Part shown: piece by piece, positions 1 through 64,000 of the stretch
Layout of the letters: each line of letters begins with the position of its first letter
Numbering within the stretch: the stretch's first letter is position 1
Assembly (NCBI GenBank): GCA_944324435.1
Contig: CALUWH010000010.1
Location: 1 to 64,000 of the forward strand
DNA length: 64,000 nucleotides
DNA from: Candidatus Gastranaerophilales bacterium
Lineage (GTDB): Bacteria > Cyanobacteriota > Vampirovibrionia > Gastranaerophilales > Gastranaerophilaceae
Direction of reading: 5' to 3'
Position numbers and translations under genes: made by a program
Notes under the pieces: model-generated
Database searches by the model: none
What the model saw: only the letters and a program-made list of their open reading frames with translations
What the model was told of the DNA's origin: nothing

Positions 1-400
1 TTCTAAACTTCTCAACTTATAAACCTATAAACCGAACGATTAGAGTTTTAGTCAGGCAATGCCTGACCTACTAATCTTATCAACCCTTTATAACTTCCCC
101 TCAACTTCTAAACTCCTCCACTCCTCAACTATAAAACTACTATTCAACCCTTCAACTATTCAACTTATCAACTCTCATAACTTCTTCTAAACTTCTCAAC
201 TCCTCAACTATAAAACTACTATTCAACCCTTCAACTATTCAACTTATCAACCCTTTATAACTTCCCCTCAACTTCTAAACTCCTCAACTCCTCAACCCTT
301 AAACAACCCTTCAACCCTTCAACTATTCAACTTATCAACTCTCATAACTTCTTCTAAACTTCTCAACTTATAAACCTCTAAACTCCTATTCCACTGTTCA
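1..400. repeat. Degenerate C/T/A-rich nested tandem repeat
   Basis: The + strand is almost free of G and made of shuffled words such as CTTCTAAAC, CTCAAC, TATTCAAC and ACTATAAAAC. A 52-bp segment at 121-172 recurs exactly at 200-251 (period 79), the block 81-118 recurs at 248-285, and 1-26 recurs at 352-377. Embedded at 51-67 is a palindrome, GTCAGGCAATGCCTGAC, which recurs at 13722. There is no coding signal. The same word family appears in reverse orientation at 45309-45376 and as a short piece near 18320. Confidence 0.85.
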
Positions 401-689
401 ACCTATATAAAGAAAAAGCTATGAACTTTTTAGAGTGCATAGCTGTTGATTAGGGATATGTGTATCGTCGTTTTTTAAGGAGTATAGTTATATATTAGCA
501 GTATATTTTTTAAATAAAATCATGAGAACGTATGATTTTGTAATATATCTTAATAATTATTTTAGCAAAATCTTGTATTACCTGATTGGGCTATATACCT
601 TTGATTACCCCCGGTTGGTATATGTATTATTGAAAAAATATTATTATATACTAGAATTAGTAATGTAGACTAGACGGGAATGGAGTTTT
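401..689. other. AT-rich spacer upstream of VKOR gene
   Basis: No gene is seen here; the only ORFs are around ten codons. The sequence is AT-rich with several TATA-like stretches, for example near 650, that could hold the promoter of the gene starting at 690. No convincing riboswitch or RNA gene was recognised. Confidence 0.5.
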
Positions 690-1883
690 ATGAAAATTGA
701 TGCCAAAAAAATTGCGATCCAGTTACTTACTCTGATAGGATTTGCGCTAACTGTTAAACTAGCATGTATTTATTATGTTGCAAATTATGAAAAGTATGCA
801 CTGTCAAGCTTTTGTTCCATAAATGAATTTATAGACTGCGATGGTGCTGCAAGATCAACAGTGTCTCAGTTCTGGGGGATACCACTGGCTTATTGGGGTA
901 TGCTGTTCTATATTATGGTTCTTTTCCTGACAATTGTTGATAAGCTCAAGAATCTAAAATTCCTCAAATTTCTTGAAGTGTTCAAGAATCCGATGGCATA
1001 TATTGCAACTCTGGGGACTATCGCTTTTGCTATATCGATGGTGCTCGCAGGATTGAGTTTGTTCAAAATACAGAAACTTTGTATTCTTTGCCTGATTACT
1101 TATTTTATAGATTTAATTATTGCACTTACGGCATGTTCTGGGAACTTAATAACACTTATAAAAAGTTTTAAAACAACTGTATTTGACTTCATTGACGGAG
1201 CCAAAAAGTACACAAAAACATTTATTGTTCTGGTTATACTTGCCGTCTCATTCTTATGCTACAGCGGAATTACGTATAACTTTGTGCCGCACATCAAGAA
1301 ACAAAAAGCTATATTAAAATACAGAGATATTAAATTTAATCCGTACCGTGTTAAGGGCAATCTGCTGGGGGTTGATAACCCGGATGTAGTTATTGAACTC
1401 TATTCTGACTATGTTTGCCCACTGTGTTATATAAACAATATTATGCTTCATCAGGCGGCAAAAGAGTTTAAGAATATACAAATCGTACACCACAATTATC
1501 CGTTTGACAAGGAGTGCAACCCTTATGTAAGTTTTAGCATGCACCCAAACGCCTGCTTTATGTCTAAAGGTGCTATTGCCGCAAAAAATCAAAATAACTA
1601 TTGGGAAATGAGTTCTCTTTTATACGAGAACCAGCCTAAAACAATGAATGAAATGCTAAAACTTGCAGAACAATTAGGTTTTGACAAGGATAAATTTGTT
1701 GCAGATTTTAATTCCGCAGAAACCGCCAAAGAATTGCAAGATGAAGTTGATAGCGCAGGCGAACTTAATATTGATGCTACTCCGACAATGTATATTAATG
1801 GCGAGAAAGTTATGGGGGTAAAACCTTATTACGAGTTAAAGGAATTATTGATAAAAAATGGAGCAGTGCCAAGAAAAAAATAA
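690..1883 (+). CDS. VKOR-thioredoxin fusion, disulfide-bond formation protein
   Basis: This is an integral membrane enzyme that should reoxidise a disulfide-forming thioredoxin-like domain by passing electrons to quinone, so making disulfides in exported proteins. The N-terminal half is VKOR-like with several membrane helices: Cys42 and Cys50 form the loop pair and Cys131-Ile-Leu-Cys134 the quinone-proximal CxxC. After a further helix near residues 178-196 comes a DsbA/thioredoxin-like domain with a CPLC motif (Cys243, Cys246) and a TPT cis-proline segment near the C-terminus. The single-chain arrangement is known from cyanobacteria and some other bacteria. The start at 690 has a GGAG element about 6 bases upstream. 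The last 26 bases overlap queH. Confidence 0.9.
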   Translation: MKIDAKKIAIQLLTLIGFALTVKLACIYYVANYEKYALSSFCSINEFIDCDGAARSTVSQFWGIPLAYWGMLFYIMVLFLTIVDKLKNLKFLKFLEVFKNPMAYIATLGTIAFAISMVLAGLSLFKIQKLCILCLITYFIDLIIALTACSGNLITLIKSFKTTVFDFIDGAKKYTKTFIVLVILAVSFLCYSGITYNFVPHIKKQKAILKYRDIKFNPYRVKGNLLGVDNPDVVIELYSDYVCPLCYINNIMLHQAAKEFKNIQIVHHNYPFDKECNPYVSFSMHPNACFMSKGAIAAKNQNNYWEMSSLLYENQPKTMNEMLKLAEQLGFDKDKFVADFNSAETAKELQDEVDSAGELNIDATPTMYINGEKVMGVKPYYELKELLIKNGAVPRKK

Positions 1884-2427
1884 AATATTAATCCACGCCT
1901 GCTGCGGAATTTGTTCAGGATATCCTATTTCTCTGCTTAAAGAAATGGGATATTCTCCTGTGGTATACTTTTGTAACCCGAATTTGGATACTAAAGAGGA
2001 ATATGAACGACGGCTGGAAGCACAAAAAATCGTTTGTATGTACCATTGGGTTGACCTTGTGTCAGAAGAATACCGGCATAAAGATTTTCTGGAAGCTGCA
2101 AAGGGTTTTGAAGATGAACCGGAAAAAGGAAAACGCTGCGACAGATGTATTGAGCTGAGGCTTAGAGAAGCCGCAAGAAAAGCAAAAGAGCTTGGCATAA
2201 CAAAATTTACGACCTCGCTTGTAATGAGTCCGCATAAGAATTTTAACAGGATAACTGAAATAGGGCGCACGGTTGCGGATGGGCTTGAATATATCGCGAT
2301 TGATTTTAAGAAAAAAGATGGTTTTTTAAAGACAAATAAACTTTCAAAAGACCTTGGGCTATACCGGCAGAATTACTGCGGTTGTGAGTTCAGCAGGCGA
2401 AATTTAACCAATATCAATTGTAAATAA
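1858..2427 (+). CDS. queH: Epoxyqueuosine reductase QueH
   Basis: QueH reduces epoxyqueuosine to queuosine in the wobble position of GUN-decoding tRNAs. It is the non-B12 alternative to QueG. The family's cysteines are all present: HACCGIC near the N-terminus (Cys15, Cys16, Cys19), CDRC (Cys94, Cys97) and YCGC (Cys174, Cys176), which hold the iron-sulfur and metal centres. At 189 residues it has normal family length. The start lies inside the end of the upstream VKOR gene (26-base overlap), suggesting coupled translation, although the two functions are unrelated. No other queuosine gene is in the window. Confidence 0.92.
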   Translation: MEQCQEKNKILIHACCGICSGYPISLLKEMGYSPVVYFCNPNLDTKEEYERRLEAQKIVCMYHWVDLVSEEYRHKDFLEAAKGFEDEPEKGKRCDRCIELRLREAARKAKELGITKFTTSLVMSPHKNFNRITEIGRTVADGLEYIAIDFKKKDGFLKTNKLSKDLGLYRQNYCGCEFSRRNLTNINCK

Positions 2428-2506
2428 TTGTAAACATTTCTGTAAAAATCCTAAAGTTTTAGAAAAAAATGCCGATAACTTTAATACAAGAACAGGGACT
2501 AAGGAT

Positions 2507-2920
2507 ATGGCAGAAACGTTTAATTTAAATAATTTCTTACAAACGTATAAAACCCAGACGTATGATCCAACCAAACAGCATGCTGCAGCAGAAGAAAAAA
2601 TGGAGTCAAGACTTCAGCAGCAAGCGCAGGAGGCTGTACAGTCAAGTGGATTTCTCTCCCTAACTCTATCTGAAAAAATGGCAGAGCTGGGACTTGGCGA
2701 GAGAGCTCTTAAACAAATTGCAGATACTGCCGTCGGGCTAGTAACAGATATTGTTAATCCTGTTGGAGAATATCTTGAAAAATATGAAAACATTTTTGAC
2801 CAAAGAATATATAAAACTGAGATTCAAAGCTATGCTAAACAGATGTTTTTTGCCTCACAGGCTATGAGGCAGGAAGCTGCTGAAAATACTACAGGGCAGA
2901 ACTTTGTATATGATATGTAG
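2507..2920 (+). CDS. Hypothetical protein, 137 aa
   Basis: Not recognised. The protein is hydrophilic and probably mostly helical, with a Gln/Ala/Glu-rich stretch around residues 24-46 and no signal peptide or membrane segment. AAGG sits just upstream of the ATG and a strong hairpin follows the stop codon, so it looks like a real single-gene transcript. It is separated from queH by 79 bases. Codon use resembles its neighbours. Confidence 0.7.
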   Translation: MAETFNLNNFLQTYKTQTYDPTKQHAAAEEKMESRLQQQAQEAVQSSGFLSLTLSEKMAELGLGERALKQIADTAVGLVTDIVNPVGEYLEKYENIFDQRIYKTEIQSYAKQMFFASQAMRQEAAENTTGQNFVYDM

Positions 2921-2955
2921 TCTTCTCCACTCCTTTTACGTATATACCCCATTAA

Positions 2956-2996
2956 AAAAGTCTGATGATTTTGTTATCATCAGACTTTTATTTTTT
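2956..2996. terminator. Bidirectional terminator between converging genes
   Basis: A perfect 14-bp stem (AAAAGTCTGATGAT with its complement) and a short loop is followed by a T-rich tract on the + strand and preceded by an A-rich tract that becomes T-rich on the minus strand. It sits between the converging gene ending at 2920 and rplT ending at 3009. Confidence 0.9.
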
Positions 2997-3008
2997 AGAC
3001 AATATGAA

Positions 3009-3359
3009 TTATAAAGCTGCTTTTGCCGTTTCAACAACGATAGAGAAAGCTTCTTTATCATTGACAGCAAGGTCCGCAAGCATTTTTCTGTTAACTTGAA
3101 TGTTTGCTTTTTTGCAGGCATTAACAAATCGGGAATAGCTCATTCCCTGTTCTCTTACAGCTGCATTAATTCTTACAATCCAAAGTCTGCGCATGTTACG
3201 TTTTGTAGCACGTCTGTCTCTGTAAGCATATTTAAGCGCTTTCATTACAGCAATGTTAGCAACCTTAAATATTCTGCTTCTTGCGCCTTTGAAACCTTTA
3301 GCCAGCTTTAATATTTTTTTGTGTCTGTTACGACATACATTTCCACGTTTTATTCTCAT
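3009..3359 (-). CDS. rplT: 50S ribosomal protein L20
   Basis: bL20 is an early-assembly protein of the large ribosomal subunit. The basic N-terminal helix (MRIKRGN..., [14 protein letters not shown]) and the conserved C-terminal globular region with NRKMLADLA are typical, and 116 residues is normal length. It lies 12 bases downstream of rpmI on the same strand. In many bacteria infC precedes this pair; here the next gene upstream is glyA, so infC is elsewhere. Confidence 0.98.
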
Positions 3360-3371
3360 TGTTCAACACTC

Positions 3372-3581
3372 CTATCTTGCATACTTTTTGTAAGGTAACT
3401 CTTTAGAAACCAATTTTTCGTGAGTTTCAGAAATTGTGACATCTCCAAAAATCTTACGTTTTCTTGATTCCGACTTGTGTTGAAGCAAGTGGCCGATACC
3501 TGCATGTCGTCTTGTAATTTTACCGGTGCCTGTAACTTTGTATCTTTTAGCTGCAGCACGGTGTGTTTTTAATTTTGGCAT
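3372..3581 (-). CDS. rpmI: 50S ribosomal protein L35
   Basis: bL35, 69 residues, small and very basic, with the family start [13 protein letters not shown] and the HLLQHKS segment. An AAGGAG element precedes the start codon. It is co-transcribed with rplT. The 183 bases upstream, up to glyA, hold no gene and probably contain the operon promoter and leader. I cannot show an L20-binding leader structure by eye. Confidence 0.98.
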
Positions 3582-3764
3582 TTTGTTTTCTCCTTTTCAT
3601 AATGACGTTGTAATCAATCGGTTAAGATTGTCGTACAATTCCGAGCAAGGCATACCATAGCACTATACTTCGGCATGTTTGAGTTTAATATAAAGAATAG
3701 CCGCTGTCAAGCGTACGTTTAGATATCAAGAAGCCGTTATAATTTACATCATTTTATTTGGAAT

Positions 3765-5000
3765 CTAATAGAGTGGGTACTTTTTACATAGAACCAGAGA
3801 ATCTTGTCTTAATTTTTCAAGAACCGCTTCGTTATCAGAGTTTTTAATTGCTTCAGATATAATCCTTGCAACTTCTCTCATATCGTCTTCTTTAAAACCT
3901 CTTGTTGTCATTGCAGCTGCTCCCAGCCTTATGCCGCTTGTAACAAACGGACTTTGAGGGTCATTAGGCACAGTGTTTTTGTTTGCGGTAATTCCGACTC
4001 TTTCAAGAACATTTGCCATATCTTTACCTGTTTTACCGGTTTTTCTCAAATCCAGCGTCATCAAGTGATTTTCTGTCATACCGCCTACGATATCCATTCC
4101 GTTATCCAAAAGGCCCTGAGCCATGGCTTTTGCGTTTTTAACAATTTGTTTAGCGTACTCTTTGAATTCAGGAGAAAGTGCTTCTTTTAAAGCAACAGCC
4201 TTTCCTGCGATAATATGTTCCAAGGGGCCGCCCTGAATCCCCGGGAATACAGCCTTATCAATTGCAAGAGCGTATTCTTCATCACACATTATAATTCCGC
4301 CTCGCGGCCCTCTTAAAGTTTTATGGGTCGTTGTTGTTACGATTTGTGCGTAACCGGCAGGAGAAGGATGGACGCCGCCGGCTATAAGCCCTGCAATATG
4401 CGCAATATCTGCAAGAAGAAGCGCACCTGCTTCATCTGCGATTTCTCTAAACTTTTTAAAATCGATAATTTTTGAATAGTTGCTCGCACCGCAAATAATC
4501 AATTTAGGCTTGTGTTCAAGGGCTTTTTTACGAACATCTTCGTAATCGATATTACCGTTTTCATCAACTCCGTAACTTTTTACATCAAAATACATTCCGG
4601 AAAAATTAACAGGAGACCCGTGGCTCAAATGTCCGCCGTTTGATAAGTCCATCCCGAGAACCTTATCTCCGCATTTCAAAAGAGCGGCAAAAACCGCCAT
4701 ATTTGCCTGAGCACCGGAGTGAGGCTGAACGTTTGCGTGCGCCATACCAAACAATTCACAGGCCCTTTTCTGCGCAAGTTCTTCAATCTTATCAACAACA
4801 TCACATCCGTTATAATAACGTTTATGCGGCTTGCCTTCCGCATACTTATTGGTCAAAACGCTCCCACAAGCCTGCATTACGGCAAGAGAGGTAAAATTTT
4901 CACTTGCGATAAGTTCTATAGTATTTTGTTGTCTCTCAAGCTCCTCTTCAATATATTGAGCTACTTCTGAATCCGTTTTTTTCACCATATCCAAGTTCAT
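3765..5000 (-). CDS. glyA: Serine hydroxymethyltransferase
   Basis: This PLP enzyme interconverts serine and glycine and charges tetrahydrofolate with a one-carbon unit. The PLP-lysine motif [14 protein letters not shown] is intact, as are the N-terminal IELIASENF and HSGAQAN segments. I place the start at 5000 (MNLDMVKK) because AAGGAGGGAAAT lies directly before that ATG; the longer frame begins at a TTG upstream of the ribosome-binding site. This gives 411 residues, normal for the family. It is transcribed from its own promoter (5035-5063), downstream of the clpC terminator. Confidence 0.98.
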
Positions 5001-5034
5001 ATTTCCCTCCTTACGCCACAATTATTCTCTCTAA

Positions 5035-5063
5035 ATTATATGTTAAATAATGTATAAATGCAA
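5035..5063 (-). promoter_or_regulatory. glyA promoter (-35/-10)
   Basis: On the minus strand TTGCAT, a 17-base spacer and TATAAT precede glyA, with predicted transcription start near 5028 and a leader of about 28 bases holding a strong Shine-Dalgarno sequence. The -35 overlaps the foot of the clpC terminator hairpin. Confidence 0.7.
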
Positions 5064-5096
5064 AGGCGGCGAGCAGAAATTCTGCTCGCCGCCTTT
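5062..5096. terminator. clpC terminator hairpin
   Basis: A GC-rich 17-bp inverted repeat (AAAGGCGGCGAGCAGAA with its complement) starts 10 bases past the clpC stop codon. The T-tract is weak on both strands, but stem stability and position fit a terminator. Confidence 0.8.
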
Positions 5097-5105
5097 CTGA
5101 TATTT

Positions 5106-7586
5106 TTATTGAACAGCTTCCTGTTCTTCGTGTTTTCCTTCTTTTCTTTCAAATACGATTTTATCGTCGACAAGTTTCAGAAGAATCGTATCACCCGGCT
5201 GATAAGCATTTGTAAGAATTTCTTCTGCAAGTTGGTCTTCAATTTGTTTTTGAATTAACCTTCTCAGAGGCCTTGCGCCATAAGCCTCGTTGTAACCATC
5301 TTTAGCCAGATAATCCTTAACCTCATCAGTAACCTCAATAGAAAGTTCTCTTTCGGACAGTCTCTTGAACAGGTCTTTCATCATCAAATCAACGATTTCT
5401 CTGATTTCTTCCTTGCTCAGGTGTGAGAATACTATAATGTCGTCAATACGATTCAAGAATTCCGGTCTAAATGCTTTTTTGAGCTCTTCGTTAACTGTTT
5501 CTTTAAGTTTCTCGTACTTATCTTTTTTAGCATCATCGCCTGTAGTGAAGCCTAATTTACCCTGCGTTGCAATCATGCTTGCACCGACGTTTGAAGTCAT
5601 GATAATTACTGTGTTTTTGAAGTTGACATGTCTTCCTTTTGCGTCAGTTAGGCGGCCATCATCAAGGATTTGGAGCATGATATTGAATACATCCGGATGA
5701 GCCTTTTCAATTTCGTCAAAAAGAATAACGGAATACGGTTTTTTTCTGACAAGTTCTGAAAGGTGACCGCCGTCATCATATCCGACATAACCCGGAGGTG
5801 AGCCGATAAGTTTTGCCGTAGAATGTTTTTCCATAAATTCGGACATATCTACTCTTATCATATTGTCTTCGCTTCCAAAAATAGCTTCTGCAAGAGCTTT
5901 AGCAAGCTCTGTTTTACCGACACCGGTCGGGCCGGAGAAGATAAAGCTTCCGATAGGTCTATTTGGTGACTTTAAGCCGACTCTTGCACGTCTGATTGCT
6001 TTTGATATAGCAACAACTGCATCATTTTGTCCGATTACACGGCTGTGAAGAGTTTCTTCCAGCTTGAGAAGTCTTTCGCTTTCGCCTTCCGTAAGTTTTG
6101 TTACGGGAACTCCGGTCATGGTAGCAACAACTTCTGCAACATCGTCTTCTGTTACGGTTGGTTTGTTTGCATCATTACGGCGTCTCCATTCTTCCGAGAC
6201 CTCGCGAATACGGTCTTTCATATTTGCTTCGTCATCTCTCAAAGAAGATGCGCGTTCAAATTCCTGATTTCTTATAGCTTCTTCTTTTTCTTTAATGATG
6301 TCTTTCAACTCTTTTTCAAGCTCTTTGCCTTCTGGAGAAAGCGTGCACACTTTAAGTCTTACTTTAGAACTTGCTTCATCAATAACGTCGATTGCTTTAT
6401 CAGGCAGAAATCTGTCATTGATGTATTTGCTGGAAAGCTTTGTTGCCGCAACAATAGCCTCGTCTGAAATAATCAAATTATGGTGTTCTTCATATTTAGG
6501 CTTTAGCCCTCTTATAATTTCGATTGTTTCATCAATTGACGGCTCTTCAATAATTACAGGCTGGAATCTTCTTTCTAATGCCGAATCCTTTTCGATATAC
6601 TTGCGGTACTCATCCGAAGTTGTAGCACCGATTACCTGAATTTCACCTCTTGACAATGCCGGTTTAAGAATATTTGCAGCGTCAATTGCGCCTTCTGCGG
6701 CCCCTGCACCAATCAATGTATGCATTTCGTCTATTACAAGAATAACATTTCCAGCCTGACGAATTTCATCCATAATTTTTTTCAAACGTTCTTCAAATTC
6801 ACCACGGTACTTTGTGCCGGCAATCAAAAGTCCCATATCAAGCTGGATGATTTTTTTATTTTCAAGAATATCGGGAACTTCATTATTCACAATTCTTATT
6901 GCAAGCCCTTCTGCAACGGCTGTTTTACCAACACCCGGCTCGCCTAAAAGAACAGGATTGTTTTTTGTCCTTCTTGCAAGGATTTGAATAACACGTTCAA
7001 TTTCCTTTTCTCTGCCTACAACAGGGTCTAGCCGTTGTTCCGATGCGGCTAAGGTTAAATCCGTGCCGAACTCGTCAAGGCTTGGTGTTTTAACCTTGCT
7101 TGCCTGAGAGCTTGAAGAAGCGCCTACGCCTGCAGAAGCTGTCTGGGGTTTGGAATCCCCGAGCATTTTAACAACATTGCTTCTAACCTTATTCAAGTCA
7201 ACGCCCAGATTTTCCAGAACTCTTGCGGCAACACCTTCTCCTTCTCTTATTAAACCGAGAAGAAGGTGCTCTGTTCCGATATAATTATGTCCGAGCTGCC
7301 TTGCCTCATCCCAGGAAAGTTCCAAAACTCTTTTTGCTCTAGGCGTAAACGGTATTTCTACTGCAACAAATCCGGAGCCTCTTCCGATAATCTTTTCGAC
7401 TTCCACACGAGCGTCTTTCAGGGTAATTCCCATTGATTTAAGTGTCTTTGCGGCAATTCCGGTGCCTTCACCTATAAGACCCAAAAGCACCTGTTCCGTA
7501 CCGACAAAGTTGTGCCCCAACCGTCGGGCTTCTTCCTGTGCAAGCATTATAACTTTTATTGCTTTTTCAGTAAAACGTTCGAACAT
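5106..7586 (-). CDS. clpC: ATP-dependent Clp protease ATPase subunit ClpC
   Basis: A Hsp100 unfoldase that feeds proteins to ClpP. At 826 residues it has the full layout: two Clp N-repeats (about 1-145), AAA module 1 with Walker A GEPGVGKT at 215-222, a middle region with a UVR-like coiled segment (around 425-460) that separates ClpC from ClpA and ClpB, AAA module 2 with Walker A GPTGVGKT near 550, and a C-terminal D2-small domain. The tail is acidic ([11 protein letters not shown]). GAGGAAAA precedes the start. No mcsA/mcsB/ctsR operon is present, as in cyanobacteria. Confidence 0.97.
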
Positions 7587-7674
7587 CTAAAATTTTCCTC
7601 TTCTTATATTTAAGTATATATTACAAAAAAACGCTTGTTTTTTCAAGAGGAGTCAAAAAATTTTAAAATATACT

Positions 7675-8301
7675 TTATTTAATATTAGGGAAGGCATAGA
7701 TGACACCGTCATCATTTCGCCATCGTAAATAGCCTGTTTTTGGTATTTTATCAATATCGACAACGGTTACAAGCGCCCAGTTACCTCGAAGTGCCGTGAG
7801 TTTTATTTGTTTTACATAAAGAAGCTTTGCTACATTTTGCGACATCTCATCACTCTTGGCCTTCAGAACTTCCACACTTTCAGGCGTATCTTTAAGAAGC
7901 CGCAATCCGTATTTTCGGCCGTACATGTTATAGAAGTTAAGCCAGGGCAAAAATTGAAGCCGGTCTTCCGTAAGAACCCAGCCCTTTGCACCGGTCTGTT
8001 TATCATATATTACCTGAACCCAGCCGTCGTCTCCGATATCAGAAACGTACAGAAAACCGAGTTTTTTCTCATTAATCAAAAGAGCAAAAACTCCATCCGG
8101 CATTGTTTCAGGCAGATACGTAAAGTCCATTTTTTTTACAACATCAGAATTTGCCTCAGGATGAGAAAAAATAGTTATACTCTCTCCGGTTTGGAAAACA
8201 CCGATTGCACTTTTAGGTATCGAATCCATATAAAAAGGCATTACATCCGCAAAAACCGGCAGCATAAAAAACATACATAAAATTATTAATAATCTTTTCA
8301 T
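7675..8301 (-). CDS. Exported SH3-like domain protein
   Basis: The 208-residue protein begins with a signal peptide (MKRLLIILCMFFMLPVFAD, cleavage after the Ala-Asp region). The start at 8301 gives a good signal sequence; the longer frame starts at GTG and adds an uncharged-tail extension. The mature part has SH3b-like segments (GESITIFSHPEANS, GDDGWVQVIYD, GAKGWVLTED), suggesting a periplasmic binding role, perhaps to cell wall, but no catalytic domain is seen. It follows the minCDE operon on the same strand after a 134-base gap. Confidence 0.7.
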   Translation of the reverse strand: MKRLLIILCMFFMLPVFADVMPFYMDSIPKSAIGVFQTGESITIFSHPEANSDVVKKMDFTYLPETMPDGVFALLINEKKLGFLYVSDIGDDGWVQVIYDKQTGAKGWVLTEDRLQFLPWLNFYNMYGRKYGLRLLKDTPESVEVLKAKSDEMSQNVAKLLYVKQIKLTALRGNWALVTVVDIDKIPKTGYLRWRNDDGVIYAFPNIK

Positions 8302-8435
8302 TTTTCTACTCAGTCTACATTTTATCACTTAATCAAAATTTTAACAATCAGTCCAAATCAATAACCCCATGCCTGTCGTCAGGGAATTGCCTGCTGAAAA
8401 AATCTGATAACAGTAATAAAAGCAGGAATTTTTCT

Positions 8436-8939
8436 CTATCCTATTGGCTGCTCCTGAGTTTCTTCTTCCTGCTGCTGCGGATTTTGATTATTCATTTCAT
8501 CAGGTGTTGAAACAGGCGCAGAATGTTCACCATCTTCCGGTACGTCACCAGCATTTTCATCGCAAGTTTCGGAGTTTTCATCGCAGATTTCTACGTCAGT
8601 CGATTCTTGCGATTCTTGTTCACGCTGTTTAAGGGCTTCTTCTATTTCTTCTTCGTCTTTGGCTCTTATTACGGGAATAGAAAGCATAAGCGCAACTTGA
8701 TCCCCTTCCTGTTCAAAGTTCAATTCTAAAAGCTCCTTATCCATCTCAACATAGCGTGACAGAAGCTCAATTAATTCACCGCGCATCTGCTCAAGAATTT
8801 TCGGAGTAAGATTTGTTCTATCCTGCATTAGCACAAGTTTTAGTCTGTTTGTAGCAACAGACTTTGAAGCATCTCCGTCTTCTTCCTGAGGACGGAAAAA
8901 TCTCGCAACAGTATTATAAATATCCGTAAGAATTCCCAT
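8436..8939 (-). CDS. minE: Cell division topological factor MinE with acidic tail
   Basis: MinE stimulates MinD ATPase and drives Min relocation so that division is placed at mid-cell. Residues 1 to about 90 match the family: N-terminal membrane/MinD-contact segment, then TNRLKLVLMQDRT and the dimeric beta-rich part. The family normally stops near residue 90; this protein has about 75 further residues rich in Glu, Asp, Gln, Asn and Ser, probably disordered. It is the last gene of minC-minD-minE, 3 bases after minD. Confidence 0.93.
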   Translation of the reverse strand: MGILTDIYNTVARFFRPQEEDGDASKSVATNRLKLVLMQDRTNLTPKILEQMRGELIELLSRYVEMDKELLELNFEQEGDQVALMLSIPVIRAKDEEEIEEALKQREQESQESTDVEICDENSETCDENAGDVPEDGEHSAPVSTPDEMNNQNPQQQEEETQEQPIG

Positions 8940-8942
8940 CTC

Positions 8943-9755
8943 TTACACCTTCGCTTTCAATTTTGCAAACACGTCTTTAATTTTAGCCATAAAGCCTTTT
9001 GGTTCATCTAAATCCAAGAAAGGAACTTCCTCTCCGAGAATCCTTTTTGCGACATTTCTGTAAGCCTTTCCTGCAAAGGAATTTTCGTCATTAACAATAG
9101 GCTCGCCTTTATTGGTTGACGTTATAATGCCTGTATCCTCAGGAATTATACCCACTAGTGGACAAGAAAGAATCTCTACAACGTCATCAACGCTCATCAT
9201 TTCGTTAGATCTGATTAAACTCGGACGAACTCTGTTGAGAAGCAATTTGTAGTTCTTAATTTCTTCTTTTGCTTCCAAAAGCCCGATAATTCTATCAGCA
9301 TCACGTATTGCAGACATTTCAGGAGTTGTAACAACTATAGCTTCGCTTGCTCCTGCTACCGCATTTTGAAAACCTTGTTCGATTCCTGCAGGACAGTCTA
9401 CGAGAACAAAATCGTTCTCTTCTTTCAGAGTGTCGCAGATTTCTTTAAGCTGCTCAGCATTAACTGCGGTTTTATCTCTTGTCTGCGCCGCCGCAAGAAG
9501 AGACAGATTAGGATTCTTTTTATCCTTAACAAGAGCCTGTTTTAATTTACAGCGTTCTTCTATAACGTCTACAATTGTATATACAATCCTGTTTTCAAGA
9601 CCTAATAACAGGTCCAAGTTTCTCAAGCCTAAATCCGTATCAATCAATACAACTTTATATCCGTCTTTGGCAAGAGCCGTACCAATATTTGCACTTGTTG
9701 TTGTTTTTCCTACTCCGCCTTTACCGGAAGTGATTACTATTACTCGACCAGTCAT
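8943..9755 (-). CDS. minD: Septum site-determining ATPase MinD
   Basis: MinD is a ParA-type ATPase that binds the membrane and recruits MinC. The deviant Walker A KGGVGKTT is at the N-terminus, followed by IDTDLGLRNLD and VDCPAGIEQGF. The C-terminal end (GFMAKIKDVFAKLKAKV) is an amphipathic, Lys-rich membrane-targeting helix. At 270 residues it has normal length. Its ATG overlaps the minC stop codon by one base (TAATG), so translation is coupled. Confidence 0.98.
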   Translation of the reverse strand: MTGRVIVITSGKGGVGKTTTSANIGTALAKDGYKVVLIDTDLGLRNLDLLLGLENRIVYTIVDVIEERCKLKQALVKDKKNPNLSLLAAAQTRDKTAVNAEQLKEICDTLKEENDFVLVDCPAGIEQGFQNAVAGASEAIVVTTPEMSAIRDADRIIGLLEAKEEIKNYKLLLNRVRPSLIRSNEMMSVDDVVEILSCPLVGIIPEDTGIITSTNKGEPIVNDENSFAGKAYRNVAKRILGEEVPFLDLDEPKGFMAKIKDVFAKLKAKV

Positions 9756-10756
9756 TAATCTCTCCTTAACTTTTTATAAATAACTATTTTTCCGTCTTCA
9801 ATTTGAGCTTCTTCAGGTGTAAACTCATTTGTTTTTTGAACGTAAGGTACGTTCAAAGTATCATTTCTGCGAGCGTATAAACCTGCAATCCTCAGCTGAA
9901 TAGCATTAAGTTTTAGCGCCCTTACTTTTGATGTAATATTGCCTTGAGAACCTGCATGTGCAATACCGCCGAGGATTCCCCATACAGTAATATCGCCTGT
10001 TGCAACTATTTCACTCCCCGGATGGGCATCGCCGATAATCAGAATATTGCCTTCATAACTTACTGTTTGGCCGGAACGCAACGTTTGATTTATGTATAGA
10101 GTCGGCATTGTTTCAGTATTAACAGAATTTTCTTCCGCACCTTCGGGCAAAACATCGCCTGTATCAAGAAGAATATACTTACTTGCCTCTTCTGATATAA
10201 GTCCCTCCGATGTTGCGAGTTTTTCAAAATCAGAATCAAAATGTTCGGCAGGAATAATTTCCGCAAGTTCACGGGTTGTTTCTTCTTCATAAACATCTTC
10301 AACCCCTTCTATAGTTTCTATAGGGCTTGAAGGAGTGGGAATATCTGCATGGACTTCAACTGTTTTGCCGATTTCGCATGGAGCTTCTTCTTGAATTGCT
10401 TCTTTTACCTCAACAGGTTCAGGCTTTATCTCTTTATCCGCAGAATCACAAACTATCATCGGAAGTTCATCATTGGAAATCTTGGAAACCATTATGCCGA
10501 GGCTCACGGCAGATGCTTCTGTCTGTTCAGAAAGTGTGTCAATAAATGCAATAGAGGCTTCCATTGACTCTATCAAAGCCTTTATACTCAAAAGCTGTGA
10601 TTGTTTCAAGTCTATGCTTCCAAGCTTTAAACAGACTCTCTTTCCTTTTACGTCGGGGTGCTCCATTATAGAGCTTAATTCAAAAACAAGTTGGGTTGTA
10701 TTATTAGCACTGCTTAAATCTATAATAAACCCATTTTCTACAAAACCTTTTTCCAT
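9755..10756 (-). CDS. minC: Septum site-determining protein MinC with long acidic linker
   Basis: MinC inhibits FtsZ assembly away from mid-cell. The C-terminal domain is clear (about 225-333: LYINQTLRSGQTV, GDITVWGILGGIAHAG, ALKLNAIQLRIAG). The N-terminal 110 residues are compatible with the MinC N-domain. Between them lies an unusually long Glu/Pro/Ser-rich linker (about 110-220), making 333 residues where about 230-260 is common. It is the first gene of the operon; no clear Shine-Dalgarno precedes the start. Confidence 0.93.
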   Translation of the reverse strand: MEKGFVENGFIIDLSSANNTTQLVFELSSIMEHPDVKGKRVCLKLGSIDLKQSQLLSIKALIESMEASIAFIDTLSEQTEASAVSLGIMVSKISNDELPMIVCDSADKEIKPEPVEVKEAIQEEAPCEIGKTVEVHADIPTPSSPIETIEGVEDVYEEETTRELAEIIPAEHFDSDFEKLATSEGLISEEASKYILLDTGDVLPEGAEENSVNTETMPTLYINQTLRSGQTVSYEGNILIIGDAHPGSEIVATGDITVWGILGGIAHAGSQGNITSKVRALKLNAIQLRIAGLYARRNDTLNVPYVQKTNEFTPEEAQIEDGKIVIYKKLRRD

Positions 10757-10824
10757 CTGATAATACCCAAATAATCTATCACAATTTCAGGATATATTAA
10801 ATATTTTTTCATATCAAGAAAATG

Positions 10825-10859
10825 TAACGTTATATGTAGTTATGTGTTATAATAAGTTT
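10825..10859 (+). promoter_or_regulatory. Extended -10 promoter, probably leaderless
   Basis: TGTTATAAT (extended -10, hexamer at 10848-10853) is followed by exactly six bases and then ATG at 10860. Transcription would start on or next to the ATG. The -35 is weak and no Shine-Dalgarno is present. Confidence 0.65.
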
Positions 10860-11399
10860 ATGCGTGTTAAGCCTGTAGAATTTAAACAAATATACGACGA
10901 TATGCTGACACAATTTCCGCCGGAGGAGTTAAAACCCTATGAACGGTTTTGCGAGATTTCCGGTAAAAATTATAAGGCTTACGAGTTTGGAGAAGATGAG
11001 CCGGTCGGATATGCCATAATTTTTGAGGCTGAAGATTATATTCTTGTTGATTACCTTGCTGTATACAAAAAATTTCATTCTCTCGGATACGGAAAAAAAT
11101 TTTTAACGGCTCTGAGTCAGATTTTTCCCAATAAAAAGGGGGTTCTGTTTGAGGTTGAAAAACCAGATAAAACAAAAATTAATACACTGCGGCGTATAAA
11201 GTTTTATGAGTCTAATGGTGCGCAGAAAATTAATATAAACTACTTTTACCCTGCATCTGAAAAGCCGCTTCCCATGGACTTATATTGTATCGGGGAGTGT
11301 GATACAGACGAAGTCAAAAAGTTTATCAAATATCTTTTTAGAAGTATTCATAATGATTGCGCCTGCCTAGAGAAAATTAGTGATTTAATGGGATTATAG
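10860..11399 (+). CDS. GNAT-family N-acetyltransferase
   Basis: A 179-residue acetyltransferase of unknown substrate. The acetyl-CoA loop is visible as HSLGYGKKFL after the strand YILVDYLAVYKKF, the standard motif A arrangement, and FYESNGA follows later as motif B. An extra C-terminal region contains Cys residues (NDCACLEK). I chose the ATG at 10860, six bases after a TATAAT, over the upstream codon at 10842 that lies inside the promoter. It is divergent from minC. Confidence 0.85.
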   Translation: MRVKPVEFKQIYDDMLTQFPPEELKPYERFCEISGKNYKAYEFGEDEPVGYAIIFEAEDYILVDYLAVYKKFHSLGYGKKFLTALSQIFPNKKGVLFEVEKPDKTKINTLRRIKFYESNGAQKININYFYPASEKPLPMDLYCIGECDTDEVKKFIKYLFRSIHNDCACLEKISDLMGL

Positions 11400-11455
11400 T
11401 ATCTAGCCGCAGTGTCCGATTTTAGAATTTGGTGATTTATATAATAATCCCCAAT

Positions 11456-12355
11456 ATGAAAAAAGCCTTGAAAATTATTTTAATATTCGTTCTCATACTT
11501 GCGGCTCTTCTATTTATTGTACGAAGTTTTGATAATGTCTATGTAACAGCCGTGTTTGATGAACTTGAACCATTTCCGAATAATCTCAATGTTTACTACA
11601 AAGGATTCAAACTTGGGCGTTCTTTAAGAGTGTATCCTTCAAAGGATTTTAAGTCCACAAGAATTGATATGGTGTTAAACGCCAGAAATTTGAGTCTCCC
11701 GGGTAATGTTACCGCAAAGGTTAAGAGTAAGAATAAACACGATTATATTGAAATAATTTATCCTGACGAGCCAATGCTTGCAAATCTTAAAAACCGTTCT
11801 GTTATTCAGGGGAAAAAAGGGCTTAATATTGCGTCATATATATCTGATAGTGCTGATTCAGGGGATTTAGACGAAATAAAGGAAAATCTGAATACCACAA
11901 TTCAGGCTGCAGGAGAAACAATGGAAGCTTTAACAGGCATGTTAAAAATCGGAACGGATATTCTGACCGATTTGCGTCCATCACTAAAGAGTGCCGGTGA
12001 AAATCTTGCGGTTACAACTCAAAATTTGGCAGAAGTTTCTGCCGAGCTGAATGCTTCCACAAAACCTAAACGCTTAAAAAATTCTTTTGAAAATATTGAA
12101 CTTATCACAAGCAATATTGAACGTTCAACGAGAAATTTCGAGCTAGTGTCCTCTAATGCCGTAAATATAACTAATCAGGTAAACTCTGATACCGCAAGAC
12201 TTACAAATTGTGTGATAAAAAACATTAATACGGTCGTTTGTAATATTAATGATGTCATAAACAACATAGACGACATTGTTAAGGGATTTAAGACCACATT
12301 AAGCAAACGTTTTGGAGGAGCAAGAATTATATTTGGAACTCCGTTGGAAAAATAA
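11456..12355 (+). CDS. MlaD/MCE-domain lipid-transport protein
   Basis: The 299-residue protein has one N-terminal membrane anchor (residues 3-22) and then an MCE domain (about 27-110), the fold that carries phospholipid between membranes in Mla- and Mce-type systems. The rest is a long predicted helical/coiled region full of Asn, Ser and Thr. The usual ABC partners (MlaE permease, MlaF ATPase) are not in the window. TATAAT lies 10 bases before the ATG, so the leader is only a few bases. It follows the GNAT gene after 56 bases. Confidence 0.85.
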   Translation: MKKALKIILIFVLILAALLFIVRSFDNVYVTAVFDELEPFPNNLNVYYKGFKLGRSLRVYPSKDFKSTRIDMVLNARNLSLPGNVTAKVKSKNKHDYIEIIYPDEPMLANLKNRSVIQGKKGLNIASYISDSADSGDLDEIKENLNTTIQAAGETMEALTGMLKIGTDILTDLRPSLKSAGENLAVTTQNLAEVSAELNASTKPKRLKNSFENIELITSNIERSTRNFELVSSNAVNITNQVNSDTARLTNCVIKNINTVVCNINDVINNIDDIVKGFKTTLSKRFGGARIIFGTPLEK

Positions 12356-12803
12356 CTTTTGATAATCAAACTTTAAATACAGCCTTATAAAAAACTGTAA
12401 AATATGGTAAATCTGTGATTTACCACATCAAATCAGCTTTTTAAATTTTTTGCGAGCGTGCGGCGAAGCCGCGATAGCGAGCACAAGAGTGCAGGCTTGC
12501 CTGCAACAGCCATTTAATCCCACGCCCTAAGGGCGTAGAAAACATTTGCGGATTTTCTCTTTCTTTTCGTTCTTTTCTTTCTCTTTTTATTCGCAAGAAA
12601 AGAGAAAGAAAAGAACATGTTAAGAGGTTAAATTAAATTATATGCCTCTTTCTTGTGACGGCAAGACTATAGGATGTGGTAAATCACAGATTTACCGCAA
12701 CAAATCAGTTTCGGTAATCTTTGATTACCAAAACCTACGAACTGATTGTTTACGTTTTTAGGGGGACAATTCAGAAAGCCCAACCTACTAATCTGCCTGT
12801 TAA
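12356..12803. other. Intergenic stretch made of repeat elements
   Basis: No gene. It contains two copies of a GGTAAATC/GATTTACC hairpin (12403-12429 and 12672-12701), a 185-bp repeat block (12440-12624) and unique AT-rich sequence. The tail has AGAAAGCCCAACCTAC, a half of the palindrome found complete at 13696. Confidence 0.8.
12403..12701 (+). repeat. Composite hairpin repeat, left copy (H-block-H)
   Basis: H elements (hairpin GGTAAATC...GATTTACC) at 12403-12429 and 12672-12701 bracket a 185-bp block (12440-12624). The block is a chain of palindromes: GCGGCGAAGCCGC, GCAGGCTTGCCTGC, CGCCCTAAGGGCG and a long purine/pyrimidine stem around AAGAAAAGAGAAAGAAAAG. It matches 13419-13603 with only a handful of differences. 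Confidence 0.9.
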
Positions 12804-13079
12804 TTAATCCAGCGTATTCATAAAATTTTTAGGCAATTCTTTATCAAGAAGTGCTCCAAACTCCTCATAGGTCAAGCCCAAGGCTTTGATAATCTTAAAC
12901 AGACTGGTAACATAGCTTTTATTCTTACCTTTTTCTACCATATATAGTGTTGTTTTGGAAATATCATTCTCATAACAAAATATTGTAAACTTAAATTTAC
13001 GGCGAATGCGTTCCCGATGAATAACTTTACCAATAGCTTTGAGCATCATTGCATTATTATCTTGCATAAGATTAATCAT
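12804..13079 (-). CDS. XRE-type helix-turn-helix regulator
   Basis: A 91-residue protein, most of which is one HTH_XRE domain: the leading helix AIGKVIHRERIRRK, then the recognition region DISKTTLYMVEKGKNK and the closing SLFKIIKALGLTYEEF. Such small regulators often control a divergent neighbour. Here a 68-aa gene starts 56 bases away on the other strand. The pair is the only coding content between two long direct repeats. Partner and target are not known. Confidence 0.85.
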   Translation of the reverse strand: MINLMQDNNAMMLKAIGKVIHRERIRRKFKFTIFCYENDISKTTLYMVEKGKNKSYVTSLFKIIKALGLTYEEFGALLDKELPKNFMNTLD

Positions 13080-13135
13080 AGTGCTATCATTGATAAAAAT
13101 GTTTCGTAAGTCAGAAATAAAATGGGAGTATTCAA

Positions 13136-13342
13136 ATGGAGGCAGAACTCCAAGACAAAATCTATCAAGCAGAAACTTTAATTATTGAAAATGGCATGTT
13201 GTTAGAAATACTTCGCGGCTACTGTAATGATATCATATACGCTGATTTTATTGTTAATATTATAACTGCGCTGGATATTATTCTTGAAAATCAGAAGAAG
13301 GCGGCCGAAATAACAGGCGAATGCCAGCAGTATTTTGTATAA
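13136..13342 (+). CDS. Small hypothetical protein next to HTH regulator
   Basis: Not recognised. The 68 residues are acidic and predicted largely helical (IYQAETLIIENGMLLEIL; VNIITALDIILENQ), without signal peptide. A GGGAG element lies before the ATG. Divergent pairing with an XRE regulator could suggest a regulated small module or a toxin-antitoxin-like pair, but no toxin fold is apparent. Confidence 0.6.
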   Translation: MEAELQDKIYQAETLIIENGMLLEILRGYCNDIIYADFIVNIITALDIILENQKKAAEITGECQQYFV

Positions 13343-13876
13343 GTAGGATGTGGTAAATCTGCGATTTACCGCATAAAATAAGCTTCGGTAATCAAAGATT
13401 AAGGAAAACTACGAACTTTTTAATTTTTTTGCGAGCGTGCGGCGAAGCCGCGATAGCGAGCACAAGAGTGCAGGCTTGCCTGCTACAGCCATTTAATCCC
13501 ACGCCCTAAGGGCGTAGAAAACATTTGCGGATTTTCTCTTTCTTTTCGTTCTTTTCTTTCTCATTTTATTCGCAAGAAAAGAGAAAGAAAAGGACATGTT
13601 AAGACTGTAGGATGTGGTAGATTTGTGATTTACCGCATCCTACTAAAATGTCATGCTGAACTTGTTTCAGCATATTACCAACCTGAAGAGTTATTGTTGG
13701 GCTGAAAGCCCAACCGACTTTGTCAGGCAATGCCTGACCTACAGACTCGCAAATATTATTGGCTCATTCCGTTAAGGCTCAAAATATCTAAAATCTATCA
13801 ACTACTCACGCCTCACACTTCACCAAGATAGCACCCTCCTACCCTCCCTCATAAGGGAGAAATATCAAACCAATAA
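13343..13876. other. Intergenic stretch made of repeat elements
   Basis: No gene. It holds the right H-block-H repeat (13344-13642), then a row of unrelated palindromes: ATGCTGAAC...CAGCAT (13653-13673), GTTGGGCTGAAAGCCCAAC (13696-13714) and GTCAGGCAATGCCTGAC (13722-13738, also at 51). Near 13830 CCCTCC...GGGAG is a further short dispersed-type repeat. Together these look like nested intergenic palindromic elements. Confidence 0.8.
13344..13642 (+). repeat. Composite hairpin repeat, right copy (H-block-H)
   Basis: Direct repeat of the left copy: H elements at 13344-13375 and 13608-13642 flank the 185-bp block at 13419-13603 (constant offset of 979 from 12440-12624). An insert at 13383-13418 resembles 12709-12745. 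Observed block differences include CAACAGCC/CTACAGCC and AAGAACATG/AAGGACATG. Confidence 0.9.
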
Positions 13877-14737
13877 CTACTCTAAAATATCAAAAAAGTT
13901 ATAAAACTGATACGGATACTTAAGGGTATATTTCTCCAAAAACGCAACATACGCGCTTTCCAGCTCTTCCAGAATTTCTGATTTTTTCTCCGCTTCGGCC
14001 GTAAACTTTTCCGCGTGGATTACGTACTTCTTGCCCTCTTTTGCGCAGACAATAAAATATATCGGAGCGTTCATCACAAGCGCAAATTTAAGCGTGCCCA
14101 TAGGAAGGGTTATTGTTTTACCAAGAAACGGACGCTTGTAAACCTTATTTGTATTCTGGGCAGACACCCTGTCGCCTGCCATAAACACGATTTCGCCTGC
14201 CTTTAGCCTTTCTGAGATTACAATTGAAGTTTCCGCATCAATATCTTCAACAGGGAATACATCGAGATTTACCTTTGCTTCTGACATTTTTAGAAACTTA
14301 TTAAACACCTCGCACGCGTTTGATTGCAGGAAAACATTTGCACGCTTAGCTTTGGGGTGATTGAGCAGAGTTCTTAAAATCTCTATGTTACCGATATGTG
14401 TTGTGATAAAAAATGTTCCGTTAAAAATTTCAGGCTCTTTTAGAAGAAATTTTTTCATATCCAGATTTCCGGTGTAGGATATAAACTTGTCTACAAGAGC
14501 GTTTCCGTAATTCAGAAATTGTTTAAATGAGCTTATTAAAACTGGTTTTTTCAAGATTTTGTAAAATTTTTCCGAAGCTTTTCTGCGCTCTTTTGCTGTA
14601 ATAAATACAGAAAGAACAACAAAAAACGCAATAATCCTGAGCGGCCATTCTCCGAACCATTTGTACAAATACATGGTTATTATGAGGCGTTTCATCCCTG
14701 CGCCCTGTTCTTTTAGCTGGAACCATTGTTTAGGCAT
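13877..14737 (-). CDS. LpxL/HtrB-like acyltransferase of the polyene-type operon
   Basis: A 286-residue lysophospholipid/lipid-A type acyltransferase. The catalytic-type motif is THIGNIE (HxxxxD/E-like, near residue 130), followed by VFMAGDRVS and RPFLGKTITLPMGT, which match the HtrB/LpxL family. An N-terminal hydrophobic segment anchors it. In aryl polyene loci such an enzyme is thought to attach the polyene acyl chain to a lipid carrier. It is the last gene of the operon, overlapping the methyltransferase by 8 bases. Confidence 0.85.
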   Translation of the reverse strand: MPKQWFQLKEQGAGMKRLIITMYLYKWFGEWPLRIIAFFVVLSVFITAKERRKASEKFYKILKKPVLISSFKQFLNYGNALVDKFISYTGNLDMKKFLLKEPEIFNGTFFITTHIGNIEILRTLLNHPKAKRANVFLQSNACEVFNKFLKMSEAKVNLDVFPVEDIDAETSIVISERLKAGEIVFMAGDRVSAQNTNKVYKRPFLGKTITLPMGTLKFALVMNAPIYFIVCAKEGKKYVIHAEKFTAEAEKKSEILEELESAYVAFLEKYTLKYPYQFYNFFDILE

Positions 14738-15773
14738 TTTTCACACACTCCAAAAGCGTGTAATCATGCGTGCCGACGTCTTCATACACTTTATTAATTC
14801 TAAATCCGGACAGATTGATAATCTTTTCCATATCTTTTTGAGAATACATCTTGCTGCAGCCGTTTGCCATACAGGTAAAATACAATGACGTATGTACGAG
14901 CGAGTATTTCGCACCCTCAAATTTTTGGCGGTCAATAAACGGCTCAAGGATATAAACTTTTATGCTGTCATCGCCGGAGGCGTGGATTTTTTCAAGAATC
15001 TTTCTGATTTGTTCTTTAGAAAAACAGTCCAGGAACTGGCTCATAAAAACTGCGCCCGACATTTGAGGAAGCTCGTCTTTTAAAACATCGGCCTTAAAAA
15101 ATTTGCATTTTTTAAGTTCTTCGTCGTTCTTGATATAGTCAATATTTGCAGGAAGGTCAATCATTGTTATATCAAGATTAGGGTTATTTTTAAGACATAC
15201 TTTCTCAAAAATTCCTGTGTTTCCGCCGATATCAAAAACTTTGTTACTCTTCGAAACAATTTCGCAGATTAAATCAAAGCAGGTGTTTGAATAATAATGG
15301 TCAAATTCATACCAGCTTTTCTTCATTTTGTCGGGAAGCTTGGAGATATAAGGATAAATTGTTTCCGCATCCGAAAAAATTTGTCTCAATCCTTTGGGCT
15401 CCGCCTCTGTGAAGGATTGTGTCAGTAAAGAAGCTCCCGAATAGCACACATCTTTTACGAAATTAAAGTTCGCAACAGTCATCTCATCGTAGAGAAATGT
15501 TTTTCCAAGCGGGGTGATTGAATATACATCCTCCTGATTTTTAACTATTCCGATAACTTCCGCCGTCTCAAGAAGGGTTTTTGCTGTGTATTCAGAGAGT
15601 TTAAATTTTTCAATCAAATCTTGGGCGCTTGAAGGCGCTGTGTCAATCTCTTTTAGGATTCCTAAATCAAGCATTGCGCCGATTGCGTGAAAGCTCAAAG
15701 GCGCAAACGCAATTTTTTGTGCGTCCGTAAGAGCCTGAATAAGTTCTTGTTTATGTGCTTTCCTTTTTTCCAT
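14730..15773 (-). CDS. SAM-dependent O-methyltransferase-like protein
   Basis: The 347-residue protein has an N-terminal winged-helix dimerisation domain (about 15-90) and a C-terminal Rossmann methyltransferase domain: VFDIGGNTGIFEK is the SAM-binding glycine loop, IDLPANID the acidic strand end, and later FMSQFLDCFSKEQ resembles the active-site region of family-2 O-methyltransferases. A phenolic or polyketide-like acceptor is likely from family and context. It overlaps the exporter gene by 23 bases. Confidence 0.85.
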   Translation of the reverse strand: MEKRKAHKQELIQALTDAQKIAFAPLSFHAIGAMLDLGILKEIDTAPSSAQDLIEKFKLSEYTAKTLLETAEVIGIVKNQEDVYSITPLGKTFLYDEMTVANFNFVKDVCYSGASLLTQSFTEAEPKGLRQIFSDAETIYPYISKLPDKMKKSWYEFDHYYSNTCFDLICEIVSKSNKVFDIGGNTGIFEKVCLKNNPNLDITMIDLPANIDYIKNDEELKKCKFFKADVLKDELPQMSGAVFMSQFLDCFSKEQIRKILEKIHASGDDSIKVYILEPFIDRQKFEGAKYSLVHTSLYFTCMANGCSKMYSQKDMEKIINLSGFRINKVYEDVGTHDYTLLECVKNA

Positions 15774-17787
15774 GATTTGATTTTATCATAAAAAGGCTTA
15801 CAAGATATGAGGTGAAAATTCCTAAGAAAAGAGTTATCCCAAGAGAGCTTATGAGTTTAAAACTTGTAAAAGAAAGCAGCAAAAATGATATTGCAGTAGA
15901 GGCGCAAGAGAGAAATACCGCGTCTTTTGAGTTTTCACCGCTGTTTAATCTGAATATTGAATAATCAAGGCTGAATCCGATGATTAAAAACAGGGCAAGG
16001 ATATGGAAAAGATTTATTTCTACTCCCATAAGGCTCAAAAGTGTTACGGCAAACGCCGCCCCGAGAAGCGGAGAAAGGGTTATTTTGAATGCGTTTTTTA
16101 TTCCGTATAAAAAGCTCAAAAATCCAAAAAGAATCAAAAACGCACATGGTATCAGAACAAAGCACTTATGCCTCAAATTCCGAAGAATTTGAGAGATGCT
16201 GTCAGCAATGTTTATTGAATCTTTTGTTTTTTCAAACACAAGGGTGCACGAGGTGTTGTTATCAAGCATAAACTCGGATTTGAGCGGAAAATTTTCCGGG
16301 GGGTAAATCTCCGGGGGGTAAATTTGAGGGGGGTAAATTTGAGGGGGGTAAATTTCAAGTTTCCTATTTTTGAGTTTCTGAATGTTTTCTTTGTTCAAAA
16401 ATGTTGCATAATTATCCAAATCCGCATCATAGAGAGATTTTACGAGTTCTATATTCTCCTTTTGTCTTGAACTTGAGGAGACAAAACGGCTCAAATTTAT
16501 TGCGTTATCAAGGTTAAGTTCTTCTTCTTTTTGAAGGATTTCATCAATATTTTTGCCTGTTGTTATAATAAATTCAGGACTTTTGGGCGTAAATACTTTC
16601 TGGTATAAGCTTTCTGCATACGCCAAATCCTTAGGAGGATTGTACAGGTTTTTTAAGTTGTCGTTAAATTGGATTTTGAATCCGCCGATTAGTATTACAA
16701 CAAGGATTAGCGCAAAAAAGTACGGCTTAATCTTTGGGTAAACAAGTTTTTTAAATCCGCCAGAGCTAACTTCGATTTTAAACATCGGAAGAATTATAAG
16801 TACGAAAAGATAAACCCCGATAAGCCCGAAAGATGTGAACACGGCAATTTGTCTCAAAACTTCAATATCCGAAAAAGCGAGAATTCCAAACGCGGTAACA
16901 GTTGTAAGCATAGAGGATGTGAGGCTTTTTTTGAATCCCTTTTCTTTGCCTGTAAGATAATAATGCAGCGAGTAATCAAGGCTCACGCCGATTAGGGAAG
17001 TTGAAAAGACAAATGTAAGTATATGGATTTTATCAAACACAAATGTTGAAACAGAATATCCCATAAGGATTCCGAACACTATGCTCAAAATTATCGGGAA
17101 AAGAATTTTTATTGATTTGAAATAGAATCTTGCAAGCAGGATTATTGCAAGAGTTGAGATAAAGCAGATTATATTAATTTCCGTATTTGATTTTGTACTT
17201 GTGACATAAGAATGCACCGGCGTTCCTGTAAGATAAACCCCGGGCTTTTGTTTTTCGATAATCTTAGATGGGTTATCAGTCTCAACATGGATTACGGAAT
17301 AAAATTTGCCGTTATAGTTAATCACGTTTTCTTCCTGAAACTTTTGATTTTGCATCAAAAAATCGTTCGCAAAAAGATACGGGTCTTTATCAGGAGGTGA
17401 AACATAGAATCCAAGCGGATTATATAGCTTTTCCAAACCCTTCTGTTCAAGCGTTTTGTAATCTTTTGCCTTGATTAGGTTCCTATCTTCTTCCGTCAAA
17501 AAATTTGCAGGATAATTTCTGTAAACATCCAGAACCTCATCAGCGTAAGATTGGAGCTTGAACTCCTCAAACTCGGATTTCATCTCTTCCAGAGTATCAA
17601 AATCGTCGGCTTCAAGGATTATATTAAGCTTTTTTGATGACATGCCGGCAATTTTTACGATATTTTTTTCAGCCTGAGAATTCGGAGTAATAAAAGCTTT
17701 CAGAAGTTCCGTCTCAACAGGCTTTGCTTGCAAAAACGCCGCGGCAAAGAAAATTAATGATAGAATTATAAAACCAATCCGTTTCAT
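15751..17787 (-). CDS. MMPL/RND-family lipid exporter with an internal peptide repeat
   Basis: A 678-residue RND-type exporter with an N-terminal signal/TM segment, a large periplasmic loop, a five- to six-helix bundle (about 205-370), a second loop and a second bundle (about 540-670). Both bundles carry the family DYS signature (SLDYSLHYY and SLDYSIFRL). Like MMPL proteins in aryl polyene and flexirubin loci it probably moves the lipid product outward, with the neighbouring LolA. Oddly the second loop holds four IYPP(Q/E)-type repeats encoded by a 15-bp DNA repeat. It overlaps LolA by 4 bases. Confidence 0.9.
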   Translation of the reverse strand: MKRIGFIILSLIFFAAAFLQAKPVETELLKAFITPNSQAEKNIVKIAGMSSKKLNIILEADDFDTLEEMKSEFEEFKLQSYADEVLDVYRNYPANFLTEEDRNLIKAKDYKTLEQKGLEKLYNPLGFYVSPPDKDPYLFANDFLMQNQKFQEENVINYNGKFYSVIHVETDNPSKIIEKQKPGVYLTGTPVHSYVTSTKSNTEINIICFISTLAIILLARFYFKSIKILFPIILSIVFGILMGYSVSTFVFDKIHILTFVFSTSLIGVSLDYSLHYYLTGKEKGFKKSLTSSMLTTVTAFGILAFSDIEVLRQIAVFTSFGLIGVYLFVLIILPMFKIEVSSGGFKKLVYPKIKPYFFALILVVILIGGFKIQFNDNLKNLYNPPKDLAYAESLYQKVFTPKSPEFIITTGKNIDEILQKEEELNLDNAINLSRFVSSSSRQKENIELVKSLYDADLDNYATFLNKENIQKLKNRKLEIYPPQIYPPQIYPPEIYPPENFPLKSEFMLDNNTSCTLVFEKTKDSINIADSISQILRNLRHKCFVLIPCAFLILFGFLSFLYGIKNAFKITLSPLLGAAFAVTLLSLMGVEINLFHILALFLIIGFSLDYSIFRLNSGENSKDAVFLSCASTAISFLLLSFTSFKLISSLGITLFLGIFTSYLVSLFMIKSNHGKKEST
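16292..16351. repeat. In-frame 15-bp tandem repeat with G6 tracts
   Basis: Four consecutive 15-bp units, two reading ...CCGGGGGGTAA and two ATTTGAGGGGGGTAA on the + strand, lie inside the MMPL exporter gene. On the minus strand they encode IYPPQ/IYPPE repeats (around residues 480-500). Unit-number change would keep frame; slippage in any of the G6 runs would not. Confidence 0.9.
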
Positions 17788-18296
17788 TTTGTGAACCTTA
17801 TTGATGTTTTTGTTAAATCCTTAGTTATGATAACAATCCTTGAAATATCGCTCTTTCCCTCAATTTCGATTGATTTGAGATAATTTGCTACCTTGGAATC
17901 TTTTTGAGGAGCAAGACCCAGAATCCAGATTCCATTGTTTTTCTCAAAATAGAATCTAAAATCTTTCTCCAGCTTAGAGTATGCACCGGATGAGATAGCA
18001 GTAATAACACTGTTTATCTGGCGGTATTCTTTTGATGTGTAAGAAGTTGTGCTTGTTATCGGATACGTTGTGTAAAATGTTACGCCCTTGTTTTTTTCAA
18101 AGACGAAATCTCCGGAAGACTTCAACGTAACGCCTGATTGAGGAAGATACTTTTCCTGAGAAAACTTACACCTGACACTCTCAAGCGCAGGAAGCTCCTT
18201 TGTAATCTCTTCAAGTTTCTTAGGATGCTCAAATACATCCGCAAAAACCGGAGATATTATCAATAGAAAAATAATTGTTAATAAAATTTTTTTCAA
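17784..18296 (-). CDS. LolA-like outer-membrane lipoprotein carrier
   Basis: The protein has a signal peptide (hydrophobic run LLTIIFLLIISPVFAD) and a LolA-type half-barrel: VRCKFSQEKYLPQSGVTLKSSGDFVF is the typical start. I place the start at the TTG at 18296, which has AAAAGG 8 bases upstream and gives a clean signal peptide. The longer frame also starts with TTG and runs into the C/T-rich intergenic repeat. At 170 residues it is slightly short for LolA. Its place just before the MMPL exporter matches aryl polyene loci, where this LolA copy is thought to serve product export rather than general lipoprotein sorting. Confidence 0.85.
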   Translation of the reverse strand: MKKILLTIIFLLIISPVFADVFEHPKKLEEITKELPALESVRCKFSQEKYLPQSGVTLKSSGDFVFEKNKGVTFYTTYPITSTTSYTSKEYRQINSVITAISSGAYSKLEKDFRFYFEKNNGIWILGLAPQKDSKVANYLKSIEIEGKSDISRIVIITKDLTKTSIRFTK

Positions 18297-18412
18297 AACA
18301 AACAACCTTTTAATCCTAAAACTTCTTCTCAACTGCTAAACTTTTCTCCTTCTTCTCCCACCCAACCCCTCTCCCTAACCCTCTCCCGCAAGGGGCGAGG
18401 GGATTCCTAAAT
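18297..18412. repeat. Short intergenic repeat relics
   Basis: Between the thioesterase and lolA-like genes is a C/T-rich piece (ACTTCTTCTCAACTGC, related to 1-400) and a CCCTCTCCC...GGGGCGAGGG hairpin. It is the only gap larger than a few bases inside an otherwise overlapping operon and may terminate or attenuate transcription. Confidence 0.6.
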
Positions 18413-18826
18413 TTATTTTTCCTTTTTTAAACTCTCTTTCAGCCTCTTTGGAGCTTCAAACATACTCTCGCCTGTTTCAATATTTACACCTATCTGCATC
18501 GTATTCCCGACAAAAATCTTTTCCCCTCCGGAAAAAATTTCGTATTTAAAAATTATTGCAGGTTCAAGTTCTTTTAAACTGCATCTGACCGTAATCTCTT
18601 CATCAAATTTTGCGGATTTAATAAACTTAAAATCCATCTTCGCAATAGGATACATAATCCCATCTTCGCGCATATCATCATAAGTGTATTTTATCTTCCT
18701 GAAAAAATCACACCTTGCAATCTCCATATACTTAACATAGTTTCCGTGCCAGACCACGTTCATCGGGTCAAGGTCAAAAAAAGGCACCCTGAATTTTGTT
18801 TCTGATGTAATGTTTTTATTTCTCAT
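18413..18826 (-). CDS. Hotdog-fold acyl-CoA/ACP thioesterase
   Basis: A 137-residue 4-hydroxybenzoyl-CoA-thioesterase-like protein. The signature FFDLDPMNVVWHGNYVKYMEIAR contains the catalytic-type Asp and the HGNYV loop. In aryl polyene loci a thioesterase of this class is part of the core and edits or releases acyl chains from the ACP. Its ATGA start overlaps the upstream ligase stop, with GAGGAGG as ribosome-binding site. Confidence 0.88.
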   Translation of the reverse strand: MRNKNITSETKFRVPFFDLDPMNVVWHGNYVKYMEIARCDFFRKIKYTYDDMREDGIMYPIAKMDFKFIKSAKFDEEITVRCSLKELEPAIIFKYEIFSGGEKIFVGNTMQIGVNIETGESMFEAPKRLKESLKKEK

Positions 18827-20196
18827 AAATCAGCCTCCTCAAACCAATTCTTTAGAGGAAGAATGCCGCTTGAATACATTTTATCTTCTTTAAAATACTT
18901 AAACTCCACTCCGCTTGCTGTTTTAACAAGCTCCAAATTCACGATTTCATCAGGATTAATGATATTAGCAAACTTAATCCTGCGCTGCTGCCCTTTCTTG
19001 CAATTGAGTCCGAAAGCTGCCTGGATAAAATAATCCGCATAGTATAACTCCACAACGCCTGGAAGAATCGGCATTGAATCAAAATGCCCTTTGAAAAAAT
19101 TGCTGCCTGATAAAAAGCACAGACTGAATAACGCCCTGTCTTTTGCAAATTCCCTTGATATAATAAGCGGAAACGAAAGGTTAGTGTTAAAAATGTCATC
19201 AATAGCCATTTTGTCAATCTTTCCGTTCAGTGTTTTGGGAATTTCATCAATAAATTTCCACCTTTGAGGTATAACCTCAAATTGTTTTAATAATAATGAT
19301 TTAAGTTCTTTAATAAACGTCAGCTTCCCCTTTTTTAGGATAAAATCCATACCGTCCTCATTTAATGCTGCAAGTGCAGCTATCTTGCCATTATTTTCAA
19401 AGCAAATACAGTCCTTAACAAAATGATGTTTTTTTATTTCATCCTCCATGCATAAAGAATCGATTCTTTTTTCCTGAATCTTTAGTATTCTGCCATTTCG
19501 GGCAAGAAAGCGAATATATTCTCCTGTCTGTTCTATCCTGTCACCAAGTACCTCAAACTCATTATCGGAGTATTCTGTTGCTATTTTTGTATAATCATCT
19601 TCGCATTCCAGAATCTGAACACCGCGCAAAAGCTTATGAGCATCATTTTCGTTCTCCCTCCAGCCTATAATTCCTGTTTCGGAACTTCCGTACATGTCAA
19701 TGACTCTTTTTGATATGCTTCTTGCGTATTTAAAAGTTTTATCTTCAAGCTTTGCTCCCGCACTTATTATAACCTCAGGACAAACTTCCGGTTTATAATC
19801 ATACTTGCACATCATATCCAAAAAAGACGGAGTGGTTACAAGAAGTGCATTTTTAACATTCAAGTCTTCAGGATAATTGACTCTTTCCGTATTGATACAA
19901 TAACCGAAAAGAGCCGGCAGCATATAATGCACAGTAAATCCATACCTGTGGTTTAATGTAGTTGTAGATATAAATTCAAGACCTTTTTGCAGTTTTACGT
20001 CTTCATAAAAATCTTTGCATTCTTTGATTACATTTATAACTTTTCTGTGTATGCTCCGGCTCTCCGCCGTTGTTCCGCCGGAAAAAAATGATACTAACTC
20101 TGATTTTTCTTTCATAAAATTAAGAATAAATTTCAAATTTTCATTCTCACAATTACATTTCAAAATCAGATTTTTATTATAAAAATCAATCGCCAT
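18823..20196 (-). CDS. Acyl-AMP ligase fused to a FabZ-like hotdog dehydratase
   Basis: A two-domain protein of 457 residues. Residues 1 to about 325 are an adenylate-forming ligase: FFSGGTT (about 37-43) is the phosphate loop, MYGSSETG the A5 motif, GRILKIQEKRID the hinge, and LNGKID carries the adenylation lysine. The N-terminal subdomain is short compared with ordinary acyl-CoA ligases. Residues from about 335 are a hotdog dehydratase with FFKGHFDSMPILPGVVE, holding the catalytic-type His. In aryl polyene clusters these activities are usually adjacent genes or a similar fusion, activating the starter acid and dehydrating the chain. It overlaps its neighbours by 4-11 bases. Confidence 0.88.
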   Translation of the reverse strand: MAIDFYNKNLILKCNCENENLKFILNFMKEKSELVSFFSGGTTAESRSIHRKVINVIKECKDFYEDVKLQKGLEFISTTTLNHRYGFTVHYMLPALFGYCINTERVNYPEDLNVKNALLVTTPSFLDMMCKYDYKPEVCPEVIISAGAKLEDKTFKYARSISKRVIDMYGSSETGIIGWRENENDAHKLLRGVQILECEDDYTKIATEYSDNEFEVLGDRIEQTGEYIRFLARNGRILKIQEKRIDSLCMEDEIKKHHFVKDCICFENNGKIAALAALNEDGMDFILKKGKLTFIKELKSLLLKQFEVIPQRWKFIDEIPKTLNGKIDKMAIDDIFNTNLSFPLIISREFAKDRALFSLCFLSGSNFFKGHFDSMPILPGVVELYYADYFIQAAFGLNCKKGQQRRIKFANIINPDEIVNLELVKTASGVEFKYFKEDKMYSSGILPLKNWFEEADL

Positions 20197-20614
20197 ACTT
20201 CCTCTTAAAAATAAGTCTTATAATATATTCTATAACAAAAAAGCTGCCAACCAGTAAATAAGATATTAATCCGTTATAAACCGCCCAGATTTTGTACGGC
20301 AAAAATATCGTTACTGAGGCCGCAATAAAATTCAAAAACATAAATCCCGACCAGATGTATGTAAGTTTTCGTGTGTAATCCATAACCCAAGGTTTAAGCT
20401 TCTCTCCCTCAGCGGCCATTGCAAATTTTTGTATAATTGTATGCTCGCGGAAAATTGAGGAAAAGAATACAATAAAAAATCCAAAGTTAACGACTGCAGG
20501 ATAAAATTTAAGCAGAAAAAAATCCGTAAAACGAAATAATACGATTACACAAAGCATTGTAATAATCGGCATCCCAGCTTTAAGAAGTTTTAAAAATCTA
20601 TTCAACAAGCCCAT
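20186..20614 (-). CDS. Integral membrane protein of the polyene-type operon
   Basis: A 142-residue protein with four to five membrane helices and little else. It resembles the small membrane protein (COG4648 type) that sits beside the ACP and AMP-ligase genes in aryl polyene loci; its biochemical role is not known. I chose the start MGLLNRF at 20614, which overlaps the ACP gene end by 17 bases; a start at 20635 would add seven residues. Confidence 0.75.
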   Translation of the reverse strand: MGLLNRFLKLLKAGMPIITMLCVIVLFRFTDFFLLKFYPAVVNFGFFIVFFSSIFREHTIIQKFAMAAEGEKLKPWVMDYTRKLTYIWSGFMFLNFIAASVTIFLPYKIWAVYNGLISYLLVGSFFVIEYIIRLIFKRKYGD

Positions 20615-20849
20615 AGACGGCTTCCACAACATCATTAATTGTTCTGATTTTCTTGAACTCCTCAGGCGGAAGCTTTTTGTCAGTAAATTTTTGCATTCTA
20701 ACAGCTATATCTACTGCGTCGATGCTGTCAAGTTCCAAATCCTCAAAAAGATTCGCATCCGAAGTAACAGCCTCCTCGTCGATTTCCATTTCTTCAACGA
20801 GAATTTTTTTTACTTCTTCAAAAATTTCTTCTTTTGAATACTTACTCAT
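20598..20849 (-). CDS. Acyl carrier protein (operon ACP 1)
   Basis: An 83-residue carrier protein with the phosphopantetheine site LELDSIDAVDIA. The ATG at 20849 overlaps the upstream ACP gene by 8 bases (ATGAGTAA), so the two are translationally coupled. The sequence differs from housekeeping AcpP at 41436 (DSLDTVE), and a Ser-Ile-Asp core is typical of specialised ACPs in aryl polyene and related loci. Confidence 0.92.
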   Translation of the reverse strand: MSKYSKEEIFEEVKKILVEEMEIDEEAVTSDANLFEDLELDSIDAVDIAVRMQKFTDKKLPPEEFKKIRTINDVVEAVYGLVE

Positions 20850-21099
20850 TAATTTTAGACTCCACAAATTCGCTGAGTGTATCTATTGAATAGAAAAATT
20901 TTTTATTTTCTTCCTTATTATTGCTTAGAGTAATATTATACTTCCTTTTTATTGCCATTCCAAGCTCCAGCGCGTCGATTGAATCCAGGCCTAAGCCTTC
21001 GCCAAACAACGGTTCTGAATCCGAAATATCACTAACAGCAACATCTTCCAGCTCCAATGTATTAATAATTAACTGTTTTAACTCTTCCTTTAAATCCAT
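20842..21099 (-). CDS. Acyl carrier protein (operon ACP 2)
   Basis: An 85-residue carrier protein with the phosphopantetheine site LGLDSIDALELG. It is the first gene of the nine-gene minus-strand operon. TATAAT lies nine bases before the ATG at 21099, so the transcript has almost no leader. The pairing of two divergent ACPs with a ligase/dehydratase is characteristic of aryl polyene-type type II systems, where each ACP handles a different acyl intermediate. Confidence 0.92.
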   Translation of the reverse strand: MDLKEELKQLIINTLELEDVAVSDISDSEPLFGEGLGLDSIDALELGMAIKRKYNITLSNNKEENKKFFYSIDTLSEFVESKINE

Positions 21100-21124
21100 A
21101 GTAATAATATTATAACACAAAAAA

Positions 21125-22498
21125 TTATTCTTCCGTTATATAAATTGCACTAAATTTATAGGCTTCTAACGTTCCTGAAAAATAATTCGGCGGAAGTCCG
21201 GCTTTTTCTTTAAGCGAATTAAGGAAAATTTCCCTGTCGGGAAGCTGTTCCCATACAACAGGGAGATATACTGCGCGCTTATTTCGTTCTGCAATAATTA
21301 CTCCATAGGGATAAATTTTTGATAGTAAATCTCTCTCATCCTTAAAACTTATTCTCTCTATCGAGGATAAAATTGAAACCGAAACTTCAAGATTCTCAAG
21401 TTCCTCTATTGTCAAGGGCTCAAATCTCGGGTCCTGAAAAGCAGCATTTTTAGCGTTATCAATAATGTCTAGAATTAACGGTTTTGTTGGATATACAGAG
21501 CCTATACACCCCCTTAATTCTCCTTTTAATTTTAATGTCACAAAGGAAGCACCATACTGGGTTAAAACCGTCGGAATACCCCGGGGAATAAATTCTTCCT
21601 GATTGATTGAAGCTATAATACTTTGCCTTGCCATTTCTATTACATATTTTGAATAGTATCTCTCTATAAACTCATTTCTTGAATCCGTATACAAAAACCA
21701 GGAGCCGTATCCTACAACTTTATCCTTTTCATTACTGATATCTCCTGAATTATACATTTCAGCTCGTATCATTGAGCAATCATTATTATTTGCAAAATCA
21801 ACTAACCCCTTAATTCCTACCATACCGCAAGCCTGCTGGGGCTGTAAAAACTCTATTTTCCCGGTCTCAATTATTGTTGCCGTATAAGTATCAATCTGTC
21901 TGCATTCCTGAATCGGATAATAATGGCTCAAGTCCGAAGAAATTACAAATGAGGAGCCCTCCCAATATGTTGAAATTAAATCTGAAATAAGCCTGTAATC
22001 ACAATTACCTACAAGTACCGGAATTATTCTAATTCTTTTCCCGATTTTTTTAAGACTTTTCATAAAATCTGCAGCACTTTGTCTTTGAGGGATAAAAAGA
22101 TTTTGTATAAAAGGAAGCTGCACTTCTATTGAATGTTCTTTGTCAAAAACTTCATCTGCGACAATACAAGGAAACTTTTCAGCAATATCTGCAATTAATT
22201 TATTATTAACCTCCAGATTCCCGAGAGGGGTCTCAAAAAATGTATACTCAGGAAGCGCAATATTATTAAAACTCTCGTGATGAGACGGAGCTATAATAAA
22301 AATATTTTCAGCAGGCTCCAAATGTTGAAATCCTGCCATAGCAGCATGACCGGAATAAATATAGCCGGCATGCGGAACTATAACCGCCTTGCTTTTATAA
22401 TCTATCTTTACATCCTGCTTGTATGAATTGAGCAAATTATTCAGTTCATCGGGATTTTCAGGATAAAAAGTCCCTGCATATACTGCCTTTTTGTCCAT
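21125..22498 (-). CDS. AmmeMemoRadiSam system protein: MEMO1 and AMMECR1 domains fused
   Basis: The 457-residue protein joins a MEMO1-like domain (about 1-265: YAGTFYPEN, VPHAGYIYSGH, APSHHESF, SSDLSHYYP) to an AMMECR1 domain (about 290-457: LKGELRGCIGS, AAFQDPRFEPL). These two plus a radical-SAM enzyme form the conserved AmmeMemoRadiSam trio, whose reaction is still not settled to my knowledge. The radical-SAM partner is not in this window. I chose the ATG at 22498, exactly six bases after a perfect TATAAT; the longer frame would begin inside the promoter. Confidence 0.92.
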   Translation of the reverse strand: MDKKAVYAGTFYPENPDELNNLLNSYKQDVKIDYKSKAVIVPHAGYIYSGHAAMAGFQHLEPAENIFIIAPSHHESFNNIALPEYTFFETPLGNLEVNNKLIADIAEKFPCIVADEVFDKEHSIEVQLPFIQNLFIPQRQSAADFMKSLKKIGKRIRIIPVLVGNCDYRLISDLISTYWEGSSFVISSDLSHYYPIQECRQIDTYTATIIETGKIEFLQPQQACGMVGIKGLVDFANNNDCSMIRAEMYNSGDISNEKDKVVGYGSWFLYTDSRNEFIERYYSKYVIEMARQSIIASINQEEFIPRGIPTVLTQYGASFVTLKLKGELRGCIGSVYPTKPLILDIIDNAKNAAFQDPRFEPLTIEELENLEVSVSILSSIERISFKDERDLLSKIYPYGVIIAERNKRAVYLPVVWEQLPDREIFLNSLKEKAGLPPNYFSGTLEAYKFSAIYITEE

Positions 22499-22533
22499 AA
22501 ACCTATTATAAAATATTTTTATGCTAATAGCAA
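22499..22533 (-). promoter_or_regulatory. Leaderless promoter of the MEMO/AMMECR1 gene
   Basis: On the minus strand: TTGCTA (22533-22528), a 17-base spacer, TATAAT (22510-22505), six bases, ATG (22498). Transcription should start at the A of ATG. There is no Shine-Dalgarno. Confidence 0.75.
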
Positions 22534-22562
22534 AAAATTTTTTTAGAGTTTTTTCACATAGT

Positions 22563-23150
22563 ATGAAAGTAGACAATTATTCAAATAAAAATTTTAAAGG
22601 ATATAAAAATATTATTGCTGATAATATGAAGACAAGTGATGGCGGCCGACTTGCGTTAATCGCTATGGAGCTGGATAATCAGGGTGTGGATGACCTAAAT
22701 CGCTGGAAAGAAGTACAGCAAGATTTTAATATACCCCGGGATAACATGTTAAGCATTATGTATTCAGAGATGCCTGCATACCGCTCTAACTTTATACTCA
22801 ATGATAAAAGGCTTTTCCTTGGAGAAGAATTGGCTGCAATGCGTGACTGGAGCGAAGGCTCTCGATTTGAAAAAGATTATTTAAGAGATGAAAAATCTAC
22901 CCTAAAGGCATATACATTTCTGGCAGAACTTACGAGAAGAATTATGAATGAAGGTATGCTTAACCGTGATTTCGGTTTAAAAAAAGTTCTTCAGAAGTGC
23001 CATGCAACACTGACACAAATTGCTGACGGCAATGCCGTTATGGCTTTTAACATTATTAATCATTGTGCTTTAAGAAATTCGCCCCCACAAAAAACAGCAT
23101 TTTATATAAATAAAAAAATCTCACAAACAATGATGCAATTTTTTAAATAA
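22563..23150 (+). CDS. Hypothetical protein with N-terminal NFKG motif
   Basis: Not recognised as a known family. The 195 residues are mixed and soluble, probably helical. The start of the protein, MKVDNYSNKNFKGYKN, carries the short NFKG motif shared by other unknown genes in this window (37978, 45249, 50657). An alternative ATG at 22521 would add 14 residues and lies six bases after a TAAAAT hexamer; I prefer 22563 because the motif then sits at the usual distance from the start. It is divergent from the MEMO gene. Confidence 0.65.
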   Translation: MKVDNYSNKNFKGYKNIIADNMKTSDGGRLALIAMELDNQGVDDLNRWKEVQQDFNIPRDNMLSIMYSEMPAYRSNFILNDKRLFLGEELAAMRDWSEGSRFEKDYLRDEKSTLKAYTFLAELTRRIMNEGMLNRDFGLKKVLQKCHATLTQIADGNAVMAFNIINHCALRNSPPQKTAFYINKKISQTMMQFFK

Positions 23151-23248
23151 AAGAAGAGACTTTATTCCCTCCCTGAATTTGCAAAATTTTACTCCTGCAA
23201 TCGTTTCCGGAAGTTTACAAAAAAATGCTGACTTTTTGCAAGTCTAAG

Positions 23249-23800
23249 TTACATTTTAGAAGTGACCTCTTTTAGATACTGCCGCACAGCAGGAGTAATC
23301 ACTAAGTCCGGTTCCTCATTGCAAAACTCGTCCAGTATAATAACACCCTGCCGTGTATTTCCGGCCTGAATATGCAAAAGCCCGAGCTTAATCTTATCGT
23401 AAGGATTCTCCGAATCCTGATATTCTTTAATTTTTGTATTCGTTATTCCAAGCACCTTATAGCATTCCATTAAGTTTACATAATACTTAAAGTTAAGCCC
23501 GTACAAAGTCACCGCATCTTCAAAACAAACTCTTGCCATCTCCGGATAACCTATAAACATATAGGTTTCACCCAGATTGTTTTTAAAAATCGCAGTCGCC
23601 TGTGTATTGGAGCTCAAATTTATTGCAATCTTAAACTCCTGAATAGCAGCGTAATAAATCCGGTCTTTTAAATAATTCAACCCCACATTATTATGATAAA
23701 AAGCATTTTTTTCCGCTTCTATAGTATACTTATACGGTTTTCTGTAGCCCGAACAAAATAGAGTTACAAGTAACAAGAAAACTGCAATTAAATTTTTCAT
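23249..23800 (-). CDS. TPR-repeat protein with N-terminal hydrophobic segment
   Basis: A 183-residue protein with a hydrophobic start (LIAVFLLLVTLFCSG) and tetratricopeptide repeats (NNVGLNYLKDRIYYAAIQEFKIAI and NNLGETYMFIGYPEMARVCFEDAV). The Cys in the hydrophobic run is not in a good lipobox, so lipidation is doubtful. TPRs mediate protein-protein contacts. It overlaps the upstream hydrolase gene by 4 bases. Partner unknown. Confidence 0.7.
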   Translation of the reverse strand: MKNLIAVFLLLVTLFCSGYRKPYKYTIEAEKNAFYHNNVGLNYLKDRIYYAAIQEFKIAINLSSNTQATAIFKNNLGETYMFIGYPEMARVCFEDAVTLYGLNFKYYVNLMECYKVLGITNTKIKEYQDSENPYDKIKLGLLHIQAGNTRQGVIILDEFCNEEPDLVITPAVRQYLKEVTSKM

Positions 23801-24741
23801 AAAAGAGCCATTTCCAAACCTTCATAAGCAAATACCGCATCATCCGAAGCGTATTCTTCCGCGAGCATGTCCAGTTTTTCATCATTATAACCCGGCTCAT
23901 AGTGGAAGAATACCATTTTCTTTGCGCCTATCTGCTGTTTGCTTTCAAGCGCCATTTCAAAGGTTGAATGCCCGAAACCCTGCTTAGGAACGTAAATACT
24001 CAGGTAATCCTCCGTAGAATACTGAGCATCATGGATTAGCAAATCACATCCTTTGGCAAATTTTACCAATTTTTTATCTCCGCCCGGATAACTTTCTTTA
24101 TCTGTTGCATAAACCAGAGTTTTGCCCTTATAAGCGATTTTATATATAAATACGCCGTTTTGCGGATGCGCATAAGATTTATAACAGGTAACCACAACGT
24201 CCTCGTCAGTGTAATCCCCTTCTTTAAGCTCGTTTACTCTCAAAATCTTAGGCATATCTTCGCCCGGTGTAAATATAATATAATTGGTTTCATTAATATC
24301 AAGAATCTTCAAATCCGCTGCAATATCGCCTAAATCAAGAGGAAAAGATTTTGAGAACAAAATCTTTGATAATTCCTGTTCTAAAGTTTCGTTATAATTA
24401 ACTCCCCCCAGCATACACATCCTTGTTGATGAAAGATGAGACGGTCTAAAGAACGGGAATCCCTGAATATGATCAAGATGAATATGGCTTAAAAGAATTG
24501 TACATCTGACCGGAGTTCTATCTGTGAGTGTTGTACCGGATTCAATATACTTGTGCATAAGCTCATTTCCAAGACTAATCAAACCGGTTCCTGCATCAAG
24601 TATAATTAAATGTCCGCCAACTCGAACTTCAATACAGGAAGTATTTCCTCCGTATTTTAAGAAATCTCCGTTTGCAACAGGGTAACTACCCCTGACACCT
24701 CTAAACTTTATCTTAAATTCATCTCTTAAACATTCTTCCAT
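23797..24741 (-). CDS. Metallo-beta-lactamase-fold hydrolase
   Basis: A 314-residue MBL-fold enzyme. GVRGSYPVAN and YGGNTSCIEV near the N-terminus and the metal motif SHIHLDHIQG (HxHxDH) are clear, with later ligands in ATDKES, HDAQYS and GHSTFE. The GVRGS/GGNTSC type is related to RNase Z and cyclic nucleotide phosphodiesterases; the substrate cannot be set from sequence. No signal peptide, so cytoplasmic. It forms an operon with the metallophosphatase upstream (5-base gap) and the TPR gene downstream. Confidence 0.88.
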   Translation of the reverse strand: MEECLRDEFKIKFRGVRGSYPVANGDFLKYGGNTSCIEVRVGGHLIILDAGTGLISLGNELMHKYIESGTTLTDRTPVRCTILLSHIHLDHIQGFPFFRPSHLSSTRMCMLGGVNYNETLEQELSKILFSKSFPLDLGDIAADLKILDINETNYIIFTPGEDMPKILRVNELKEGDYTDEDVVVTCYKSYAHPQNGVFIYKIAYKGKTLVYATDKESYPGGDKKLVKFAKGCDLLIHDAQYSTEDYLSIYVPKQGFGHSTFEMALESKQQIGAKKMVFFHYEPGYNDEKLDMLAEEYASDDAVFAYEGLEMALL

Positions 24742-24746
24742 ATTTA

Positions 24747-25742
24747 TTAATCCTTCTTCTTATTAAATTTTAATTCAAAACTAGCGTTTCTGTCACTTTC
24801 TTCTCCATATAATCTTTCAGAACCAATAAGCCTGAGTTTTGAACGTGACTGAATATCTTTTAAATTAGTCTCTTTCAAATAAACGTCCACCAGAACTTTG
24901 TTTTTCTGGGAATTAATATTTATCACCCTGAAAGCATTCGGATATGTGACAAGTGAAGGGCAAGAGACCACAAGCATATTATTCATCTGTTTTATCTTTG
25001 CTGCATGGTAATGTCCTTGCAGAACTACAACGGGATTCTCATGATTCTTAATAAGTCTGCAGATTTCATAATCATTTATAAGCTTATGGTTTGAGCTGTT
25101 ATAAGGCTCGACAAGCGGAACGTGTGTGCATATTACTATTATGTCTTTCTTATGCTTATCCAGTTCTTCTTTTAGCCATAAAAACTCTTCATTTGAGACT
25201 TCGCCGTTGGAAGTAAGCTTATAGTCTATAATAGAATCAAGACATACAACTCTAAACCCTTTTTTAGGCGTAAAAGCATAGTAAATATTGTTTTGCTGCA
25301 TATTTTCATTAGCATTTGCAAGAACTTCCATAAATTTTGCTTTAGTAAGCGGCCCGTCAATGTTAATATCATGGTTGCCGTCAATTGCATACCAGGGAAA
25401 AATAAGTTTATTTGCGTATGAAGTAAATTTTTCCAGTTCGCTTACCTTTGGTTTATTAACCAAATCGCCTGTAAACATTACAAAATCATAAGGTCCGGAG
25501 GTGTTTATCTGAAAGATTACGTCATTTAACAAATCACCGGATTTTTTCAAAAATTTATAAGAAGTATTTTCCTCAAAAGAAGAATAGTGAGCATCACTAA
25601 CCTGCGCTATTCTGAGGTTATTGTTTGCCGCAGTGCATACCTGTGCGCCAATCACACAGGCCAGTAGAATTGTCAATGTGAAATTAACAATTTTAGAAAA
25701 AAAACTCTCTTTTCGCTCTTTTTTATACTGCTTCTTTCTCAT
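24747..25742 (-). CDS. Exported calcineurin-like metallophosphoesterase
   Basis: A 331-residue protein with a basic N-terminus, a hydrophobic signal/anchor (LTILLACVIGAQVCTA) and a full set of metallophosphoesterase motifs: QVSDAHY, TGDLVNK, DGNHD, CTHVP and GHYHAAK. It should act outside the cytoplasmic membrane on a phosphoester; family members include 3',5'-cyclic-AMP phosphodiesterases and lipid or nucleotide phosphatases. First gene of an operon with the MBL hydrolase and TPR protein. Confidence 0.88.
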   Translation of the reverse strand: MRKKQYKKERKESFFSKIVNFTLTILLACVIGAQVCTAANNNLRIAQVSDAHYSSFEENTSYKFLKKSGDLLNDVIFQINTSGPYDFVMFTGDLVNKPKVSELEKFTSYANKLIFPWYAIDGNHDINIDGPLTKAKFMEVLANANENMQQNNIYYAFTPKKGFRVVCLDSIIDYKLTSNGEVSNEEFLWLKEELDKHKKDIIVICTHVPLVEPYNSSNHKLINDYEICRLIKNHENPVVVLQGHYHAAKIKQMNNMLVVSCPSLVTYPNAFRVININSQKNKVLVDVYLKETNLKDIQSRSKLRLIGSERLYGEESDRNASFELKFNKKKD

Positions 25743-25833
25743 AAACCTTTTTTATAATAATTCATTTATACCAATCAAGTCAACTTGTACATCAAATAAA
25801 TTAGTGTTACTATAAGCTTTATGAGAGGTTTTT

Positions 25834-26787
25834 ATGAAGAAAATTTTGTTTATTATTGATAAAATTGAGCTTAAATATTTTGAATTTAACAAACTTGTTA
25901 CCAACTTTTGGATTATTAAAGAATTTCTTGAAAGAAAAAATGAAGTATATATAACTACAATTCCAAATCTTTCACTCAGAGGTGATATTGCTTATACAAA
26001 ATGCTACGAAACGTTTTTATCGAATGATAATATTTTTTATAAAGATGTTCTTCAAACCAAAGAAATTAACAGCTTTGATATTGTAATGTTTCGTCCAGAT
26101 CCTCCGGTCGATATTGACTATATCAACGCTACCTATATTTTCGATTTTGTAGACAAGCCTCGTGTTATTAATTCTCCTGCAGCAATCAGAGATTTTAACG
26201 AAAAACTCCATAGCGTATATTTTAAGGATTTAATGAGCGAAAATATTGTCACTTCGTCTCTAAAGGATATTGAAGAATTTTTAAAAGAACATAAAGAAAT
26301 AGTCCTAAAGCCGCTCAATCGGTGCTTTGGCTCGGGCGTGATGTATCTTTACGAGGGCGATCCTAATACCAGAACCATAATTAATACCATGACAAATAAT
26401 GAAACAACTCTTGTTATGGTGCAAAAATTTATCCCCGGAGTAAGAAAGGGAGATAAACGCGTGCTCACACTCGGAGATAGAGTGCTTAAATACTGCATCA
26501 AAAAACTTCCGACAAATGATGACTTTAAATTTAATACGCATAATGATAACTACATAACAAAAGCTGAACTGACACCCGAAGAATTTGAGAACTTCAGCCG
26601 GGTTGCAAAAAAATTAAACTCAATGGGAATTTCTATGGCAGGTCTGGATGTGATTGACGGAAAAATAATTGAAGTCAATGTAACAAGCCCCTGTTATTTT
26701 ATTAAAGAGATTAACCGTCTGTTCAATGTAGAGCTTGAAAAAGAAATATGCGAGTTTTTGTTGACTCAAAGCTTGTTATCCTTATAA
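25834..26787 (+). CDS. gshB: Glutathione synthetase-like ATP-grasp ligase
   Basis: Prokaryotic GshB joins glycine to gamma-glutamylcysteine. The 317-residue protein shows the family order: N-terminal MFRPDPPVD, VINSPAAIRDFNEK, LKPLNRCFGSGV in the ATP-grasp core, and EVNVTSPCYF near the end, where the usual form is EINVTSPTG. The SPC change is next to a substrate/metal region, so altered specificity is possible. No gshA is nearby. GAGAGG precedes the ATG. Confidence 0.85.
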   Translation: MKKILFIIDKIELKYFEFNKLVTNFWIIKEFLERKNEVYITTIPNLSLRGDIAYTKCYETFLSNDNIFYKDVLQTKEINSFDIVMFRPDPPVDIDYINATYIFDFVDKPRVINSPAAIRDFNEKLHSVYFKDLMSENIVTSSLKDIEEFLKEHKEIVLKPLNRCFGSGVMYLYEGDPNTRTIINTMTNNETTLVMVQKFIPGVRKGDKRVLTLGDRVLKYCIKKLPTNDDFKFNTHNDNYITKAELTPEEFENFSRVAKKLNSMGISMAGLDVIDGKIIEVNVTSPCYFIKEINRLFNVELEKEICEFLLTQSLLSL

Positions 26788-26880
26788 AGATATTGTATAA
26801 TTCAATTATCTGGTGTATATCAAGAAACAAACTATGATGTATATTATAAATAAGTGATAAATAAAATAAGAAGGGTTGAT

Positions 26881-27642
26881 ATGAAAAAGTATATTCTTTT
26901 ATTACTAAGTATAGCAATTTGTACAACTACAATGAATCTTGTAAGTGCTAAAACTACAACTAATTCAGATTTGGCATCCGCAATAAAAATGTATAAGGCC
27001 GGGAACTACTCTCAGTGCTACGAAGTTTTGAACAAAATTATCAAAAACGATCCTTCAAATGCGGTAGCGTATTATTATAAAGCTATTACGGCTGCTCAGA
27101 TAGGCAAGAAAGAAGAAGCAATTGAAAACTATGATAAAGCAATATCCCTATCACCTGATAATCAAGTAGGGAGATATGCCCAAAAAGGCAAGACATGTCT
27201 GGAATCCCCCGATAATTGCAGCGATGAAACAGATCAAGCTTCTGAATTAGACGCATTCGTTCAAAGCAAATTCGGCTCAGGGTTTTCAGATGCCGCAAGA
27301 AGCGATTACGAAAACCAAAAGATTAAAAATATTATGCGTGAAATGAACAGGGGTGCAGATATTAATCCGGGAAAATTTAAAGAATATAAAGATTTTTCCA
27401 GTATGAATATGGACGAGACCCCGACTAATGAAGAGATTGTCGCAGCCTTTCGTGTCTTGCAGAATGCAGGTTTTGGGAATTTGTTAAATAATAACAACAT
27501 GTCTGATTTGTCATTATTGACAGGGGCTCAGAATAATAATGCAATGATTAATATGCTTTTGGGCGGCAACATGAACAACACTTCAGTCAGTCCGCAGGTT
27601 ATACAATCAATACTGACAAATCAATTGTCAACAGGTTTTTAA
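26881..27642 (+). CDS. Exported TPR protein with Asn/Met-rich C-terminus
   Basis: The 253-residue protein has a signal peptide (MKKYILLLLSIAICTTTMNLVSA) and two TPR units (about 30-95: AIKMYKAGNYSQCYEVLNKI; AYYYKAITAAQIGKKEEAIE). The C-terminal half is unlike known domains and contains NNNN and GGNMNNT stretches. AAGAAGGG precedes the ATG at 26881. It lies 17 bases before fliW and may be its operon partner, perhaps a periplasmic scaffold; function unknown. Confidence 0.8.
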   Translation: MKKYILLLLSIAICTTTMNLVSAKTTTNSDLASAIKMYKAGNYSQCYEVLNKIIKNDPSNAVAYYYKAITAAQIGKKEEAIENYDKAISLSPDNQVGRYAQKGKTCLESPDNCSDETDQASELDAFVQSKFGSGFSDAARSDYENQKIKNIMREMNRGADINPGKFKEYKDFSSMNMDETPTNEEIVAAFRVLQNAGFGNLLNNNNMSDLSLLTGAQNNNAMINMLLGGNMNNTSVSPQVIQSILTNQLSTGF

Positions 27643-27659
27643 AATAAGAAAGTTAGAGG

Positions 27660-28091
27660 ATGAAATTAAGTACACATAGATTTGGTGAGATTGATATAGA
27701 AGAAAGCAGAATTTTTAATTTTGTTTTACCGATAATAGGATTTGATGTACAAAAGCGGTTTGTTATATTGGATCCGAATAAGGATACTTTATTCAAATGG
27801 CTTCAGTCAATTGAGGATCCGGCCTTAGCATTTCCTATAATATCTGTATCAGCACTGAATTATGATTATACGATAGATTTGCCGGACGCTGTTGTCGACA
27901 AGCTAAAGATAACGAATGTAGAAAGTGTTCTTGTAATGAATATAACATCAATACCTCAGGATAATCCTCACGGAACTACCATTAATTTGCTGGCACCGCT
28001 TATATTTAACCTTGACAACCAGCTTGCAGGTCAGGTCGTACTCTCGGGTTCCGGATATGATATAAGTTTTCCAATGTTTAAAAACAGTTAG
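27660..28091 (+). CDS. fliW: Flagellar assembly factor FliW
   Basis: FliW binds flagellin and also antagonises CsrA, linking flagellin stock to translation. The 143-residue protein matches the family: an early LPIIGFDVQKRFVIL, then WLQSIEDPALAFPII and IPQDNPHGTTINLLAPLIFN. It sits 15 bases before csrA, the normal arrangement. No flagellin or other flagellar gene lies in the window, so the target here is not visible. Confidence 0.93.
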   Translation: MKLSTHRFGEIDIEESRIFNFVLPIIGFDVQKRFVILDPNKDTLFKWLQSIEDPALAFPIISVSALNYDYTIDLPDAVVDKLKITNVESVLVMNITSIPQDNPHGTTINLLAPLIFNLDNQLAGQVVLSGSGYDISFPMFKNS

Positions 28092-28106
28092 ATTTTAAGG
28101 ACAAAA

Positions 28107-28442
28107 ATGCTCGTAATTACCAGAAAAAACGGTCAAAAAATAATGATAAACGACAATATTGAAATAACTATTGTCGAGGCAAGGAACGGTGTTTGCAAAG
28201 TTGCGATACAGGCAGACAAAGACGTTAAAATCTATCGTGAAGAAATATATTATCAGATTAAACTTGCCAACCTGATTGGTAAAAATACGAATGTTTCTGC
28301 CGTTGATTCTGTAGCAGACATGCTCAAGACGGGCAATACGGCGCTTAATGACAAGATAGATTCATCTGTAAAAGGAGATGAGGAAATCATTGTTGACGAA
28401 AAGTCAAAATCCTTACGAATTAATAAAAAGAATGAAAAGTAA
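28107..28442 (+). CDS. csrA: Carbon storage regulator CsrA with C-terminal extension
   Basis: CsrA is a dimeric RNA-binding protein that represses or stabilises mRNAs at GGA sites. Residues 1 to about 60 are the canonical domain (MLVITRKNGQKIMINDNIEI, VQADKDVKIYREEIY). The family normally ends near residue 60-75; here a further 40-50 polar residues rich in Lys, Asp, Ser and Glu follow. FliW, immediately upstream, is its known antagonist. The next gene begins 11 bases inside its end. Confidence 0.93.
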   Translation: MLVITRKNGQKIMINDNIEITIVEARNGVCKVAIQADKDVKIYREEIYYQIKLANLIGKNTNVSAVDSVADMLKTGNTALNDKIDSSVKGDEEIIVDEKSKSLRINKKNEK

Positions 28443-28995
28443 ATATTTTTTTCTGGACAATAACCGGATAGAGATAAAGCCGGGTTCAATAGAACATGCC
28501 TACTTGTGTGTATTAGAAGATGATTTAGAAAGTGCAAAGACAATTTTTGCAAGCCTGGATTCGCCGCGCGCCAAATGGGGTAAGGCTTTGTGCTCAATCC
28601 TGGAAGGATACATTGAAGAGTATCCGACATATTTTCAGATAAGAAATTTTCTTGAAATTGATATGGATTTTCTTTTGAAAAATGAAAAGCTTGATTTTGT
28701 AGAACAATTGCTGGGAGGCTTGGAACTGTTATCTGCAATTAATTATGAAACGTACAAATTTGCAGCGAGAGTAATGTTTGAAAACAAATTTTTTTCAGCC
28801 GCACTGAAATATATGGAAAAGTCAAAAATGCTTCGCTATAACGACCCCGAACTTCATTTTATGCTTGCAAAATACTATCTTGAAGTACATGATGACAAAA
28901 AGGCTTATGATTCAATCTGCGAGTGTTTAACAATTCTGCCGGATTATTATCCGGCAAGGATAATTAAAGCAAAAATTGAAGAAAGAATAGATTAA
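28432..28995 (+). CDS. TPR-type hypothetical protein of the fliW-csrA operon
   Basis: A 187-residue soluble protein with helical, TPR-like repeats (KFAARVMFENKFFSAALKYMEKS; HFMLAKYYLEVHDDKKAYDSI; LTILPDYYPARIIKAKI). I place the start at 28432, overlapping the csrA stop by 11 bases; earlier codons lie deep in csrA. Its coupling to csrA suggests a role in the same circuit, perhaps as an adaptor, but nothing direct shows it. Confidence 0.7.
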   Translation: MKSKYFFLDNNRIEIKPGSIEHAYLCVLEDDLESAKTIFASLDSPRAKWGKALCSILEGYIEEYPTYFQIRNFLEIDMDFLLKNEKLDFVEQLLGGLELLSAINYETYKFAARVMFENKFFSAALKYMEKSKMLRYNDPELHFMLAKYYLEVHDDKKAYDSICECLTILPDYYPARIIKAKIEERID

Positions 28996-29010
28996 TAGTA
29001 TAATTTACTT
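28976..29010 (+). promoter_or_regulatory. Leaderless promoter of the coiled-coil gene
   Basis: TTGAAG (28976-28981), a 17-base spacer, TATAAT (28999-29004), six bases, then ATG at 29011. No Shine-Dalgarno. The -35 lies inside the end of the preceding gene. Confidence 0.75.
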
Positions 29011-29679
29011 ATGACTGGAGATTTTTTCGCTAACAATAAAAAGAATCTTTTTTTAAAAACAGACGAGGAAAATTTTTTTATGCAGCCTGAAAATATTCAT
29101 CTGCAAGCAAATGTTACAGAGCCTGTCAGGCGCTTAAATGACTACGATTATAATATTTTGCAAAAAGAAGCGTACAAAGATGTTTCAGACGAGTTGTTTA
29201 AGCTTGAATATAAGCTTGCAAAGACAGAAGAGGAAATAAAATCTCTTGAATCTCAAATACAGGCAGCAAAAGATATTCACGATTTTACCGCTGTTGAAAG
29301 TTTGTTTAACAGAAAAAAGCAGCTGATAGAAGAGCATCGGGAATTGACCGAAATATATAATGAGACGAGCTTATCTGCAAAGATTTCAGGAGGGATTTTT
29401 AATGCGTTTTCAAACAAAATGAAAACCAAGTATTCGGGAGTTAAGAAAAGTCTGGATATGCTTGGACAGCTTTGTCTCTCCAAACTTCCTAAGCGTTTTT
29501 CTCAAGTATTAGAGATAAAAAAATCTTTGAGTAAGCTTGAAAATATTAATAAAAGCGTAGATGAACTTATGACGCTTCAAACTCCATACGGAGAAGGCGG
29601 AGATAAATATATTCAGCTATCAAAATACATTACCAAGGCCAATTATATTCAGTCGGAAATCTCAAGGTTTTTAAGGTAG
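29011..29679 (+). CDS. Hypothetical coiled-coil protein
   Basis: Not recognised. The 222-residue protein has a long charged coiled-coil region (about 55-110, heptad-like KLEYKLAKTEEEIKSLESQI and following) and a C-terminal helical region, with no signal peptide or membrane segment. The start directly follows a consensus promoter (leaderless). It sits between the fliW-csrA operon and der. Confidence 0.7.
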   Translation: MTGDFFANNKKNLFLKTDEENFFMQPENIHLQANVTEPVRRLNDYDYNILQKEAYKDVSDELFKLEYKLAKTEEEIKSLESQIQAAKDIHDFTAVESLFNRKKQLIEEHRELTEIYNETSLSAKISGGIFNAFSNKMKTKYSGVKKSLDMLGQLCLSKLPKRFSQVLEIKKSLSKLENINKSVDELMTLQTPYGEGGDKYIQLSKYITKANYIQSEISRFLR

Positions 29680-29681
29680 TT

Positions 29682-29716
29682 TTGCTACAAAAAAAACTTT
29701 GTGCTAAACTTGGTTT
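29682..29716 (+). promoter_or_regulatory. Leaderless promoter of der
   Basis: TTGCTA (29682-29687), exactly 17 bases, TAAACT (29705-29710), six bases, then ATG at 29717. The -35 is identical to that of the MEMO gene. No Shine-Dalgarno. Confidence 0.65.
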
Positions 29717-31063
29717 ATGAAAAAGAAACCGATTATCGCAGTTGTAGGACGCCCAAATGTAGGCAAATCAACGTTTGTAAACAGACTTGTAGGCAAACGT
29801 CAGTCAATAGTGGATGACCTTCCGGGCGTTACCAGAGACAGAATCTATTTTGATGTTGAGTGGCAGAACAAACCTTTTACTGTAATTGATACAGGCGGTA
29901 TTGTTCCGGGTGATGAAGATGAAATAATGGTTTCTATATATGATCAGGCAAGAATTGCCTGTGAAGAAGCAGACAAAATTATATTTATTGTTGACGGAAT
30001 AGAAGGCGTTACTCCTGTTGATTCTGATATCGCAAATATCCTCAGACAATCCGGCAAGCCGATATATCTTGCGGTAAACAAAGTTGATTCGCATAATCAA
30101 ATTACAATGATAAGTGATTTCTATTCTCTTGCAATAGGCGACCCTATTGCGATTAGTGCACTCCATGGTTCAGGCGGTGTAGGAGATTTGCTGGAAGAAA
30201 TAACTTCTGATTTTGAATATGATGAAAATAATGAAGAGGATTCCACTATAAAAATAGCAATCGTTGGCAGACCAAATGCCGGTAAATCCTCTATAGTAAA
30301 TGCGCTTCTCGGCGAAAAAAGAGTTATTGTATCAGACATATCCGGAACAACACGAGACAGCATTGATTCAAGGCTAATATACAACGAACAGGAGTTTGTA
30401 ATCATTGATACCGCAGGTATCAGAAAAAAATCAAAAGTTGATTACGGCGTGGAAAAATTCGCGGTAGACAGAGCCATACGCTCAATTAGAGAATGTGATG
30501 TCGCTCTTATGGTAATTGATGCAACAGAGGCCGTAAACGGGATTTCCGATCAGGACAAAAAAATAGCTTCTATTATTACGGAAGCCGGCAAAGGGATGGT
30601 TATTGCAATAAACAAATGGGATTTGATTGAGGATAAAAAATCCAACACAATTAATAAATTTGAACAAAAAATTGCAAATGAGATTCCCTTCTTGGACTAC
30701 GTTCCTAAAATCTACATAAGCGCGGTAACACACCAGCGCCTAAACCAAATTTTCACAAAAGTGGTTGAAGTTCAAAAAGAACGTTCAAAACGTGTCTCAA
30801 CAGGGCTTTTAAATAAAATTGTAAACGAGGCTTACGCTCTGAATCCGCCCCAGACAATCAGAAACAAGCGGCTTAAAATAATGTATTCAACTCAGGCTTC
30901 AATCGAACCTCCTACATTTGTACTTTTTGCAAATAATGAAGATTTACTCAAAGACCACTATAAAAGATATTTAGAAAACAAACTGCGTGAAGCCTTCGGC
31001 TTTATCGGCACTCCGATAAAAATTTCTGTCAGAACTCGCTCTGAAAAGAAAAAGAGCCGTTAG
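29717..31063 (+). CDS. der: Ribosome biogenesis GTPase Der (EngA)
   Basis: Der carries two G domains in tandem and assists 50S assembly. Domain 1 has GRPNVGKS, DTGG and NKVD; domain 2 (from about residue 178) has GRPNAGKS, DTAGI and NKWD. A KH-like domain closes the 448-residue protein, normal length. The transcript is probably leaderless (see 29682). The stop codon lies within a small hairpin. Confidence 0.98.
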   Translation: MKKKPIIAVVGRPNVGKSTFVNRLVGKRQSIVDDLPGVTRDRIYFDVEWQNKPFTVIDTGGIVPGDEDEIMVSIYDQARIACEEADKIIFIVDGIEGVTPVDSDIANILRQSGKPIYLAVNKVDSHNQITMISDFYSLAIGDPIAISALHGSGGVGDLLEEITSDFEYDENNEEDSTIKIAIVGRPNAGKSSIVNALLGEKRVIVSDISGTTRDSIDSRLIYNEQEFVIIDTAGIRKKSKVDYGVEKFAVDRAIRSIRECDVALMVIDATEAVNGISDQDKKIASIITEAGKGMVIAINKWDLIEDKKSNTINKFEQKIANEIPFLDYVPKIYISAVTHQRLNQIFTKVVEVQKERSKRVSTGLLNKIVNEAYALNPPQTIRNKRLKIMYSTQASIEPPTFVLFANNEDLLKDHYKRYLENKLREAFGFIGTPIKISVRTRSEKKKSR

Positions 31064-31070
31064 GCTCTTT
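31051..31070 (+). terminator. Hairpin spanning the der stop codon
   Basis: AAAGAGCC/GGCTCTTT, 8-bp stem and 4-base loop, overlaps the TAG. No T-tract follows, so it may terminate weakly or protect the mRNA end. Confidence 0.5.
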
Positions 31071-31251
31071 GGAATTAAGAATAGCTGGAAGTATGAAAAA
31101 GATTTAACACTATTATTAAACAGAAAAATCTGTATTAAAACTATTAGTAAGCCGGGCTAATTCAGAGCAGCATAAATATGCTTTCATAAAAGAGAAAGCA
31201 ATTATAAAAAACCTGTTGCAGCATCATTATCTGCTGTACAGCGCTAAAATC

Positions 31252-32307
31252 TTATCCTTCGATAGATTCGGAAATTTTACTGTTAACACCGGTTTCAACA
31301 GCTTCTTTAGCAACTCTTACGGCGTTTTTAATTGCATAAGCCCTGCTTCTGCCATGCGATATAACGGTTATACCCTTAACGCCAAGCAGCAGTGCTCCTC
31401 CGAACTCTTCATAATTAATTTTTTCGTAAATCCTTTTCATAAAAGGCTTAGCAAGAAGTCCGATTAGCATGCCAAGAAAATCAGATTTAAATTCGCTTTT
31501 TATCATTTTGAACAATAAAGAAGAAGTTCCTTCCGTTACCTTCAGAACGACGTTACCGACAAACCCGTCGCAAATAACAACATCACAGAGGTTAAGGAAC
31601 AATTCTCTGCCTTCAATATTACCCATAAAATTAAATTTTTCTTTTTCTTCTTCAAGAAGATTATACGTATTTTGAGCAAGTTCGTTTCCCTTACCGGCTT
31701 CTTCACCGATATTAAGAACACCAACCCTCGGTTTTTCTATTCCTAAAACATTTTTAGAGAAGGTTAATCCCATGATAGCAAACTGCCTGAGCATTTGCGG
31801 TGTACAATTACTGTTCGCACCTGCGTCTATAATAACGATAGGTTTCTTCATTGTCGGAAGCGTAACAGCAATTGCCGGTCTGTCAATACCGGGGATTCTT
31901 CCCAGACCGAACAAGCTTGAAGCCATTGCAGCACCGGTAGAGCCGGCCGCAACAAGAGCATCAGAGCTTCCTGTTGCAACCGAATTTACCGATAAAACTA
32001 TTGAAGAGTTTTTCTTTTTACGAATAGCCTGCCCTGGAGCTTCGCCCATCTCTATAATCTCAGAGGCGTGTGTGATTTTGATATCAAGTGATTTAACATC
32101 GACTCTAACCCGTCTTCTTCTGCCGGCCTTACCGCAATCGGAGAGAAATCCCTCCTGCTGAATAACTTCAAGACAATGTTCTATTCTGTCCTGTTTGCCT
32201 ACCAGTTCTAATGCAACACCGTATTCCGCTGCTGCCCATACCGCACCTGCAATTATCTCAAACGGAGCGTGGTCGCCTCCCATTGCGTCAATAGCTATTC
32301 TTGTCAT
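31252..32307 (-). CDS. plsX: Phosphate acyltransferase PlsX
   Basis: PlsX makes acyl-phosphate from acyl-ACP for phospholipid synthesis. The family landmarks are intact: IAIDAMGGDHAP at the start, ITHASEIIEMGE, VAAGSTGAAMASS, IDAGANSNCTP, NIGEEAGKGNEL and VCDGFVGNV. At 351 residues it is normal. It is the last gene of the order small protein, DUF177, rpmF, plsX, which is widely conserved. A short Lys/Arg-rich insertion follows residue 60 (GKAGRRRRVRVD). Confidence 0.97.
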   Translation of the reverse strand: MTRIAIDAMGGDHAPFEIIAGAVWAAAEYGVALELVGKQDRIEHCLEVIQQEGFLSDCGKAGRRRRVRVDVKSLDIKITHASEIIEMGEAPGQAIRKKKNSSIVLSVNSVATGSSDALVAAGSTGAAMASSLFGLGRIPGIDRPAIAVTLPTMKKPIVIIDAGANSNCTPQMLRQFAIMGLTFSKNVLGIEKPRVGVLNIGEEAGKGNELAQNTYNLLEEEKEKFNFMGNIEGRELFLNLCDVVICDGFVGNVVLKVTEGTSSLLFKMIKSEFKSDFLGMLIGLLAKPFMKRIYEKINYEEFGGALLLGVKGITVISHGRSRAYAIKNAVRVAKEAVETGVNSKISESIEG

Positions 32308-32343
32308 TGTTTAACTCTTCCCTTTATCTTTTGATGTCTAAAA

Positions 32344-32730
32344 CTAAGCTTCGGGAGTTTCGTCTTTATCTTCTTTTACTTCCTCAGCTTTTGCTTCTTC
32401 CTTTGCAGTTTCTTCGGCTTCAGCCTTTTCAACCTTTTCTTCAACAACCTTAGCTTCTTCTGCTTTTACGTTTTCTTCTGCAGGTTTTTGAGCTTTAGCT
32501 GCCGTTTTTTTAGCAGGCTTTGTTTCTTTCACTTCCGCATTTTCAACAAAACCTTCAGCTTTTCTTGAAACAACTTTGCCTTTATACTGACCGCAAGCCG
32601 TGCACACGGTGTGTGTTAAAACTTTTGCTCCGCAATTCGGGCAGGTTGTTAATTCAGGCTTGGTTGCCTTCCAGTTTGATCTTCTTTTTCCTTGAGCGCT
32701 ATGCCCCGTTCTTTTCTTTGGTACTGCCAT
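32344..32730 (-). CDS. rpmF: 50S ribosomal protein L32 with long charged tail
   Basis: bL32 of the large ribosomal subunit. Residues 1 to about 58 are canonical: MAVPKKRTGHSAQGKRRSNWK and a zinc ribbon with CPNC and CTAC. The family is about 57-60 residues long, but here roughly 70 residues of Lys/Glu/Ala-rich low-complexity sequence follow, for 128 in all. GG-rich Shine-Dalgarno precedes the start. It lies between DUF177 and plsX. Confidence 0.95.
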   Translation of the reverse strand: MAVPKKRTGHSAQGKRRSNWKATKPELTTCPNCGAKVLTHTVCTACGQYKGKVVSRKAEGFVENAEVKETKPAKKTAAKAQKPAEENVKAEEAKVVEEKVEKAEAEETAKEEAKAEEVKEDKDETPEA

Positions 32731-32771
32731 TTTCCTATACCTTTCTTTGTTGTACTACTTATATTATCGGA

Positions 32772-33254
32772 TTAATTATCAATTTTGATATTTTTGAATA
32801 TATCCATTCTTTCGTCGTGAGGTTTTAATTCTTCATCTGATACAAATAATCCCTCATTACAATTTATACCACAAACTTTTTTATTTGGTAACTGTAATAT
32901 TACAGATTGATACAATAAGTCATAAACATCAATATCTTTTTTGCCGTTCAGGTCTGTAATAAATTGTCCCGGCTGTAGTTCGACCTCTTGTGCGTATTCA
33001 TTATAAAGTGAATATTTTGCAAAAGTCTCATCAATATCAAAGTCCAGATTGTAATCAAACTTATTCAGACATCTGTCGCATTCAAGAGGAATTACACCTT
33101 GAACATGCCCTTTAACTTCAATAAAGTCGCCGAGAGATTTGAACTCCAAATCAGCATCCACTTTGCAATCCAGTTCTTTAATTTCATCGCTGAACTCATA
33201 GTGGAGAGTTTTTTCTGCATTTTTTTCGATATCGTCAATAAGAATATTGTACAC
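32772..33254 (-). CDS. DUF177 (YceD) family protein
   Basis: A 160-residue YceD-like protein of the kind normally next to rpmF; it is linked with 23S rRNA/ribosome assembly. LECDRCLNKFDYNL and later CGINCNEGL hold the Cys pairs typical of the family, possibly metal binding. The start is GTG with GGAG six bases upstream. Co-directional with rpmF and plsX. Confidence 0.9.
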   Translation of the reverse strand: MYNILIDDIEKNAEKTLHYEFSDEIKELDCKVDADLEFKSLGDFIEVKGHVQGVIPLECDRCLNKFDYNLDFDIDETFAKYSLYNEYAQEVELQPGQFITDLNGKKDIDVYDLLYQSVILQLPNKKVCGINCNEGLFVSDEELKPHDERMDIFKNIKIDN

Positions 33255-33266
33255 TTTAATCTCCGT

Positions 33267-33512
33267 CTATGAGTATGGCTCTTCCTGTAAAACAAGCCCT
33301 GCAATCTGAGTTGATACAAAGCACAATTTCTTAATCGGTCCCATCGGTTCTTTTTCTACCAAAACCGGAGTGGGACTTTTCATAAGCTGTTTAAGCTCTG
33401 CGTAAATCGCCTGCGGATTTTCAAAATACATAACAATGGGCGTAGCAGAACCTTTTAAAAATAAAATGACAGCCTGACGCGTTTTCTGAGGGGTATTAAA
33501 TTGTTGGACCAT
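33267..33512 (-). CDS. Small hypothetical protein of the rpmF-plsX operon
   Basis: Not recognised. 81 residues, soluble, no motif I can name. It begins right after an excellent ribosome-binding site (AAGGAGG) and ends 12 bases before the DUF177 gene, so it is a real first gene of the operon. Residues 30-60 contain ENPQAIYAELKQLMKS, a helical stretch. Confidence 0.7.
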   Translation of the reverse strand: MVQQFNTPQKTRQAVILFLKGSATPIVMYFENPQAIYAELKQLMKSPTPVLVEKEPMGPIKKLCFVSTQIAGLVLQEEPYS

Positions 33513-33540
33513 TTTACCTCCTTATTCGTTTAATGTAACT

Positions 33541-33553
33541 ATTATACTATAAT
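33541..33553. promoter_or_regulatory. Back-to-back -10 elements of divergent genes
   Basis: ATTATACTATAAT holds a + strand TATAAT (33548-33553, toward aspS) and a minus-strand TATAAT (33546-33541, toward the rpmF-plsX operon), one base apart. The -35 boxes are poor on both sides. Only one polymerase could occupy the site at a time. Confidence 0.6.
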
Positions 33554-33676
33554 ACAAAAAGTTAAGAAGTACAAAAATTTTCCGGAAAACAGATAAATAC
33601 TTTTATTATGGTCTCTCTTTACAAGCGTTCCTGTTTTTGTTACGATTTTAGGGCAAAAAAGAATTTTTATAGGGAG

Positions 33677-35461
33677 ATGAATGAATTGAAAACTCGAATG
33701 AAATCAAATAATTGCGGTGAATTAAACCTCAATAATTTAAATGAAGAAGTTACACTATCCGGCTGGGTTTCAACTGTCAGAGACTTAGGCGGAATCTTAT
33801 TTATAGAATTAAGAGACAGAAGCGGATTTTTTCAGCTTGTTGCCAATCCGCAGATTAACCCGGAAGTTCATAGAGCTTTTGAAAAAGTCAGAAGCGAATA
33901 TGTGATTATGGTAAAAGGTAAGGTTACAAAACGTCCTGAAGAAACTTACAATGAAAAATATCCTACAGGACAGGTTGAAATGTATCCTGATTCTGTTGAG
34001 ATTCTTGCTGAATCAAAAGTTTTACCTTTTGTTCTGGGTGATGATAATGTTTCTGAAGATATCCGCTTGAAATATAGATATTTAGATATAAGAAACGAAA
34101 AAATGCTTCACAATCTAAAGACAAGACACAACATTGTGCAGGCAGTCAGAAATTATCTAAATAATCAGGAGTTTTTGGAAGTAGAAACACCTATTTTGAT
34201 TAAAACAACTCCTGAAGGCGCAAGAGATTATCTGGTTCCATCAAGAGTTCAGCCGGGTAAATTCTTTGCACTTCCTCAATCTCCTCAGATTTTCAAACAG
34301 CTTCTTATGGTTGGCGGAATCGAAAAATATTATCAAATAGCAAAATGCTTCCGTGATGAGGATTTAAGAGCAGACAGACAGCCCGAATTTACACAAATCG
34401 ATATGGAAATGTCTTTTGTAGAGCAGCAGGATGTTATCAATGTTGTAGAAGGGCTTCTTGTAGACGCGTTCAAGGCTGCAGGAGTTGAAATTAAGCCTCC
34501 GTTTATCCAGATGCCATGGCAGGAAGCTATGGACAGATATGGTTCTGATAAACCTGATACAAGATTCGGTTTGGAATTGTTTGATATCGGAGATATTATC
34601 CTCGAATCAAACTTCGATATTGTTAAAAATACACTGCTTAACGGCGGTATTGTCCGCGGTATAAGAATCCCGGGCGGAGCCAAATACTCAAGAAAAGATA
34701 TTGATGATATTACAAAACTTGCCGTATCATTCGGGGCAAAAGCACTTGCTAATATTATTTATTTAGAAGACGGAAGCGCTAAGTCTCCCGTACTTAAATT
34801 TGTGACAGAAGAACAGGCCAAGCAGATTCAGGAAAGAGCCGGAGCAGAAGCCGGTGATATCATTTTCTTTGTTGCTGATAAGCCGAAACTTGTTTACGAT
34901 ATCATGGGCCGATTGAGATTACATTTCGGAAAATCATTGAATCTCATTGATGAGAGCAAGCACAATCTTCTTTGGATTGTAGACTTCCCGATGTTTGAAT
35001 GGTCTGATGAAGAAGGAAGATATATGGCTATGCACCATCCGTTCACTTCTCCTAACTTAGAAGATTTAGATAAATTAGACAGTGGTGATTTGGGTAATGT
35101 TAAGTCTATTGCTTACGATATCGTATACAATGGAACAGAGCTTGGCGGCGGAAGTGTAAGAATCCATTCAAGCGAAGTTCAGAAAAAAATCTTTAAAGCT
35201 CTGGGGCTTACAGAAGAGGAGGCCGCAGAAAAATTCGGATTTATGGTTAATGCCCTTCAATACGGTACTCCGCCGCACGCAGGGCTTGCAATCGGGCTTG
35301 ACAGACTGGTTGCACTGTTATGCAGAACAGATTCAATCCGTGATGTTATTGCATTCCCGAAAAATGCAAGTGCTAAAGACTTGATGAGCGATGCGCCGGG
35401 CGAAGCTTCTCTCCAGCAGATGAGAGAGCTGCATATCAAAAGCACCGTAAAAAAAGATTAG
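33677..35461 (+). CDS. aspS: Aspartyl-tRNA synthetase
   Basis: A class II synthetase of the bacterial type, 594 residues. N-terminal OB-fold (LSGWVSTVRDLGGILFIELRD), motif 2 CFRDEDLRADRQPEFTQIDMEMSF, the bacterial GAD insertion domain, and motif 3 GLAIGLDRLVALL. The start at 33677 has AGGGAG just before it; the longer frame begins upstream at 33608. If GatCAB is present in this organism it may act on both tRNA-Asp and tRNA-Asn; this cannot be settled from the sequence. Confidence 0.97.
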   Translation: MNELKTRMKSNNCGELNLNNLNEEVTLSGWVSTVRDLGGILFIELRDRSGFFQLVANPQINPEVHRAFEKVRSEYVIMVKGKVTKRPEETYNEKYPTGQVEMYPDSVEILAESKVLPFVLGDDNVSEDIRLKYRYLDIRNEKMLHNLKTRHNIVQAVRNYLNNQEFLEVETPILIKTTPEGARDYLVPSRVQPGKFFALPQSPQIFKQLLMVGGIEKYYQIAKCFRDEDLRADRQPEFTQIDMEMSFVEQQDVINVVEGLLVDAFKAAGVEIKPPFIQMPWQEAMDRYGSDKPDTRFGLELFDIGDIILESNFDIVKNTLLNGGIVRGIRIPGGAKYSRKDIDDITKLAVSFGAKALANIIYLEDGSAKSPVLKFVTEEQAKQIQERAGAEAGDIIFFVADKPKLVYDIMGRLRLHFGKSLNLIDESKHNLLWIVDFPMFEWSDEEGRYMAMHHPFTSPNLEDLDKLDSGDLGNVKSIAYDIVYNGTELGGGSVRIHSSEVQKKIFKALGLTEEEAAEKFGFMVNALQYGTPPHAGLAIGLDRLVALLCRTDSIRDVIAFPKNASAKDLMSDAPGEASLQQMRELHIKSTVKKD

Positions 35462-35480
35462 AGTTTTTAGGTCGCGGTCT

Positions 35481-35672
35481 ATGGTTATACGAGTCTTGTT
35501 ATTATTTCTATCACTAATAATTTTAGTGAATCTGTGTATTATAACATTGTGCTGTATACTTGGTGAAAACCTTTACAAAAAATACGGCAAACAGATGCTT
35601 ATATTGGCTGGAATATTTATATTTCTCGTAGCGGCTCTTTACATAGCATTGGCGCTCATTGGTTTGAAATAA
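35481..35672 (+). CDS. Small membrane protein, two helices
   Basis: Not recognised. 63 residues with two hydrophobic helices (about 3-28 and 38-60) joined by a short charged loop ENLYKKYGKQ. It lies between aspS and the SPFH gene (15-base gap to the latter), and could be a partner of the SPFH protein. Confidence 0.6.
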   Translation: MVIRVLLLFLSLIILVNLCIITLCCILGENLYKKYGKQMLILAGIFIFLVAALYIALALIGLK

Positions 35673-35687
35673 TAAGAAAGGAGTTTT

Positions 35688-36476
35688 ATGGACAAAAAGT
35701 TTTTTGGAATGCCTGTACTTGTGCTGGCTCTGCTTGTGTGTTTCATTATTATGTGCAATCCGTTTGTTATGGTTGGCCCTGGGGAAAGAGGTATTAAAAT
35801 AAGACTTGGCGAAGTTGAGCCTGAAAGCTACGGAGAAGGACTGCATTTAATCTTTCCTTTTATCCAGAAATTTCGCACAATGGACGTTAAGACTCAAAAA
35901 AATACATTAACAACCTCCGTTTACACAAAAGATATTCAACAGGCCCGAATTACATACGTTATAAACTATAATGTACAGCCGGATAAGGTTAATAAACTGT
36001 TTCAGGAAGTTGGAACGGATTATGTAAGTACAATTCTAACTCCTGTTGTAGAAGGTACCATTAAAGATATTATAGGCAAATGGAATGCGCAGGATTTGAT
36101 TGCAAACAGAGAAAAAGCAACCGGAGATATTCTAACTAAATTACAGGCACAGCTTATGGATAATTATATCAACGTAACGGACTTCCAGATGACCGAAATT
36201 AATTACTCAGAAGTCTTTGAGCGTGCAATCGAAAGTAAGGTTACTGCAGAGCAGGAAGCCTTGAAAGCAAAGAACAAAACCGTTCAGGTCGAAGAAGAAG
36301 CAAGACAAAAAGTTATTGCTGCGGAAGCAGAAGCAAAATCTATGGCTATACGTGCAAAAGCTTTAAGCCAGAACAAATCTCTTGTTCAGTATGAGGCTGT
36401 TCAAAAATGGGACGGCAAGATGCCTCAATATATGCTTGGAAACTCCGTTCCGTTTATAAACATCTCCGGAAAATAA
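35688..36476 (+). CDS. SPFH/prohibitin-family membrane protein
   Basis: A 262-residue protein with one N-terminal membrane helix (8-24) and an SPFH/band-7 domain (GPGERGIKIRLGEVEPESYGEG, followed by NYNVQPDKVNKLF), then a coiled coil rich in Glu, Ala and Lys (about 195-235). Such proteins form oligomeric membrane rings that guide proteases or organise lipid. The family includes prohibitin and HflC; I cannot tell which. AAGGAG precedes the ATG. Confidence 0.9.
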   Translation: MDKKFFGMPVLVLALLVCFIIMCNPFVMVGPGERGIKIRLGEVEPESYGEGLHLIFPFIQKFRTMDVKTQKNTLTTSVYTKDIQQARITYVINYNVQPDKVNKLFQEVGTDYVSTILTPVVEGTIKDIIGKWNAQDLIANREKATGDILTKLQAQLMDNYINVTDFQMTEINYSEVFERAIESKVTAEQEALKAKNKTVQVEEEARQKVIAAEAEAKSMAIRAKALSQNKSLVQYEAVQKWDGKMPQYMLGNSVPFINISGK

Positions 36477-36526
36477 GTATAAAGTGCACACAAAAAACGA
36501 CTTGGTGTGAAACAAGGGGATAAAAT

Positions 36527-37876
36527 ATGGAAGTGAAAATAATCGGAGCCGGACTTGCAGGTTCGGAAGCCGCCTTACAACTGTCTAAAAGAGGAATTAA
36601 CGTTAAGCTTTACGAAATGCGTCCGAAAAAAATGACCGGAGCTCATGTTACAGGAGACTGTGCGGAATTCGTCTGTTCAAACAGTCTGGGCTCGTCTGAT
36701 ATAACAAATGCCTGTGGTCTGCTAAAAAAAGAGATGGAACTCTTGGGCGGAGAATTAATAAAAATTGCTTATGAAAACTCTGTTCCGGCAGGAAACGCTC
36801 TTGCCATCGCAAGAGAAGATTTTTCACAGGCGGTTACAAAAAAAATTGAAGATGATTCTAATATAGAAATCATAAAAGAAGAAGTAACTACGATCCCTGA
36901 CGGAAATGTAATCATAGCATCAGGCCCACTTACAAGCGATGCGTTTGCTGAGGCAATCCAAAATTTTACAGATAGCGAACATTTACACTTCTTTGATGCG
37001 ATAGCACCGATTGTTGAGGTCGATTCAATTAACTTTGACAAGGCTTTTTGGGCTTCAAGGTATGATAAAGGCGAGGCTTCTTATATCAATTGCCCGATGA
37101 ATAAAGAAGAGTATGAAAAGTTTTATAATATACTGATTAACGCGCCCAGAATTGAGCAGCATTCAGTAGATAAGGATTCCAAATACTTTGAATCCTGTCT
37201 TCCGATTGAAGTTCTTGCATCAAGAGGCGTTGATACACTAAGATTCGGCCCGATGAAGCCTGTAGGACTTATTGATAAGAGGACAGGGCTTGAAAACTAT
37301 GCCGTTGTTCAACTGAGGCAGGATAATTCAGCTAAAACGCTTTTTAATCTTGTGGGATTTCAAACAAATCTGAAATGGGGCGCACAGAAAGAATTGTTAC
37401 ACTCGATTCCGGGGCTTGAAGACGCAAATATCGTAAGATATGGTGTTATGCACCGAAACACATTTATTAACAGTTCTCAAATTCTTAATCAGACACTTGA
37501 AACCCGAAAAAGAGAAGGACTTTTCTTTGCAGGACAAATTACCGGAACTGAAGGTTATACGGAATCCATTGCAACGGGTATGCTTGCAGGAATTAATATG
37601 GCAAGAAAACTGTCGGGCAGGCAAATGCTGGAACTCCCGAAAGAAACAATGCTGGGGGCCTTAGCTTTTTATATTACGGATAAAGCTCATCTTAAACATA
37701 TCTCATCAAAGGATAATTCCGTCCGCTATTTACCGCCCCAGCCAATAAATTCAAACTGGGGAATTTTACCGCCGCTTGAAAAACGCGTATCTAAAAAAGA
37801 TAAAAAGCTCAAAAACGAACTTTTGGCGCAGCGTTCAACAGAACGGTTGAAATTATATATCCAAACCATTTCATAA
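36527..37876 (+). CDS. trmFO: Methylenetetrahydrofolate-tRNA-(uracil-54) methyltransferase TrmFO
   Basis: TrmFO makes ribothymidine at position 54 in the T-loop of tRNA using methylene-THF and FADH2. The FAD motif IIGAGLAGSEAA opens the 449-residue protein, and CSNSLGSSD and the later GQITGTEGYTESIATG, NWGILPPL segments are characteristic. A terminator-like palindrome follows at 37916. Confidence 0.97.
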   Translation: MEVKIIGAGLAGSEAALQLSKRGINVKLYEMRPKKMTGAHVTGDCAEFVCSNSLGSSDITNACGLLKKEMELLGGELIKIAYENSVPAGNALAIAREDFSQAVTKKIEDDSNIEIIKEEVTTIPDGNVIIASGPLTSDAFAEAIQNFTDSEHLHFFDAIAPIVEVDSINFDKAFWASRYDKGEASYINCPMNKEEYEKFYNILINAPRIEQHSVDKDSKYFESCLPIEVLASRGVDTLRFGPMKPVGLIDKRTGLENYAVVQLRQDNSAKTLFNLVGFQTNLKWGAQKELLHSIPGLEDANIVRYGVMHRNTFINSSQILNQTLETRKREGLFFAGQITGTEGYTESIATGMLAGINMARKLSGRQMLELPKETMLGALAFYITDKAHLKHISSKDNSVRYLPPQPINSNWGILPPLEKRVSKKDKKLKNELLAQRSTERLKLYIQTIS

Positions 37877-37915
37877 CTTTTTATGAAGATTTGTAAACTT
37901 GTTATTGAAAATAAG

Positions 37916-37939
37916 CAATTTCTCTAGAGAAATTGTTTT
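37916..37939 (+). terminator. trmFO terminator
   Basis: The perfect palindrome CAATTTCTCTAGAGAAATTG is followed by TTTTAAT, 39 bases after the trmFO stop codon. Confidence 0.65.
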
Positions 37940-37977
37940 AATATATATGTAGTAATTTTTAGTGTGAGGTAGATAAT

Positions 37978-38271
37978 ATGACAACAATTAATCCAACAGC
38001 TTCAACAACTGCACCGGCTCCGGCTTTTAAGGGTAAAAGTAAAATTGCTGAGTTTGTCGCGAAGAAGATTATACCTGAAGCAAATAAGTTAACTCCTGAA
38101 CAGGCTTTTATGGAGCAGGTAGCCGGTATGAGCTGTGCTGCGAGTACACCTGATAAAGAAATGCTGAAAAATATTGTTATGAGGGAAACTGCTTTAGGCC
38201 ATTTTGATTTTGTAAAAGGCATAAATGAGTTTTTATCACGCAATGAGGCAAAAAATATTTATAAAAAGTGA
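37978..38271 (+). CDS. Small hypothetical protein with N-terminal FKG motif
   Basis: Not recognised. 97 residues: a Thr/Ala/Pro-rich lead (MTTINPTASTTAPAP), then AFKGKSKIAEF and a compact predicted helical region. GAGG lies before the ATG and a terminator follows. The AFKG segment matches the short motif found in other unknown proteins of this window at the same distance from the start. Confidence 0.7.
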   Translation: MTTINPTASTTAPAPAFKGKSKIAEFVAKKIIPEANKLTPEQAFMEQVAGMSCAASTPDKEMLKNIVMRETALGHFDFVKGINEFLSRNEAKNIYKK

Positions 38272-38278
38272 TTTAACA

Positions 38279-38306
38279 ACTCGCAGGGTAAGGCCTGCGA
38301 GTATTT
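38279..38306. terminator. Terminator between converging genes
   Basis: ACTCGCAGG and its complement form a 9-bp stem with a 6-base loop, followed by ATTTATAATTTT. It lies between two converging genes. Confidence 0.75.
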
Positions 38307-38330
38307 ATAATTTTGCCCTTGCTATGCAGC

Positions 38331-39659
38331 CTATAATTCAAATTTTTCTGTTGGAATGCCCTCGTCATCGTAGTATTCTTTTGTACCGTCGGGGTTTGTG
38401 TATATAAACTTTCCTCTGTGCTCACGAGGACTGTCCGCACTAAAGTTTTGAACAATGGAAGTCCCATCCCTCAAAGTTATTTCTTTAGTACCGCCGTCAC
38501 GAAGAGTATCACAATGGACAAACTTAGGTTGTCCGTCGGCATCTTGGCCGAATAATGTTTGTAAAAGTCTATCACGCTCATAAACATTAATGTTTCGGTT
38601 ATTACTCTCATTCCAGATGGCCGTAAGTATTGATGTTATTTCGGAATGGCTGTTTTTGTCGGCTTTTTCAACTAAAGTGTTTAATATACTCTTTATTGAA
38701 TTTGACTCGTTCTTATCTGCAGACACATTTTGTAACAGCAAATTCAGAGCTTTACCGACTTCCGACCACTCTCTTCCGAACCACTGATTATGTTTAACAA
38801 ACTCTAACACGGCCTCATTGCCGTAGAAATCTCCGCGGCTGACTTTACCGTTACCGTCTTTATCGCCATAAATATATTTTCCGTTTGCATCTTTCGTTTG
38901 TTCTATTTTTTCTGCCTCAATCTTTTTTCCATCAAGTGAGTATTCAGTTCCGTTAACATTTTCGGTAGAGCTGATTCTAAATTTCGATTCGTACGCATCA
39001 TAACTTGCTATTGTTTTTAAGTCATCATTAAATATAATTTCAATAGTTCCATCGTCAGGAACAATTGAAATTCCGGCAACCCCTTCGCCCAGAGCTTCTC
39101 CTAAGAGTTTTGCGTTAGTCAATGATAAATTTTTTAAGTTCGGAACACTTTTTAAGAATTGCAGAACCTTTATGACTTCTTCATTGTTAATGCTTCCGTC
39201 TTTATTGTACAGCTCGCACTTTTGTAATTTGCTTTGAGCTAATTTAAACGCTTTTTGCTCACTCTGAGAAAGAGTATTTTCATAAACTCCACGAATTTCA
39301 CTAAAGGTGGCTTCGGATAAACCGCTTTTTCCGCCCAAAGAGGTCGCGGCGTCAAACTCAAAAGACTCACCATCTTCGGTAAGTTTGGCATCTAAAAATG
39401 TGTAAAGAACTCTCAATTCCTTTTCCGTAACTTCGTTTTCATTGCCGTCCATACCCACAATCTGAAGAACTTTCTCCTTCTCATCTGCAGACATCTTTTC
39501 GTATTCGGATGCAAATACCGAATTTGTTGTTAAATCTTTAAAAGATATGCTGTCTTTATTGCCAAGAACCGTTTGGGTTTTATCATCCAGGTATTTTTGA
39601 TATTTTTCGTTCTCAGGAGAAGAAGCGTTACTCAACTTGGTAAAATTAATATTGGACAT
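38331..39659 (-). CDS. Large hypothetical protein with an EF-hand motif
   Basis: A 442-residue soluble protein, unrecognised as a whole. A canonical calcium loop is present at GDKDGNGKVSRGDF (positions 1, 3, 5, 12 acidic). An early region resembles another EF-type loop (GMDGNENEVTEKE) and the C-terminal part holds repeated NPDGTKEYYDDEG-like turns. Start at 39659 follows AAGGAG by eight bases. No signal peptide, so calcium binding may be cytoplasmic or via a non-classical export. Confidence 0.75.
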   Translation of the reverse strand: MSNINFTKLSNASSPENEKYQKYLDDKTQTVLGNKDSISFKDLTTNSVFASEYEKMSADEKEKVLQIVGMDGNENEVTEKELRVLYTFLDAKLTEDGESFEFDAATSLGGKSGLSEATFSEIRGVYENTLSQSEQKAFKLAQSKLQKCELYNKDGSINNEEVIKVLQFLKSVPNLKNLSLTNAKLLGEALGEGVAGISIVPDDGTIEIIFNDDLKTIASYDAYESKFRISSTENVNGTEYSLDGKKIEAEKIEQTKDANGKYIYGDKDGNGKVSRGDFYGNEAVLEFVKHNQWFGREWSEVGKALNLLLQNVSADKNESNSIKSILNTLVEKADKNSHSEITSILTAIWNESNNRNINVYERDRLLQTLFGQDADGQPKFVHCDTLRDGGTKEITLRDGTSIVQNFSADSPREHRGKFIYTNPDGTKEYYDDEGIPTEKFEL

Positions 39660-39825
39660 AAAAACTCCTTTCATACGTTGAATTTTTTTCTTAAATTATA
39701 ATAACGGCATAATTTACTAAAACTTTAATAAGTAATAAAAATCAACGTTTAGGTATTGTTTATATAAGCCTGTTATTGCTGCGACAAAGGCTAATGTAAA
39801 GATTTGTATCTTATTTAATAAGAAG

Positions 39826-39854
39826 AGCGGCGGAGCCTTTCAGGCTCCGCCGCT
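39826..39854. terminator. Terminator hairpin
   Basis: AGCGGCGGAGCC and its complement form a 12-bp GC-rich stem with a 5-base loop, right after the stop codon of the gene at 39866 on the minus strand. Confidence 0.75.
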
Positions 39855-39865
39855 TTATGTCTTAC

Positions 39866-41212
39866 TTAAAATTTCGGTTGATATGGCCTAAATAAATCCA
39901 TTAAATCAACTTCGTTGTTAGCCATATCTAGCTCAATTTCCTTCCTGCGTTTCGTCAGGGCCTTGTTTTGTTCAGGTGTGAAGGAGCGGTATCGGCTCAA
40001 ATATATGTATTCAGGCTCGCCTCGTTGCGCTTGAAGTTCAGGCGAATAATGTGGATTTTTAGTAACTATTTGCTTTACAGTATAATTGCCAGAATCACGA
40101 AAATCTACATAATTTTGTCCGTCATTATATATTTGTTTATCACGTCTATAATATGCCTTATCGTCATATTTAGAAGTATATCTGTATCTCCAGCCTTTTG
40201 ACATTTCGATTTCAGGCGGCTCTTCACCTATCTGTTTATATGTTAGTTTAATATCTTTTCTGGGATCATAGATAATTTCTTCGTGATAGCTCCCTCTGTC
40301 AATAGTGGTTATCATAGGATTTGATTTCCCGTTTGAGGCATAGGGGTCAAAATATCGTCTTACAATGCTTCCATCGGCTTTTGTTTCTTCAATACATTTA
40401 AATTCTTCAATGTTTTTACCGAACACTTTTCCTGTATTTACTTTGGGGCGAGATGCGATGAGTTTTTCTGCAGCTTCTTGTTCGGCCTTTATTGCAGCAG
40501 CCTTTGCAGCTTCTGCCTCTGCAATTCGAGCCTGCTCGGCAGCTTTTTTTGCGTCCAGAAGATTCTGGTAATTAGTTCCTTGTTGAGTAAACTTGTAATA
40601 GTTATTTTCAGGACGTCCGCCATCCCATGTTATCGAGTGTTGCACTCCTGCTGTATTATGAGGTCTTGTTCCCATATCCTGATAACTGCTTGTCAATGGA
40701 AATTCTGCATAAACTCTATCCTTAGAAGCATCGTATCTATAATGATTTAATCCGTTTCCTGAAACATGATTAAAAGACAATTCTTTATGCTCAAGCGAGC
40801 CTGCTTGGCTGTAATCTTTCTGTAAGCGTATGTTATCAGTGTATGCCCAGTGTCTTGTCCTATCTTTATCAATATTAATTCTACTGCCACCAAAAACGCT
40901 TCCTCCCTCTTCTCTTGTAATAGATTTGGTTTCCCAGAGGAATGGGAAGTTATTTTCGTTAAATATTGTAATTTTTCTTTTGCCTTCGCCTAAATAATCA
41001 ATTCTTGCCTGCCCTTTTTTTCCGCCTTCCAGTGTAATTTCTCGTTCAAGTCCCGTAACTTTACCTGTTATCGGGTCTCTTAAAGTTCTTGTCATAGACT
41101 GAATTTTTGCAGGAACTGTTTGGGCGGTTTCAATAGCAGGTTTTGCACCTCTCCCGAAAAATCTTCTTGCTAAACTTGCACCATATTCTAATCCCAGCGA
41201 AATCTTACTCAT
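39866..41212 (-). CDS. Large hypothetical protein with Ala-rich helix and YD-like repeats
   Basis: Not recognised. 448 residues. The N-terminal third has short Gly/Arg/Thr-rich beta-type segments (LRDPITGKVTGLEREI, LSFNHVSGNGLNHYRYD) reminiscent of YD/RHS-like sequence; the centre is an Ala/Glu-rich helix (AEQARIAEAEAAKAAAIKAE, about 233-255); the remainder has YDPRKDIKLTY and similar turns. No signal peptide. Toxin or surface roles are possible but not shown. Confidence 0.65.
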   Translation of the reverse strand: MSKISLGLEYGASLARRFFGRGAKPAIETAQTVPAKIQSMTRTLRDPITGKVTGLEREITLEGGKKGQARIDYLGEGKRKITIFNENNFPFLWETKSITREEGGSVFGGSRINIDKDRTRHWAYTDNIRLQKDYSQAGSLEHKELSFNHVSGNGLNHYRYDASKDRVYAEFPLTSSYQDMGTRPHNTAGVQHSITWDGGRPENNYYKFTQQGTNYQNLLDAKKAAEQARIAEAEAAKAAAIKAEQEAAEKLIASRPKVNTGKVFGKNIEEFKCIEETKADGSIVRRYFDPYASNGKSNPMITTIDRGSYHEEIIYDPRKDIKLTYKQIGEEPPEIEMSKGWRYRYTSKYDDKAYYRRDKQIYNDGQNYVDFRDSGNYTVKQIVTKNPHYSPELQAQRGEPEYIYLSRYRSFTPEQNKALTKRRKEIELDMANNEVDLMDLFRPYQPKF

Positions 41213-41363
41213 TTTTTCTCCAATCTATTTCTTACATTTACATTTTCAATACTTTAATAAAGTATTGAAAAAGAAAAAACTTGCCTATTATCTCTTCTTT
41301 AGATTTACAAAACTTAATATTGCACCTAAAAATCTAACAAAGTGTAACAATTTTTGAAGTTTA

Positions 41364-41391
41364 TTGCAAAATTATCTTGAAATAGTATAAT
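41364..41391 (+). promoter_or_regulatory. acpP promoter (-35/-10)
   Basis: TTGCAA (41364-41369), a 16-base spacer, TATAAT (41386-41391). The predicted start is near 41398, giving a leader of about 38 bases with AGAGGA before the ATG. This is the conventional, leadered type. Confidence 0.7.
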
Positions 41392-41435
41392 TTAGTAGAA
41401 TAGTGTATTACACAATAAATAAGAGGATAAAAAAC

Positions 41436-41666
41436 ATGAGTACATTAGAAAAAGTAAAAAAAGTTGTAGTTGACCAATTAAGCTGCGATGAAGCTTTAGT
41501 TACTCCGGAAGCAAGCTTCACTGCTGATTTAGGTGCAGACTCTTTAGACACAGTTGAATTGGTAATGGCTTTTGAAGAAGAATTCGGCTGCGAAATCCCT
41601 GATGAAGAAGCTGAAAAAATTCAAACAGTTCAAGATGCTGTTAACTACATCGACGCACACTCATAG
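41436..41666 (+). CDS. acpP: Acyl carrier protein
   Basis: The housekeeping ACP, 76 residues, acidic, with the phosphopantetheine site [18 protein letters not shown]. The start MSTLEKVKK at 41436 follows AAGAGGAT; the longer frame starts at an upstream codon without support. It sits before fabF, as in many bacteria. It is clearly distinct from the two specialised ACPs at 20598-21099. Confidence 0.97.
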
Positions 41667-41685
41667 TAAGATTTAAATTTATATT

Positions 41686-41720
41686 AGGAGGGTGAGGATA
41701 TCTATTTTCGCCCTCCTATT
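41686..41720 (+). terminator. Attenuator-like hairpin between acpP and fabF
   Basis: AGGAGGGTG (41686-41694) pairs with CGCCCTCCT (41709-41717), nine base pairs with one G-U, followed by ATTTATT. It should end some transcripts after acpP, lowering fabF relative to ACP. Confidence 0.65.
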
Positions 41721-41739
41721 TATTAAGGAAAAGGAAAAG

Positions 41740-42987
41740 ATGACAAAACGTAGAGTTGTAATAACAGGAATGGGAGCAGTTACTCCGTTTGGCGTGGGAG
41801 TAGATACTTTTTGGAACTCAATTATTGCCGGAAAAAGCGGTATATCTTTGACAGAAGCAATGGATACCACTAAGCACACCGTAAAAATTTCAGGTGAATG
41901 CAAAACGTTCGACCCGGAAAAATATATTGATCCTAAAGATGCGAAAAAAATGGATAGATTCACACAGTTTGCAGTTGTAGCAGCTGATGAAGCTATTAAA
42001 GATGCAAAATTGGAAGAGGTTGATATCGACCCGTACAGAATCGGCGTAATGGTAAGTTCTGCGGCCGGCGGTTTTAAAACTTTTGAAAAAAACCACAAAG
42101 CTATTTTGGAAAAGGGACCTACAAAATGCTCGCCATTCACCATTCCTATGATGATTGTTGATATGCCGTCGGGAAGAATTTCTATGAAATACGGCTATAA
42201 AGGTGTTAACAAAGCAGTTGTATCAGCTTGCGCAACAGGTTCTCATTCGATTGGCGACGCATTCAGAACAATTCAGTACGGTGATGCTGACATCATGATT
42301 GCAGGTGGTTGTGAAGCTACAATTTGTGACGTTGGTATCGGTGCTTTCTCTGCAGCAAGAACACTTTCCAAAAGAAACGATGAACCGGAAAAAGCATCAA
42401 GACCTTATGATAAAGACAGAGACGGATTTATTATGTCAGAAGGTGCCGGAGTTCTTGTTCTTGAAGAATATGAGATGGCTAAAAAACGAGGTGCTCATAT
42501 TTATGCAGAAATCGTAGGATATGGACAATCTGCTGATGCTTATGATATGGTTGCACCTTGCCCGGAAGGAAACGGCGCAACGAAGGCTATGGAACTTGCT
42601 TTGAGTGATGCCGGCTTGAAACCGCAAGATGTTCAATACATTAACACTCACGGAACAAGCACAGGGCTCGGTGATATCGCGGAATCACAGGCTGTTGCAA
42701 GAGTTTTCGGCGATTTAACAACAAACAAGAACTTGTATGTATCTTCAACAAAATCTATGCACGGACACATGTTAGGTGCTACAGGTGCTGTTGAAGGAAT
42801 TGCTTGTATTAAAACAATCAATGAAAACATTGTTCCGCCTACAATCAATCTTGATAATCAGGATGAGCGTGTTGCAAACTTGAATTATGTTCCGCATAAA
42901 GCTCAGAAGGCAGAAGTTCATGCAGCTCTGTCAAACTCATTCGGTTTTGGCGGTCATAATGCTTCATTGATATTTAAAGAAATATAG
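41740..42987 (+). CDS. fabF: 3-oxoacyl-ACP synthase II (FabF)
   Basis: The elongation ketosynthase of type II fatty acid synthesis, 415 residues. The triad is visible: catalytic Cys in VVSACATGSHS, His in NTHGTSTGLGD and His in SMHGHMLGATG. Start at 41740 follows AAGGAAAAG. It is the only ketosynthase in the window and therefore the obvious candidate to supply chain-building for the specialised ACP operon, if that operon uses housekeeping enzymes. A terminator follows. Confidence 0.98.
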   Translation: MTKRRVVITGMGAVTPFGVGVDTFWNSIIAGKSGISLTEAMDTTKHTVKISGECKTFDPEKYIDPKDAKKMDRFTQFAVVAADEAIKDAKLEEVDIDPYRIGVMVSSAAGGFKTFEKNHKAILEKGPTKCSPFTIPMMIVDMPSGRISMKYGYKGVNKAVVSACATGSHSIGDAFRTIQYGDADIMIAGGCEATICDVGIGAFSAARTLSKRNDEPEKASRPYDKDRDGFIMSEGAGVLVLEEYEMAKKRGAHIYAEIVGYGQSADAYDMVAPCPEGNGATKAMELALSDAGLKPQDVQYINTHGTSTGLGDIAESQAVARVFGDLTTNKNLYVSSTKSMHGHMLGATGAVEGIACIKTINENIVPPTINLDNQDERVANLNYVPHKAQKAEVHAALSNSFGFGGHNASLIFKEI

Positions 42988-43003
42988 AATAAATACTTTG
43001 AAT

Positions 43004-43034
43004 AAAAAACAGCAGCTTATTGCTGCTGTTTTTT
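43004..43034. terminator. fabF terminator
   Basis: AAAAAACAGCAGC with its complement, a 13-bp stem and short loop ending in T6. It should work in both directions, also for the converging gene at 43033. Confidence 0.9.
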
Positions 43035-45249
43035 ATCTTTTTAGGTTTGTTATTCCTGATTTAAATATAGGTTTAAGAATCATGTATGCATAAGTCTCAG
43101 TCTTTGCAACCCTTTGGCCCGGACTCCATTGTTTTAGCAGCAGACCACGACCCAAATAAAGCTTTGAGACAATTGTAGAAATTTGTTGCTTTATTTCTTG
43201 CTTGAAATTCTTATCATGCTTAAATATTTCTTTATAAAATTTCAAATCATTTACAAAATCTGATTTCCGGTATAAAGTCGATTTCTCTGTTGAGGCAAAT
43301 TGTGCATCAAAATTCCTTATATAGTCCATGACCAGCATAGTAAGCTTTGTTATTTCACTATTTGATAGTGGTTTTCTATATAAATCGTACAGACTGTTGA
43401 GTTCATCATCTATTTTGGGCTCTTTTTGAGTTTTATATAATATTGAATTATATTCATCAGTGTCTTTATCCGTTTGGTTCGGCAGTGTAGTTCTATATAT
43501 GCTGTAGGGTTGGCTTGAGCGCAAAGCGAACACATCTAAAGTAGCCATTGTTGCGGCAATTAGTTCAGGTCTGACCTCAGAGTTTACAGCATTCATTATA
43601 TAAGTGCGCTCAGCCTCTCCAAGTATATTTTCATCATCAAGCTGGTCTGCTATTTGAATAGTTGAAAAGCTCAATTTAGCTTGTTCTGTCATAAACGGGT
43701 TATTAAGAGCTTTTTTTATTAAAAAATTTACAAATTTAGAAGGGTGCCCTACATATTTACGACGTAGGTAGTCGCCAAGCGTCTCATCAAGATTTGCCGT
43801 AATGTGAAACTCTTCACCATTCGCTCCTCTTAGGGTGTAAACTTTTGCATTATTTTGTGCTGCTGTTTGTTCAAGAAGTTCAAGCGGTGTTTTGTTTTCT
43901 TCCTTTATGGTTTCAACAGGCTCTTCCGGCTTAACTTCTCCATAGCGCCATAAAAAGTGTTCGTTCCATTTTGCCTGCTCTTCATCGTGTATTGAATATG
44001 CCTTTTCGCGGTTTGGAATTATTGTTTTAGTATAGTTTAAAAGCTCTATGAATCTTTGTGGTACATAGTCTATGGTTTTTTGATTTTCGACCTCTTTAGA
44101 AATTATTTGAAATTCATTGTTTATCGGGATTAATCCGCCTTCTCCGTAGGTCTCTTCAAATAATTCTATTGAGTCGGTAATAGCTGTTGAGTAGTGTTTT
44201 AAAACTTCCGGGCGAGCTTTCCAGAATCGTGCGAAAAACGTTTCAGATTGTTGGTTTTCAGATTTAGTTAATTCGGCGAAATTTTTCATTTCTTCTGAAA
44301 GGTGGATTTTATCTGCAGCAACAATCATTATGGGGCTAAGGTATTTAACAATAAACGCAGCTTCGGGGTCATCTTTTGTGAATCGTCCTGTTATTACATT
44401 TTTGATAGCTTTTTCATCACCCTTTGATTTTATTATACCCTTTGTAATTTGGTCTTTCTGGTACTTTTTGATTGTGTATTTTCTCACATGTTTTTTTTCT
44501 TCTGTTTTGGGTTTGTCAGAAGGGGTGCTGTGCATTTTCACCAGTTCTTTTTGTAACTCTGTTTTGTTATGTTTTGGAAGGTTCACAAAGAACTTTTTGT
44601 ACTCTTCTCGCGTTGCAATAAAAGAGTTCCAGAAATCCGTTTTAGGGTACTGGATTCCATATGCGGATGTTGTGCTGTATGTTATGGGCTGGGATATAAC
44701 CCCTTTGTATTCGGGATTAAGGTCTTTTTCGTAGAAATCTTTGTTAATTTCTTTTATTGTTTTTCCTTCAAGATAGATTTTCCTTAAAAGATATATTCCG
44801 AAATTATCCTCACCGTCGTTGAACAGGGGTGTATCAGACATTTCTTTTGCAAGTTTTATGTCAGACAGAATTCCGGAACGTCCCTTGAGACTTGCTTCGT
44901 GAAGATTTGCAAACAAAGGCTCATCGGGGTAGGTCGATTTAACATCTGCAAGATTATCCGTGACTGCTAGAAATTTAAAACTTTCACTCATTATCTGCTC
45001 GGGCGGAATATGTTTTCTCTCATCGTAATCCGCATTGAGAAACTTCTTCATTGTATCAGGCATATATTTAATGTTAAATTCCTGTTCATAAAAATTTTCA
45101 GGCGTTCTGCCTCTAAAATTAATGTTAAAATCTTTATATCCGCACATAATGGAATTTGAAACGAGCATACTATGTTGAGAAGTGTTTGTTTGATTTTTAT
45201 TTTGGATAAATGGTTTATTTTCGATTAGTGTAATTTTTGTAATTTTCAT
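43033..45249 (-). CDS. Very large hypothetical protein with N-terminal NFRG motif
   Basis: Not recognised. 738 residues, soluble and charged, mainly helical by composition, no signal peptide or known catalytic motif. Near the start (around residues 42-46) is INFRG, the short motif shared by several unknown proteins here. GGAGGATTTT precedes the ATG. Local features: Pro/Glu-rich segment EEPVETIKEENK about two thirds along. Possibly a cytoskeletal, envelope or secreted effector protein; there is nothing to decide. Confidence 0.7.
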   Translation of the reverse strand: MKITKITLIENKPFIQNKNQTNTSQHSMLVSNSIMCGYKDFNINFRGRTPENFYEQEFNIKYMPDTMKKFLNADYDERKHIPPEQIMSESFKFLAVTDNLADVKSTYPDEPLFANLHEASLKGRSGILSDIKLAKEMSDTPLFNDGEDNFGIYLLRKIYLEGKTIKEINKDFYEKDLNPEYKGVISQPITYSTTSAYGIQYPKTDFWNSFIATREEYKKFFVNLPKHNKTELQKELVKMHSTPSDKPKTEEKKHVRKYTIKKYQKDQITKGIIKSKGDEKAIKNVITGRFTKDDPEAAFIVKYLSPIMIVAADKIHLSEEMKNFAELTKSENQQSETFFARFWKARPEVLKHYSTAITDSIELFEETYGEGGLIPINNEFQIISKEVENQKTIDYVPQRFIELLNYTKTIIPNREKAYSIHDEEQAKWNEHFLWRYGEVKPEEPVETIKEENKTPLELLEQTAAQNNAKVYTLRGANGEEFHITANLDETLGDYLRRKYVGHPSKFVNFLIKKALNNPFMTEQAKLSFSTIQIADQLDDENILGEAERTYIMNAVNSEVRPELIAATMATLDVFALRSSQPYSIYRTTLPNQTDKDTDEYNSILYKTQKEPKIDDELNSLYDLYRKPLSNSEITKLTMLVMDYIRNFDAQFASTEKSTLYRKSDFVNDLKFYKEIFKHDKNFKQEIKQQISTIVSKLYLGRGLLLKQWSPGQRVAKTETYAYMILKPIFKSGITNLKR

Positions 45250-45308
45250 AAAATCCTCCGATTAATAAGAAAACACAAGAAAAAAAAATTTGCCATCAAA
45301 AAAATTGA

Positions 45309-45376
45309 ATGTTGAAAGGTTGAAAAGGAATTTAGAGGTTTAGTAGTTGAGAAGTTTAGGGGTTGAGAAGAAGTTA
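45309..45376 (-). repeat. Reverse copy of the C/T-rich repeat family
   Basis: GTTGAAAGGTTGAAAAGG and GTTGAGAAGTTTAGGGGTTG are the complements of words found at 1-400 (CTTCTCAAC, CAACCTTTCAAC types). Confidence 0.75.
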
Positions 45377-45421
45377 AAAATCTATTCACTATTCACCAAT
45401 CACTATTCACTCTTGCTAACC

Positions 45422-45461
45422 TGATCACCTGATCACTTGATCACCTGATCACTTGATCACT
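45422..45461. repeat. Five 8-bp TGATCACY tandem units
   Basis: TGATCACC, TGATCACT, TGATCACC, TGATCACT, TGATCACT follow each other without gap. Each carries the 6-bp palindrome TGATCA, so the array holds five GATC sites 8 bases apart. Confidence 0.9.
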
Positions 45462-45554
45462 TTAAACACGCTCCCTTCACACCTCACCCTTCACTAACCA
45501 TAAAAACGCCCTCATGTAACACAATAGAAGAGATAAAAAGCGAGGAATAGTTTG

Positions 45555-47030
45555 ATGAGAAAACGCGGATTTACTTTAGCAGAACTATTAATAGTTCTCG
45601 GAATAGCAGGTGTTGTTGCTGCGGTAATACTTCCTGCAATAAACGGCTTAATGCCCGACAAAACTAAGATTAATTATCTGAAAGTGTATGATGAGCTTGG
45701 TAAAAATATAAAAGCTTTAACCTCAGATTCATCAATCTTTCCTGTTTTACTCAAAGAAGGAAGCACAGATATTGATGTAAGCAAATATCCGCTTGTAAAT
45801 AACTCTCAGCCATTAAAGGCACCTTTTAAGGATGACACAAAATATTCAGGAGATAATAAGCTTTGTAATTTGCTTGCGCATACTTTTGGTGTGGATTCCT
45901 GCAATACAACTTCTTATCCTGACAACTCTTCTTTCACGACACCCAACGGCATGGAGTGGTGGATAAGTCAGACAAAAAGAGAGATTGACACGGTAAGCAA
46001 TAAGATAGCTTATCAGACAGATATATATGTAGATGTGGATTCTTCTAAGAAATCCTCAAATTGTATGTATGGTGAGGAGAATTGCAAACAACCTGACCGA
46101 TTTAAGTTTTTACTTGCGGCCGACGGTAGATTGGTACCTGCGGATCCTGTCGGTGTACATTATATTAATACAAGAAAAAATTTACTCAAGAAGAAATTTG
46201 ATGTTGAGGGAGAAGTTCTTGCGAGTTTGGATGATGTAGATTTTAATAATGGTCATTCAAACAACATAGACAATTCGGTTGCAGATAATAACGAGCCTAT
46301 AGACAATGACGTCGAGGATAATGTAACAGAGCCGCCCAAGGACAATGAGCCTCCGGCTACAGACAATGAAGAGCCTGAGAGCACCAATCCAGCTTGTAGG
46401 CGTGTGTTGACTTACAGTCATACCTTGCACGGTCAATGGACAGATAATTCAAGCAAAACGTCTCTGGCTTCAAAAGAACTTTCTTTTTCGCATTCAATAT
46501 GGGTTAAACAAACAGTTGCAGTTGTCGGTGAAACAGATATAGGATATCCAGATACCGGAATTTATGAAATAGAGGTCTCTCCTATTACATTTACGGCAGA
46601 GTATAGGGAATTCAAGGATACTACGGTTGGCCCTGGATGGAATATCCCTCAATTAGTAACTTCCAGCTATACGGTTACAAGAGAGGCTAAGCGGTTTGCG
46701 CTTTTACCTTACAACATTAAGATAGGTATGCAACTAACTCCATTTGAGAGCACGGCCGACAAAAATTTAATATTGGTGCCGCATGCGGGTTTGAATAATG
46801 ATGAGACAAGTGTACGCCTCATGTATATTTATGAAGATCTTGATAACCCTAACGTGTGCGAAGAACGATTTAAGGTACTTTCCGCGCCTGAAATTGTGGA
46901 TATAAAATACATTCCCATTAATAGCAAACAGGATGCTGCCAGCTATCTTAACTCGAAAGGAGTAAAGCACTTTGCTATGATTACAAAGCCGGTAAACTTT
47001 GCTGATTGTAAATTTGAGTTTCAACGATAG
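45555..47030 (+). CDS. Large prepilin-type protein (type II/IV pilin-like N-terminus)
   Basis: The 491-residue protein opens with a classical type III signal: MRKRG/FTLAELLIVLGIAG, cut between Gly5 and Phe6 with Glu at +5 and a long hydrophobic helix. Such proteins are inserted in type IV pili or type II secretion pseudopili. The body is far larger than a normal pseudopilin (150-200) and has an Asn/Asp/Glu/Pro-rich linker (about 235-275) before a C-terminal beta-rich domain, so it may be a minor tip pilin or adhesin. The ATG at 45555 is preceded by GAGGAA. No other pilus gene lies nearby. Confidence 0.85.
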   Translation: MRKRGFTLAELLIVLGIAGVVAAVILPAINGLMPDKTKINYLKVYDELGKNIKALTSDSSIFPVLLKEGSTDIDVSKYPLVNNSQPLKAPFKDDTKYSGDNKLCNLLAHTFGVDSCNTTSYPDNSSFTTPNGMEWWISQTKREIDTVSNKIAYQTDIYVDVDSSKKSSNCMYGEENCKQPDRFKFLLAADGRLVPADPVGVHYINTRKNLLKKKFDVEGEVLASLDDVDFNNGHSNNIDNSVADNNEPIDNDVEDNVTEPPKDNEPPATDNEEPESTNPACRRVLTYSHTLHGQWTDNSSKTSLASKELSFSHSIWVKQTVAVVGETDIGYPDTGIYEIEVSPITFTAEYREFKDTTVGPGWNIPQLVTSSYTVTREAKRFALLPYNIKIGMQLTPFESTADKNLILVPHAGLNNDETSVRLMYIYEDLDNPNVCEERFKVLSAPEIVDIKYIPINSKQDAASYLNSKGVKHFAMITKPVNFADCKFEFQR

Positions 47031-47048
47031 GACTAATTTCGCACACTA

Positions 47049-47079
47049 ATTAAGCGCATAGGGGTTCTATGCGCTTAAT
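47049..47079. terminator. Hairpin after prepilin gene
   Basis: A perfect 13-bp stem (ATTAAGCGCATAG with its complement) and 5-base loop, 18 bases past the stop codon. No T-tract follows, so termination may be partial. The remaining intergenic sequence to 47277 holds no gene that I can see. Confidence 0.6.
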
Positions 47080-47277
47080 CATATAAATATAACTACTATT
47101 TATTTCTTTAGCAGCGAGTGGGAATAAATTAAAATTTACTACTACCAGCTGCTGCTAAACACCAGAGGCAACACCTGCTCAATTAGGATAGGATTCGCCC
47201 CAACACCTAGACTAAAATCAGGCTAAGATTATAGCTTCTACCAACCGGCTCAAATACATTTACCCCATTTACCCCTT

Positions 47278-48837
47278 TTATCCCTTTTTCTTGTCGGCAA
47301 GCTCGCTGTCCATCCTTAAAAACACAGGTTTGATATTTTCTTTGTCTATCAAATGGCCGGCCATAAGCGCTTTGCAATCAACATTATCAAGTTTTGTGCC
47401 GATGTCGTACGAAAGCTGCTCTGCCATAGCTTTAGCAATATTCGGGCAATAAGGATAAATCAACGATGCGATAACTGTCATAACCTGCAGTACATTGGTT
47501 AAAACAACGCCGCATTTTTCCATATTACCTTCTTTTGCAAGCGTCCAAGGTGCGTTATCTGTAACGTATTTATTTGTAATATCAACAAGCTCAATGATTT
47601 TTTGTGCAGCTTCCTGAACCTCAAAGTAATCAAAGTGATGTTTTACAGCTTTAATTGTTTCAAGCGCATCTTTTTCTAACTCATTTTTGCCTAAAAATTC
47701 AGGCTTTATATCGCCGTCGAAATATTTTACAAGCATTGAAAGCGTTCTGTTCAGAAGATTTCCCATAGAGTTTGCAAGGTGTGCGTTAACCTTCTCTTTA
47801 AAATCTTCGTCCGAATAATTTCCGTCCTTTCCGCAAGGTGCTGCAGATGCCATATAGTATCTGAGAGGATCCGGAATCTCAAGATTAAATGCTTCTAAAA
47901 CACTTGTCGGAGAAATTACGTTGCCCAGAGATTTTGACATTTTTGTCTGATCAATGGTAATCCAACCGTGTGCAAGAATGTGTTTTGGAAGCGGCAGGCC
48001 AAGCGCCATAAGAATTGCAATCCAATATATACTATGGAATTTTAAAATATCTTTTCCTATAACCTGAACATCAGCCGGCCAAAGTTTCGTGAATTTTTCG
48101 CTGCTTTCGCCTTCCGGATCATACCCGATTGCCGTAATATAGTTTGACAAAGCATCTATCCAAACATAGATTACCTGCTCCGGATCATCTAAAACAGGAA
48201 TTCCCCAGGAAACGTTTGATTTAACGCGCGAAACAGATATATCTTCTATGTTTTCAAGCTGGTTCAGAACTTCGTTTGCCCTGAATGACGGAACTATAAA
48301 GTCAGGATTTGTCTTTATATGTTTAATTATGGCGTCTTTGTATTTTGTTAATTTGAAGAAATAATTTTCCTCCTCAACAACGTCAGGTTTTTTGAGGTGG
48401 TTAGGGCAAAGTCCGTCTTCAGTTAAATCTTTTTCGCTCAAAAAAGATTCACATCCTGCGCAATAAAGACCTGTATATGAGTGCTTATAAATATCGCCCT
48501 TTTCTACAAGTTTTTTGAAAATCTTTTGAACGATTTTTGTATGCTGCTCATCGGTTGTTCTTATGAATTGAGAATAATCGATATCAAGGGCTTTCCAGGC
48601 ATCTTTAAATTTTTGTGCATTCATATCACAAAATTCTTTTGGCGAAACACCATTTTGTGCAGATGTTTTTTGGATTTTGATGCCGTGTTCATCCGTTCCT
48701 GTAAGGAAATATGTTTCTTCGCACCTTTGAGTAAAGTGTCTGTATATTACGTCCGTAAGAATTTTTTCATACGCGTGCCCGATATGCGGCGCGCCGTTTA
48801 CGTAGTCTATTGCTGTTGTTGTATAAAACTTTGCCAT
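47278..48837 (-). CDS. metG: Methionyl-tRNA synthetase
   Basis: A class I synthetase of 519 residues. HIGH-type motif APHIGHAY near the N-terminus, the zinc knuckle CAGC...CPNH, and TKMSKSLGN as KMSKS. It ends soon after the anticodon-binding helical domain, so the optional C-terminal tRNA-binding domain seen in many MetRS is absent. The minus-strand TGCTATAAT near 48865 with AAAGGGGA before the ATG is a normal promoter and ribosome-binding site; no T-box or SAM riboswitch is visible. Confidence 0.97.
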   Translation of the reverse strand: MAKFYTTTAIDYVNGAPHIGHAYEKILTDVIYRHFTQRCEETYFLTGTDEHGIKIQKTSAQNGVSPKEFCDMNAQKFKDAWKALDIDYSQFIRTTDEQHTKIVQKIFKKLVEKGDIYKHSYTGLYCAGCESFLSEKDLTEDGLCPNHLKKPDVVEEENYFFKLTKYKDAIIKHIKTNPDFIVPSFRANEVLNQLENIEDISVSRVKSNVSWGIPVLDDPEQVIYVWIDALSNYITAIGYDPEGESSEKFTKLWPADVQVIGKDILKFHSIYWIAILMALGLPLPKHILAHGWITIDQTKMSKSLGNVISPTSVLEAFNLEIPDPLRYYMASAAPCGKDGNYSDEDFKEKVNAHLANSMGNLLNRTLSMLVKYFDGDIKPEFLGKNELEKDALETIKAVKHHFDYFEVQEAAQKIIELVDITNKYVTDNAPWTLAKEGNMEKCGVVLTNVLQVMTVIASLIYPYCPNIAKAMAEQLSYDIGTKLDNVDCKALMAGHLIDKENIKPVFLRMDSELADKKKG

Positions 48838-49018
48838 AATCTTAATTCCCCTTTTTAATCAGATTATAGCATAAAGTTTTTTTTCTATTAATCACGATTC
48901 TATATCCCCAAAAACTCTATTGTACATTTTCGCAACGCTTTACCCCTAAAAACTAAACTAAAAGGCAATTTATGTTCACTCATAACACATTACAATTTCT
49001 GTATGGAGATATGTTGTT

Positions 49019-49330
49019 ATGGAAAAATTTCAGAATAAATATTTAGAGTTAAAAAACATTAACAAAGATATCGTAAACTGGGTTGAAGATATTGCAGAAG
49101 AAAACAATTGCAAAATCGAACGCAAAGAATGGAAAAGCAAGTATAACAGCTATGTTGTATATGATTACGAACCGTTCTGCTCAGAAGGATTTGAGATAAA
49201 TATTTTACTGAGTTCTTTTGACATATCTTATCTCAATTTTATAAAGTATTTGTACAACGAAAAGCTGAGTACGATTGAATATCTTGATAAATGTATTAAG
49301 ATTCCCACAATAAAAAACTATTCCCTTTAG
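49019..49330 (+). CDS. Small hypothetical protein, 103 aa
   Basis: Not recognised. Acidic and soluble with a helical start (NKYLELKNINKDIVNWVEDIAEE) and a beta-type middle (SYVVYDYEPF). GGAG is found before the ATG. It precedes the aminotransferase after 48 bases, but the latter has its own TATAAT. Confidence 0.6.
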   Translation: MEKFQNKYLELKNINKDIVNWVEDIAEENNCKIERKEWKSKYNSYVVYDYEPFCSEGFEINILLSSFDISYLNFIKYLYNEKLSTIEYLDKCIKIPTIKNYSL

Positions 49331-49378
49331 CAAAAATTGTATTATAATGTTCCTATATCTTTATGAGGAATATTAGTT

Positions 49379-50620
49379 ATGCAAGAATTTTTTAACGATT
49401 ATGTACAGTCACTTGAAACATATATAATGTTTCGTATCAAAGAAACAGTTGCACGTATAACCCCTGAGTTAACCGCAAAAGGCAGAGCGCCGATAGCCCT
49501 TTCTATGGGAGCGCCGACAGCTGCTCCGCCGAAGCTTGTTATTGAAAGCCTTAAAAATGCGCTGGATGAAAAGGGTATACACACTTATTCTTCACCAAAG
49601 GGCGAAGCTTATTTTCGGGAGGCTGTTGCCAAACGTATGAAAGAACGGTTCGGCGTTGAACTTAATCCTGCAGAAGAAATCTTTTCGCTAATCGGTTCAA
49701 AAGAAGGACTTGCAAACTTTATAAGAATATTGATTAATCCGACAACAGTAAAGGAAGATAAAGACATAATCCTTGTGCCGGATCCGGGTTACGCATCTTA
49801 TGGCGAAATGGTTAAGGTCTCCGGCGGTTTTGCTTATCCTGTGCCGCTTACGAGGGAAAATAATTTTATGCCCGATTTGGAAGAAGTGTTTGAAAACTTT
49901 GTGAAAGAAGGATATAACCCCAAAAAGATTAAAGCACTTTTGATTAATTATCCTAACAATCCGCTCGGTGCAACAGCAACAAGAGAATATCTGGAAAAAG
50001 TTGTGGCATTCTGCAAAAAACATCACATTCTTTTAATGTCGGATGCTGCTTATACAGATATGTATTTTAAAGACGAGTTAAAACCTTTGAGTGTGCTTGA
50101 AATAGAGGGCGCTAAAGATATTGCGGTTGAATTTTTCAGTTTTTCAAAACCTTATGCAATGACAGGCTGGCGTTTGGGCTGGATTTGCGGTAACAAAGAC
50201 GCGGTCAAGATTTTTGGCAAGCTCAAATCCACTCTGGATTCAGGAATCTTTAAGGCGATTCAAAAAGCAGGCGCTGAAATTCTTAATTCCAAAGAAGGAG
50301 ATGAGTATATTAAGGAATCTAATCTGCGGTTTAAAAAGAATCAGGAAATTTTTGTAAAAGGTCTCAAAGAAGAACTGGGCTGGGGTGATTTTAATATCCC
50401 TGATGCGACTTTCTACTTGTGGCTTCCAATACCTCCGAGGTACAAGAGTTCTGTAGAATTCACGGATGATTTGATGCACAAATCCGGAGTTGTTGCGGTT
50501 CCGGGGGACGCATTCGGCGAACACGGAAAAGGCTTCTTCAGGGTTTCAATCGTTTGCGGAGAAGATGAACTCAAGGAAGTTATCAGAAGAATGAAAGAGG
50601 ATGGATTTATTTTTAAATAG
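49379..50620 (+). CDS. Class I/II pyridoxal-phosphate aminotransferase
   Basis: A 413-residue fold-type I aminotransferase. The PLP lysine is in FFSFSKPYAMTGWRLGW, and DPGYASYGE, NYPNNPLGATA and the C-terminal FFRVSIVCGED segment (Arg for the substrate carboxylate) match the aspartate-type branch. It could act in aspartate, alanine or LL-diaminopimelate metabolism; the gene neighbours do not help. TATAAT lies at about 49345 and GAGGAA before the ATG. Confidence 0.88.
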   Translation: MQEFFNDYVQSLETYIMFRIKETVARITPELTAKGRAPIALSMGAPTAAPPKLVIESLKNALDEKGIHTYSSPKGEAYFREAVAKRMKERFGVELNPAEEIFSLIGSKEGLANFIRILINPTTVKEDKDIILVPDPGYASYGEMVKVSGGFAYPVPLTRENNFMPDLEEVFENFVKEGYNPKKIKALLINYPNNPLGATATREYLEKVVAFCKKHHILLMSDAAYTDMYFKDELKPLSVLEIEGAKDIAVEFFSFSKPYAMTGWRLGWICGNKDAVKIFGKLKSTLDSGIFKAIQKAGAEILNSKEGDEYIKESNLRFKKNQEIFVKGLKEELGWGDFNIPDATFYLWLPIPPRYKSSVEFTDDLMHKSGVVAVPGDAFGEHGKGFFRVSIVCGEDELKEVIRRMKEDGFIFK

Positions 50621-50656
50621 GGCGCAAAAAAATTTTTCAGGAGTTTTAAATTTAGT

Positions 50657-51295
50657 ATGAACAGTATCAATCCTGTAAGATTTAACCAGCCGACAATAAA
50701 TTTTAAATCAGCCTATCCTGTAGTACACTGGGTTGCGGAGACTAACGGAAGTTATGCTCCTGCACTGAGCCTTGAATTGGTCAAGAAGCTTCAAGGCTCG
50801 CTTGTGAGAGTTTTGAATAAAACGGATAAGCCGCTTAATCCTGTTCAGTCGAAAATAAAGGAATATATTAAGACAAATGATAGAGATTATGGAAAAATTT
50901 CTGTTGTACGTTCATTCTATGACCGAAAGGGAGCGAATGGAACGAACTTCAAGCCAATATCCTATATAATTTCGGGAAAAGATGTTGATAGGTTTAATAA
51001 AGATTTGGGGGAAGAAATCGGGCGCTCAAAAGGTTTTTCTATTCAGAGAATCGGGAACCCATATTCTGCAGAAGCAAAAATTGCAATCGAAAATTATATG
51101 CGAGGCGGATTGAAGTTTGTGAACAACCTTGTAAACCGTCTTAAAGGAAAAGACAGTGAAACTTATGTTCTGCATACCAAGTTTGAGATAGAAAGAAACC
51201 GTGCCGGAAAGATTAAAGGGTATCGCCTTGTAGATGCGCGCTTCTTGCCTGAAAAAGGAAAAGACAGCCCGATAGAGAGATACAAGCAGGGGTAA
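50657..51295 (+). CDS. Hypothetical protein with N-terminal NFKS motif
   Basis: Not recognised. 212 residues, basic C-terminus, no signal peptide. INFKSAYPVVHW near residue 14 is a variant of the NFKG motif shared with other unknown genes here. The rest is a compact, mixed alpha/beta-type domain (VVRSFYDRKGANGT, YIISGKDVDRF). It follows the aminotransferase by 36 bases, with CAGGAG about 18 bases before the ATG. Confidence 0.65.
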   Translation: MNSINPVRFNQPTINFKSAYPVVHWVAETNGSYAPALSLELVKKLQGSLVRVLNKTDKPLNPVQSKIKEYIKTNDRDYGKISVVRSFYDRKGANGTNFKPISYIISGKDVDRFNKDLGEEIGRSKGFSIQRIGNPYSAEAKIAIENYMRGGLKFVNNLVNRLKGKDSETYVLHTKFEIERNRAGKIKGYRLVDARFLPEKGKDSPIERYKQG

Positions 51296-51429
51296 AGTGG
51301 CGCAGAAGAAGAGGACAGGGCTTTGGAAACAGTAAAAGACCCGTCATTGGTGATTATTGAATAGTTGTATAGATTTAACAGCTTGCTTATTATCTCCTAA
51401 TTTTTTCATCAGTCACTTATGGATTTTCC

Positions 51430-51963
51430 CTAACTATGAACATATCTTGTTGCTACAGCCATACTAATCATTGTTATCCCGGCCGCAAGAAAGTTAACCC
51501 CGGCGAGAATTCCGATTACCCATAGTGCAGTAGACGGCAAGCCCAGAATTATTATCACGCCCAGAAAAAATTGCAACACTGCTATGATAAGCTCTACCCA
51601 CCAAAAATACAGCGTCTTTCGATTTTGGATTGCAAATGCCATAGATGAAACACTCTCCGCCAAAAAGTATATACCTATAATGCTTGTGATAATAAGCAGA
51701 TTAAACATAGGTGTTACAAATAAAATACCACCGGTTACAGCCAAAATAATCCCAAGAATTATATTAAGAACAAAGTGTCTTATATAATTTCGCATTAAAA
51801 ATGCGTTAAGCGCCTTGTAAACACCATATATAATAAATCCGAGACATATCATTACTCCGAATGTAATCGTCGTAATTTTAGGCAGTAAAAGCATACAAAG
51901 TCCCAAAAACGCCAGAAGCACACCTTCTGTCATTACAAAGCTTAAAAAACGTTTTTCAGTCAT
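51430..51963 (-). CDS. HdeD/DUF308-like membrane protein
   Basis: A 177-residue protein with six hydrophobic helices in pairs, each ending in short Gly-rich turns (LAFLGLCMLLLP, FGVMICLGFIIYGVYKAL, LGIILAVTGGILFVTP). This repeat-like layout is typical of HdeD family proteins, in E. coli linked with acid stress. No acid-stress partner is nearby. Converging with the gene at 50657. Confidence 0.85.
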   Translation of the reverse strand: MTEKRFLSFVMTEGVLLAFLGLCMLLLPKITTITFGVMICLGFIIYGVYKALNAFLMRNYIRHFVLNIILGIILAVTGGILFVTPMFNLLIITSIIGIYFLAESVSSMAFAIQNRKTLYFWWVELIIAVLQFFLGVIIILGLPSTALWVIGILAGVNFLAAGITMISMAVATRYVHS

Positions 51964-52093
51964 AACATATCTCCTTTTACTTTTTAAGGATACATGCTTA
52001 ATTCTTTTTTAACTCCGCCCGTTGTATAATTTTTCTTGCAAAAATAAGCGTCTCATTGTAAACTTATATTAAGTTATAAAACGAATATTAATT

Positions 52094-52855
52094 ATGATTC
52101 TAAAACATTCCCCAAAAACAAACAGAGTGAGCTTAAAAGGTGCTGTTCAAATTAACAGCAACAGTTATTTTGTATACTCTGATGAAGCCGGAAAAACATT
52201 TTTAAAGACCGGTAAGGATGAAAATCTGCATAAATGCGCAGTACAGAGTATGATAAACCTCAATCCGGACATATCCGGACTATTAAAAAAGTACAAAATA
52301 AAGCCCTCTATTAATACCAAAACCCTGCGAGAATTAACTAACGGTCACATGAATGAAACCTGTAATATTGCAATCGGTGTGTATTCTTTTTTGCCCGAAA
52401 ATTTGCAAAGAGAAATTGATTGCAGAGTTATCAAAGAGGCTTCAATGCTTCACGATCTGGGTAAGGTGCTGATTCCTTCAAAAATTCTAAATAAGCCGTC
52501 AAAGCTTAACATAAAAGAACGAGAGATTATGAATATTCACTCAACGCTCGGGTATGAACTCTTAAAAACCCAAAATCTCTCTGAAAAAACTCTTGAACTA
52601 ATAAAGTATCACCACCAAAATTTAAAGCATTCCGGCTACCCTGAATTGGAAGAGGGCAATTTCCCTTCCAATATAGGTGTTCAGATTATCTCTATATCTG
52701 ACAAATACAGCGCTCTCAGGGAAGCCCGTGTATACAGACGAAAATTAAACAGAGTCGAGTCCCTATTGATTCTGTATAAAGAGGTTCGCGAGGGGAAAAT
52801 ACTGCCGGCAGTATATGATGCACTCGTAGAGTACGCCCGAAAATTCGATACCTAA
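52094..52855 (+). CDS. HD-GYP-type phosphohydrolase
   Basis: A 253-residue protein with an HD domain from about residue 80. The metal residues are visible: His85, His120-Asp121 (HDLGK), His149, His173-His174, and GYP at 181-183, the arrangement of HD-GYP enzymes that usually cleave cyclic di-GMP. The normal DG before GYP is HS here. The N-terminus has a VSLKG motif (12-16) similar to the FKG group. It has no receiver domain. Confidence 0.82.
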   Translation: MILKHSPKTNRVSLKGAVQINSNSYFVYSDEAGKTFLKTGKDENLHKCAVQSMINLNPDISGLLKKYKIKPSINTKTLRELTNGHMNETCNIAIGVYSFLPENLQREIDCRVIKEASMLHDLGKVLIPSKILNKPSKLNIKEREIMNIHSTLGYELLKTQNLSEKTLELIKYHHQNLKHSGYPELEEGNFPSNIGVQIISISDKYSALREARVYRRKLNRVESLLILYKEVREGKILPAVYDALVEYARKFDT

Positions 52856-53889
52856 ATAAAGGCACCGCCGAGCAAATGTCCGTCGTTTATATCATATAAC
52901 ACACACGCCTGACCCTTAGCCACTGCTGACACAGGATTTTTAAATATTATTTCTGCGGAATCTTGTTTAATCTCTACCTGTGCAGGAACAGCCTGCATAT
53001 TGTATCTTATCTTTACTGCAGCCTCAAAGCTTGTAGAGCTTTGGGGATAGCTCCAGTTTATATTTTTTAAAGTCAAACTATTCGAGTATAGTTTATCTTT
53101 GTATCCTACATAAACGGAATTTGTATCCGCATCAATTCCGCATACATACAAAGCCTCCGGAGCGGCAAGCCCGATTCCTTTTCTTTGACCTATCGTATAT
53201 TGCCAAAAACCGTCATGTCTGCCGAGAATTTTACCGGTACTTTCTTCTATGAACTGCCCCACGCTGGATGGGAAAAGACTATTAAGATACTTCTTTGTTG
53301 TCATGGGGTATTTTATAAAACAAATATCCTGACTTTCTTTGGAAGATTTGGACGGAAGATTATTCTCCTCCGCAATTTGCCTTATTTCGGATTTTTTATA
53401 TTTTGCAAGAGGAAAAAGAGTTCGGGATAATTGCTCCTGATTTAATAAAAACAAAAAATAAAGCTGGTCTTTATGTTCGTCAGAAGCAGGGTAGAGTTTG
53501 TATATACCGTTAAAATCCTTTATATCCGCATAATGGCCGGTTGCAATATAATCGCATTTCAGAGAACCTATGGCGTAATCATAAAGCCCCCCCCATTTAA
53601 TATACTTATTACACATCACACAAGGATTCGGAGTTTTCCCCTGAGAGTATGAATGTTCAAAATATTCAACAACATATTTGTTAAAATTTTCCGAAACATC
53701 AAGTGAATAAAACGGGATACAAATCTTTTCCGCAACACTTTCTGCGTTTGCTTTAATAGCTGCACTATCAGGTGTATAGCTATTTGTAAAAGTAACACCG
53801 CACACATCATATCCCTGTTGTTTAAGAAGCAATGCGGTAACAGAGCTGTCAACCCCTCCTGATAAAGCTACCGCGACCTTTTTACTCAT
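52852..53889 (-). CDS. mnmA: tRNA-specific 2-thiouridylase MnmA
   Basis: MnmA thiolates U34 of tRNA-Lys, -Glu and -Gln. ATP loop ALSGGVDSSV, the catalytic Cys in NPCVMCNKYIKW and in SQDICFIK, and GRHDGFWQYTIGQRKGIGL are intact. Start MSKKVAVAL at 53889 overlaps the upstream stop by 8 bases (ATGAGTAA). 345 residues, slightly short but normal. It ends 4 bases inside the converging HD-GYP gene. Confidence 0.95.
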   Translation of the reverse strand: MSKKVAVALSGGVDSSVTALLLKQQGYDVCGVTFTNSYTPDSAAIKANAESVAEKICIPFYSLDVSENFNKYVVEYFEHSYSQGKTPNPCVMCNKYIKWGGLYDYAIGSLKCDYIATGHYADIKDFNGIYKLYPASDEHKDQLYFLFLLNQEQLSRTLFPLAKYKKSEIRQIAEENNLPSKSSKESQDICFIKYPMTTKKYLNSLFPSSVGQFIEESTGKILGRHDGFWQYTIGQRKGIGLAAPEALYVCGIDADTNSVYVGYKDKLYSNSLTLKNINWSYPQSSTSFEAAVKIRYNMQAVPAQVEIKQDSAEIIFKNPVSAVAKGQACVLYDINDGHLLGGAFI

Positions 53890-54628
53890 CAAGAAGCACT
53901 TTCTCACCGTAAGCTGTCAACCGGTATTCAGAAGCGCCGACAAGACCGGTTAAATCAGGCAGACACTCAATATAATCCCTGTTAATAGCTTCCTGTAACA
54001 CACTATGATCTATAATTACCGCCAGATTCTGCATCAATTTTGCATTTAACTGTTTCAATGTAAATCGAGGTTTTTGTTCATATTGTGTAAAATAATAAGC
54101 TGTCAACAGCAGATAATCAATTTTCCTGTCAATCCTTCTGCCGCTTATATAAGTCAGAAAAGCATTGTCTTTTTTTATAGACGGGCTTGGCTTAAATGAC
54201 AACTCGGTCTGCGGATTATTCATTGAATTTTCCAGTATGTTATCAAAACCAGCCGGAGCAGCATCATTTACAGTCATCCCAAAATTTTCCGACCCTACAG
54301 TGGGATTTCCGGCTAACGGCGCAGAATAAAATATGTCCAAATTCTTGTTTGTAATTTCTTCTTTTGTCTGCACAGGAGTTTCGTCAACAATATGTTCGAC
54401 CGGGGCTTTGCGTCTTAACTGCTCATCAATTTTCTTTTGTGTAATCTCTTTTTCCGTATTGATTTGTGTGTTAACCAGCTCTTTACATTGCTGAACTTTT
54501 TGTTTTTGGGTATATTCAGCTGCTTTTTTAACCCATTTTTCTACCTGACTAACCACAAGTTCTTTATCTGTCGTTGATAAAAGAAGTTGGTACTTTCCCT
54601 TTGTTATTTTAAATGAATATACTGGCAT
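53882..54628 (-). CDS. Hypothetical protein upstream of mnmA, paralogue of the micro-protein
   Basis: A 248-residue protein of no known family. Residues 1-40 (MPVYSFKITKGKYQLLLSTT and following) resemble the 40-aa protein encoded just upstream. The middle (about 50-140) is polar and probably disordered. The C-terminal part (about 155-248) looks like a winged-helix or small alpha domain (RIDRKIDYLLLTAYYFTQYE, KQLNAKLMQNLAVIID). AGGAG overlaps the upstream stop, and mnmA overlaps its own stop, so the three genes are coupled. Confidence 0.75.
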   Translation of the reverse strand: MPVYSFKITKGKYQLLLSTTDKELVVSQVEKWVKKAAEYTQKQKVQQCKELVNTQINTEKEITQKKIDEQLRRKAPVEHIVDETPVQTKEEITNKNLDIFYSAPLAGNPTVGSENFGMTVNDAAPAGFDNILENSMNNPQTELSFKPSPSIKKDNAFLTYISGRRIDRKIDYLLLTAYYFTQYEQKPRFTLKQLNAKLMQNLAVIIDHSVLQEAINRDYIECLPDLTGLVGASEYRLTAYGEKVLLDE

Positions 54629-54637
54629 AACTTACTC

Positions 54638-54760
54638 CTAACCCTGTTGGAGTAATTCTTCACGCCACTTGTTAAGCTGTTCTTCTACAAACTCCAAATC
54701 ATCAGATTTTAACTCGATTTCTATATCACCCTTTTTCATCTTGAATACGTATTCGTGCAT
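54638..54760 (-). CDS. 40-aa micro-protein, likely homologous to the next gene's N-terminus
   Basis: A short ORF of 40 codons (MHEYVFKMKKGDIEIELKSD, then LEFVEEQLNKWREELLQQG), too short for normal gene calls. It has a perfect AAGGAGG Shine-Dalgarno sequence. Its pattern Y-x-F-K-x-x-K-G, L-x-[S/T]-x-D, Q-x-x-K-W matches the first 40 residues of the gene at 54628, which begins nine bases after its stop. It forms an operon with that gene and mnmA. Confidence 0.82.
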   Translation of the reverse strand: MHEYVFKMKKGDIEIELKSDDLEFVEEQLNKWREELLQQG

Positions 54761-54872
54761 GATACCTCCTTAATGAATAAAGTTTACCCTAAAATTTTTA
54801 AACTTTCAAGTAAATATTCGTTGAAAAATTTTTGGATATATGTTATAATATATAAGGTAAGGATATTTGTAT

Positions 54873-55310
54873 ATGTCATCAGTTGAAAGTTATAGTATAA
54901 ACAGCCTGTATAGTACAATGCAAAACGGCGCAACAGAAAGATTTACAAATCTTAACAGTCAGTTGCAGCTTCCGTCAGTGCTGGATGAAACAACTCTGAA
55001 TAAAGTTGTTGACGGCGAGTACGGTATTACCCTTGAGGATTATACTGATTTGAATACTTATAACAGCAATATGCAGTTAATATATGCCAATAACTCAGGA
55101 AATCCTCTGTATTCTAATCTTAATACGGTGATGAGAAACGGGACAAACAATAACAGTTCGGTTTCGGCAAGAGATTTTATTGATAATATGAGAGACCAGG
55201 GGCTCTCCGATGTATCCGCATTTCGCTTGTATACTGCATTAAAAACGTATTCTGTAAATAATATATTACTGGGCTCAGGCAGTAATAGTTTCATAAGCGC
55301 AAGAATTTAA
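54873..55310 (+). CDS. Small hypothetical protein, Asn/Ser-rich
   Basis: Not recognised. 145 residues, rich in Asn, Ser and Tyr, no signal peptide. TATAAT-like sequence lies near 54845, with AAGG between it and the start; a TTG at 54867 is an alternative start. It precedes the matrixin-like gene by 63 bases, with a separate TATAAT near 55330. Confidence 0.65.
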   Translation: MSSVESYSINSLYSTMQNGATERFTNLNSQLQLPSVLDETTLNKVVDGEYGITLEDYTDLNTYNSNMQLIYANNSGNPLYSNLNTVMRNGTNNNSSVSARDFIDNMRDQGLSDVSAFRLYTALKTYSVNNILLGSGSNSFISARI

Positions 55311-55373
55311 ATTTACGGGTTTTTGTGTATAATATAATTGTGTAGAAGAAAAGATAAGAGGTTTTTTGCGAAG

Positions 55374-56609
55374 ATGAAAAAGACAGTTATTTGTACATTC
55401 CTGGTTGCAGCTGCCGCAGCTTCTTTGTTGAACATCAACGGCAAAATTGAAACAACTGCTCCGGAATTCGGATTTAAAAATGTTTATGCAATTGCCCTTG
55501 GTTATGACAAATCAATGAGTGAAAAGACAATAAAGGCTGCTGTTATAGACAGCTACTTCAGAGATGTCGCCGCAAACGGCAAAATTATAAGGTGGAACAA
55601 ATCATCATTTCCGCTAAAAGTTTATATTCAAGACTCGGCAGAAGTTCCTGCGTATTACAGAGAAATTGTTATGAGTGCGTATCAGGCATGGCAAAGGGCA
55701 AGTGAAGGGCTCGTCAGATTTGATTTTGTAGAAACGCCTGAAGAAGCGAACATGAAATGCTATTTTAAAAACACCAACGATAACAACGATGCTGCTATCG
55801 GCTCCCATGCTTTTTCTGTAAACGGCAATACAATTACGGATTCTACTATTGTTTTCAAAAAAACAGATGACAAAAATCATAATTTAGATTCTAAACAATT
55901 GTTCTCGTCAGCTTTACAAGAGATTGGACACTCTCTCGGACTTACAGGCAAAAGTGTCAGTATATATGATGTAATGTATCCGATAGGTACTAAATTTAAT
56001 ACTGAAATTACACCGCGTGACTTAAAAACACTTGGGCTGGTTTATTCTGTCATTCCTGACATTACCAATGTCCCTATCTCAGAAGAAGAAAAGTCACAGC
56101 TTTTTACGGTTGCTGAGATTCTTGCAACATTGAACGTTCCTGTTGACGATAATACGCCTAATTTAGATGAAGTTGTGCCAAATGATATTCCGACGCATCT
56201 TGCACTTGCTGAGCAATACAGAAAACGCGCCGAATATGATAAAGCCGCTGAAGAATATCAGGCTGTTGCACAGATGAAAACCGATAACCGCAGCAAGTCC
56301 GAAGTATATTACGAAGTTGCGGTAATGTATCTTGATGCTGAAGAATTTGATAAAGCAAAAAGCTGTGCGGAGATTGCCTGTGCAACGGATATGAATGACC
56401 TTACGGAAACTCTATCCGCATTAATTGATTATTATACCAAACGTTCCAGCTCTGCTATAGAACAGCTTGAGACGATTCTGGATCAAAACCCTTACAATAA
56501 GCATGCCTACAAGCTTTTATGCAAAATTTACAGGGATAAGCATCAGGAAAGACTACTGAATGCGACAATCAAGAAATACGGCCAAACTGCAGGCGATATA
56601 GAAAACTAA
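55374..56609 (+). CDS. Matrixin-like protein without catalytic zinc histidines, with TPRs
   Basis: The 411-residue protein has a signal peptide/anchor (VICTFLVAAAAASLL), a domain like the M10 metalloproteases (about 50-215), and a C-terminal TPR region (about 260-400: AEQYRKRAEYDKAAEEYQAV and following). The metal motif HExxHxxGxxH reads QEIGHSLGLTG: the first His is Gln182 (CAA, one base from a His codon) and the third is Gly192, while Glu183, His186 and the Met-turn DVMYP remain. It is probably not an active protease and may be a scaffold. The start MKKTVICTF is at 55374. Confidence 0.8.
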   Translation: MKKTVICTFLVAAAAASLLNINGKIETTAPEFGFKNVYAIALGYDKSMSEKTIKAAVIDSYFRDVAANGKIIRWNKSSFPLKVYIQDSAEVPAYYREIVMSAYQAWQRASEGLVRFDFVETPEEANMKCYFKNTNDNNDAAIGSHAFSVNGNTITDSTIVFKKTDDKNHNLDSKQLFSSALQEIGHSLGLTGKSVSIYDVMYPIGTKFNTEITPRDLKTLGLVYSVIPDITNVPISEEEKSQLFTVAEILATLNVPVDDNTPNLDEVVPNDIPTHLALAEQYRKRAEYDKAAEEYQAVAQMKTDNRSKSEVYYEVAVMYLDAEEFDKAKSCAEIACATDMNDLTETLSALIDYYTKRSSSAIEQLETILDQNPYNKHAYKLLCKIYRDKHQERLLNATIKKYGQTAGDIEN

Positions 56610-56626
56610 AGGATATTATATCTACG

Positions 56627-56668
56627 ACAAACCGGCAATATCACTCAGATGATACTGCCGGTTTGTTT
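56627..56668 (+). terminator. Terminator after the matrixin-like gene
   Basis: ACAAACCGGCA pairs with TGCCGGTTTGT (11 bp) around an inner ATATC/GATAC stem; T-rich sequence follows. It lies 18 bases past the stop codon. Confidence 0.75.
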
Positions 56669-56747
56669 ATGTAAAAAATAACCGTTTTTTCTAATGCAAG
56701 AGTTTTTATATTGGCTTATATTATGGGAGTAACCGAAAGGAGAGCCA

Positions 56748-57224
56748 ATGAAAACGAATTTGATATTAAGAGAACCCGATTTATATTTTGACAGTATTCA
56801 TGCCGAATTAAATAATTTTCTCAGGGACACATTTATTCATCCAAAATTTGCCAATCCATTGGAAATAAAAAAGAACTCTATTTGGCGTCCGGCAGTTGAA
56901 GTAAAGCAAAACGATAACGAATATAAGGTGAAAGTTCAACTCCCGGGAGTGAAAAAAGAAGACATTGATGTCGAATTGGACAACGACTTCATGACAATTA
57001 CAGCCGAAATCGAAGAAGAACGAGAACAAAAAGACGAAAAGGCTAAAAACGAAAAATATCATACATGCGAATTTCGCTATGGGCGTTATCAGCGCACAAT
57101 CTCATTCGACAACCCCATAAAAGCCGGGGAAGCAGAAGCAGAATATAAAGACGGTATTCTCTCAATTAAGATTCCAAAACAAGCAATCGTGCAGGATAAG
57201 TCAAAAAAATTGGAAATTAAATAA
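56748..57224 (+). CDS. Small heat shock protein (Hsp20)
   Basis: A 158-residue sHsp chaperone that binds unfolding proteins. The alpha-crystallin domain runs from about 45 to 150: VQLPGVKKEDIDVELDND, YGRYQRTISFDNPI and the conserved GILSIKIPK near the end. AAGGAGAGCC precedes the ATG. No CIRCE-type inverted repeat was seen upstream. Two tandem terminators follow. Confidence 0.95.
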   Translation: MKTNLILREPDLYFDSIHAELNNFLRDTFIHPKFANPLEIKKNSIWRPAVEVKQNDNEYKVKVQLPGVKKEDIDVELDNDFMTITAEIEEEREQKDEKAKNEKYHTCEFRYGRYQRTISFDNPIKAGEAEAEYKDGILSIKIPKQAIVQDKSKKLEIK

Positions 57225-57315
57225 GTGCACCGCCTAGACCCACAGGTATATTAATAACGAAGTTAACTTATCGATACCTGTTTAAAAAGAGAATCTTTTT
57301 GAGGTCAAATGCGGT

Positions 57316-57343
57316 AAAGGGCAGCTCTGAGTCTGCCCTTTTA
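57316..57343 (+). terminator. Hsp20 terminator 1
   Basis: AAAGGGCAG and CTGCCCTTT form a 9-bp stem with an 8-base loop, followed by TATATA. It is about 90 bases past the stop codon. Confidence 0.75.
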
Positions 57344-57346
57344 TAT

Positions 57347-57378
57347 AAAAATAAAGCTCAAATTTGAGCTTTATTTTT
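57347..57378. terminator. Hsp20 terminator 2
   Basis: A palindrome of 15 + 15 bases centred at 57362/57363 (AAATAAAGCTCAAA and complement) ending in TTTATTTTTG. It lies directly after terminator 1, doubling the stop. Confidence 0.8.
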
Positions 57379-57465
57379 GTATAAAAAGTAATTAATTTAG
57401 ATGATTATTGGACTTGAACAGTATAATATATGGAAAAAGGGGTCATAATACAAGAAAATATAAAT

Positions 57466-57684
57466 ATGAAAGAGAATATAAGACTAAAAAATCTAGGAAT
57501 TAATATTAAAGGTGAACGTTTAAGACGTAACATCTCTCAGGAAAAACTGGCTGAGCTTACAAATATTTCAAGAAACTCTGTAAGCTTAATAGAAACCGGA
57601 AAAATCAACCCGACAATATTAAAAGTCATTGATATTGCGAATGTTCTGGGTGTTGATATAAAAGTTTTATTGAGAGAGGTTTAA
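57466..57684 (+). CDS. XRE-type helix-turn-helix regulator (small)
   Basis: A 72-residue single-domain XRE regulator: ERLRRNISQEKLAELTNISR, then NSVSLIETGKINPTILKVID. A TATAAT at 57422-57427 lies two bases before the ATG at 57430, so that codon cannot be transcribed from it; MKENIRLKN at 57466 is the likely start. It overlaps the converging prs gene by 4 bases. Target unknown. Confidence 0.8.
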   Translation: MKENIRLKNLGINIKGERLRRNISQEKLAELTNISRNSVSLIETGKINPTILKVIDIANVLGVDIKVLLREV

Positions 57685-58691
57685 ACTTTCATCTCTTTTT
57701 CAAAACCAAAGAGCGAGCTTACGGACTCATCATCGTGGATTCTTGAGATTGCCTGCCCGAGCAGTGAAGCTATAGAGAGCTGTTTTACGTTTGGCGGCAA
57801 ATCCTCCGGTGCCCAGGGAATTGTGTTTGTAACAACACACTCTTCAATCGGGGCATTTTTAAGCCTTTCAATAGCCGGCCCTGAAAATACCGCATGCGTT
57901 GCACCAACGTATACAGCTTTAGCGCCTTTACTTTTCAAAAGCTTTGCAGCTTCGCAAATTGTTCCGGCAGTATCAATAATATCATCAAACATGACGCAGA
58001 CCTTATTTTCAACATCACCTATGATGTGAGCTGCGATTGCTTCGTTATGCTTATCACGACGCTTATCAATCATGGCAATCGGGCAGTCCAGATTTTTAGC
58101 AAAATGTCTTGTTCTGTTTGCGCCTCCCATATCTGGACTAACGGCAACCAATTCATCCGGATTCAGGTTAAGGCTTTTAACATAATCGACAAGTATCGGT
58201 GTTGCAAAAATATGATCAACAAGGATATTAAAGAATCCCTGAATTTGTCCGGTATGCAGGTCTACAGCCAAAATCCTGTTTGCACCTGCAGTTGTCAGCA
58301 AATCTGCTACAAGCTTGGCGGTAATAGCCTCTCTACCGGAAGTCTTTCTGTCCTGACGGGCATATCCGTAATAAGGAATAACTGCCGTAATGGTTTTGGC
58401 GCTCGCACGTTTAAATGCATCTATTATGATTAAAAGTTCCATGAGGTTTTCATTAACCGGATTGCAGAGCGGTTGAATAATAAAAACATCATCACCGCGA
58501 ATACTTTCCTTGACCTGAACATATATTTCTCCATCCGCAAAATTTTTGACGACCATCGGACCTATAGTCGTACCCAGATAGTCGGCAATTTCCTGTGCCA
58601 GTTTTGGATTAGAGCGGCCGGCAAACAATTTAATATCATGAGTAGGGTTAACGGCACGTTCAAGTTGTGGATAAGTCATTTCAAGAACCAT
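57681..58691 (-). CDS. prs: Ribose-phosphate pyrophosphokinase
   Basis: This enzyme makes PRPP from ribose-5-phosphate and ATP for nucleotide, His and Trp synthesis. Signatures: KLFAGRSNPKLAQEIAD, YYGYARQDRKTSGREA, VDLHTGQIQGFF and the PRPP loop MFDDIIDTAGT. 336 residues, normal. AAGAAAGG precedes the ATG; MTYPQLERAV four codons later is an alternative start. Confidence 0.97.
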   Translation of the reverse strand: MVLEMTYPQLERAVNPTHDIKLFAGRSNPKLAQEIADYLGTTIGPMVVKNFADGEIYVQVKESIRGDDVFIIQPLCNPVNENLMELLIIIDAFKRASAKTITAVIPYYGYARQDRKTSGREAITAKLVADLLTTAGANRILAVDLHTGQIQGFFNILVDHIFATPILVDYVKSLNLNPDELVAVSPDMGGANRTRHFAKNLDCPIAMIDKRRDKHNEAIAAHIIGDVENKVCVMFDDIIDTAGTICEAAKLLKSKGAKAVYVGATHAVFSGPAIERLKNAPIEECVVTNTIPWAPEDLPPNVKQLSIASLLGQAISRIHDDESVSSLFGFEKEMKV

Positions 58692-58850
58692 AACAGAACC
58701 TTTCTTAATTCGTAACAGATGGAGATATTTTTATTTTATACCTAATTTTAATTTTGCAAAAGGGTTTTTTACAAAATATTAAGTATACATTTTAAAAACC
58801 TGAAAAAAATATTTTTGCTCGCAACTGGAAAAATATAATTATTGTATTTC

Positions 58851-58885
58851 TTCAAATAAACTTATTTATTTGGTATAATCATTGT
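58851..58885 (+). promoter_or_regulatory. Leaderless promoter of the WecA-like gene
   Basis: TTCAAA (58851-58856), 17 bases, extended -10 TGGTATAAT (hexamer 58874-58879), six bases, ATG at 58886. No Shine-Dalgarno. Confidence 0.7.
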
Positions 58886-59956
58886 ATGATTATAAAACTT
58901 ACACAAGCACATATAATAGGAGCATTTATATCATACCTTCTCGGAGTGTTCATTGTTCCGATTGTGATAGAATTTTCACAAAAAGAAGGACTTGTTGACC
59001 TGCCTAATGAAAGAAAAATCCATAAACTTCCGATATCACGTCTCGGCGGCGTTGCTATCTGGACAAGCGCAATGCTTACATTCTTGTTTCTTGTCCTTTT
59101 AAGCTACTATCCTTACGGAAGCCTGCTATCCGGAATTCTTCTCGGGGGTTCGTTGATGTTTCTTTTAGGACTCGTGGATGATATTTATAATCTGGATGCC
59201 AAATTCAAACTGGTTATTCAATTATCAATTGCAACAATCGTGTACCTGCTTGGAGTTCAGATTGATACAATTTTTAACCCGATGGGCGGTTTAATTCACC
59301 TTGGGATTTTTTCATACCCTATAACCCTGTTGTGGATTGTCGGAATATCAAACGCTGTAAACTTTATTGACGGCGTCGACGGGCTTGCAGGCTCTGTTAT
59401 TACAGTTAGTTCAATAACTCTTGCGTTAATCGCCGTTGCGGTAAGCCCTGCCCAGCCGATTACAGCACTAATAGCCTTTATTCTTGCAGGCTCAATGTTA
59501 GCATTTCTAACATATAACTTTAATCCCGCAAAAATATTTATGGGAGACTCAGGCGCTCTGTTTTCGGGATTCCTGCTTGCAACACTATCAATCGCAGGCG
59601 TTATGAAAGGAGCTGCTCTTGCGGTATTGCTCCCGTTTTTGGTACTTGCTGTACCTATTATGGATATTACATACTCCAGCCTGAGACGTATTATGAAAGG
59701 AAAATCCCCGTTTGTTGCAGACGCTGAACACATCCACCACAAACTTCTTAAAGCAGGCTTTTCTCAAAAGAAAACAGTTGCAATACTTACATCTGTTGCG
59801 ATTGTCGGCGGAGCCGTTGCTACTTATTTTACAGGAACATTAAAAAACTATTTTATATACATTGCTGTTCTAATACTGATTATGATTCTTCTGAGTGTCA
59901 TAAGCGTTATGACAAAGCCGCATCCGATAGAACCACATCAGGATAGAAATGAATAG
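58886..59956 (+). CDS. WecA/TagO-type undecaprenyl-phosphate sugar-1-phosphate transferase
   Basis: A 356-residue polytopic membrane enzyme with about ten helices that transfers a sugar-1-phosphate to undecaprenyl phosphate, the first step of many surface glycans. LGLVDDIYNLD, AVNFIDGVDGLAG, MGDSGALFSG and AEHIHHKLL are diagnostic of the MraY-like family; HIHH places it in the WecA/TagO branch. No glycosyltransferase genes are nearby. It follows a leaderless promoter and ends before a strong terminator. Confidence 0.93.
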   Translation: MIIKLTQAHIIGAFISYLLGVFIVPIVIEFSQKEGLVDLPNERKIHKLPISRLGGVAIWTSAMLTFLFLVLLSYYPYGSLLSGILLGGSLMFLLGLVDDIYNLDAKFKLVIQLSIATIVYLLGVQIDTIFNPMGGLIHLGIFSYPITLLWIVGISNAVNFIDGVDGLAGSVITVSSITLALIAVAVSPAQPITALIAFILAGSMLAFLTYNFNPAKIFMGDSGALFSGFLLATLSIAGVMKGAALAVLLPFLVLAVPIMDITYSSLRRIMKGKSPFVADAEHIHHKLLKAGFSQKKTVAILTSVAIVGGAVATYFTGTLKNYFIYIAVLILIMILLSVISVMTKPHPIEPHQDRNE

Positions 59957-59961
59957 ATAAC

Positions 59962-59998
59962 AAAAAGGGGCGGAACGCTTTGCGTTCCGCCCCTTTTT
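59962..59998. terminator. Strong bidirectional terminator
   Basis: A perfect 17-bp stem (AAAAAGGGGCGGAACGC with its complement) with a short loop and T5 end, between two converging genes. Confidence 0.95.
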
Positions 59999-60019
59999 GT
60001 TTCCTCTCTTCTTACAACC

Positions 60020-60577
60020 TTACGAATTTTCGTCGTCATCCAAATATCTATAGTCCATCAGACTGCCTTCATACTCGGTCAAATTGTCTCCATAGTATAA
60101 AGACATATTATTAACTATCCGATTTTTATCTTCAATTTTTTGTTTTTCTATATCAGAATTAATTCCATAGGCGTTTATTTCCTGATTTGTAACCTTGCCG
60201 TCCTTATTAGCATCAATGTCGTCAAAGTGTGATAAGACAGTTTCTTGCAGAGAGGTACTCAGTCCATAAGCGGAGCCCAGAGTCATAATCTGGTCTCTTG
60301 TAAGCCCTTGAGTTGCCATATTATTCATCAATTTTTGGATTTCGTCTGCAGAAATTGTACCGTCACTGTTTGCATCCACACTATTAAAATTCGTAGTCAG
60401 ATAAGAGGCAAAAGTTGCTCCGTAGCCTGTACTTGTGATATTTGTGTTCGTCAAAGCATTATTCAGATTTTCAAGAGTTACCCCATCAGTATACTGACTG
60501 GCTATCATAGCGAAAGAGTTTGATAAGCCGGCGTTTATTCCGCTGAAAAGGGATGAACCGTCAAGTCGTTTGCCCAT
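60020..60577 (-). CDS. EF-hand protein (two calcium loops)
   Basis: A 185-residue soluble protein with two canonical EF-hand loops, DANSDGTISADE (about 79-90) and DANKDGKVTNQE (about 120-131), forming a usual EF pair. The start at 60577 follows AAGGAGAG; the longer frame is without support. No signal peptide is present. The C-terminus is acidic. Calcium binding is likely; partner unknown. A second EF-type protein lies at 38331. Confidence 0.85.
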   Translation of the reverse strand: MGKRLDGSSLFSGINAGLSNSFAMIASQYTDGVTLENLNNALTNTNITSTGYGATFASYLTTNFNSVDANSDGTISADEIQKLMNNMATQGLTRDQIMTLGSAYGLSTSLQETVLSHFDDIDANKDGKVTNQEINAYGINSDIEKQKIEDKNRIVNNMSLYYGDNLTEYEGSLMDYRYLDDDENS

Positions 60578-60832
60578 AATTTCTCTCCTTATGGTTTGTG
60601 TATAGTTGTACATGTTCAGTTTAATGTTTTTCTTTAAAAAGTCAATCATACAAAAATATGAGATAAACCTGAGTTCAGGAAACTGCTGCGATATTTGTAA
60701 AGAATTGTAAAGACGGAATGTCTTGAGATTACTTTGTTTTAGCTTAGTAAACTATTTTTTAAAAAGAAAAAAGCAATTTTTTATATTATATATACTTTAT
60801 ATATATAATATAACCCAAAAGGAGAGCGTATA

Positions 60833-62809
60833 ATGCCAAATGAAGATGATAAAAAAATAACCGCCGAGTTCGAGTTAACAATAAAGGATGAAGAAACTCC
60901 GGTAACCGGCAATGCGGTATCTGCATCAGTATATATGGTAGACGATTATGAAATACAAGTAGAAGTGCCAGATATCGATGAAAGTATAGACTCTTCAGAT
61001 ATGCATGATTCATCTGAACAAGAAAGTGATGAACCTCAGACTAGAAACTTATATTTCCAGGTAAGCGATTACATTAAATTACCCAGTGTATTAGAAGGTT
61101 TAAGGACTGTATATAATGGATCCGACAAATCGGCTTCGGATGCATATCAGTCCTTGAAGTCATACATTGAAGATAACAAAGGTAATCCAGAAGCTATAAA
61201 CAACATAATATCTTCGTTGCTTGGAGACATAAGGACGTATTATGACCGTGACACAGAGCTCAAAGAAGTAGGACAATCGCAGGAAGAAATTCTTGACAAG
61301 ATTTTATCTGTTCAAAATGGCGAAGATATAAGCGGCTTGATTTGTACAACAATCCATGAGTTTGCAATGAAAACACTCAATGACTGCGGTATGGAAGCGG
61401 TTTTAATATATGGCATCTCTAACCAAGGTGGGCATGCAGGACTTTTATACAAAAATACAGACGGCAAATACGTTTTCAACAATTATGATACAAGTTTAGT
61501 TATAGAATCAAATAGTTTGAAAGACGCAGCAGCTTTTGTTTACAAGAACTCCGGAGGTCTGGGGAGCCGCGGATATTACTCTTTTGTAAACGGCAAAGTC
61601 TCTTATCAGGAATTTGCTCTTGAACAGGAATCTGCTTTTGGCGAAAAAATGGATAAAAGCGATTACAATTTCACAACTCCTACTGATATTGCAGATATTT
61701 CAAGAAATTCTTCAATAAAAGGACGTGTATCTATCAGCACTACAGGTAACTTAACGGCCGGTGCAGACGCAGTTATCGTAAAAAATCCGGATAGTAACGC
61801 AGAGTTTCGTGTATCTGCAGAATATAAACATAATAATGAAACCGCTCTTATGAATAACTCACAGAGTTTTGGTGTAGACGCTGGTTACAGCAAAAGAAAA
61901 AGAAATGGTACGTACTTTGATGTAAATACAATAGTCGCACACACCTCAAGTTCTGATATGCCAACAGCAGAATACAGTGCATTTACACCTAACCAAGATG
62001 CTGTAAACAAAATGTTTGAAGAAATTGGAGAGGAGCTTGGCTCAAAAAATCTTTATACTAATGAAGTCCGTGAATATCTAAACTCTCTTAGAGATTCTTA
62101 TTTAGATAAACATCCAACTTTAAAAGGCTATATGAGCTTGGACAAAGTGTCATATCTTTCCTCTTTTATAAAAACAACTATAGGAAATGAAGGTACGTTT
62201 TTAGAATCCGATAAAATGAGCTTGAAGAATAGGGTTCAGGCAACATTTATGGGTGGAATGACTTTTGAATTGCAATCTTCATCAACTTTGCCGGATGCCA
62301 GATTTATTGCAGAGGATGAGCTTCGCTTAAATAATAAGACAGGAAATTTTGTTTTTAATAACTCTATTAATGCCGGACTGGGCGCTGATTTAAGAATTAC
62401 AAGCGGTGATCAAAAACCTGGCTTATCTCCGGTGGTTAAACTAAATGCGTCTACAGGTGCAGGGTACAACGCTTCTGATTTTGCAATTCAAGCCGGCGCA
62501 GAAGCATACGGAGTTGTTACACGTCCCTCCAAAGAATTCGGTATACGAGGAGGAATTTCCGCACAATATAAACCCGAAAATTCTAATGTCACATTCTATG
62601 GCAATGCCCGAACTACTTTTGAAACACAAAATCTTACAATAGGCGGTTTCAACGAACAGACAGAAAATAAACTTACTTTCGATGCACTTATTGGAGCTCA
62701 GGTAAACTCCAGAACTAATATTTATGCCGGATATACCAAAGAAATTAACAAGCTTAACCCCACAAAAAATATCTCTATGTTCAATGTTGGACTTAAATTA
62801 AATTTTTAA
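60833..62809 (+). CDS. Transglutaminase-like domain joined to a beta-barrel-type C-terminus
   Basis: A 658-residue protein. After an acidic lead (1-70) there is a transglutaminase-like core: Cys171 (LICTTIHEFAMKTL), His201 (GGHAGLLY) and Asp219 (NNYDTS) in the right order, with GMEAVLIYG between. From about 290 on the protein is made of alternating, aromatic beta strands and ends in FNVGLKLNF, like an outer-membrane barrel signal. Yet no signal peptide is present and the AAGGAG leaves no room for one. Asn- and Ser-rich. No known family fits the whole. Confidence 0.75.
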   Translation: MPNEDDKKITAEFELTIKDEETPVTGNAVSASVYMVDDYEIQVEVPDIDESIDSSDMHDSSEQESDEPQTRNLYFQVSDYIKLPSVLEGLRTVYNGSDKSASDAYQSLKSYIEDNKGNPEAINNIISSLLGDIRTYYDRDTELKEVGQSQEEILDKILSVQNGEDISGLICTTIHEFAMKTLNDCGMEAVLIYGISNQGGHAGLLYKNTDGKYVFNNYDTSLVIESNSLKDAAAFVYKNSGGLGSRGYYSFVNGKVSYQEFALEQESAFGEKMDKSDYNFTTPTDIADISRNSSIKGRVSISTTGNLTAGADAVIVKNPDSNAEFRVSAEYKHNNETALMNNSQSFGVDAGYSKRKRNGTYFDVNTIVAHTSSSDMPTAEYSAFTPNQDAVNKMFEEIGEELGSKNLYTNEVREYLNSLRDSYLDKHPTLKGYMSLDKVSYLSSFIKTTIGNEGTFLESDKMSLKNRVQATFMGGMTFELQSSSTLPDARFIAEDELRLNNKTGNFVFNNSINAGLGADLRITSGDQKPGLSPVVKLNASTGAGYNASDFAIQAGAEAYGVVTRPSKEFGIRGGISAQYKPENSNVTFYGNARTTFETQNLTIGGFNEQTENKLTFDALIGAQVNSRTNIYAGYTKEINKLNPTKNISMFNVGLKLNF

Positions 62810-62810
62810 A

Positions 62811-62848
62811 TTGTTTATTATTTCTCTTGTGCTATAATATTACAAGAG
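62811..62848 (+). promoter_or_regulatory. Promoter with an inverted repeat around the -10
   Basis: TTGTTT (62811-62816), 16 bases, TATAAT (62833-62838). CTCTTGT (62824-62830) and ACAAGAG (62842-62848) flank the -10 symmetrically and the right arm overlaps the Shine-Dalgarno. It could be an operator or a translational hairpin. Confidence 0.55.
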
Positions 62849-62858
62849 GGTATTAGAA

Positions 62859-63458
62859 ATGTTTAAGCGTAAATGCAAAATAACTTTTATAAGCCACGGT
62901 GCGACTGTTCATAGTATGGACGGCATAATAAGCGATGCTGATAAATACCCTAAACTTAACGAATTTGGTGAAGAAGAAATGGATAAGGTGTGCGAATACC
63001 TTAAAAATAGGGCAGTAGCTTACGATACGATTTACACAAGCTCCTCTGCCCGATGCACCCAATCAGCACAAATTATAGCAAAACTTTTCAAAAAAAAGAT
63101 TACATCAATTGATTTACCGGCACGCAGGCATGGTGAATGGAGCGGAAGGTCTTATGAAGATTTGTTTGACCAGTACGGCCCGAGGGTAATTCTTGAAACT
63201 CCACAGGGCGGAGAGTCATTAGAAGAATTTAACAAGCGAGTTTCTGACGTTATTGATAAACTGGTGGAAGAAAACCAAGGAAATCGTATTATTGTTGTTA
63301 CAACGCCTGACGTTATTCAGTCTGCGATAGCTAAAACTCTTAAACTTGAGGCCGAAAACCAGTTTAAGTTATTGATAAAGACAGGCACTTTAACTCAAAT
63401 AAGTTATTTTGAAGGTGATTGGTCGAGTATAATTTATTCGGATCACATGCCAACATAA
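62859..63458 (+). CDS. Histidine phosphatase-family protein with altered active site
   Basis: A 199-residue member of the phosphoglycerate-mutase/histidine phosphatase superfamily. The first motif is SHG (Ser12-His13-Gly14) where RHG is normal, the acid motif GEWSGRS is kept (Glu93), and the second catalytic His expected in a V-x-H-G/D motif is replaced (VVTTPDVIQ). Only one catalytic His remains, so activity is doubtful or changed. The tRNA-Glu gene begins four bases after the stop codon. Confidence 0.8.
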   Translation: MFKRKCKITFISHGATVHSMDGIISDADKYPKLNEFGEEEMDKVCEYLKNRAVAYDTIYTSSSARCTQSAQIIAKLFKKKITSIDLPARRHGEWSGRSYEDLFDQYGPRVILETPQGGESLEEFNKRVSDVIDKLVEENQGNRIIVVTTPDVIQSAIAKTLKLEAENQFKLLIKTGTLTQISYFEGDWSSIIYSDHMPT

Positions 63459-63462
63459 TTAT

Positions 63463-63534
63463 AGCGGTATCGTCTAGTGGTTAGGACGGGAGATTCTCAT
63501 TCTCCAAACAGGGGTTCAATTCCCCTTACCGCCG
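63463..63534 (+). tRNA. tRNA-Glu (anticodon CTC)
   Basis: A 72-base cloverleaf: D stem GTCT/GGAC, anticodon stem GGAGA/TCTCC with loop TTCTCAT (anticodon CTC, reads GAG), and T stem AGGGG/CCCCT. The acceptor pairs GCGGTA with TACCGC, but the first pair is A-C where G-C is expected. The discriminator is G and CCA is not encoded. TATAAT at 63428-63433 inside the previous gene could be its own promoter. Confidence 0.92.
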
Positions 63535-63560
63535 CTTACTTTTTCTGTAGAAAAAGTAAG
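63535..63560. other. Perfect inverted repeat right after the tRNA
   Basis: CTTACTTTTTCT and AGAAAAAGTAAG form a 12-bp stem with a 2-base centre directly after the tRNA discriminator base. No T-tract follows; it may end transcription or mark the start of the tandem array. In the later array copies the left arm is degraded. Confidence 0.7.
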
Positions 63561-64000
63561 CAAAAAGACTTTCCTCATTATGTCGTCAGACATTGATAAA
63601 ACCACTAGCTTTAATTATGCCGCCAAGTCTGACTCAATTGTCAGACTCCCGAACTTTCTTTTGTATTATGGCAAATGAGCTCCACTTTACCGCCATCTAT
63701 TCTTTTGCAGAAAAAGTAAGCAAAAAGACTTTCCTCATTATGTCGTCAGACATTGGTAAAACCACTAGCTTTAATTACGCCGCCAAGTCTGACTCAATTG
63801 TCAGATTCCCGAACTTTCTTTTGTATTATGGCAAATGAGCTCCACTTTACCGCCATCTATTCTTTTGCAGAAAAAGTAAGCAAAAAGACTTTTCTCGTTA
63901 TGTCGTCAGACATTGGTAAAAACCACTAGCTTTAATTACGCCGCCAAGTCTGACTCAATTGTCAGATTCCCGAACTTTCTTTTTGTGTATTACGACAAAT
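63551..64000 (+). repeat. 160-bp tandem repeat array anchored at the tRNA 3' end
   Basis: AAAAAGTAAG recurs at 63551, 63711 and 63871, a constant 160-bp period, so about 2.8 units are visible and the array runs out of the window. Copies are almost identical. Each carries GTCTGACTCAATTGTCAGA (hairpin) and ends in CTTTACCGCC, a copy of the tRNA acceptor 3' strand, before the next AGAAAAAGTAAG. No gene is seen; the reading frame at 63593 is only the repeat itself. Confidence 0.93.

Follow-up and report, generated by a model that had tools for sequence, protein, structure and literature searches.

The stretch of DNA analyzed here, which we call the window, comprises 64,000 nucleotides of contig C10 in a Candidatus Gastranaerophilales genome (1.95 Mb in 50 contigs, 98.9% complete). 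In the ORF listing, positions 13877-21120 of its minus strand hold nine ORFs that overlap their neighbors or are separated from them by short gaps, with an ATG for the first gene at 21099 (Table 1). An earlier note, made from the letters of the window, had described nine tightly coupled genes here and compared them to the accessory and export half of aryl polyene (APE) and flexirubin loci. The genes are real and their overlapping or nearly abutting arrangement is as described; the proposed kinship is right, and Pfam and NCBIfam models back most of the gene identities, with LolA and the membrane proteins placed mostly by position. The latter holds in particular for the putative ApeG and ApeL, which are assigned mainly by where they stand in the conserved order; ApeM is clearly a protein of the RND type.

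That order runs colinear to apeE-F-G-H-I-K-L-M in the E. coli APE cluster; a FlxJ-like methyltransferase comes next and an LpxL-like acyltransferase last. The ligase and the hotdog dehydratase are joined in an ApeH-ApeI fusion (ApeHI), which is kept in relatives. Its best ligase model is that of 4-coumarate ligase (55.9 bits), whereas the ApeI-type hotdog model PF22818 matches weakly, as do residues 343-418 to the ApeI structure 6QSR_A (E = 0.008). By inspection, the LDSID motif is intact in both acyl carrier proteins (ACPs), and the GHF..PILPGVV motif of the ApeI domain is conserved. The methyltransferase scores 322.8 bits against the NCBIfam FlxJ family NF053543, short of the cut-off for that family (560), and the acyltransferase of the window lacks the glycosyltransferase half of ApeJ. 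As a separate observation on ApeH, its P-loop in the window's clade reads (T/S)GGTT or similar, with GGTT replacing the usual TSGST, and Gly replaces Asp in the A8 motif; these altered motifs track a clade of mostly split clusters.

Table 1. Positions of the operon genes, of the related genes on contigs C11 and C21 and of other features of the window
Feature	Position	Strand	Evidence or remarks
Solo end of IS3/IS150-like element	window 12752..12773	+	downstream of operon; exact match to L075 235-256, chance expectation 0.00
Dispersed intergenic repeat, 189 bp	window 13416..13604	+	second copy 12437-12625
LpxL-type acyltransferase, acyltransferase half of ApeJ	window 13877..14737	-	PF03279 21.3 bits (cut-off 22.3)
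SAM O-methyltransferase, FlxJ-like, putative functional counterpart of ApeB	window 14730..15773	-	PF00891 2.4e-12
RND/MMPL-type exporter, ApeM position	window 15751..17787	-	SecD_SecF_C 1.5e-5; HAE3 44.7 bits; HpnN 34.8 bits
LolA-like periplasmic carrier, ApeL position	window 17784..18332	-	PF03548 17.2 bits, under cut-off; conserved position
4HBT thioesterase, ApeK position	window 18413..18826	-	PF13279 5.6e-12
ApeH-ApeI fusion: acyl-AMP ligase (short N-terminus) and hotdog dehydratase	window 18823..20196	-	PF00501 4.3e-8
Small membrane protein, ApeG position	window 20186..20635	-	conserved position, hydrophobicity, size; without confident family match
Acyl carrier protein, ApeF position	window 20598..20867	-	PF00550 7.4e-14; LDSIDA motif
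Acyl carrier protein, ApeE position	window 20842..21120	-	PF00550 6.4e-8; LDSIDA attachment motif; E place in conserved order
FabF	window 41692-42987		ACP just upstream, pair spans 41403-42987; 20 kb from operon
PHP-domain phosphoesterase	C11, L004 14294-15136		directly after apeP-Q-R; 3',5'-nucleoside bisphosphatase/RNase RNM-like, 126 bits, below cut-off
Ketosynthase ApeR	C11, L004 15139-16362		best PDB match 7F27; NF006587 629 bits, above cut-off
Ketoreductase ApeQ	C11, L004 16359-17087		SDR between P and R; PF13561 3.5e-52; TIGR01831 347.6 bits, above cut-off
ApeP-type dehydratase	C11, L004 17074-17526		PF22817 3e-14; 6QSR_B weak, E 0.00025
Ketosynthase ApeO	C21, L005 7502-8656	-	divergent from apeC
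Chain-length factor ApeC	C21, L005 8636-9238		Ketoacyl-synt_2, PF13723 6e-24
Acyltransferase ApeD	C21, L005 9238-9981		PlsC-type; after apeC

Condensing and reducing enzymes on two other contigs

The operon had been described as lacking a ketosynthase (KS) and a ketoreductase (KR). This is correct for the locus itself, but not for the genome, in which KS, KR and ApeP-, ApeC- and ApeD-type genes are present on contigs C11 and C21. A search for the ketosynthase family over the whole genome recovered three KS, namely the FabF of the window and two others. The one on C11, where apeP, apeQ and apeR form one operon, reaches 487 bits with the Acinetobacter structure 7F27, as against at most 266 for FabF structures. 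For the C21 KS, the highest-ranking PDB entries are 6QSP_A (211 bits) and 7F28_B (170 bits), with FabF reaching at most 118, and for the adjacent chain-length factor (CLF) they are 6QSP_B and 7F28_A. Since 7F28 is ApeO-ApeC and 7F27 is ApeR (PMC8358021), these matches identify the C11 genes as apeP-Q-R and the C21 genes as apeO divergent from apeC-D. Their catalytic motifs are intact by inspection (TACSSG, HGTG and TGH in ApeO; TACTSG, HGTG and TGH in ApeR; NYSASK in ApeQ). Hence, the genome has the KS-CLF pair ApeO-ApeC, the second KS ApeR, the ketoreductase ApeQ, the paired dehydratases ApeI and ApeP, the two ACPs and the thioesterase that are features of APE systems, with the genes lying at three loci rather than in one cluster.

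Throughout the window's genus, a PHP-domain gene lies directly or closely downstream of apeR (L004, L076, L078, L080, L081, L083, L112 and L114), and travels with the apeP-Q-R module.

The cluster in relatives, its inheritance and its splitting

Most relatives, which are Candidatus Gastranaerophilales MAGs, have 15 genes at one locus of ~13 kb, organized as two divergent arms: apeO-P-Q-R on one side and apeC-D-E-F-G-HI-K-L-M-(B)-J' on the other, with the methyltransferase in the place of B. The records behind the loci named here are from Candidatus Gastranaerophilales or uncultured gut bacteria. The PF22817 domain of ApeP was detected in 34 of 117 genomes sampled over the phylum, every one of them in Gastranaerophilaceae. 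Among high-quality genomes (completeness of at least 90%, contamination of at most 5%), ApeHI, PF13723 (ApeC) and PF22817 are found in 24 of 53 each in the family sample and in 18 of 37 each in the genus sample, and the three module markers co-occur across all the high-quality genomes surveyed; single exceptions are confined to lower-quality genomes (G054, G082 and a weak match in G023). Further, G070 is the nearest relative for all ten cluster genes compared, which were drawn from the three modules, and pairwise distances for ApeHI and for each of R, O, Q, P, C and D are correlated (Mantel r 0.76-0.89, p = 0.001). The dN/dS ratios lie at 0.04-0.17 against G070, wherever dS is estimable, and at 0.04-0.24 against G086; all three modules are under purifying selection. 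Taken together, co-occurrence, phylogeny and selection therefore indicate that the three loci behave as a single inherited and maintained pathway.

To survey the splitting, we took the best 80 loci by similarity to the window, of which 70 could be classified; because the sample consists of the loci most similar to the window, its own genus is over-represented. The whole set lies in one cluster in 47 of these 70 loci and is split in 23, the window included, with the break falling between apeD and apeE in 15, between apeC and apeD in six and between apeO and apeP in two. The ApeHI tree calls for at least five changes between whole and split states, four of which are forced by starred branches, and for eight when the split types are kept apart. 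The cluster has been split at least four times in the family, at three different points and without gene loss. Contiguity in one cluster is typical, not biochemically necessary, for APE. The apeO and apeC genes are adjacent in every split genome whose apeO/apeC regions were read, including that of the window.

Several loci depart from the common layout in other ways. In L162 and L173 the apeO-P-Q-R/C-D block is inverted inside an otherwise complete cluster, and in L084 (G094) and L087 (G078) the module stops after apeK, without L, M and J' downstream. G112 has a whole cluster plus a second, split set (contigs C14, C53, C80 and C110), which could be due to contamination (4%) or to the presence of two pathways. 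A search in some relatives for an additional gene separating apeM from the methyltransferase was negative. The operons of the window genome (G000) and of G070 (L075) form a mosaic, with 97-98% nucleotide identity from apeM to J' and 76% in ApeHI, and dS within the cluster ranging from 0.05 to saturated. We rejected the idea that this mosaic divergence is a special property of the cluster, since comparable variation exists across the genome: nucleotide identities of 0.63-1.0 (median 0.91) were obtained for 68 reciprocal best pairs of genes, cluster genes among them. This genome-wide spread points to frequent recombination between the G000 and G070 species.

The solo IS3/IS150-like end lies beyond the operon on its downstream side, flanked by two copies of the 189-bp repeat, which has palindromic parts and about eight long copies in the genome. 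G070 has the same IS end, together with a transposase remnant, directly downstream of its operon, and a related repeat beyond apeD. These elements are suggestive only as a possible cause of the split. The alignment between the window and G070 covers the operon alone, their surroundings do not align, and no shared ancestral site was recovered from the flanking genes, which differ among genomes. A small Xre-type helix-turn-helix ORF (window 12804-13079) also lies between the repeat copies and adjoins the solo IS end.

A probable dispersed aryl-polyene pathway

In light of the above, we hold it to be highly probable that this genome has a complete APE pathway dispersed over three modules, one of them the operon in the window, and that the remaining enzymes are at two other sites because the cluster has been repeatedly broken in this lineage of gut cyanobacteria-relatives. 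The first module would comprise apeE-F-G-HI-K-L-M with the FlxJ-like methyltransferase and the ApeJ-type acyltransferase, the second (C11) apeP-Q-R with the PHP phosphoesterase gene, and the third (C21) apeO divergent from apeC-D. We infer every biochemical step and the product from work on E. coli, Xenorhabdus and Acinetobacter. The ligase half of ApeHI would load an aryl acid onto ApeE/F; ApeR would start the chain, which the ApeO-ApeC pair would extend with malonyl units; and ApeQ would reduce it, with the ApeI domain and ApeP together carrying out the dehydrations that yield a conjugated polyene. ApeK would release the acid, and the methyltransferase would modify it, with the aryl head as the most likely site. 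Attachment to a lipid anchor would then fall to ApeD and the LpxL-like enzyme, and ApeG, ApeL and ApeM are predicted to transport the product to the outer membrane.

The gene content and order of each arm (C-D-E-F-G-H-I-K-L-M and O-P-Q-R) are the same as in the ape clusters (apeA-R) of E. coli CFT073 and Xenorhabdus doucetiae (PMC8253772), with the genes of the former running as apeC-M and apeO-R (PMC8253772 Table 1). Shared with these are the ApeO-ApeC KS-CLF and the second KS ApeR, two ACPs, two dehydratases, the RND exporter and the putative LolA-like carrier. In contrast to them, the arms in this family diverge, ApeHI is a fusion, only an LpxL-like acyltransferase is left of ApeJ, a FlxJ-like methyltransferase near the end replaces ApeB, no counterparts of ApeA and ApeN were seen in the cluster, and the genes lie at three loci in the window genome. 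For the condensing enzymes of C21 and C11, the Acinetobacter baumannii ApeO-ApeC (7F28) and ApeR (7F27; PMC8358021) rank with the best matches to solved structures; unlike those ketosynthases, the ApeO-ApeC and ApeR genes are far apart here. The flexirubin (flx) clusters of Bacteroidota provide a further point of comparison, with the methyltransferase matching FlxJ (322.8 bits) and the KR matching FlxB (274 bits), both under the curated cut-offs.

The aromatic starter comes from a cellular supply outside the ape cluster of E. coli. Of the known sources of a hydroxybenzoate or cinnamate starter, UbiC (PF04345), the Rv2949c-like chorismate lyase (PF01947) and the aromatic ammonia-lyase (PF00221) were sought in the window genome and all proved absent, and this, along with the atypical motifs of the ligase (GGTT for the TSGST P-loop and Gly for the A8 Asp), leaves the head group and the exact product uncertain. 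Hence, one has to weigh the alternative that the three loci are real, but that the polyene starter is non-aromatic or unusual and the product not a strict aryl polyene. We consider this possible, if rather unlikely: the 4-coumarate ligase model and the FlxJ-like methyltransferase are both aryl-associated, and other chorismate lyases, other enzymes or gut-derived hydroxybenzoate could supply an aryl starter.

A second alternative, that the real genome has an unbroken cluster and the split is an artefact of assembly or binning, would draw on the genome being a draft of 50 contigs and on C11 ending about 0.64 kb upstream of apeP. However, the window and C21 modules lie inside their contigs, with unrelated flanks on both sides, and the same three breaks recur in independent genomes. 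Moreover, the split pieces share a contig in G105, with 94 kb between them on 476,760 bp, and likewise in G041, with about 76 kb between them. Contig breaks are thereby excluded as the cause there, and we judge such an artefact to be very improbable. Least credible of all is a minimal system without a dedicated KS/KR, which would make a simple lipidated acyl or aryl product or borrow FabF (41692-42987) and FabG: while no KS/KR lies inside the operon and the window has FabF, together with an ACP of its own, at a distance of 20 kb, dedicated homologs of ApeO, C, P, Q and R exist, strictly co-occur with the operon and in most relatives join it in a single cluster.

It was this minimal form, drawing on housekeeping FabF and FabG and perhaps constituting a distinct lipid-export system, that the earlier note had proposed, with a genome-wide search for ketosynthases as a check. 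Dedicated KS, KS-CLF, KR and second dehydratase genes are present in the genome, and the core enzymes co-occur with the operon throughout the family, have the same phylogeny and are encoded contiguously with it in most relatives. With a dedicated KS/KR set of matching phylogeny elsewhere in the genome, the proposal therefore fails its own test; what we have is a known type of pathway in dispersed form, not a minimal lipid-export system.

Going beyond the dispersed pathway as such, one might speculate that in Gastranaerophilales the dispersal of the APE cluster has been recurrent and adaptive, producing fixed modules (apeO-C, apeP-Q-R, apeE-F-G-HI and onward), with the ApeO-ApeC obligate heterodimer never broken, repeats and insertion sequences moving the modules, and starter loading and export thereby regulated separately from chain building; we regard this extension as doubtful.

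Finally, a text search of the literature found no paper on aryl polyenes in Gastranaerophilales, and their family-wide presence therefore appears to be under-reported. Mining tools that depend on clusters would read loci such as these as incomplete, so that the pathway could be overlooked or wrongly named in a large group of gut bacteria that are uncultured. At the same time, the repeated break-up of the cluster without gene loss offers a tractable case for understanding what keeps biosynthetic genes clustered.

Follow-up and report, generated by a model that had tools for sequence, protein, structure and literature searches.

We analyzed a stretch of 64,000 nucleotides (hereafter the window), which forms the first part of contig C10 of a Candidatus Gastranaerophilales genome, from a gut bacterium with a distant kinship to cyanobacteria. 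Near the 3' end of the window lies the gene of tRNA-Glu(CTC), and it is followed by an array in which a 160-bp unit is present about 2.9 times. The features of the locus are as follows.

63463..63535, + strand: tRNA-Glu(CTC), the host gene of the array (called by ARAGORN; match to RF00005 at C10:63463-63534)
63524..63533, + strand: CCTTACCGCC, the 3' strand of the tRNA and the source of the tail copies (read from the sequence; a single occurrence in the window)
63534..63693, + strand: unit 1, 160 bp, made up of a hairpin, a second conserved hairpin, a left remnant and a tail copy
63534..63561, + strand: perfect hairpin GCTTACTTTTTCTGTAGAAAAAGTAAGC, directly 3' of tRNA-Glu
63585..63633, + strand: second conserved stretch GTCAGAC..GTCTGAC with complementary ends, common to relatives (read from the sequence and from the alignment with genomes G011 and G027)
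63685..63694, + strand: tail copy 1, CTTTACCGCC, identical to the tRNA at 9 of 10 positions
63694..63853, + strand: unit 2, 160 bp
63845..63854, + strand: tail copy 2, CTTTACCGCC
63854..64000, continuing to about C10:64003, + strand: unit 3, partial
Beyond the window, 3' of unit 3, + strand: a remnant of the P2 hairpin to C10:64038, then the first 23 nt of the insert E at C10:64039-64061 (P2 and E are described below)

TRF reported the array at 63549-63983 with a period of 160, 2.7 copies, 97% matches and 0% indels (score 826), and ARAGORN called the tRNA. The tandem array that the original prediction had placed behind tRNA-Glu is thus real. Units 1 and 2 are identical at 154 of 160 positions. 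The prediction had also described a strict 160-bp period and a tail copy at the end of every unit. The spacing between units 1 and 2 is indeed 160, but that of the next step is 160 or 161 because of small insertions in unit 3. Likewise, CTTTACCGCC was found twice in the window and closes units 1 and 2 only, whereas the third unit enters other sequence. Past position 64000, where the prediction had proposed to look for further units and an integrase, the array stops near C10:64003, and the contig, 64604 in length, carries tRNA-Asn at C10:64259-64330, about 260 bp past the array end. No Pfam integrase was found in the single ORF of more than 80 aa beyond the array or among the 13 proteins from ORFs of the window at 52-64 kb.

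An 81-aa ORF runs across the units, but it has no Pfam match and a period of 160 bp cannot hold a frame, so we rejected a protein-coding repeat. A dispersed repeat was also ruled out, since the search of this genome with the 160-bp unit gave no further copies: besides the three units and inverted self-matches, all matches had E-values of 0.04 or worse. Two other objects were seen in the window. One is a CTCAACT-rich tandem repeat at 105-368, with periods of 79 and 88 bp by TRF; the other is a 658-aa protein without a Pfam match at 60833-62809, two genes upstream of the array.

The hairpin GCTTACTTTTTCTGTAGAAAAAGTAAGC runs into A's and is therefore no + strand terminator in the terminator scan. 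The same scan gave no terminator-like site in positions 400-1500 of the array locus L003, which include both tRNAs. Since no such site lies between tRNA-Glu and the array, the units may be transcribed as a tRNA trailer.

We compared the tails of the tRNAs of this genome with the 600 nt downstream of each. A tail copy of at least 12 of 14 nt was present at 4 of the 35 testable tRNAs; internal and shuffled 14-mers gave 0. The value for tRNA-Glu was 10 of 14, one above its own control and below the cut of 12. Therefore, the tail copy in the window is by itself weak evidence, and the relatives carry the case. The idea that the repeat was seeded on the tRNA 3' end was borne out in this way: CCTTACCGCC recurs as CTTTACCGCC, and the modules of the relatives make the case.

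Matches to the 160-bp unit were found in 20 of 57 genomes including this one, and all 20 belong to the genus of the window, from which 34 genomes were searched. Some of the matching loci with a called tRNA lie behind tRNA-Glu, and others near tRNA-Arg or tRNA-Gly. The units behind the same tRNA-Glu in G011 and G027 can be aligned with the window unit. That is, the left 100 nt are alike, and then P2 and E stand where the window unit has a gap; in G027 and in the first G011 module, the P2 hairpin continues into E and the tail ATTCCCCTTACCGCC. P2 and E are missing from units 1 and 2 of the window, and the last partial unit retains the P2 remnant and 23 nt of E. We therefore regard the window array as a shrunken form of the module. 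Units 1 and 2 also lack the inverted left arm and the GA opposed to the T-loop GA, and R1, our model of E, gave no convincing match in the window (best E-value 0.55) or in L003.

The complete module of the relatives consists of an inverted copy of the acceptor and T-arm strand, a variable hairpin, GGTTCGA (the 5' half of the T-arm), the insert E of about 90 nt, and the tail copy of the tRNA. E starts about 70-105 nt behind the tRNA. It sits inside the copied T-loop, and the tail copy is the tRNA's own 3' end from the T-loop on. The motif CGMRYGARCAAGA marks the 3' end of E. This motif occurs 5 times in the forward and 0 times in the reversed form in this genome; the corresponding counts are 15 and 0 in G009, 12 and 0 in G005, and 1 and 6 in G056, which lies outside the order.

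With the exact motif pattern, which leaves variants outside the pattern uncollected, 185 distinct E sites were obtained in the fetched loci. We kept the 166 sites with CGTT before the motif and dropped the 19 without it. At 64 of the 166 sites, E is directly followed by a tail copy of at least 12 nt from an ARAGORN tRNA not more than 1.5 kb upstream, and these tRNAs represent 25 isoacceptors. As for the other 102 sites, no tRNA was called at 78, the tRNA gave no match at 15, and the match was of 9-11 nt only at 9. The sites without a called tRNA include contig starts, apparent island ends and positions not near tRNAs. When the sequence itself was compared, at least 12 nt after E recurred within 600 nt upstream at 78 of 145 sites. 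Control stretches 60, 100 and 140 nt farther on recurred at 21 of 143, 15 of 140 and 6 of 138 sites, and these values are above zero because some arrays continue. In a second set, 14 of 26 E sites carried the tail of a tRNA not more than 700 nt upstream. Twenty regions, hand-picked among the matches listed and mostly on long contigs, were also collected. The tail copies in relatives reach 18-20 nt. In G039 (8 contigs) and G044 (3 contigs), which belong to another family of the order, the module lies at tRNA-Asp with equal spacing.

E is a genuine structured element. Its outer stem, GYGARYGAGC/GCGARYGARC, contains two tandem G·A motifs, which were invariant in all 40 aligned sequences. These 40 came from 89 non-redundant E sequences; 28 of 140 E had been excluded for length, and they resemble E with a shorter inner hairpin and stay outside the counts. 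In the alignment, 97.5% of the cells were paired, 146 cells were double changes as compared with 46 after shuffling, and the covariation score was 0.487 against 0.145 for shuffled sequences and at most 0.131 when the partner was slid. Relatedness can inflate such covariation counts, but the same pairs switch among several types. The 5' arm was found at 140 of the 166 sites, the remaining 26 having no recognisable 5' arm, and at the variable pairs of the outer stem 540 of 560 cells were Watson-Crick, the mean of 2000 shuffles being 405 and the maximum 438. Some modules have a plain paired stem instead of the G·A stem (GGTTTGC/GCAAACC, GACCTGT/ACAGGTC).

As a single strand, the module would be a three-way junction, in which P1 pairs the left arm with the tail, P2 is GAACCC/GGGTTC, P3 is E, and GA faces GA between P1 and P2. 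P2 was perfect at 37 of the 81 sites having TTC before E, and 54 of 135 sites had no TTC. At 27 of these 37 perfect sites, GA stands in the left strand in place of the TC expected of a plain inverted T-arm. An earlier test of the left arm in free register gave a small excess (5.39 against 4.82, maximum 5.05; 80 of 135 sites) and was repeated in fixed register, where P1 paired with its own tail at 3.97 of 5 positions as compared with 3.32 (maximum 3.68). In minimum-energy folds of three modules, one of them from E. coli, P1 and P2 formed in 3 of 3, the left GA was unpaired in 3 of 3 and the right GA in 2 of 3; the G·A stem of E was not obtained in these folds.

We also considered a T-loop intron. 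When the flanks are joined, 70 of the 166 sites yield a rebuilt tRNA, yet 69 of them have an intact tRNA upstream. The tails are therefore extra copies and not exons, and the intron was rejected. At the remaining rebuilt site (L118), there was a single cut, which lies close to a contig end.

The one exception, a single interrupted gene among the sites seen, is L315 (G005:C14:38857-39066). There, an E-type module interrupts the T-loop of tRNA-Val(TAC), of which no second close copy was found in G005, so that nt 1-60 are followed by nt 58-76 about 130 nt on; other matches to tRNA-Val(TAC) in G005 are tRNA-Ala, tRNA-Val(GAC) or partial. It may be a real split gene, an assembly error, or a case with an intact second copy in a gap. 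Inserts other than E were also seen at the T-loop place. By eye, L120, L022, L023 and L163 and, in this genome, L073 contain a second insert family, in which a AAAACGTGACATTTAGTCACCTTTTG-like hairpin precedes CGGCAGAGTC or a similar sequence ahead of the tail. A further insert type, with the ends GGATTTGC..GCAAATCC followed by AAGACA, was seen in L087, at tRNA-Leu(GAG) of this genome, and in L302. In L056, 3' of tRNA-Lys(TTT), an E module stands between two degenerate near-full tRNA copies.

E is distributed within the order. R1 matched 64 of the 65 genus members searched, 3 of 4 further genomes of the family, 14 of 22 further ones of the order and none of 24 from other orders or beyond, with up to 32 copies per genome. 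In a search of 386 genomes of the phylum, 151 matched, all in the family or order of the window; the stricter filters of this search lost weak matches (G075, for example, had one earlier and none here), and 215 misses are of uncertain kinship. Among the matches listed, many contig titles with the E motif are of Gastranaerophilales or Melainabacteria, and two contigs labelled Fusobacterium and Acinetobacter are taken as misnamed MAGs. This genome has 11 R1 matches elsewhere than in the array (E-values up to 0.01). Three are on contig C35 behind a truncated tRNA-Lys 3' half, in an array of about 307 bp x 3 at the contig start; others lie at the tails of tRNA-Lys(TTT), tRNA-Arg(CCT) and tRNA-Gly, the last at the start of a contig. 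On C43, one match has a tail-like sequence with no tRNA called, and four weaker matches (31-44 bits) have no tRNA tail. A virus-borne E was rejected, as viral_contigs held 0 exact matches to the E motif. The Rfam search of the tested loci, five of them with E, gave only tRNAs and chance-level matches, the E family being absent. Nothing on the E-module family or on rtT was found in a literature search outside which most subscription journals lie.

E also occurs at places besides T-loops. By eye, it was seen behind terminators, at the end of a 5S rRNA, within REP-like palindromes and in stacks. In one case, in L302, a reversed E sits within another insert, which belongs to the second family and lies at a tail of tRNA-Glu. 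Moreover, tRNA-Val(TAC) has no E module in this genome and three different ones in three relatives. This turnover of E between sites and species favors a small mobile element with a preference for hairpin loops. As a separate observation, E-like elements form head-to-tail stacks, with the junction AAGACA|GC, downstream of T-rich sequence that resembles a terminator in L147, L155, L110, L111 and L294, and such stacks lie, for example, near flagellin-like and enoyl reductase-like genes (named by eye).

We think that the window array is probably a degenerate tRNA-tail module that was duplicated in tandem. It would belong to a family of modules found across the order, in which E would be a small mobile structured element. 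E may be a short non-autonomous element that settles in hairpin loops, above all in the T-loops of tail copies. The near-identical duplicated tails would then offer homology, and unequal recombination or slippage could multiply or shrink the units, deleting E as in the window. The original prediction had named slippage as one possible source of the array, and the extra units are indeed most simply traced to tandem duplication, in which tail copies slip or recombine unequally. The units may be transcribed as the trailer of the tRNA precursor and then released from it, as in E. coli rtT.

Other explanations must be weighed against this one. The module might be kept for its RNA, which would form the three-way junction and function as a small RNA or in the processing of tRNAs; the window array would then be a degenerate relic or a simpler version. 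The RNA-like covariation and the invariant tandem G·A pairs of E agree with such a role, as do the folding energy of the window unit, which is better than that of shuffles (z -5.0), the stretch from tRNA-Glu to the array without a terminator-like site, and the occurrence of this junction in E. coli, whose rttR carries a small-RNA annotation. However, in many relatives a terminator-like hairpin lies, by eye, between tRNA and module, E is found away from tRNAs and reversed, and the presence of a module at a given tRNA varies between species. We consider this explanation unlikely; a selected trailer RNA would rely on the structure described above. That the array or its copy number was made by the assembler is far more remote and hardly credible: the units differ by substitutions, the contig extends 600 bp beyond the array, and six modules in relatives lie inside contigs of 443-852 kb, one of them in a 3-contig genome. 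What speaks for it is an assembly of 50 contigs in which a contig end lies within 60 nt 3' of 6 of the 42 tRNAs and within the same distance 5' of 1. Repeats behind tRNAs therefore seem to disturb assembly; the tRNA-tail modules may account for the contig breaks just 3' of tRNA genes in this assembly, and the copy number of the array may be collapsed.

The modules might also be relics of attachment sites, if islands had repeatedly integrated and been lost, leaving short remnants flanked by copies of the att core (T-loop to 3' end), in which E settled later. The tail begins in the T-loop, which is a classical crossover position for integration in tRNA genes. Modules adjoin truncated tRNA 3' halves in L249, L260, L271 and contig C35 of this genome, and some such halves look by eye like island ends. 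Behind tRNA-Lys(CTT) of this genome, at a distance of about 240 nt, there is a Phage_integrase gene (L055 on contig C27; the C35 locus is L089). Island integration thus contributes at least near modules in this genome. In contrast, no integrase match lies beside the present array, and a single insert family with fixed spacing is found behind 25 isoacceptors; moreover, we know of no attachment-site feature like the inverted left arm with GA. The first two of these points tell against the att-like relic of one integrase at tRNA-Glu that the prediction had suggested, and we judge the general form of the explanation improbable.

The preferred reading, a module family with a mobile E, can be compared with known systems. 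Like REP/BIME and MITE, E is short, structured, dispersed and non-coding, but it differs in its branched-internal-loop fold, its tandem G·A pairs and its strong preference for the T-loops of tRNA tails. Attachment sites of islands and phages in tRNA genes are used by tyrosine recombinases with crossover in the T-loop. They likewise have an identity block from the T-loop to the tRNA 3' end, and some modules adjoin such sites. In contrast, the module units are of 160-310 bp without an integrase gene, with one shared insert at many tRNAs and an inverted arm.

The closest counterpart is the array of tyrT/tyrV repeats of E. coli (RtT RNA, RF00391; rttR), which likewise stands in tandem behind a tRNA (178 bp x 3.1 copies). 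The rtT array of E. coli was already known in the late 1970s. Its RNA is released from the trailer of the tRNA precursor, and a role in tRNA processing or as a small RNA has been proposed; to our knowledge, no role has been accepted. At tyrV, the 3' end of tRNA-Tyr, starting in the T-loop, is copied exactly over 19 nt at the close of three units; in the window array, the tail copy agrees at 9 of 10 nt and closes two of three units. The E. coli unit is composed of an inverted left arm GGGGAAGGAT, GA, GAA..GGTTC, GA or GG, a structured insert and ATCCTTCCCC, which is the plan of the Gastranaerophilales module. The insert itself differs, as R1 had no match at the tyrV locus. Conversely, RF00391 had no match in this genome (E-values up to 10; the E. 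coli control was over the cut-off) or on L003 and six other loci (E-values up to 1). Judged by anatomy as read from the sequence, the Gastranaerophilales module is of the same kind as E. coli rtT, and the likeness covers architecture, not sequence.

We tentatively put forward, as a possibility short of an even chance, that bacteria in general have a class of T-loop junction modules, structured elements that copy the local tRNA 3' half, are closed by the inverted GA/GA arm and carry exchangeable structured inserts, with rtT, E and at least two other inserts as instances. Such modules might be kept by a mobile system that targets hairpin loops or by a tRNA-trailer RNA system. Among the sources seen, the E. 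coli repeat belongs to one tRNA, as compared with 25 isoacceptors in Gastranaerophilales. With the same junction behind so many tRNAs, the oddity of E. coli rtT becomes a set of many natural replicates, and these allow a direct test of whether the units are RNAs, mobile elements or by-products of recombination.
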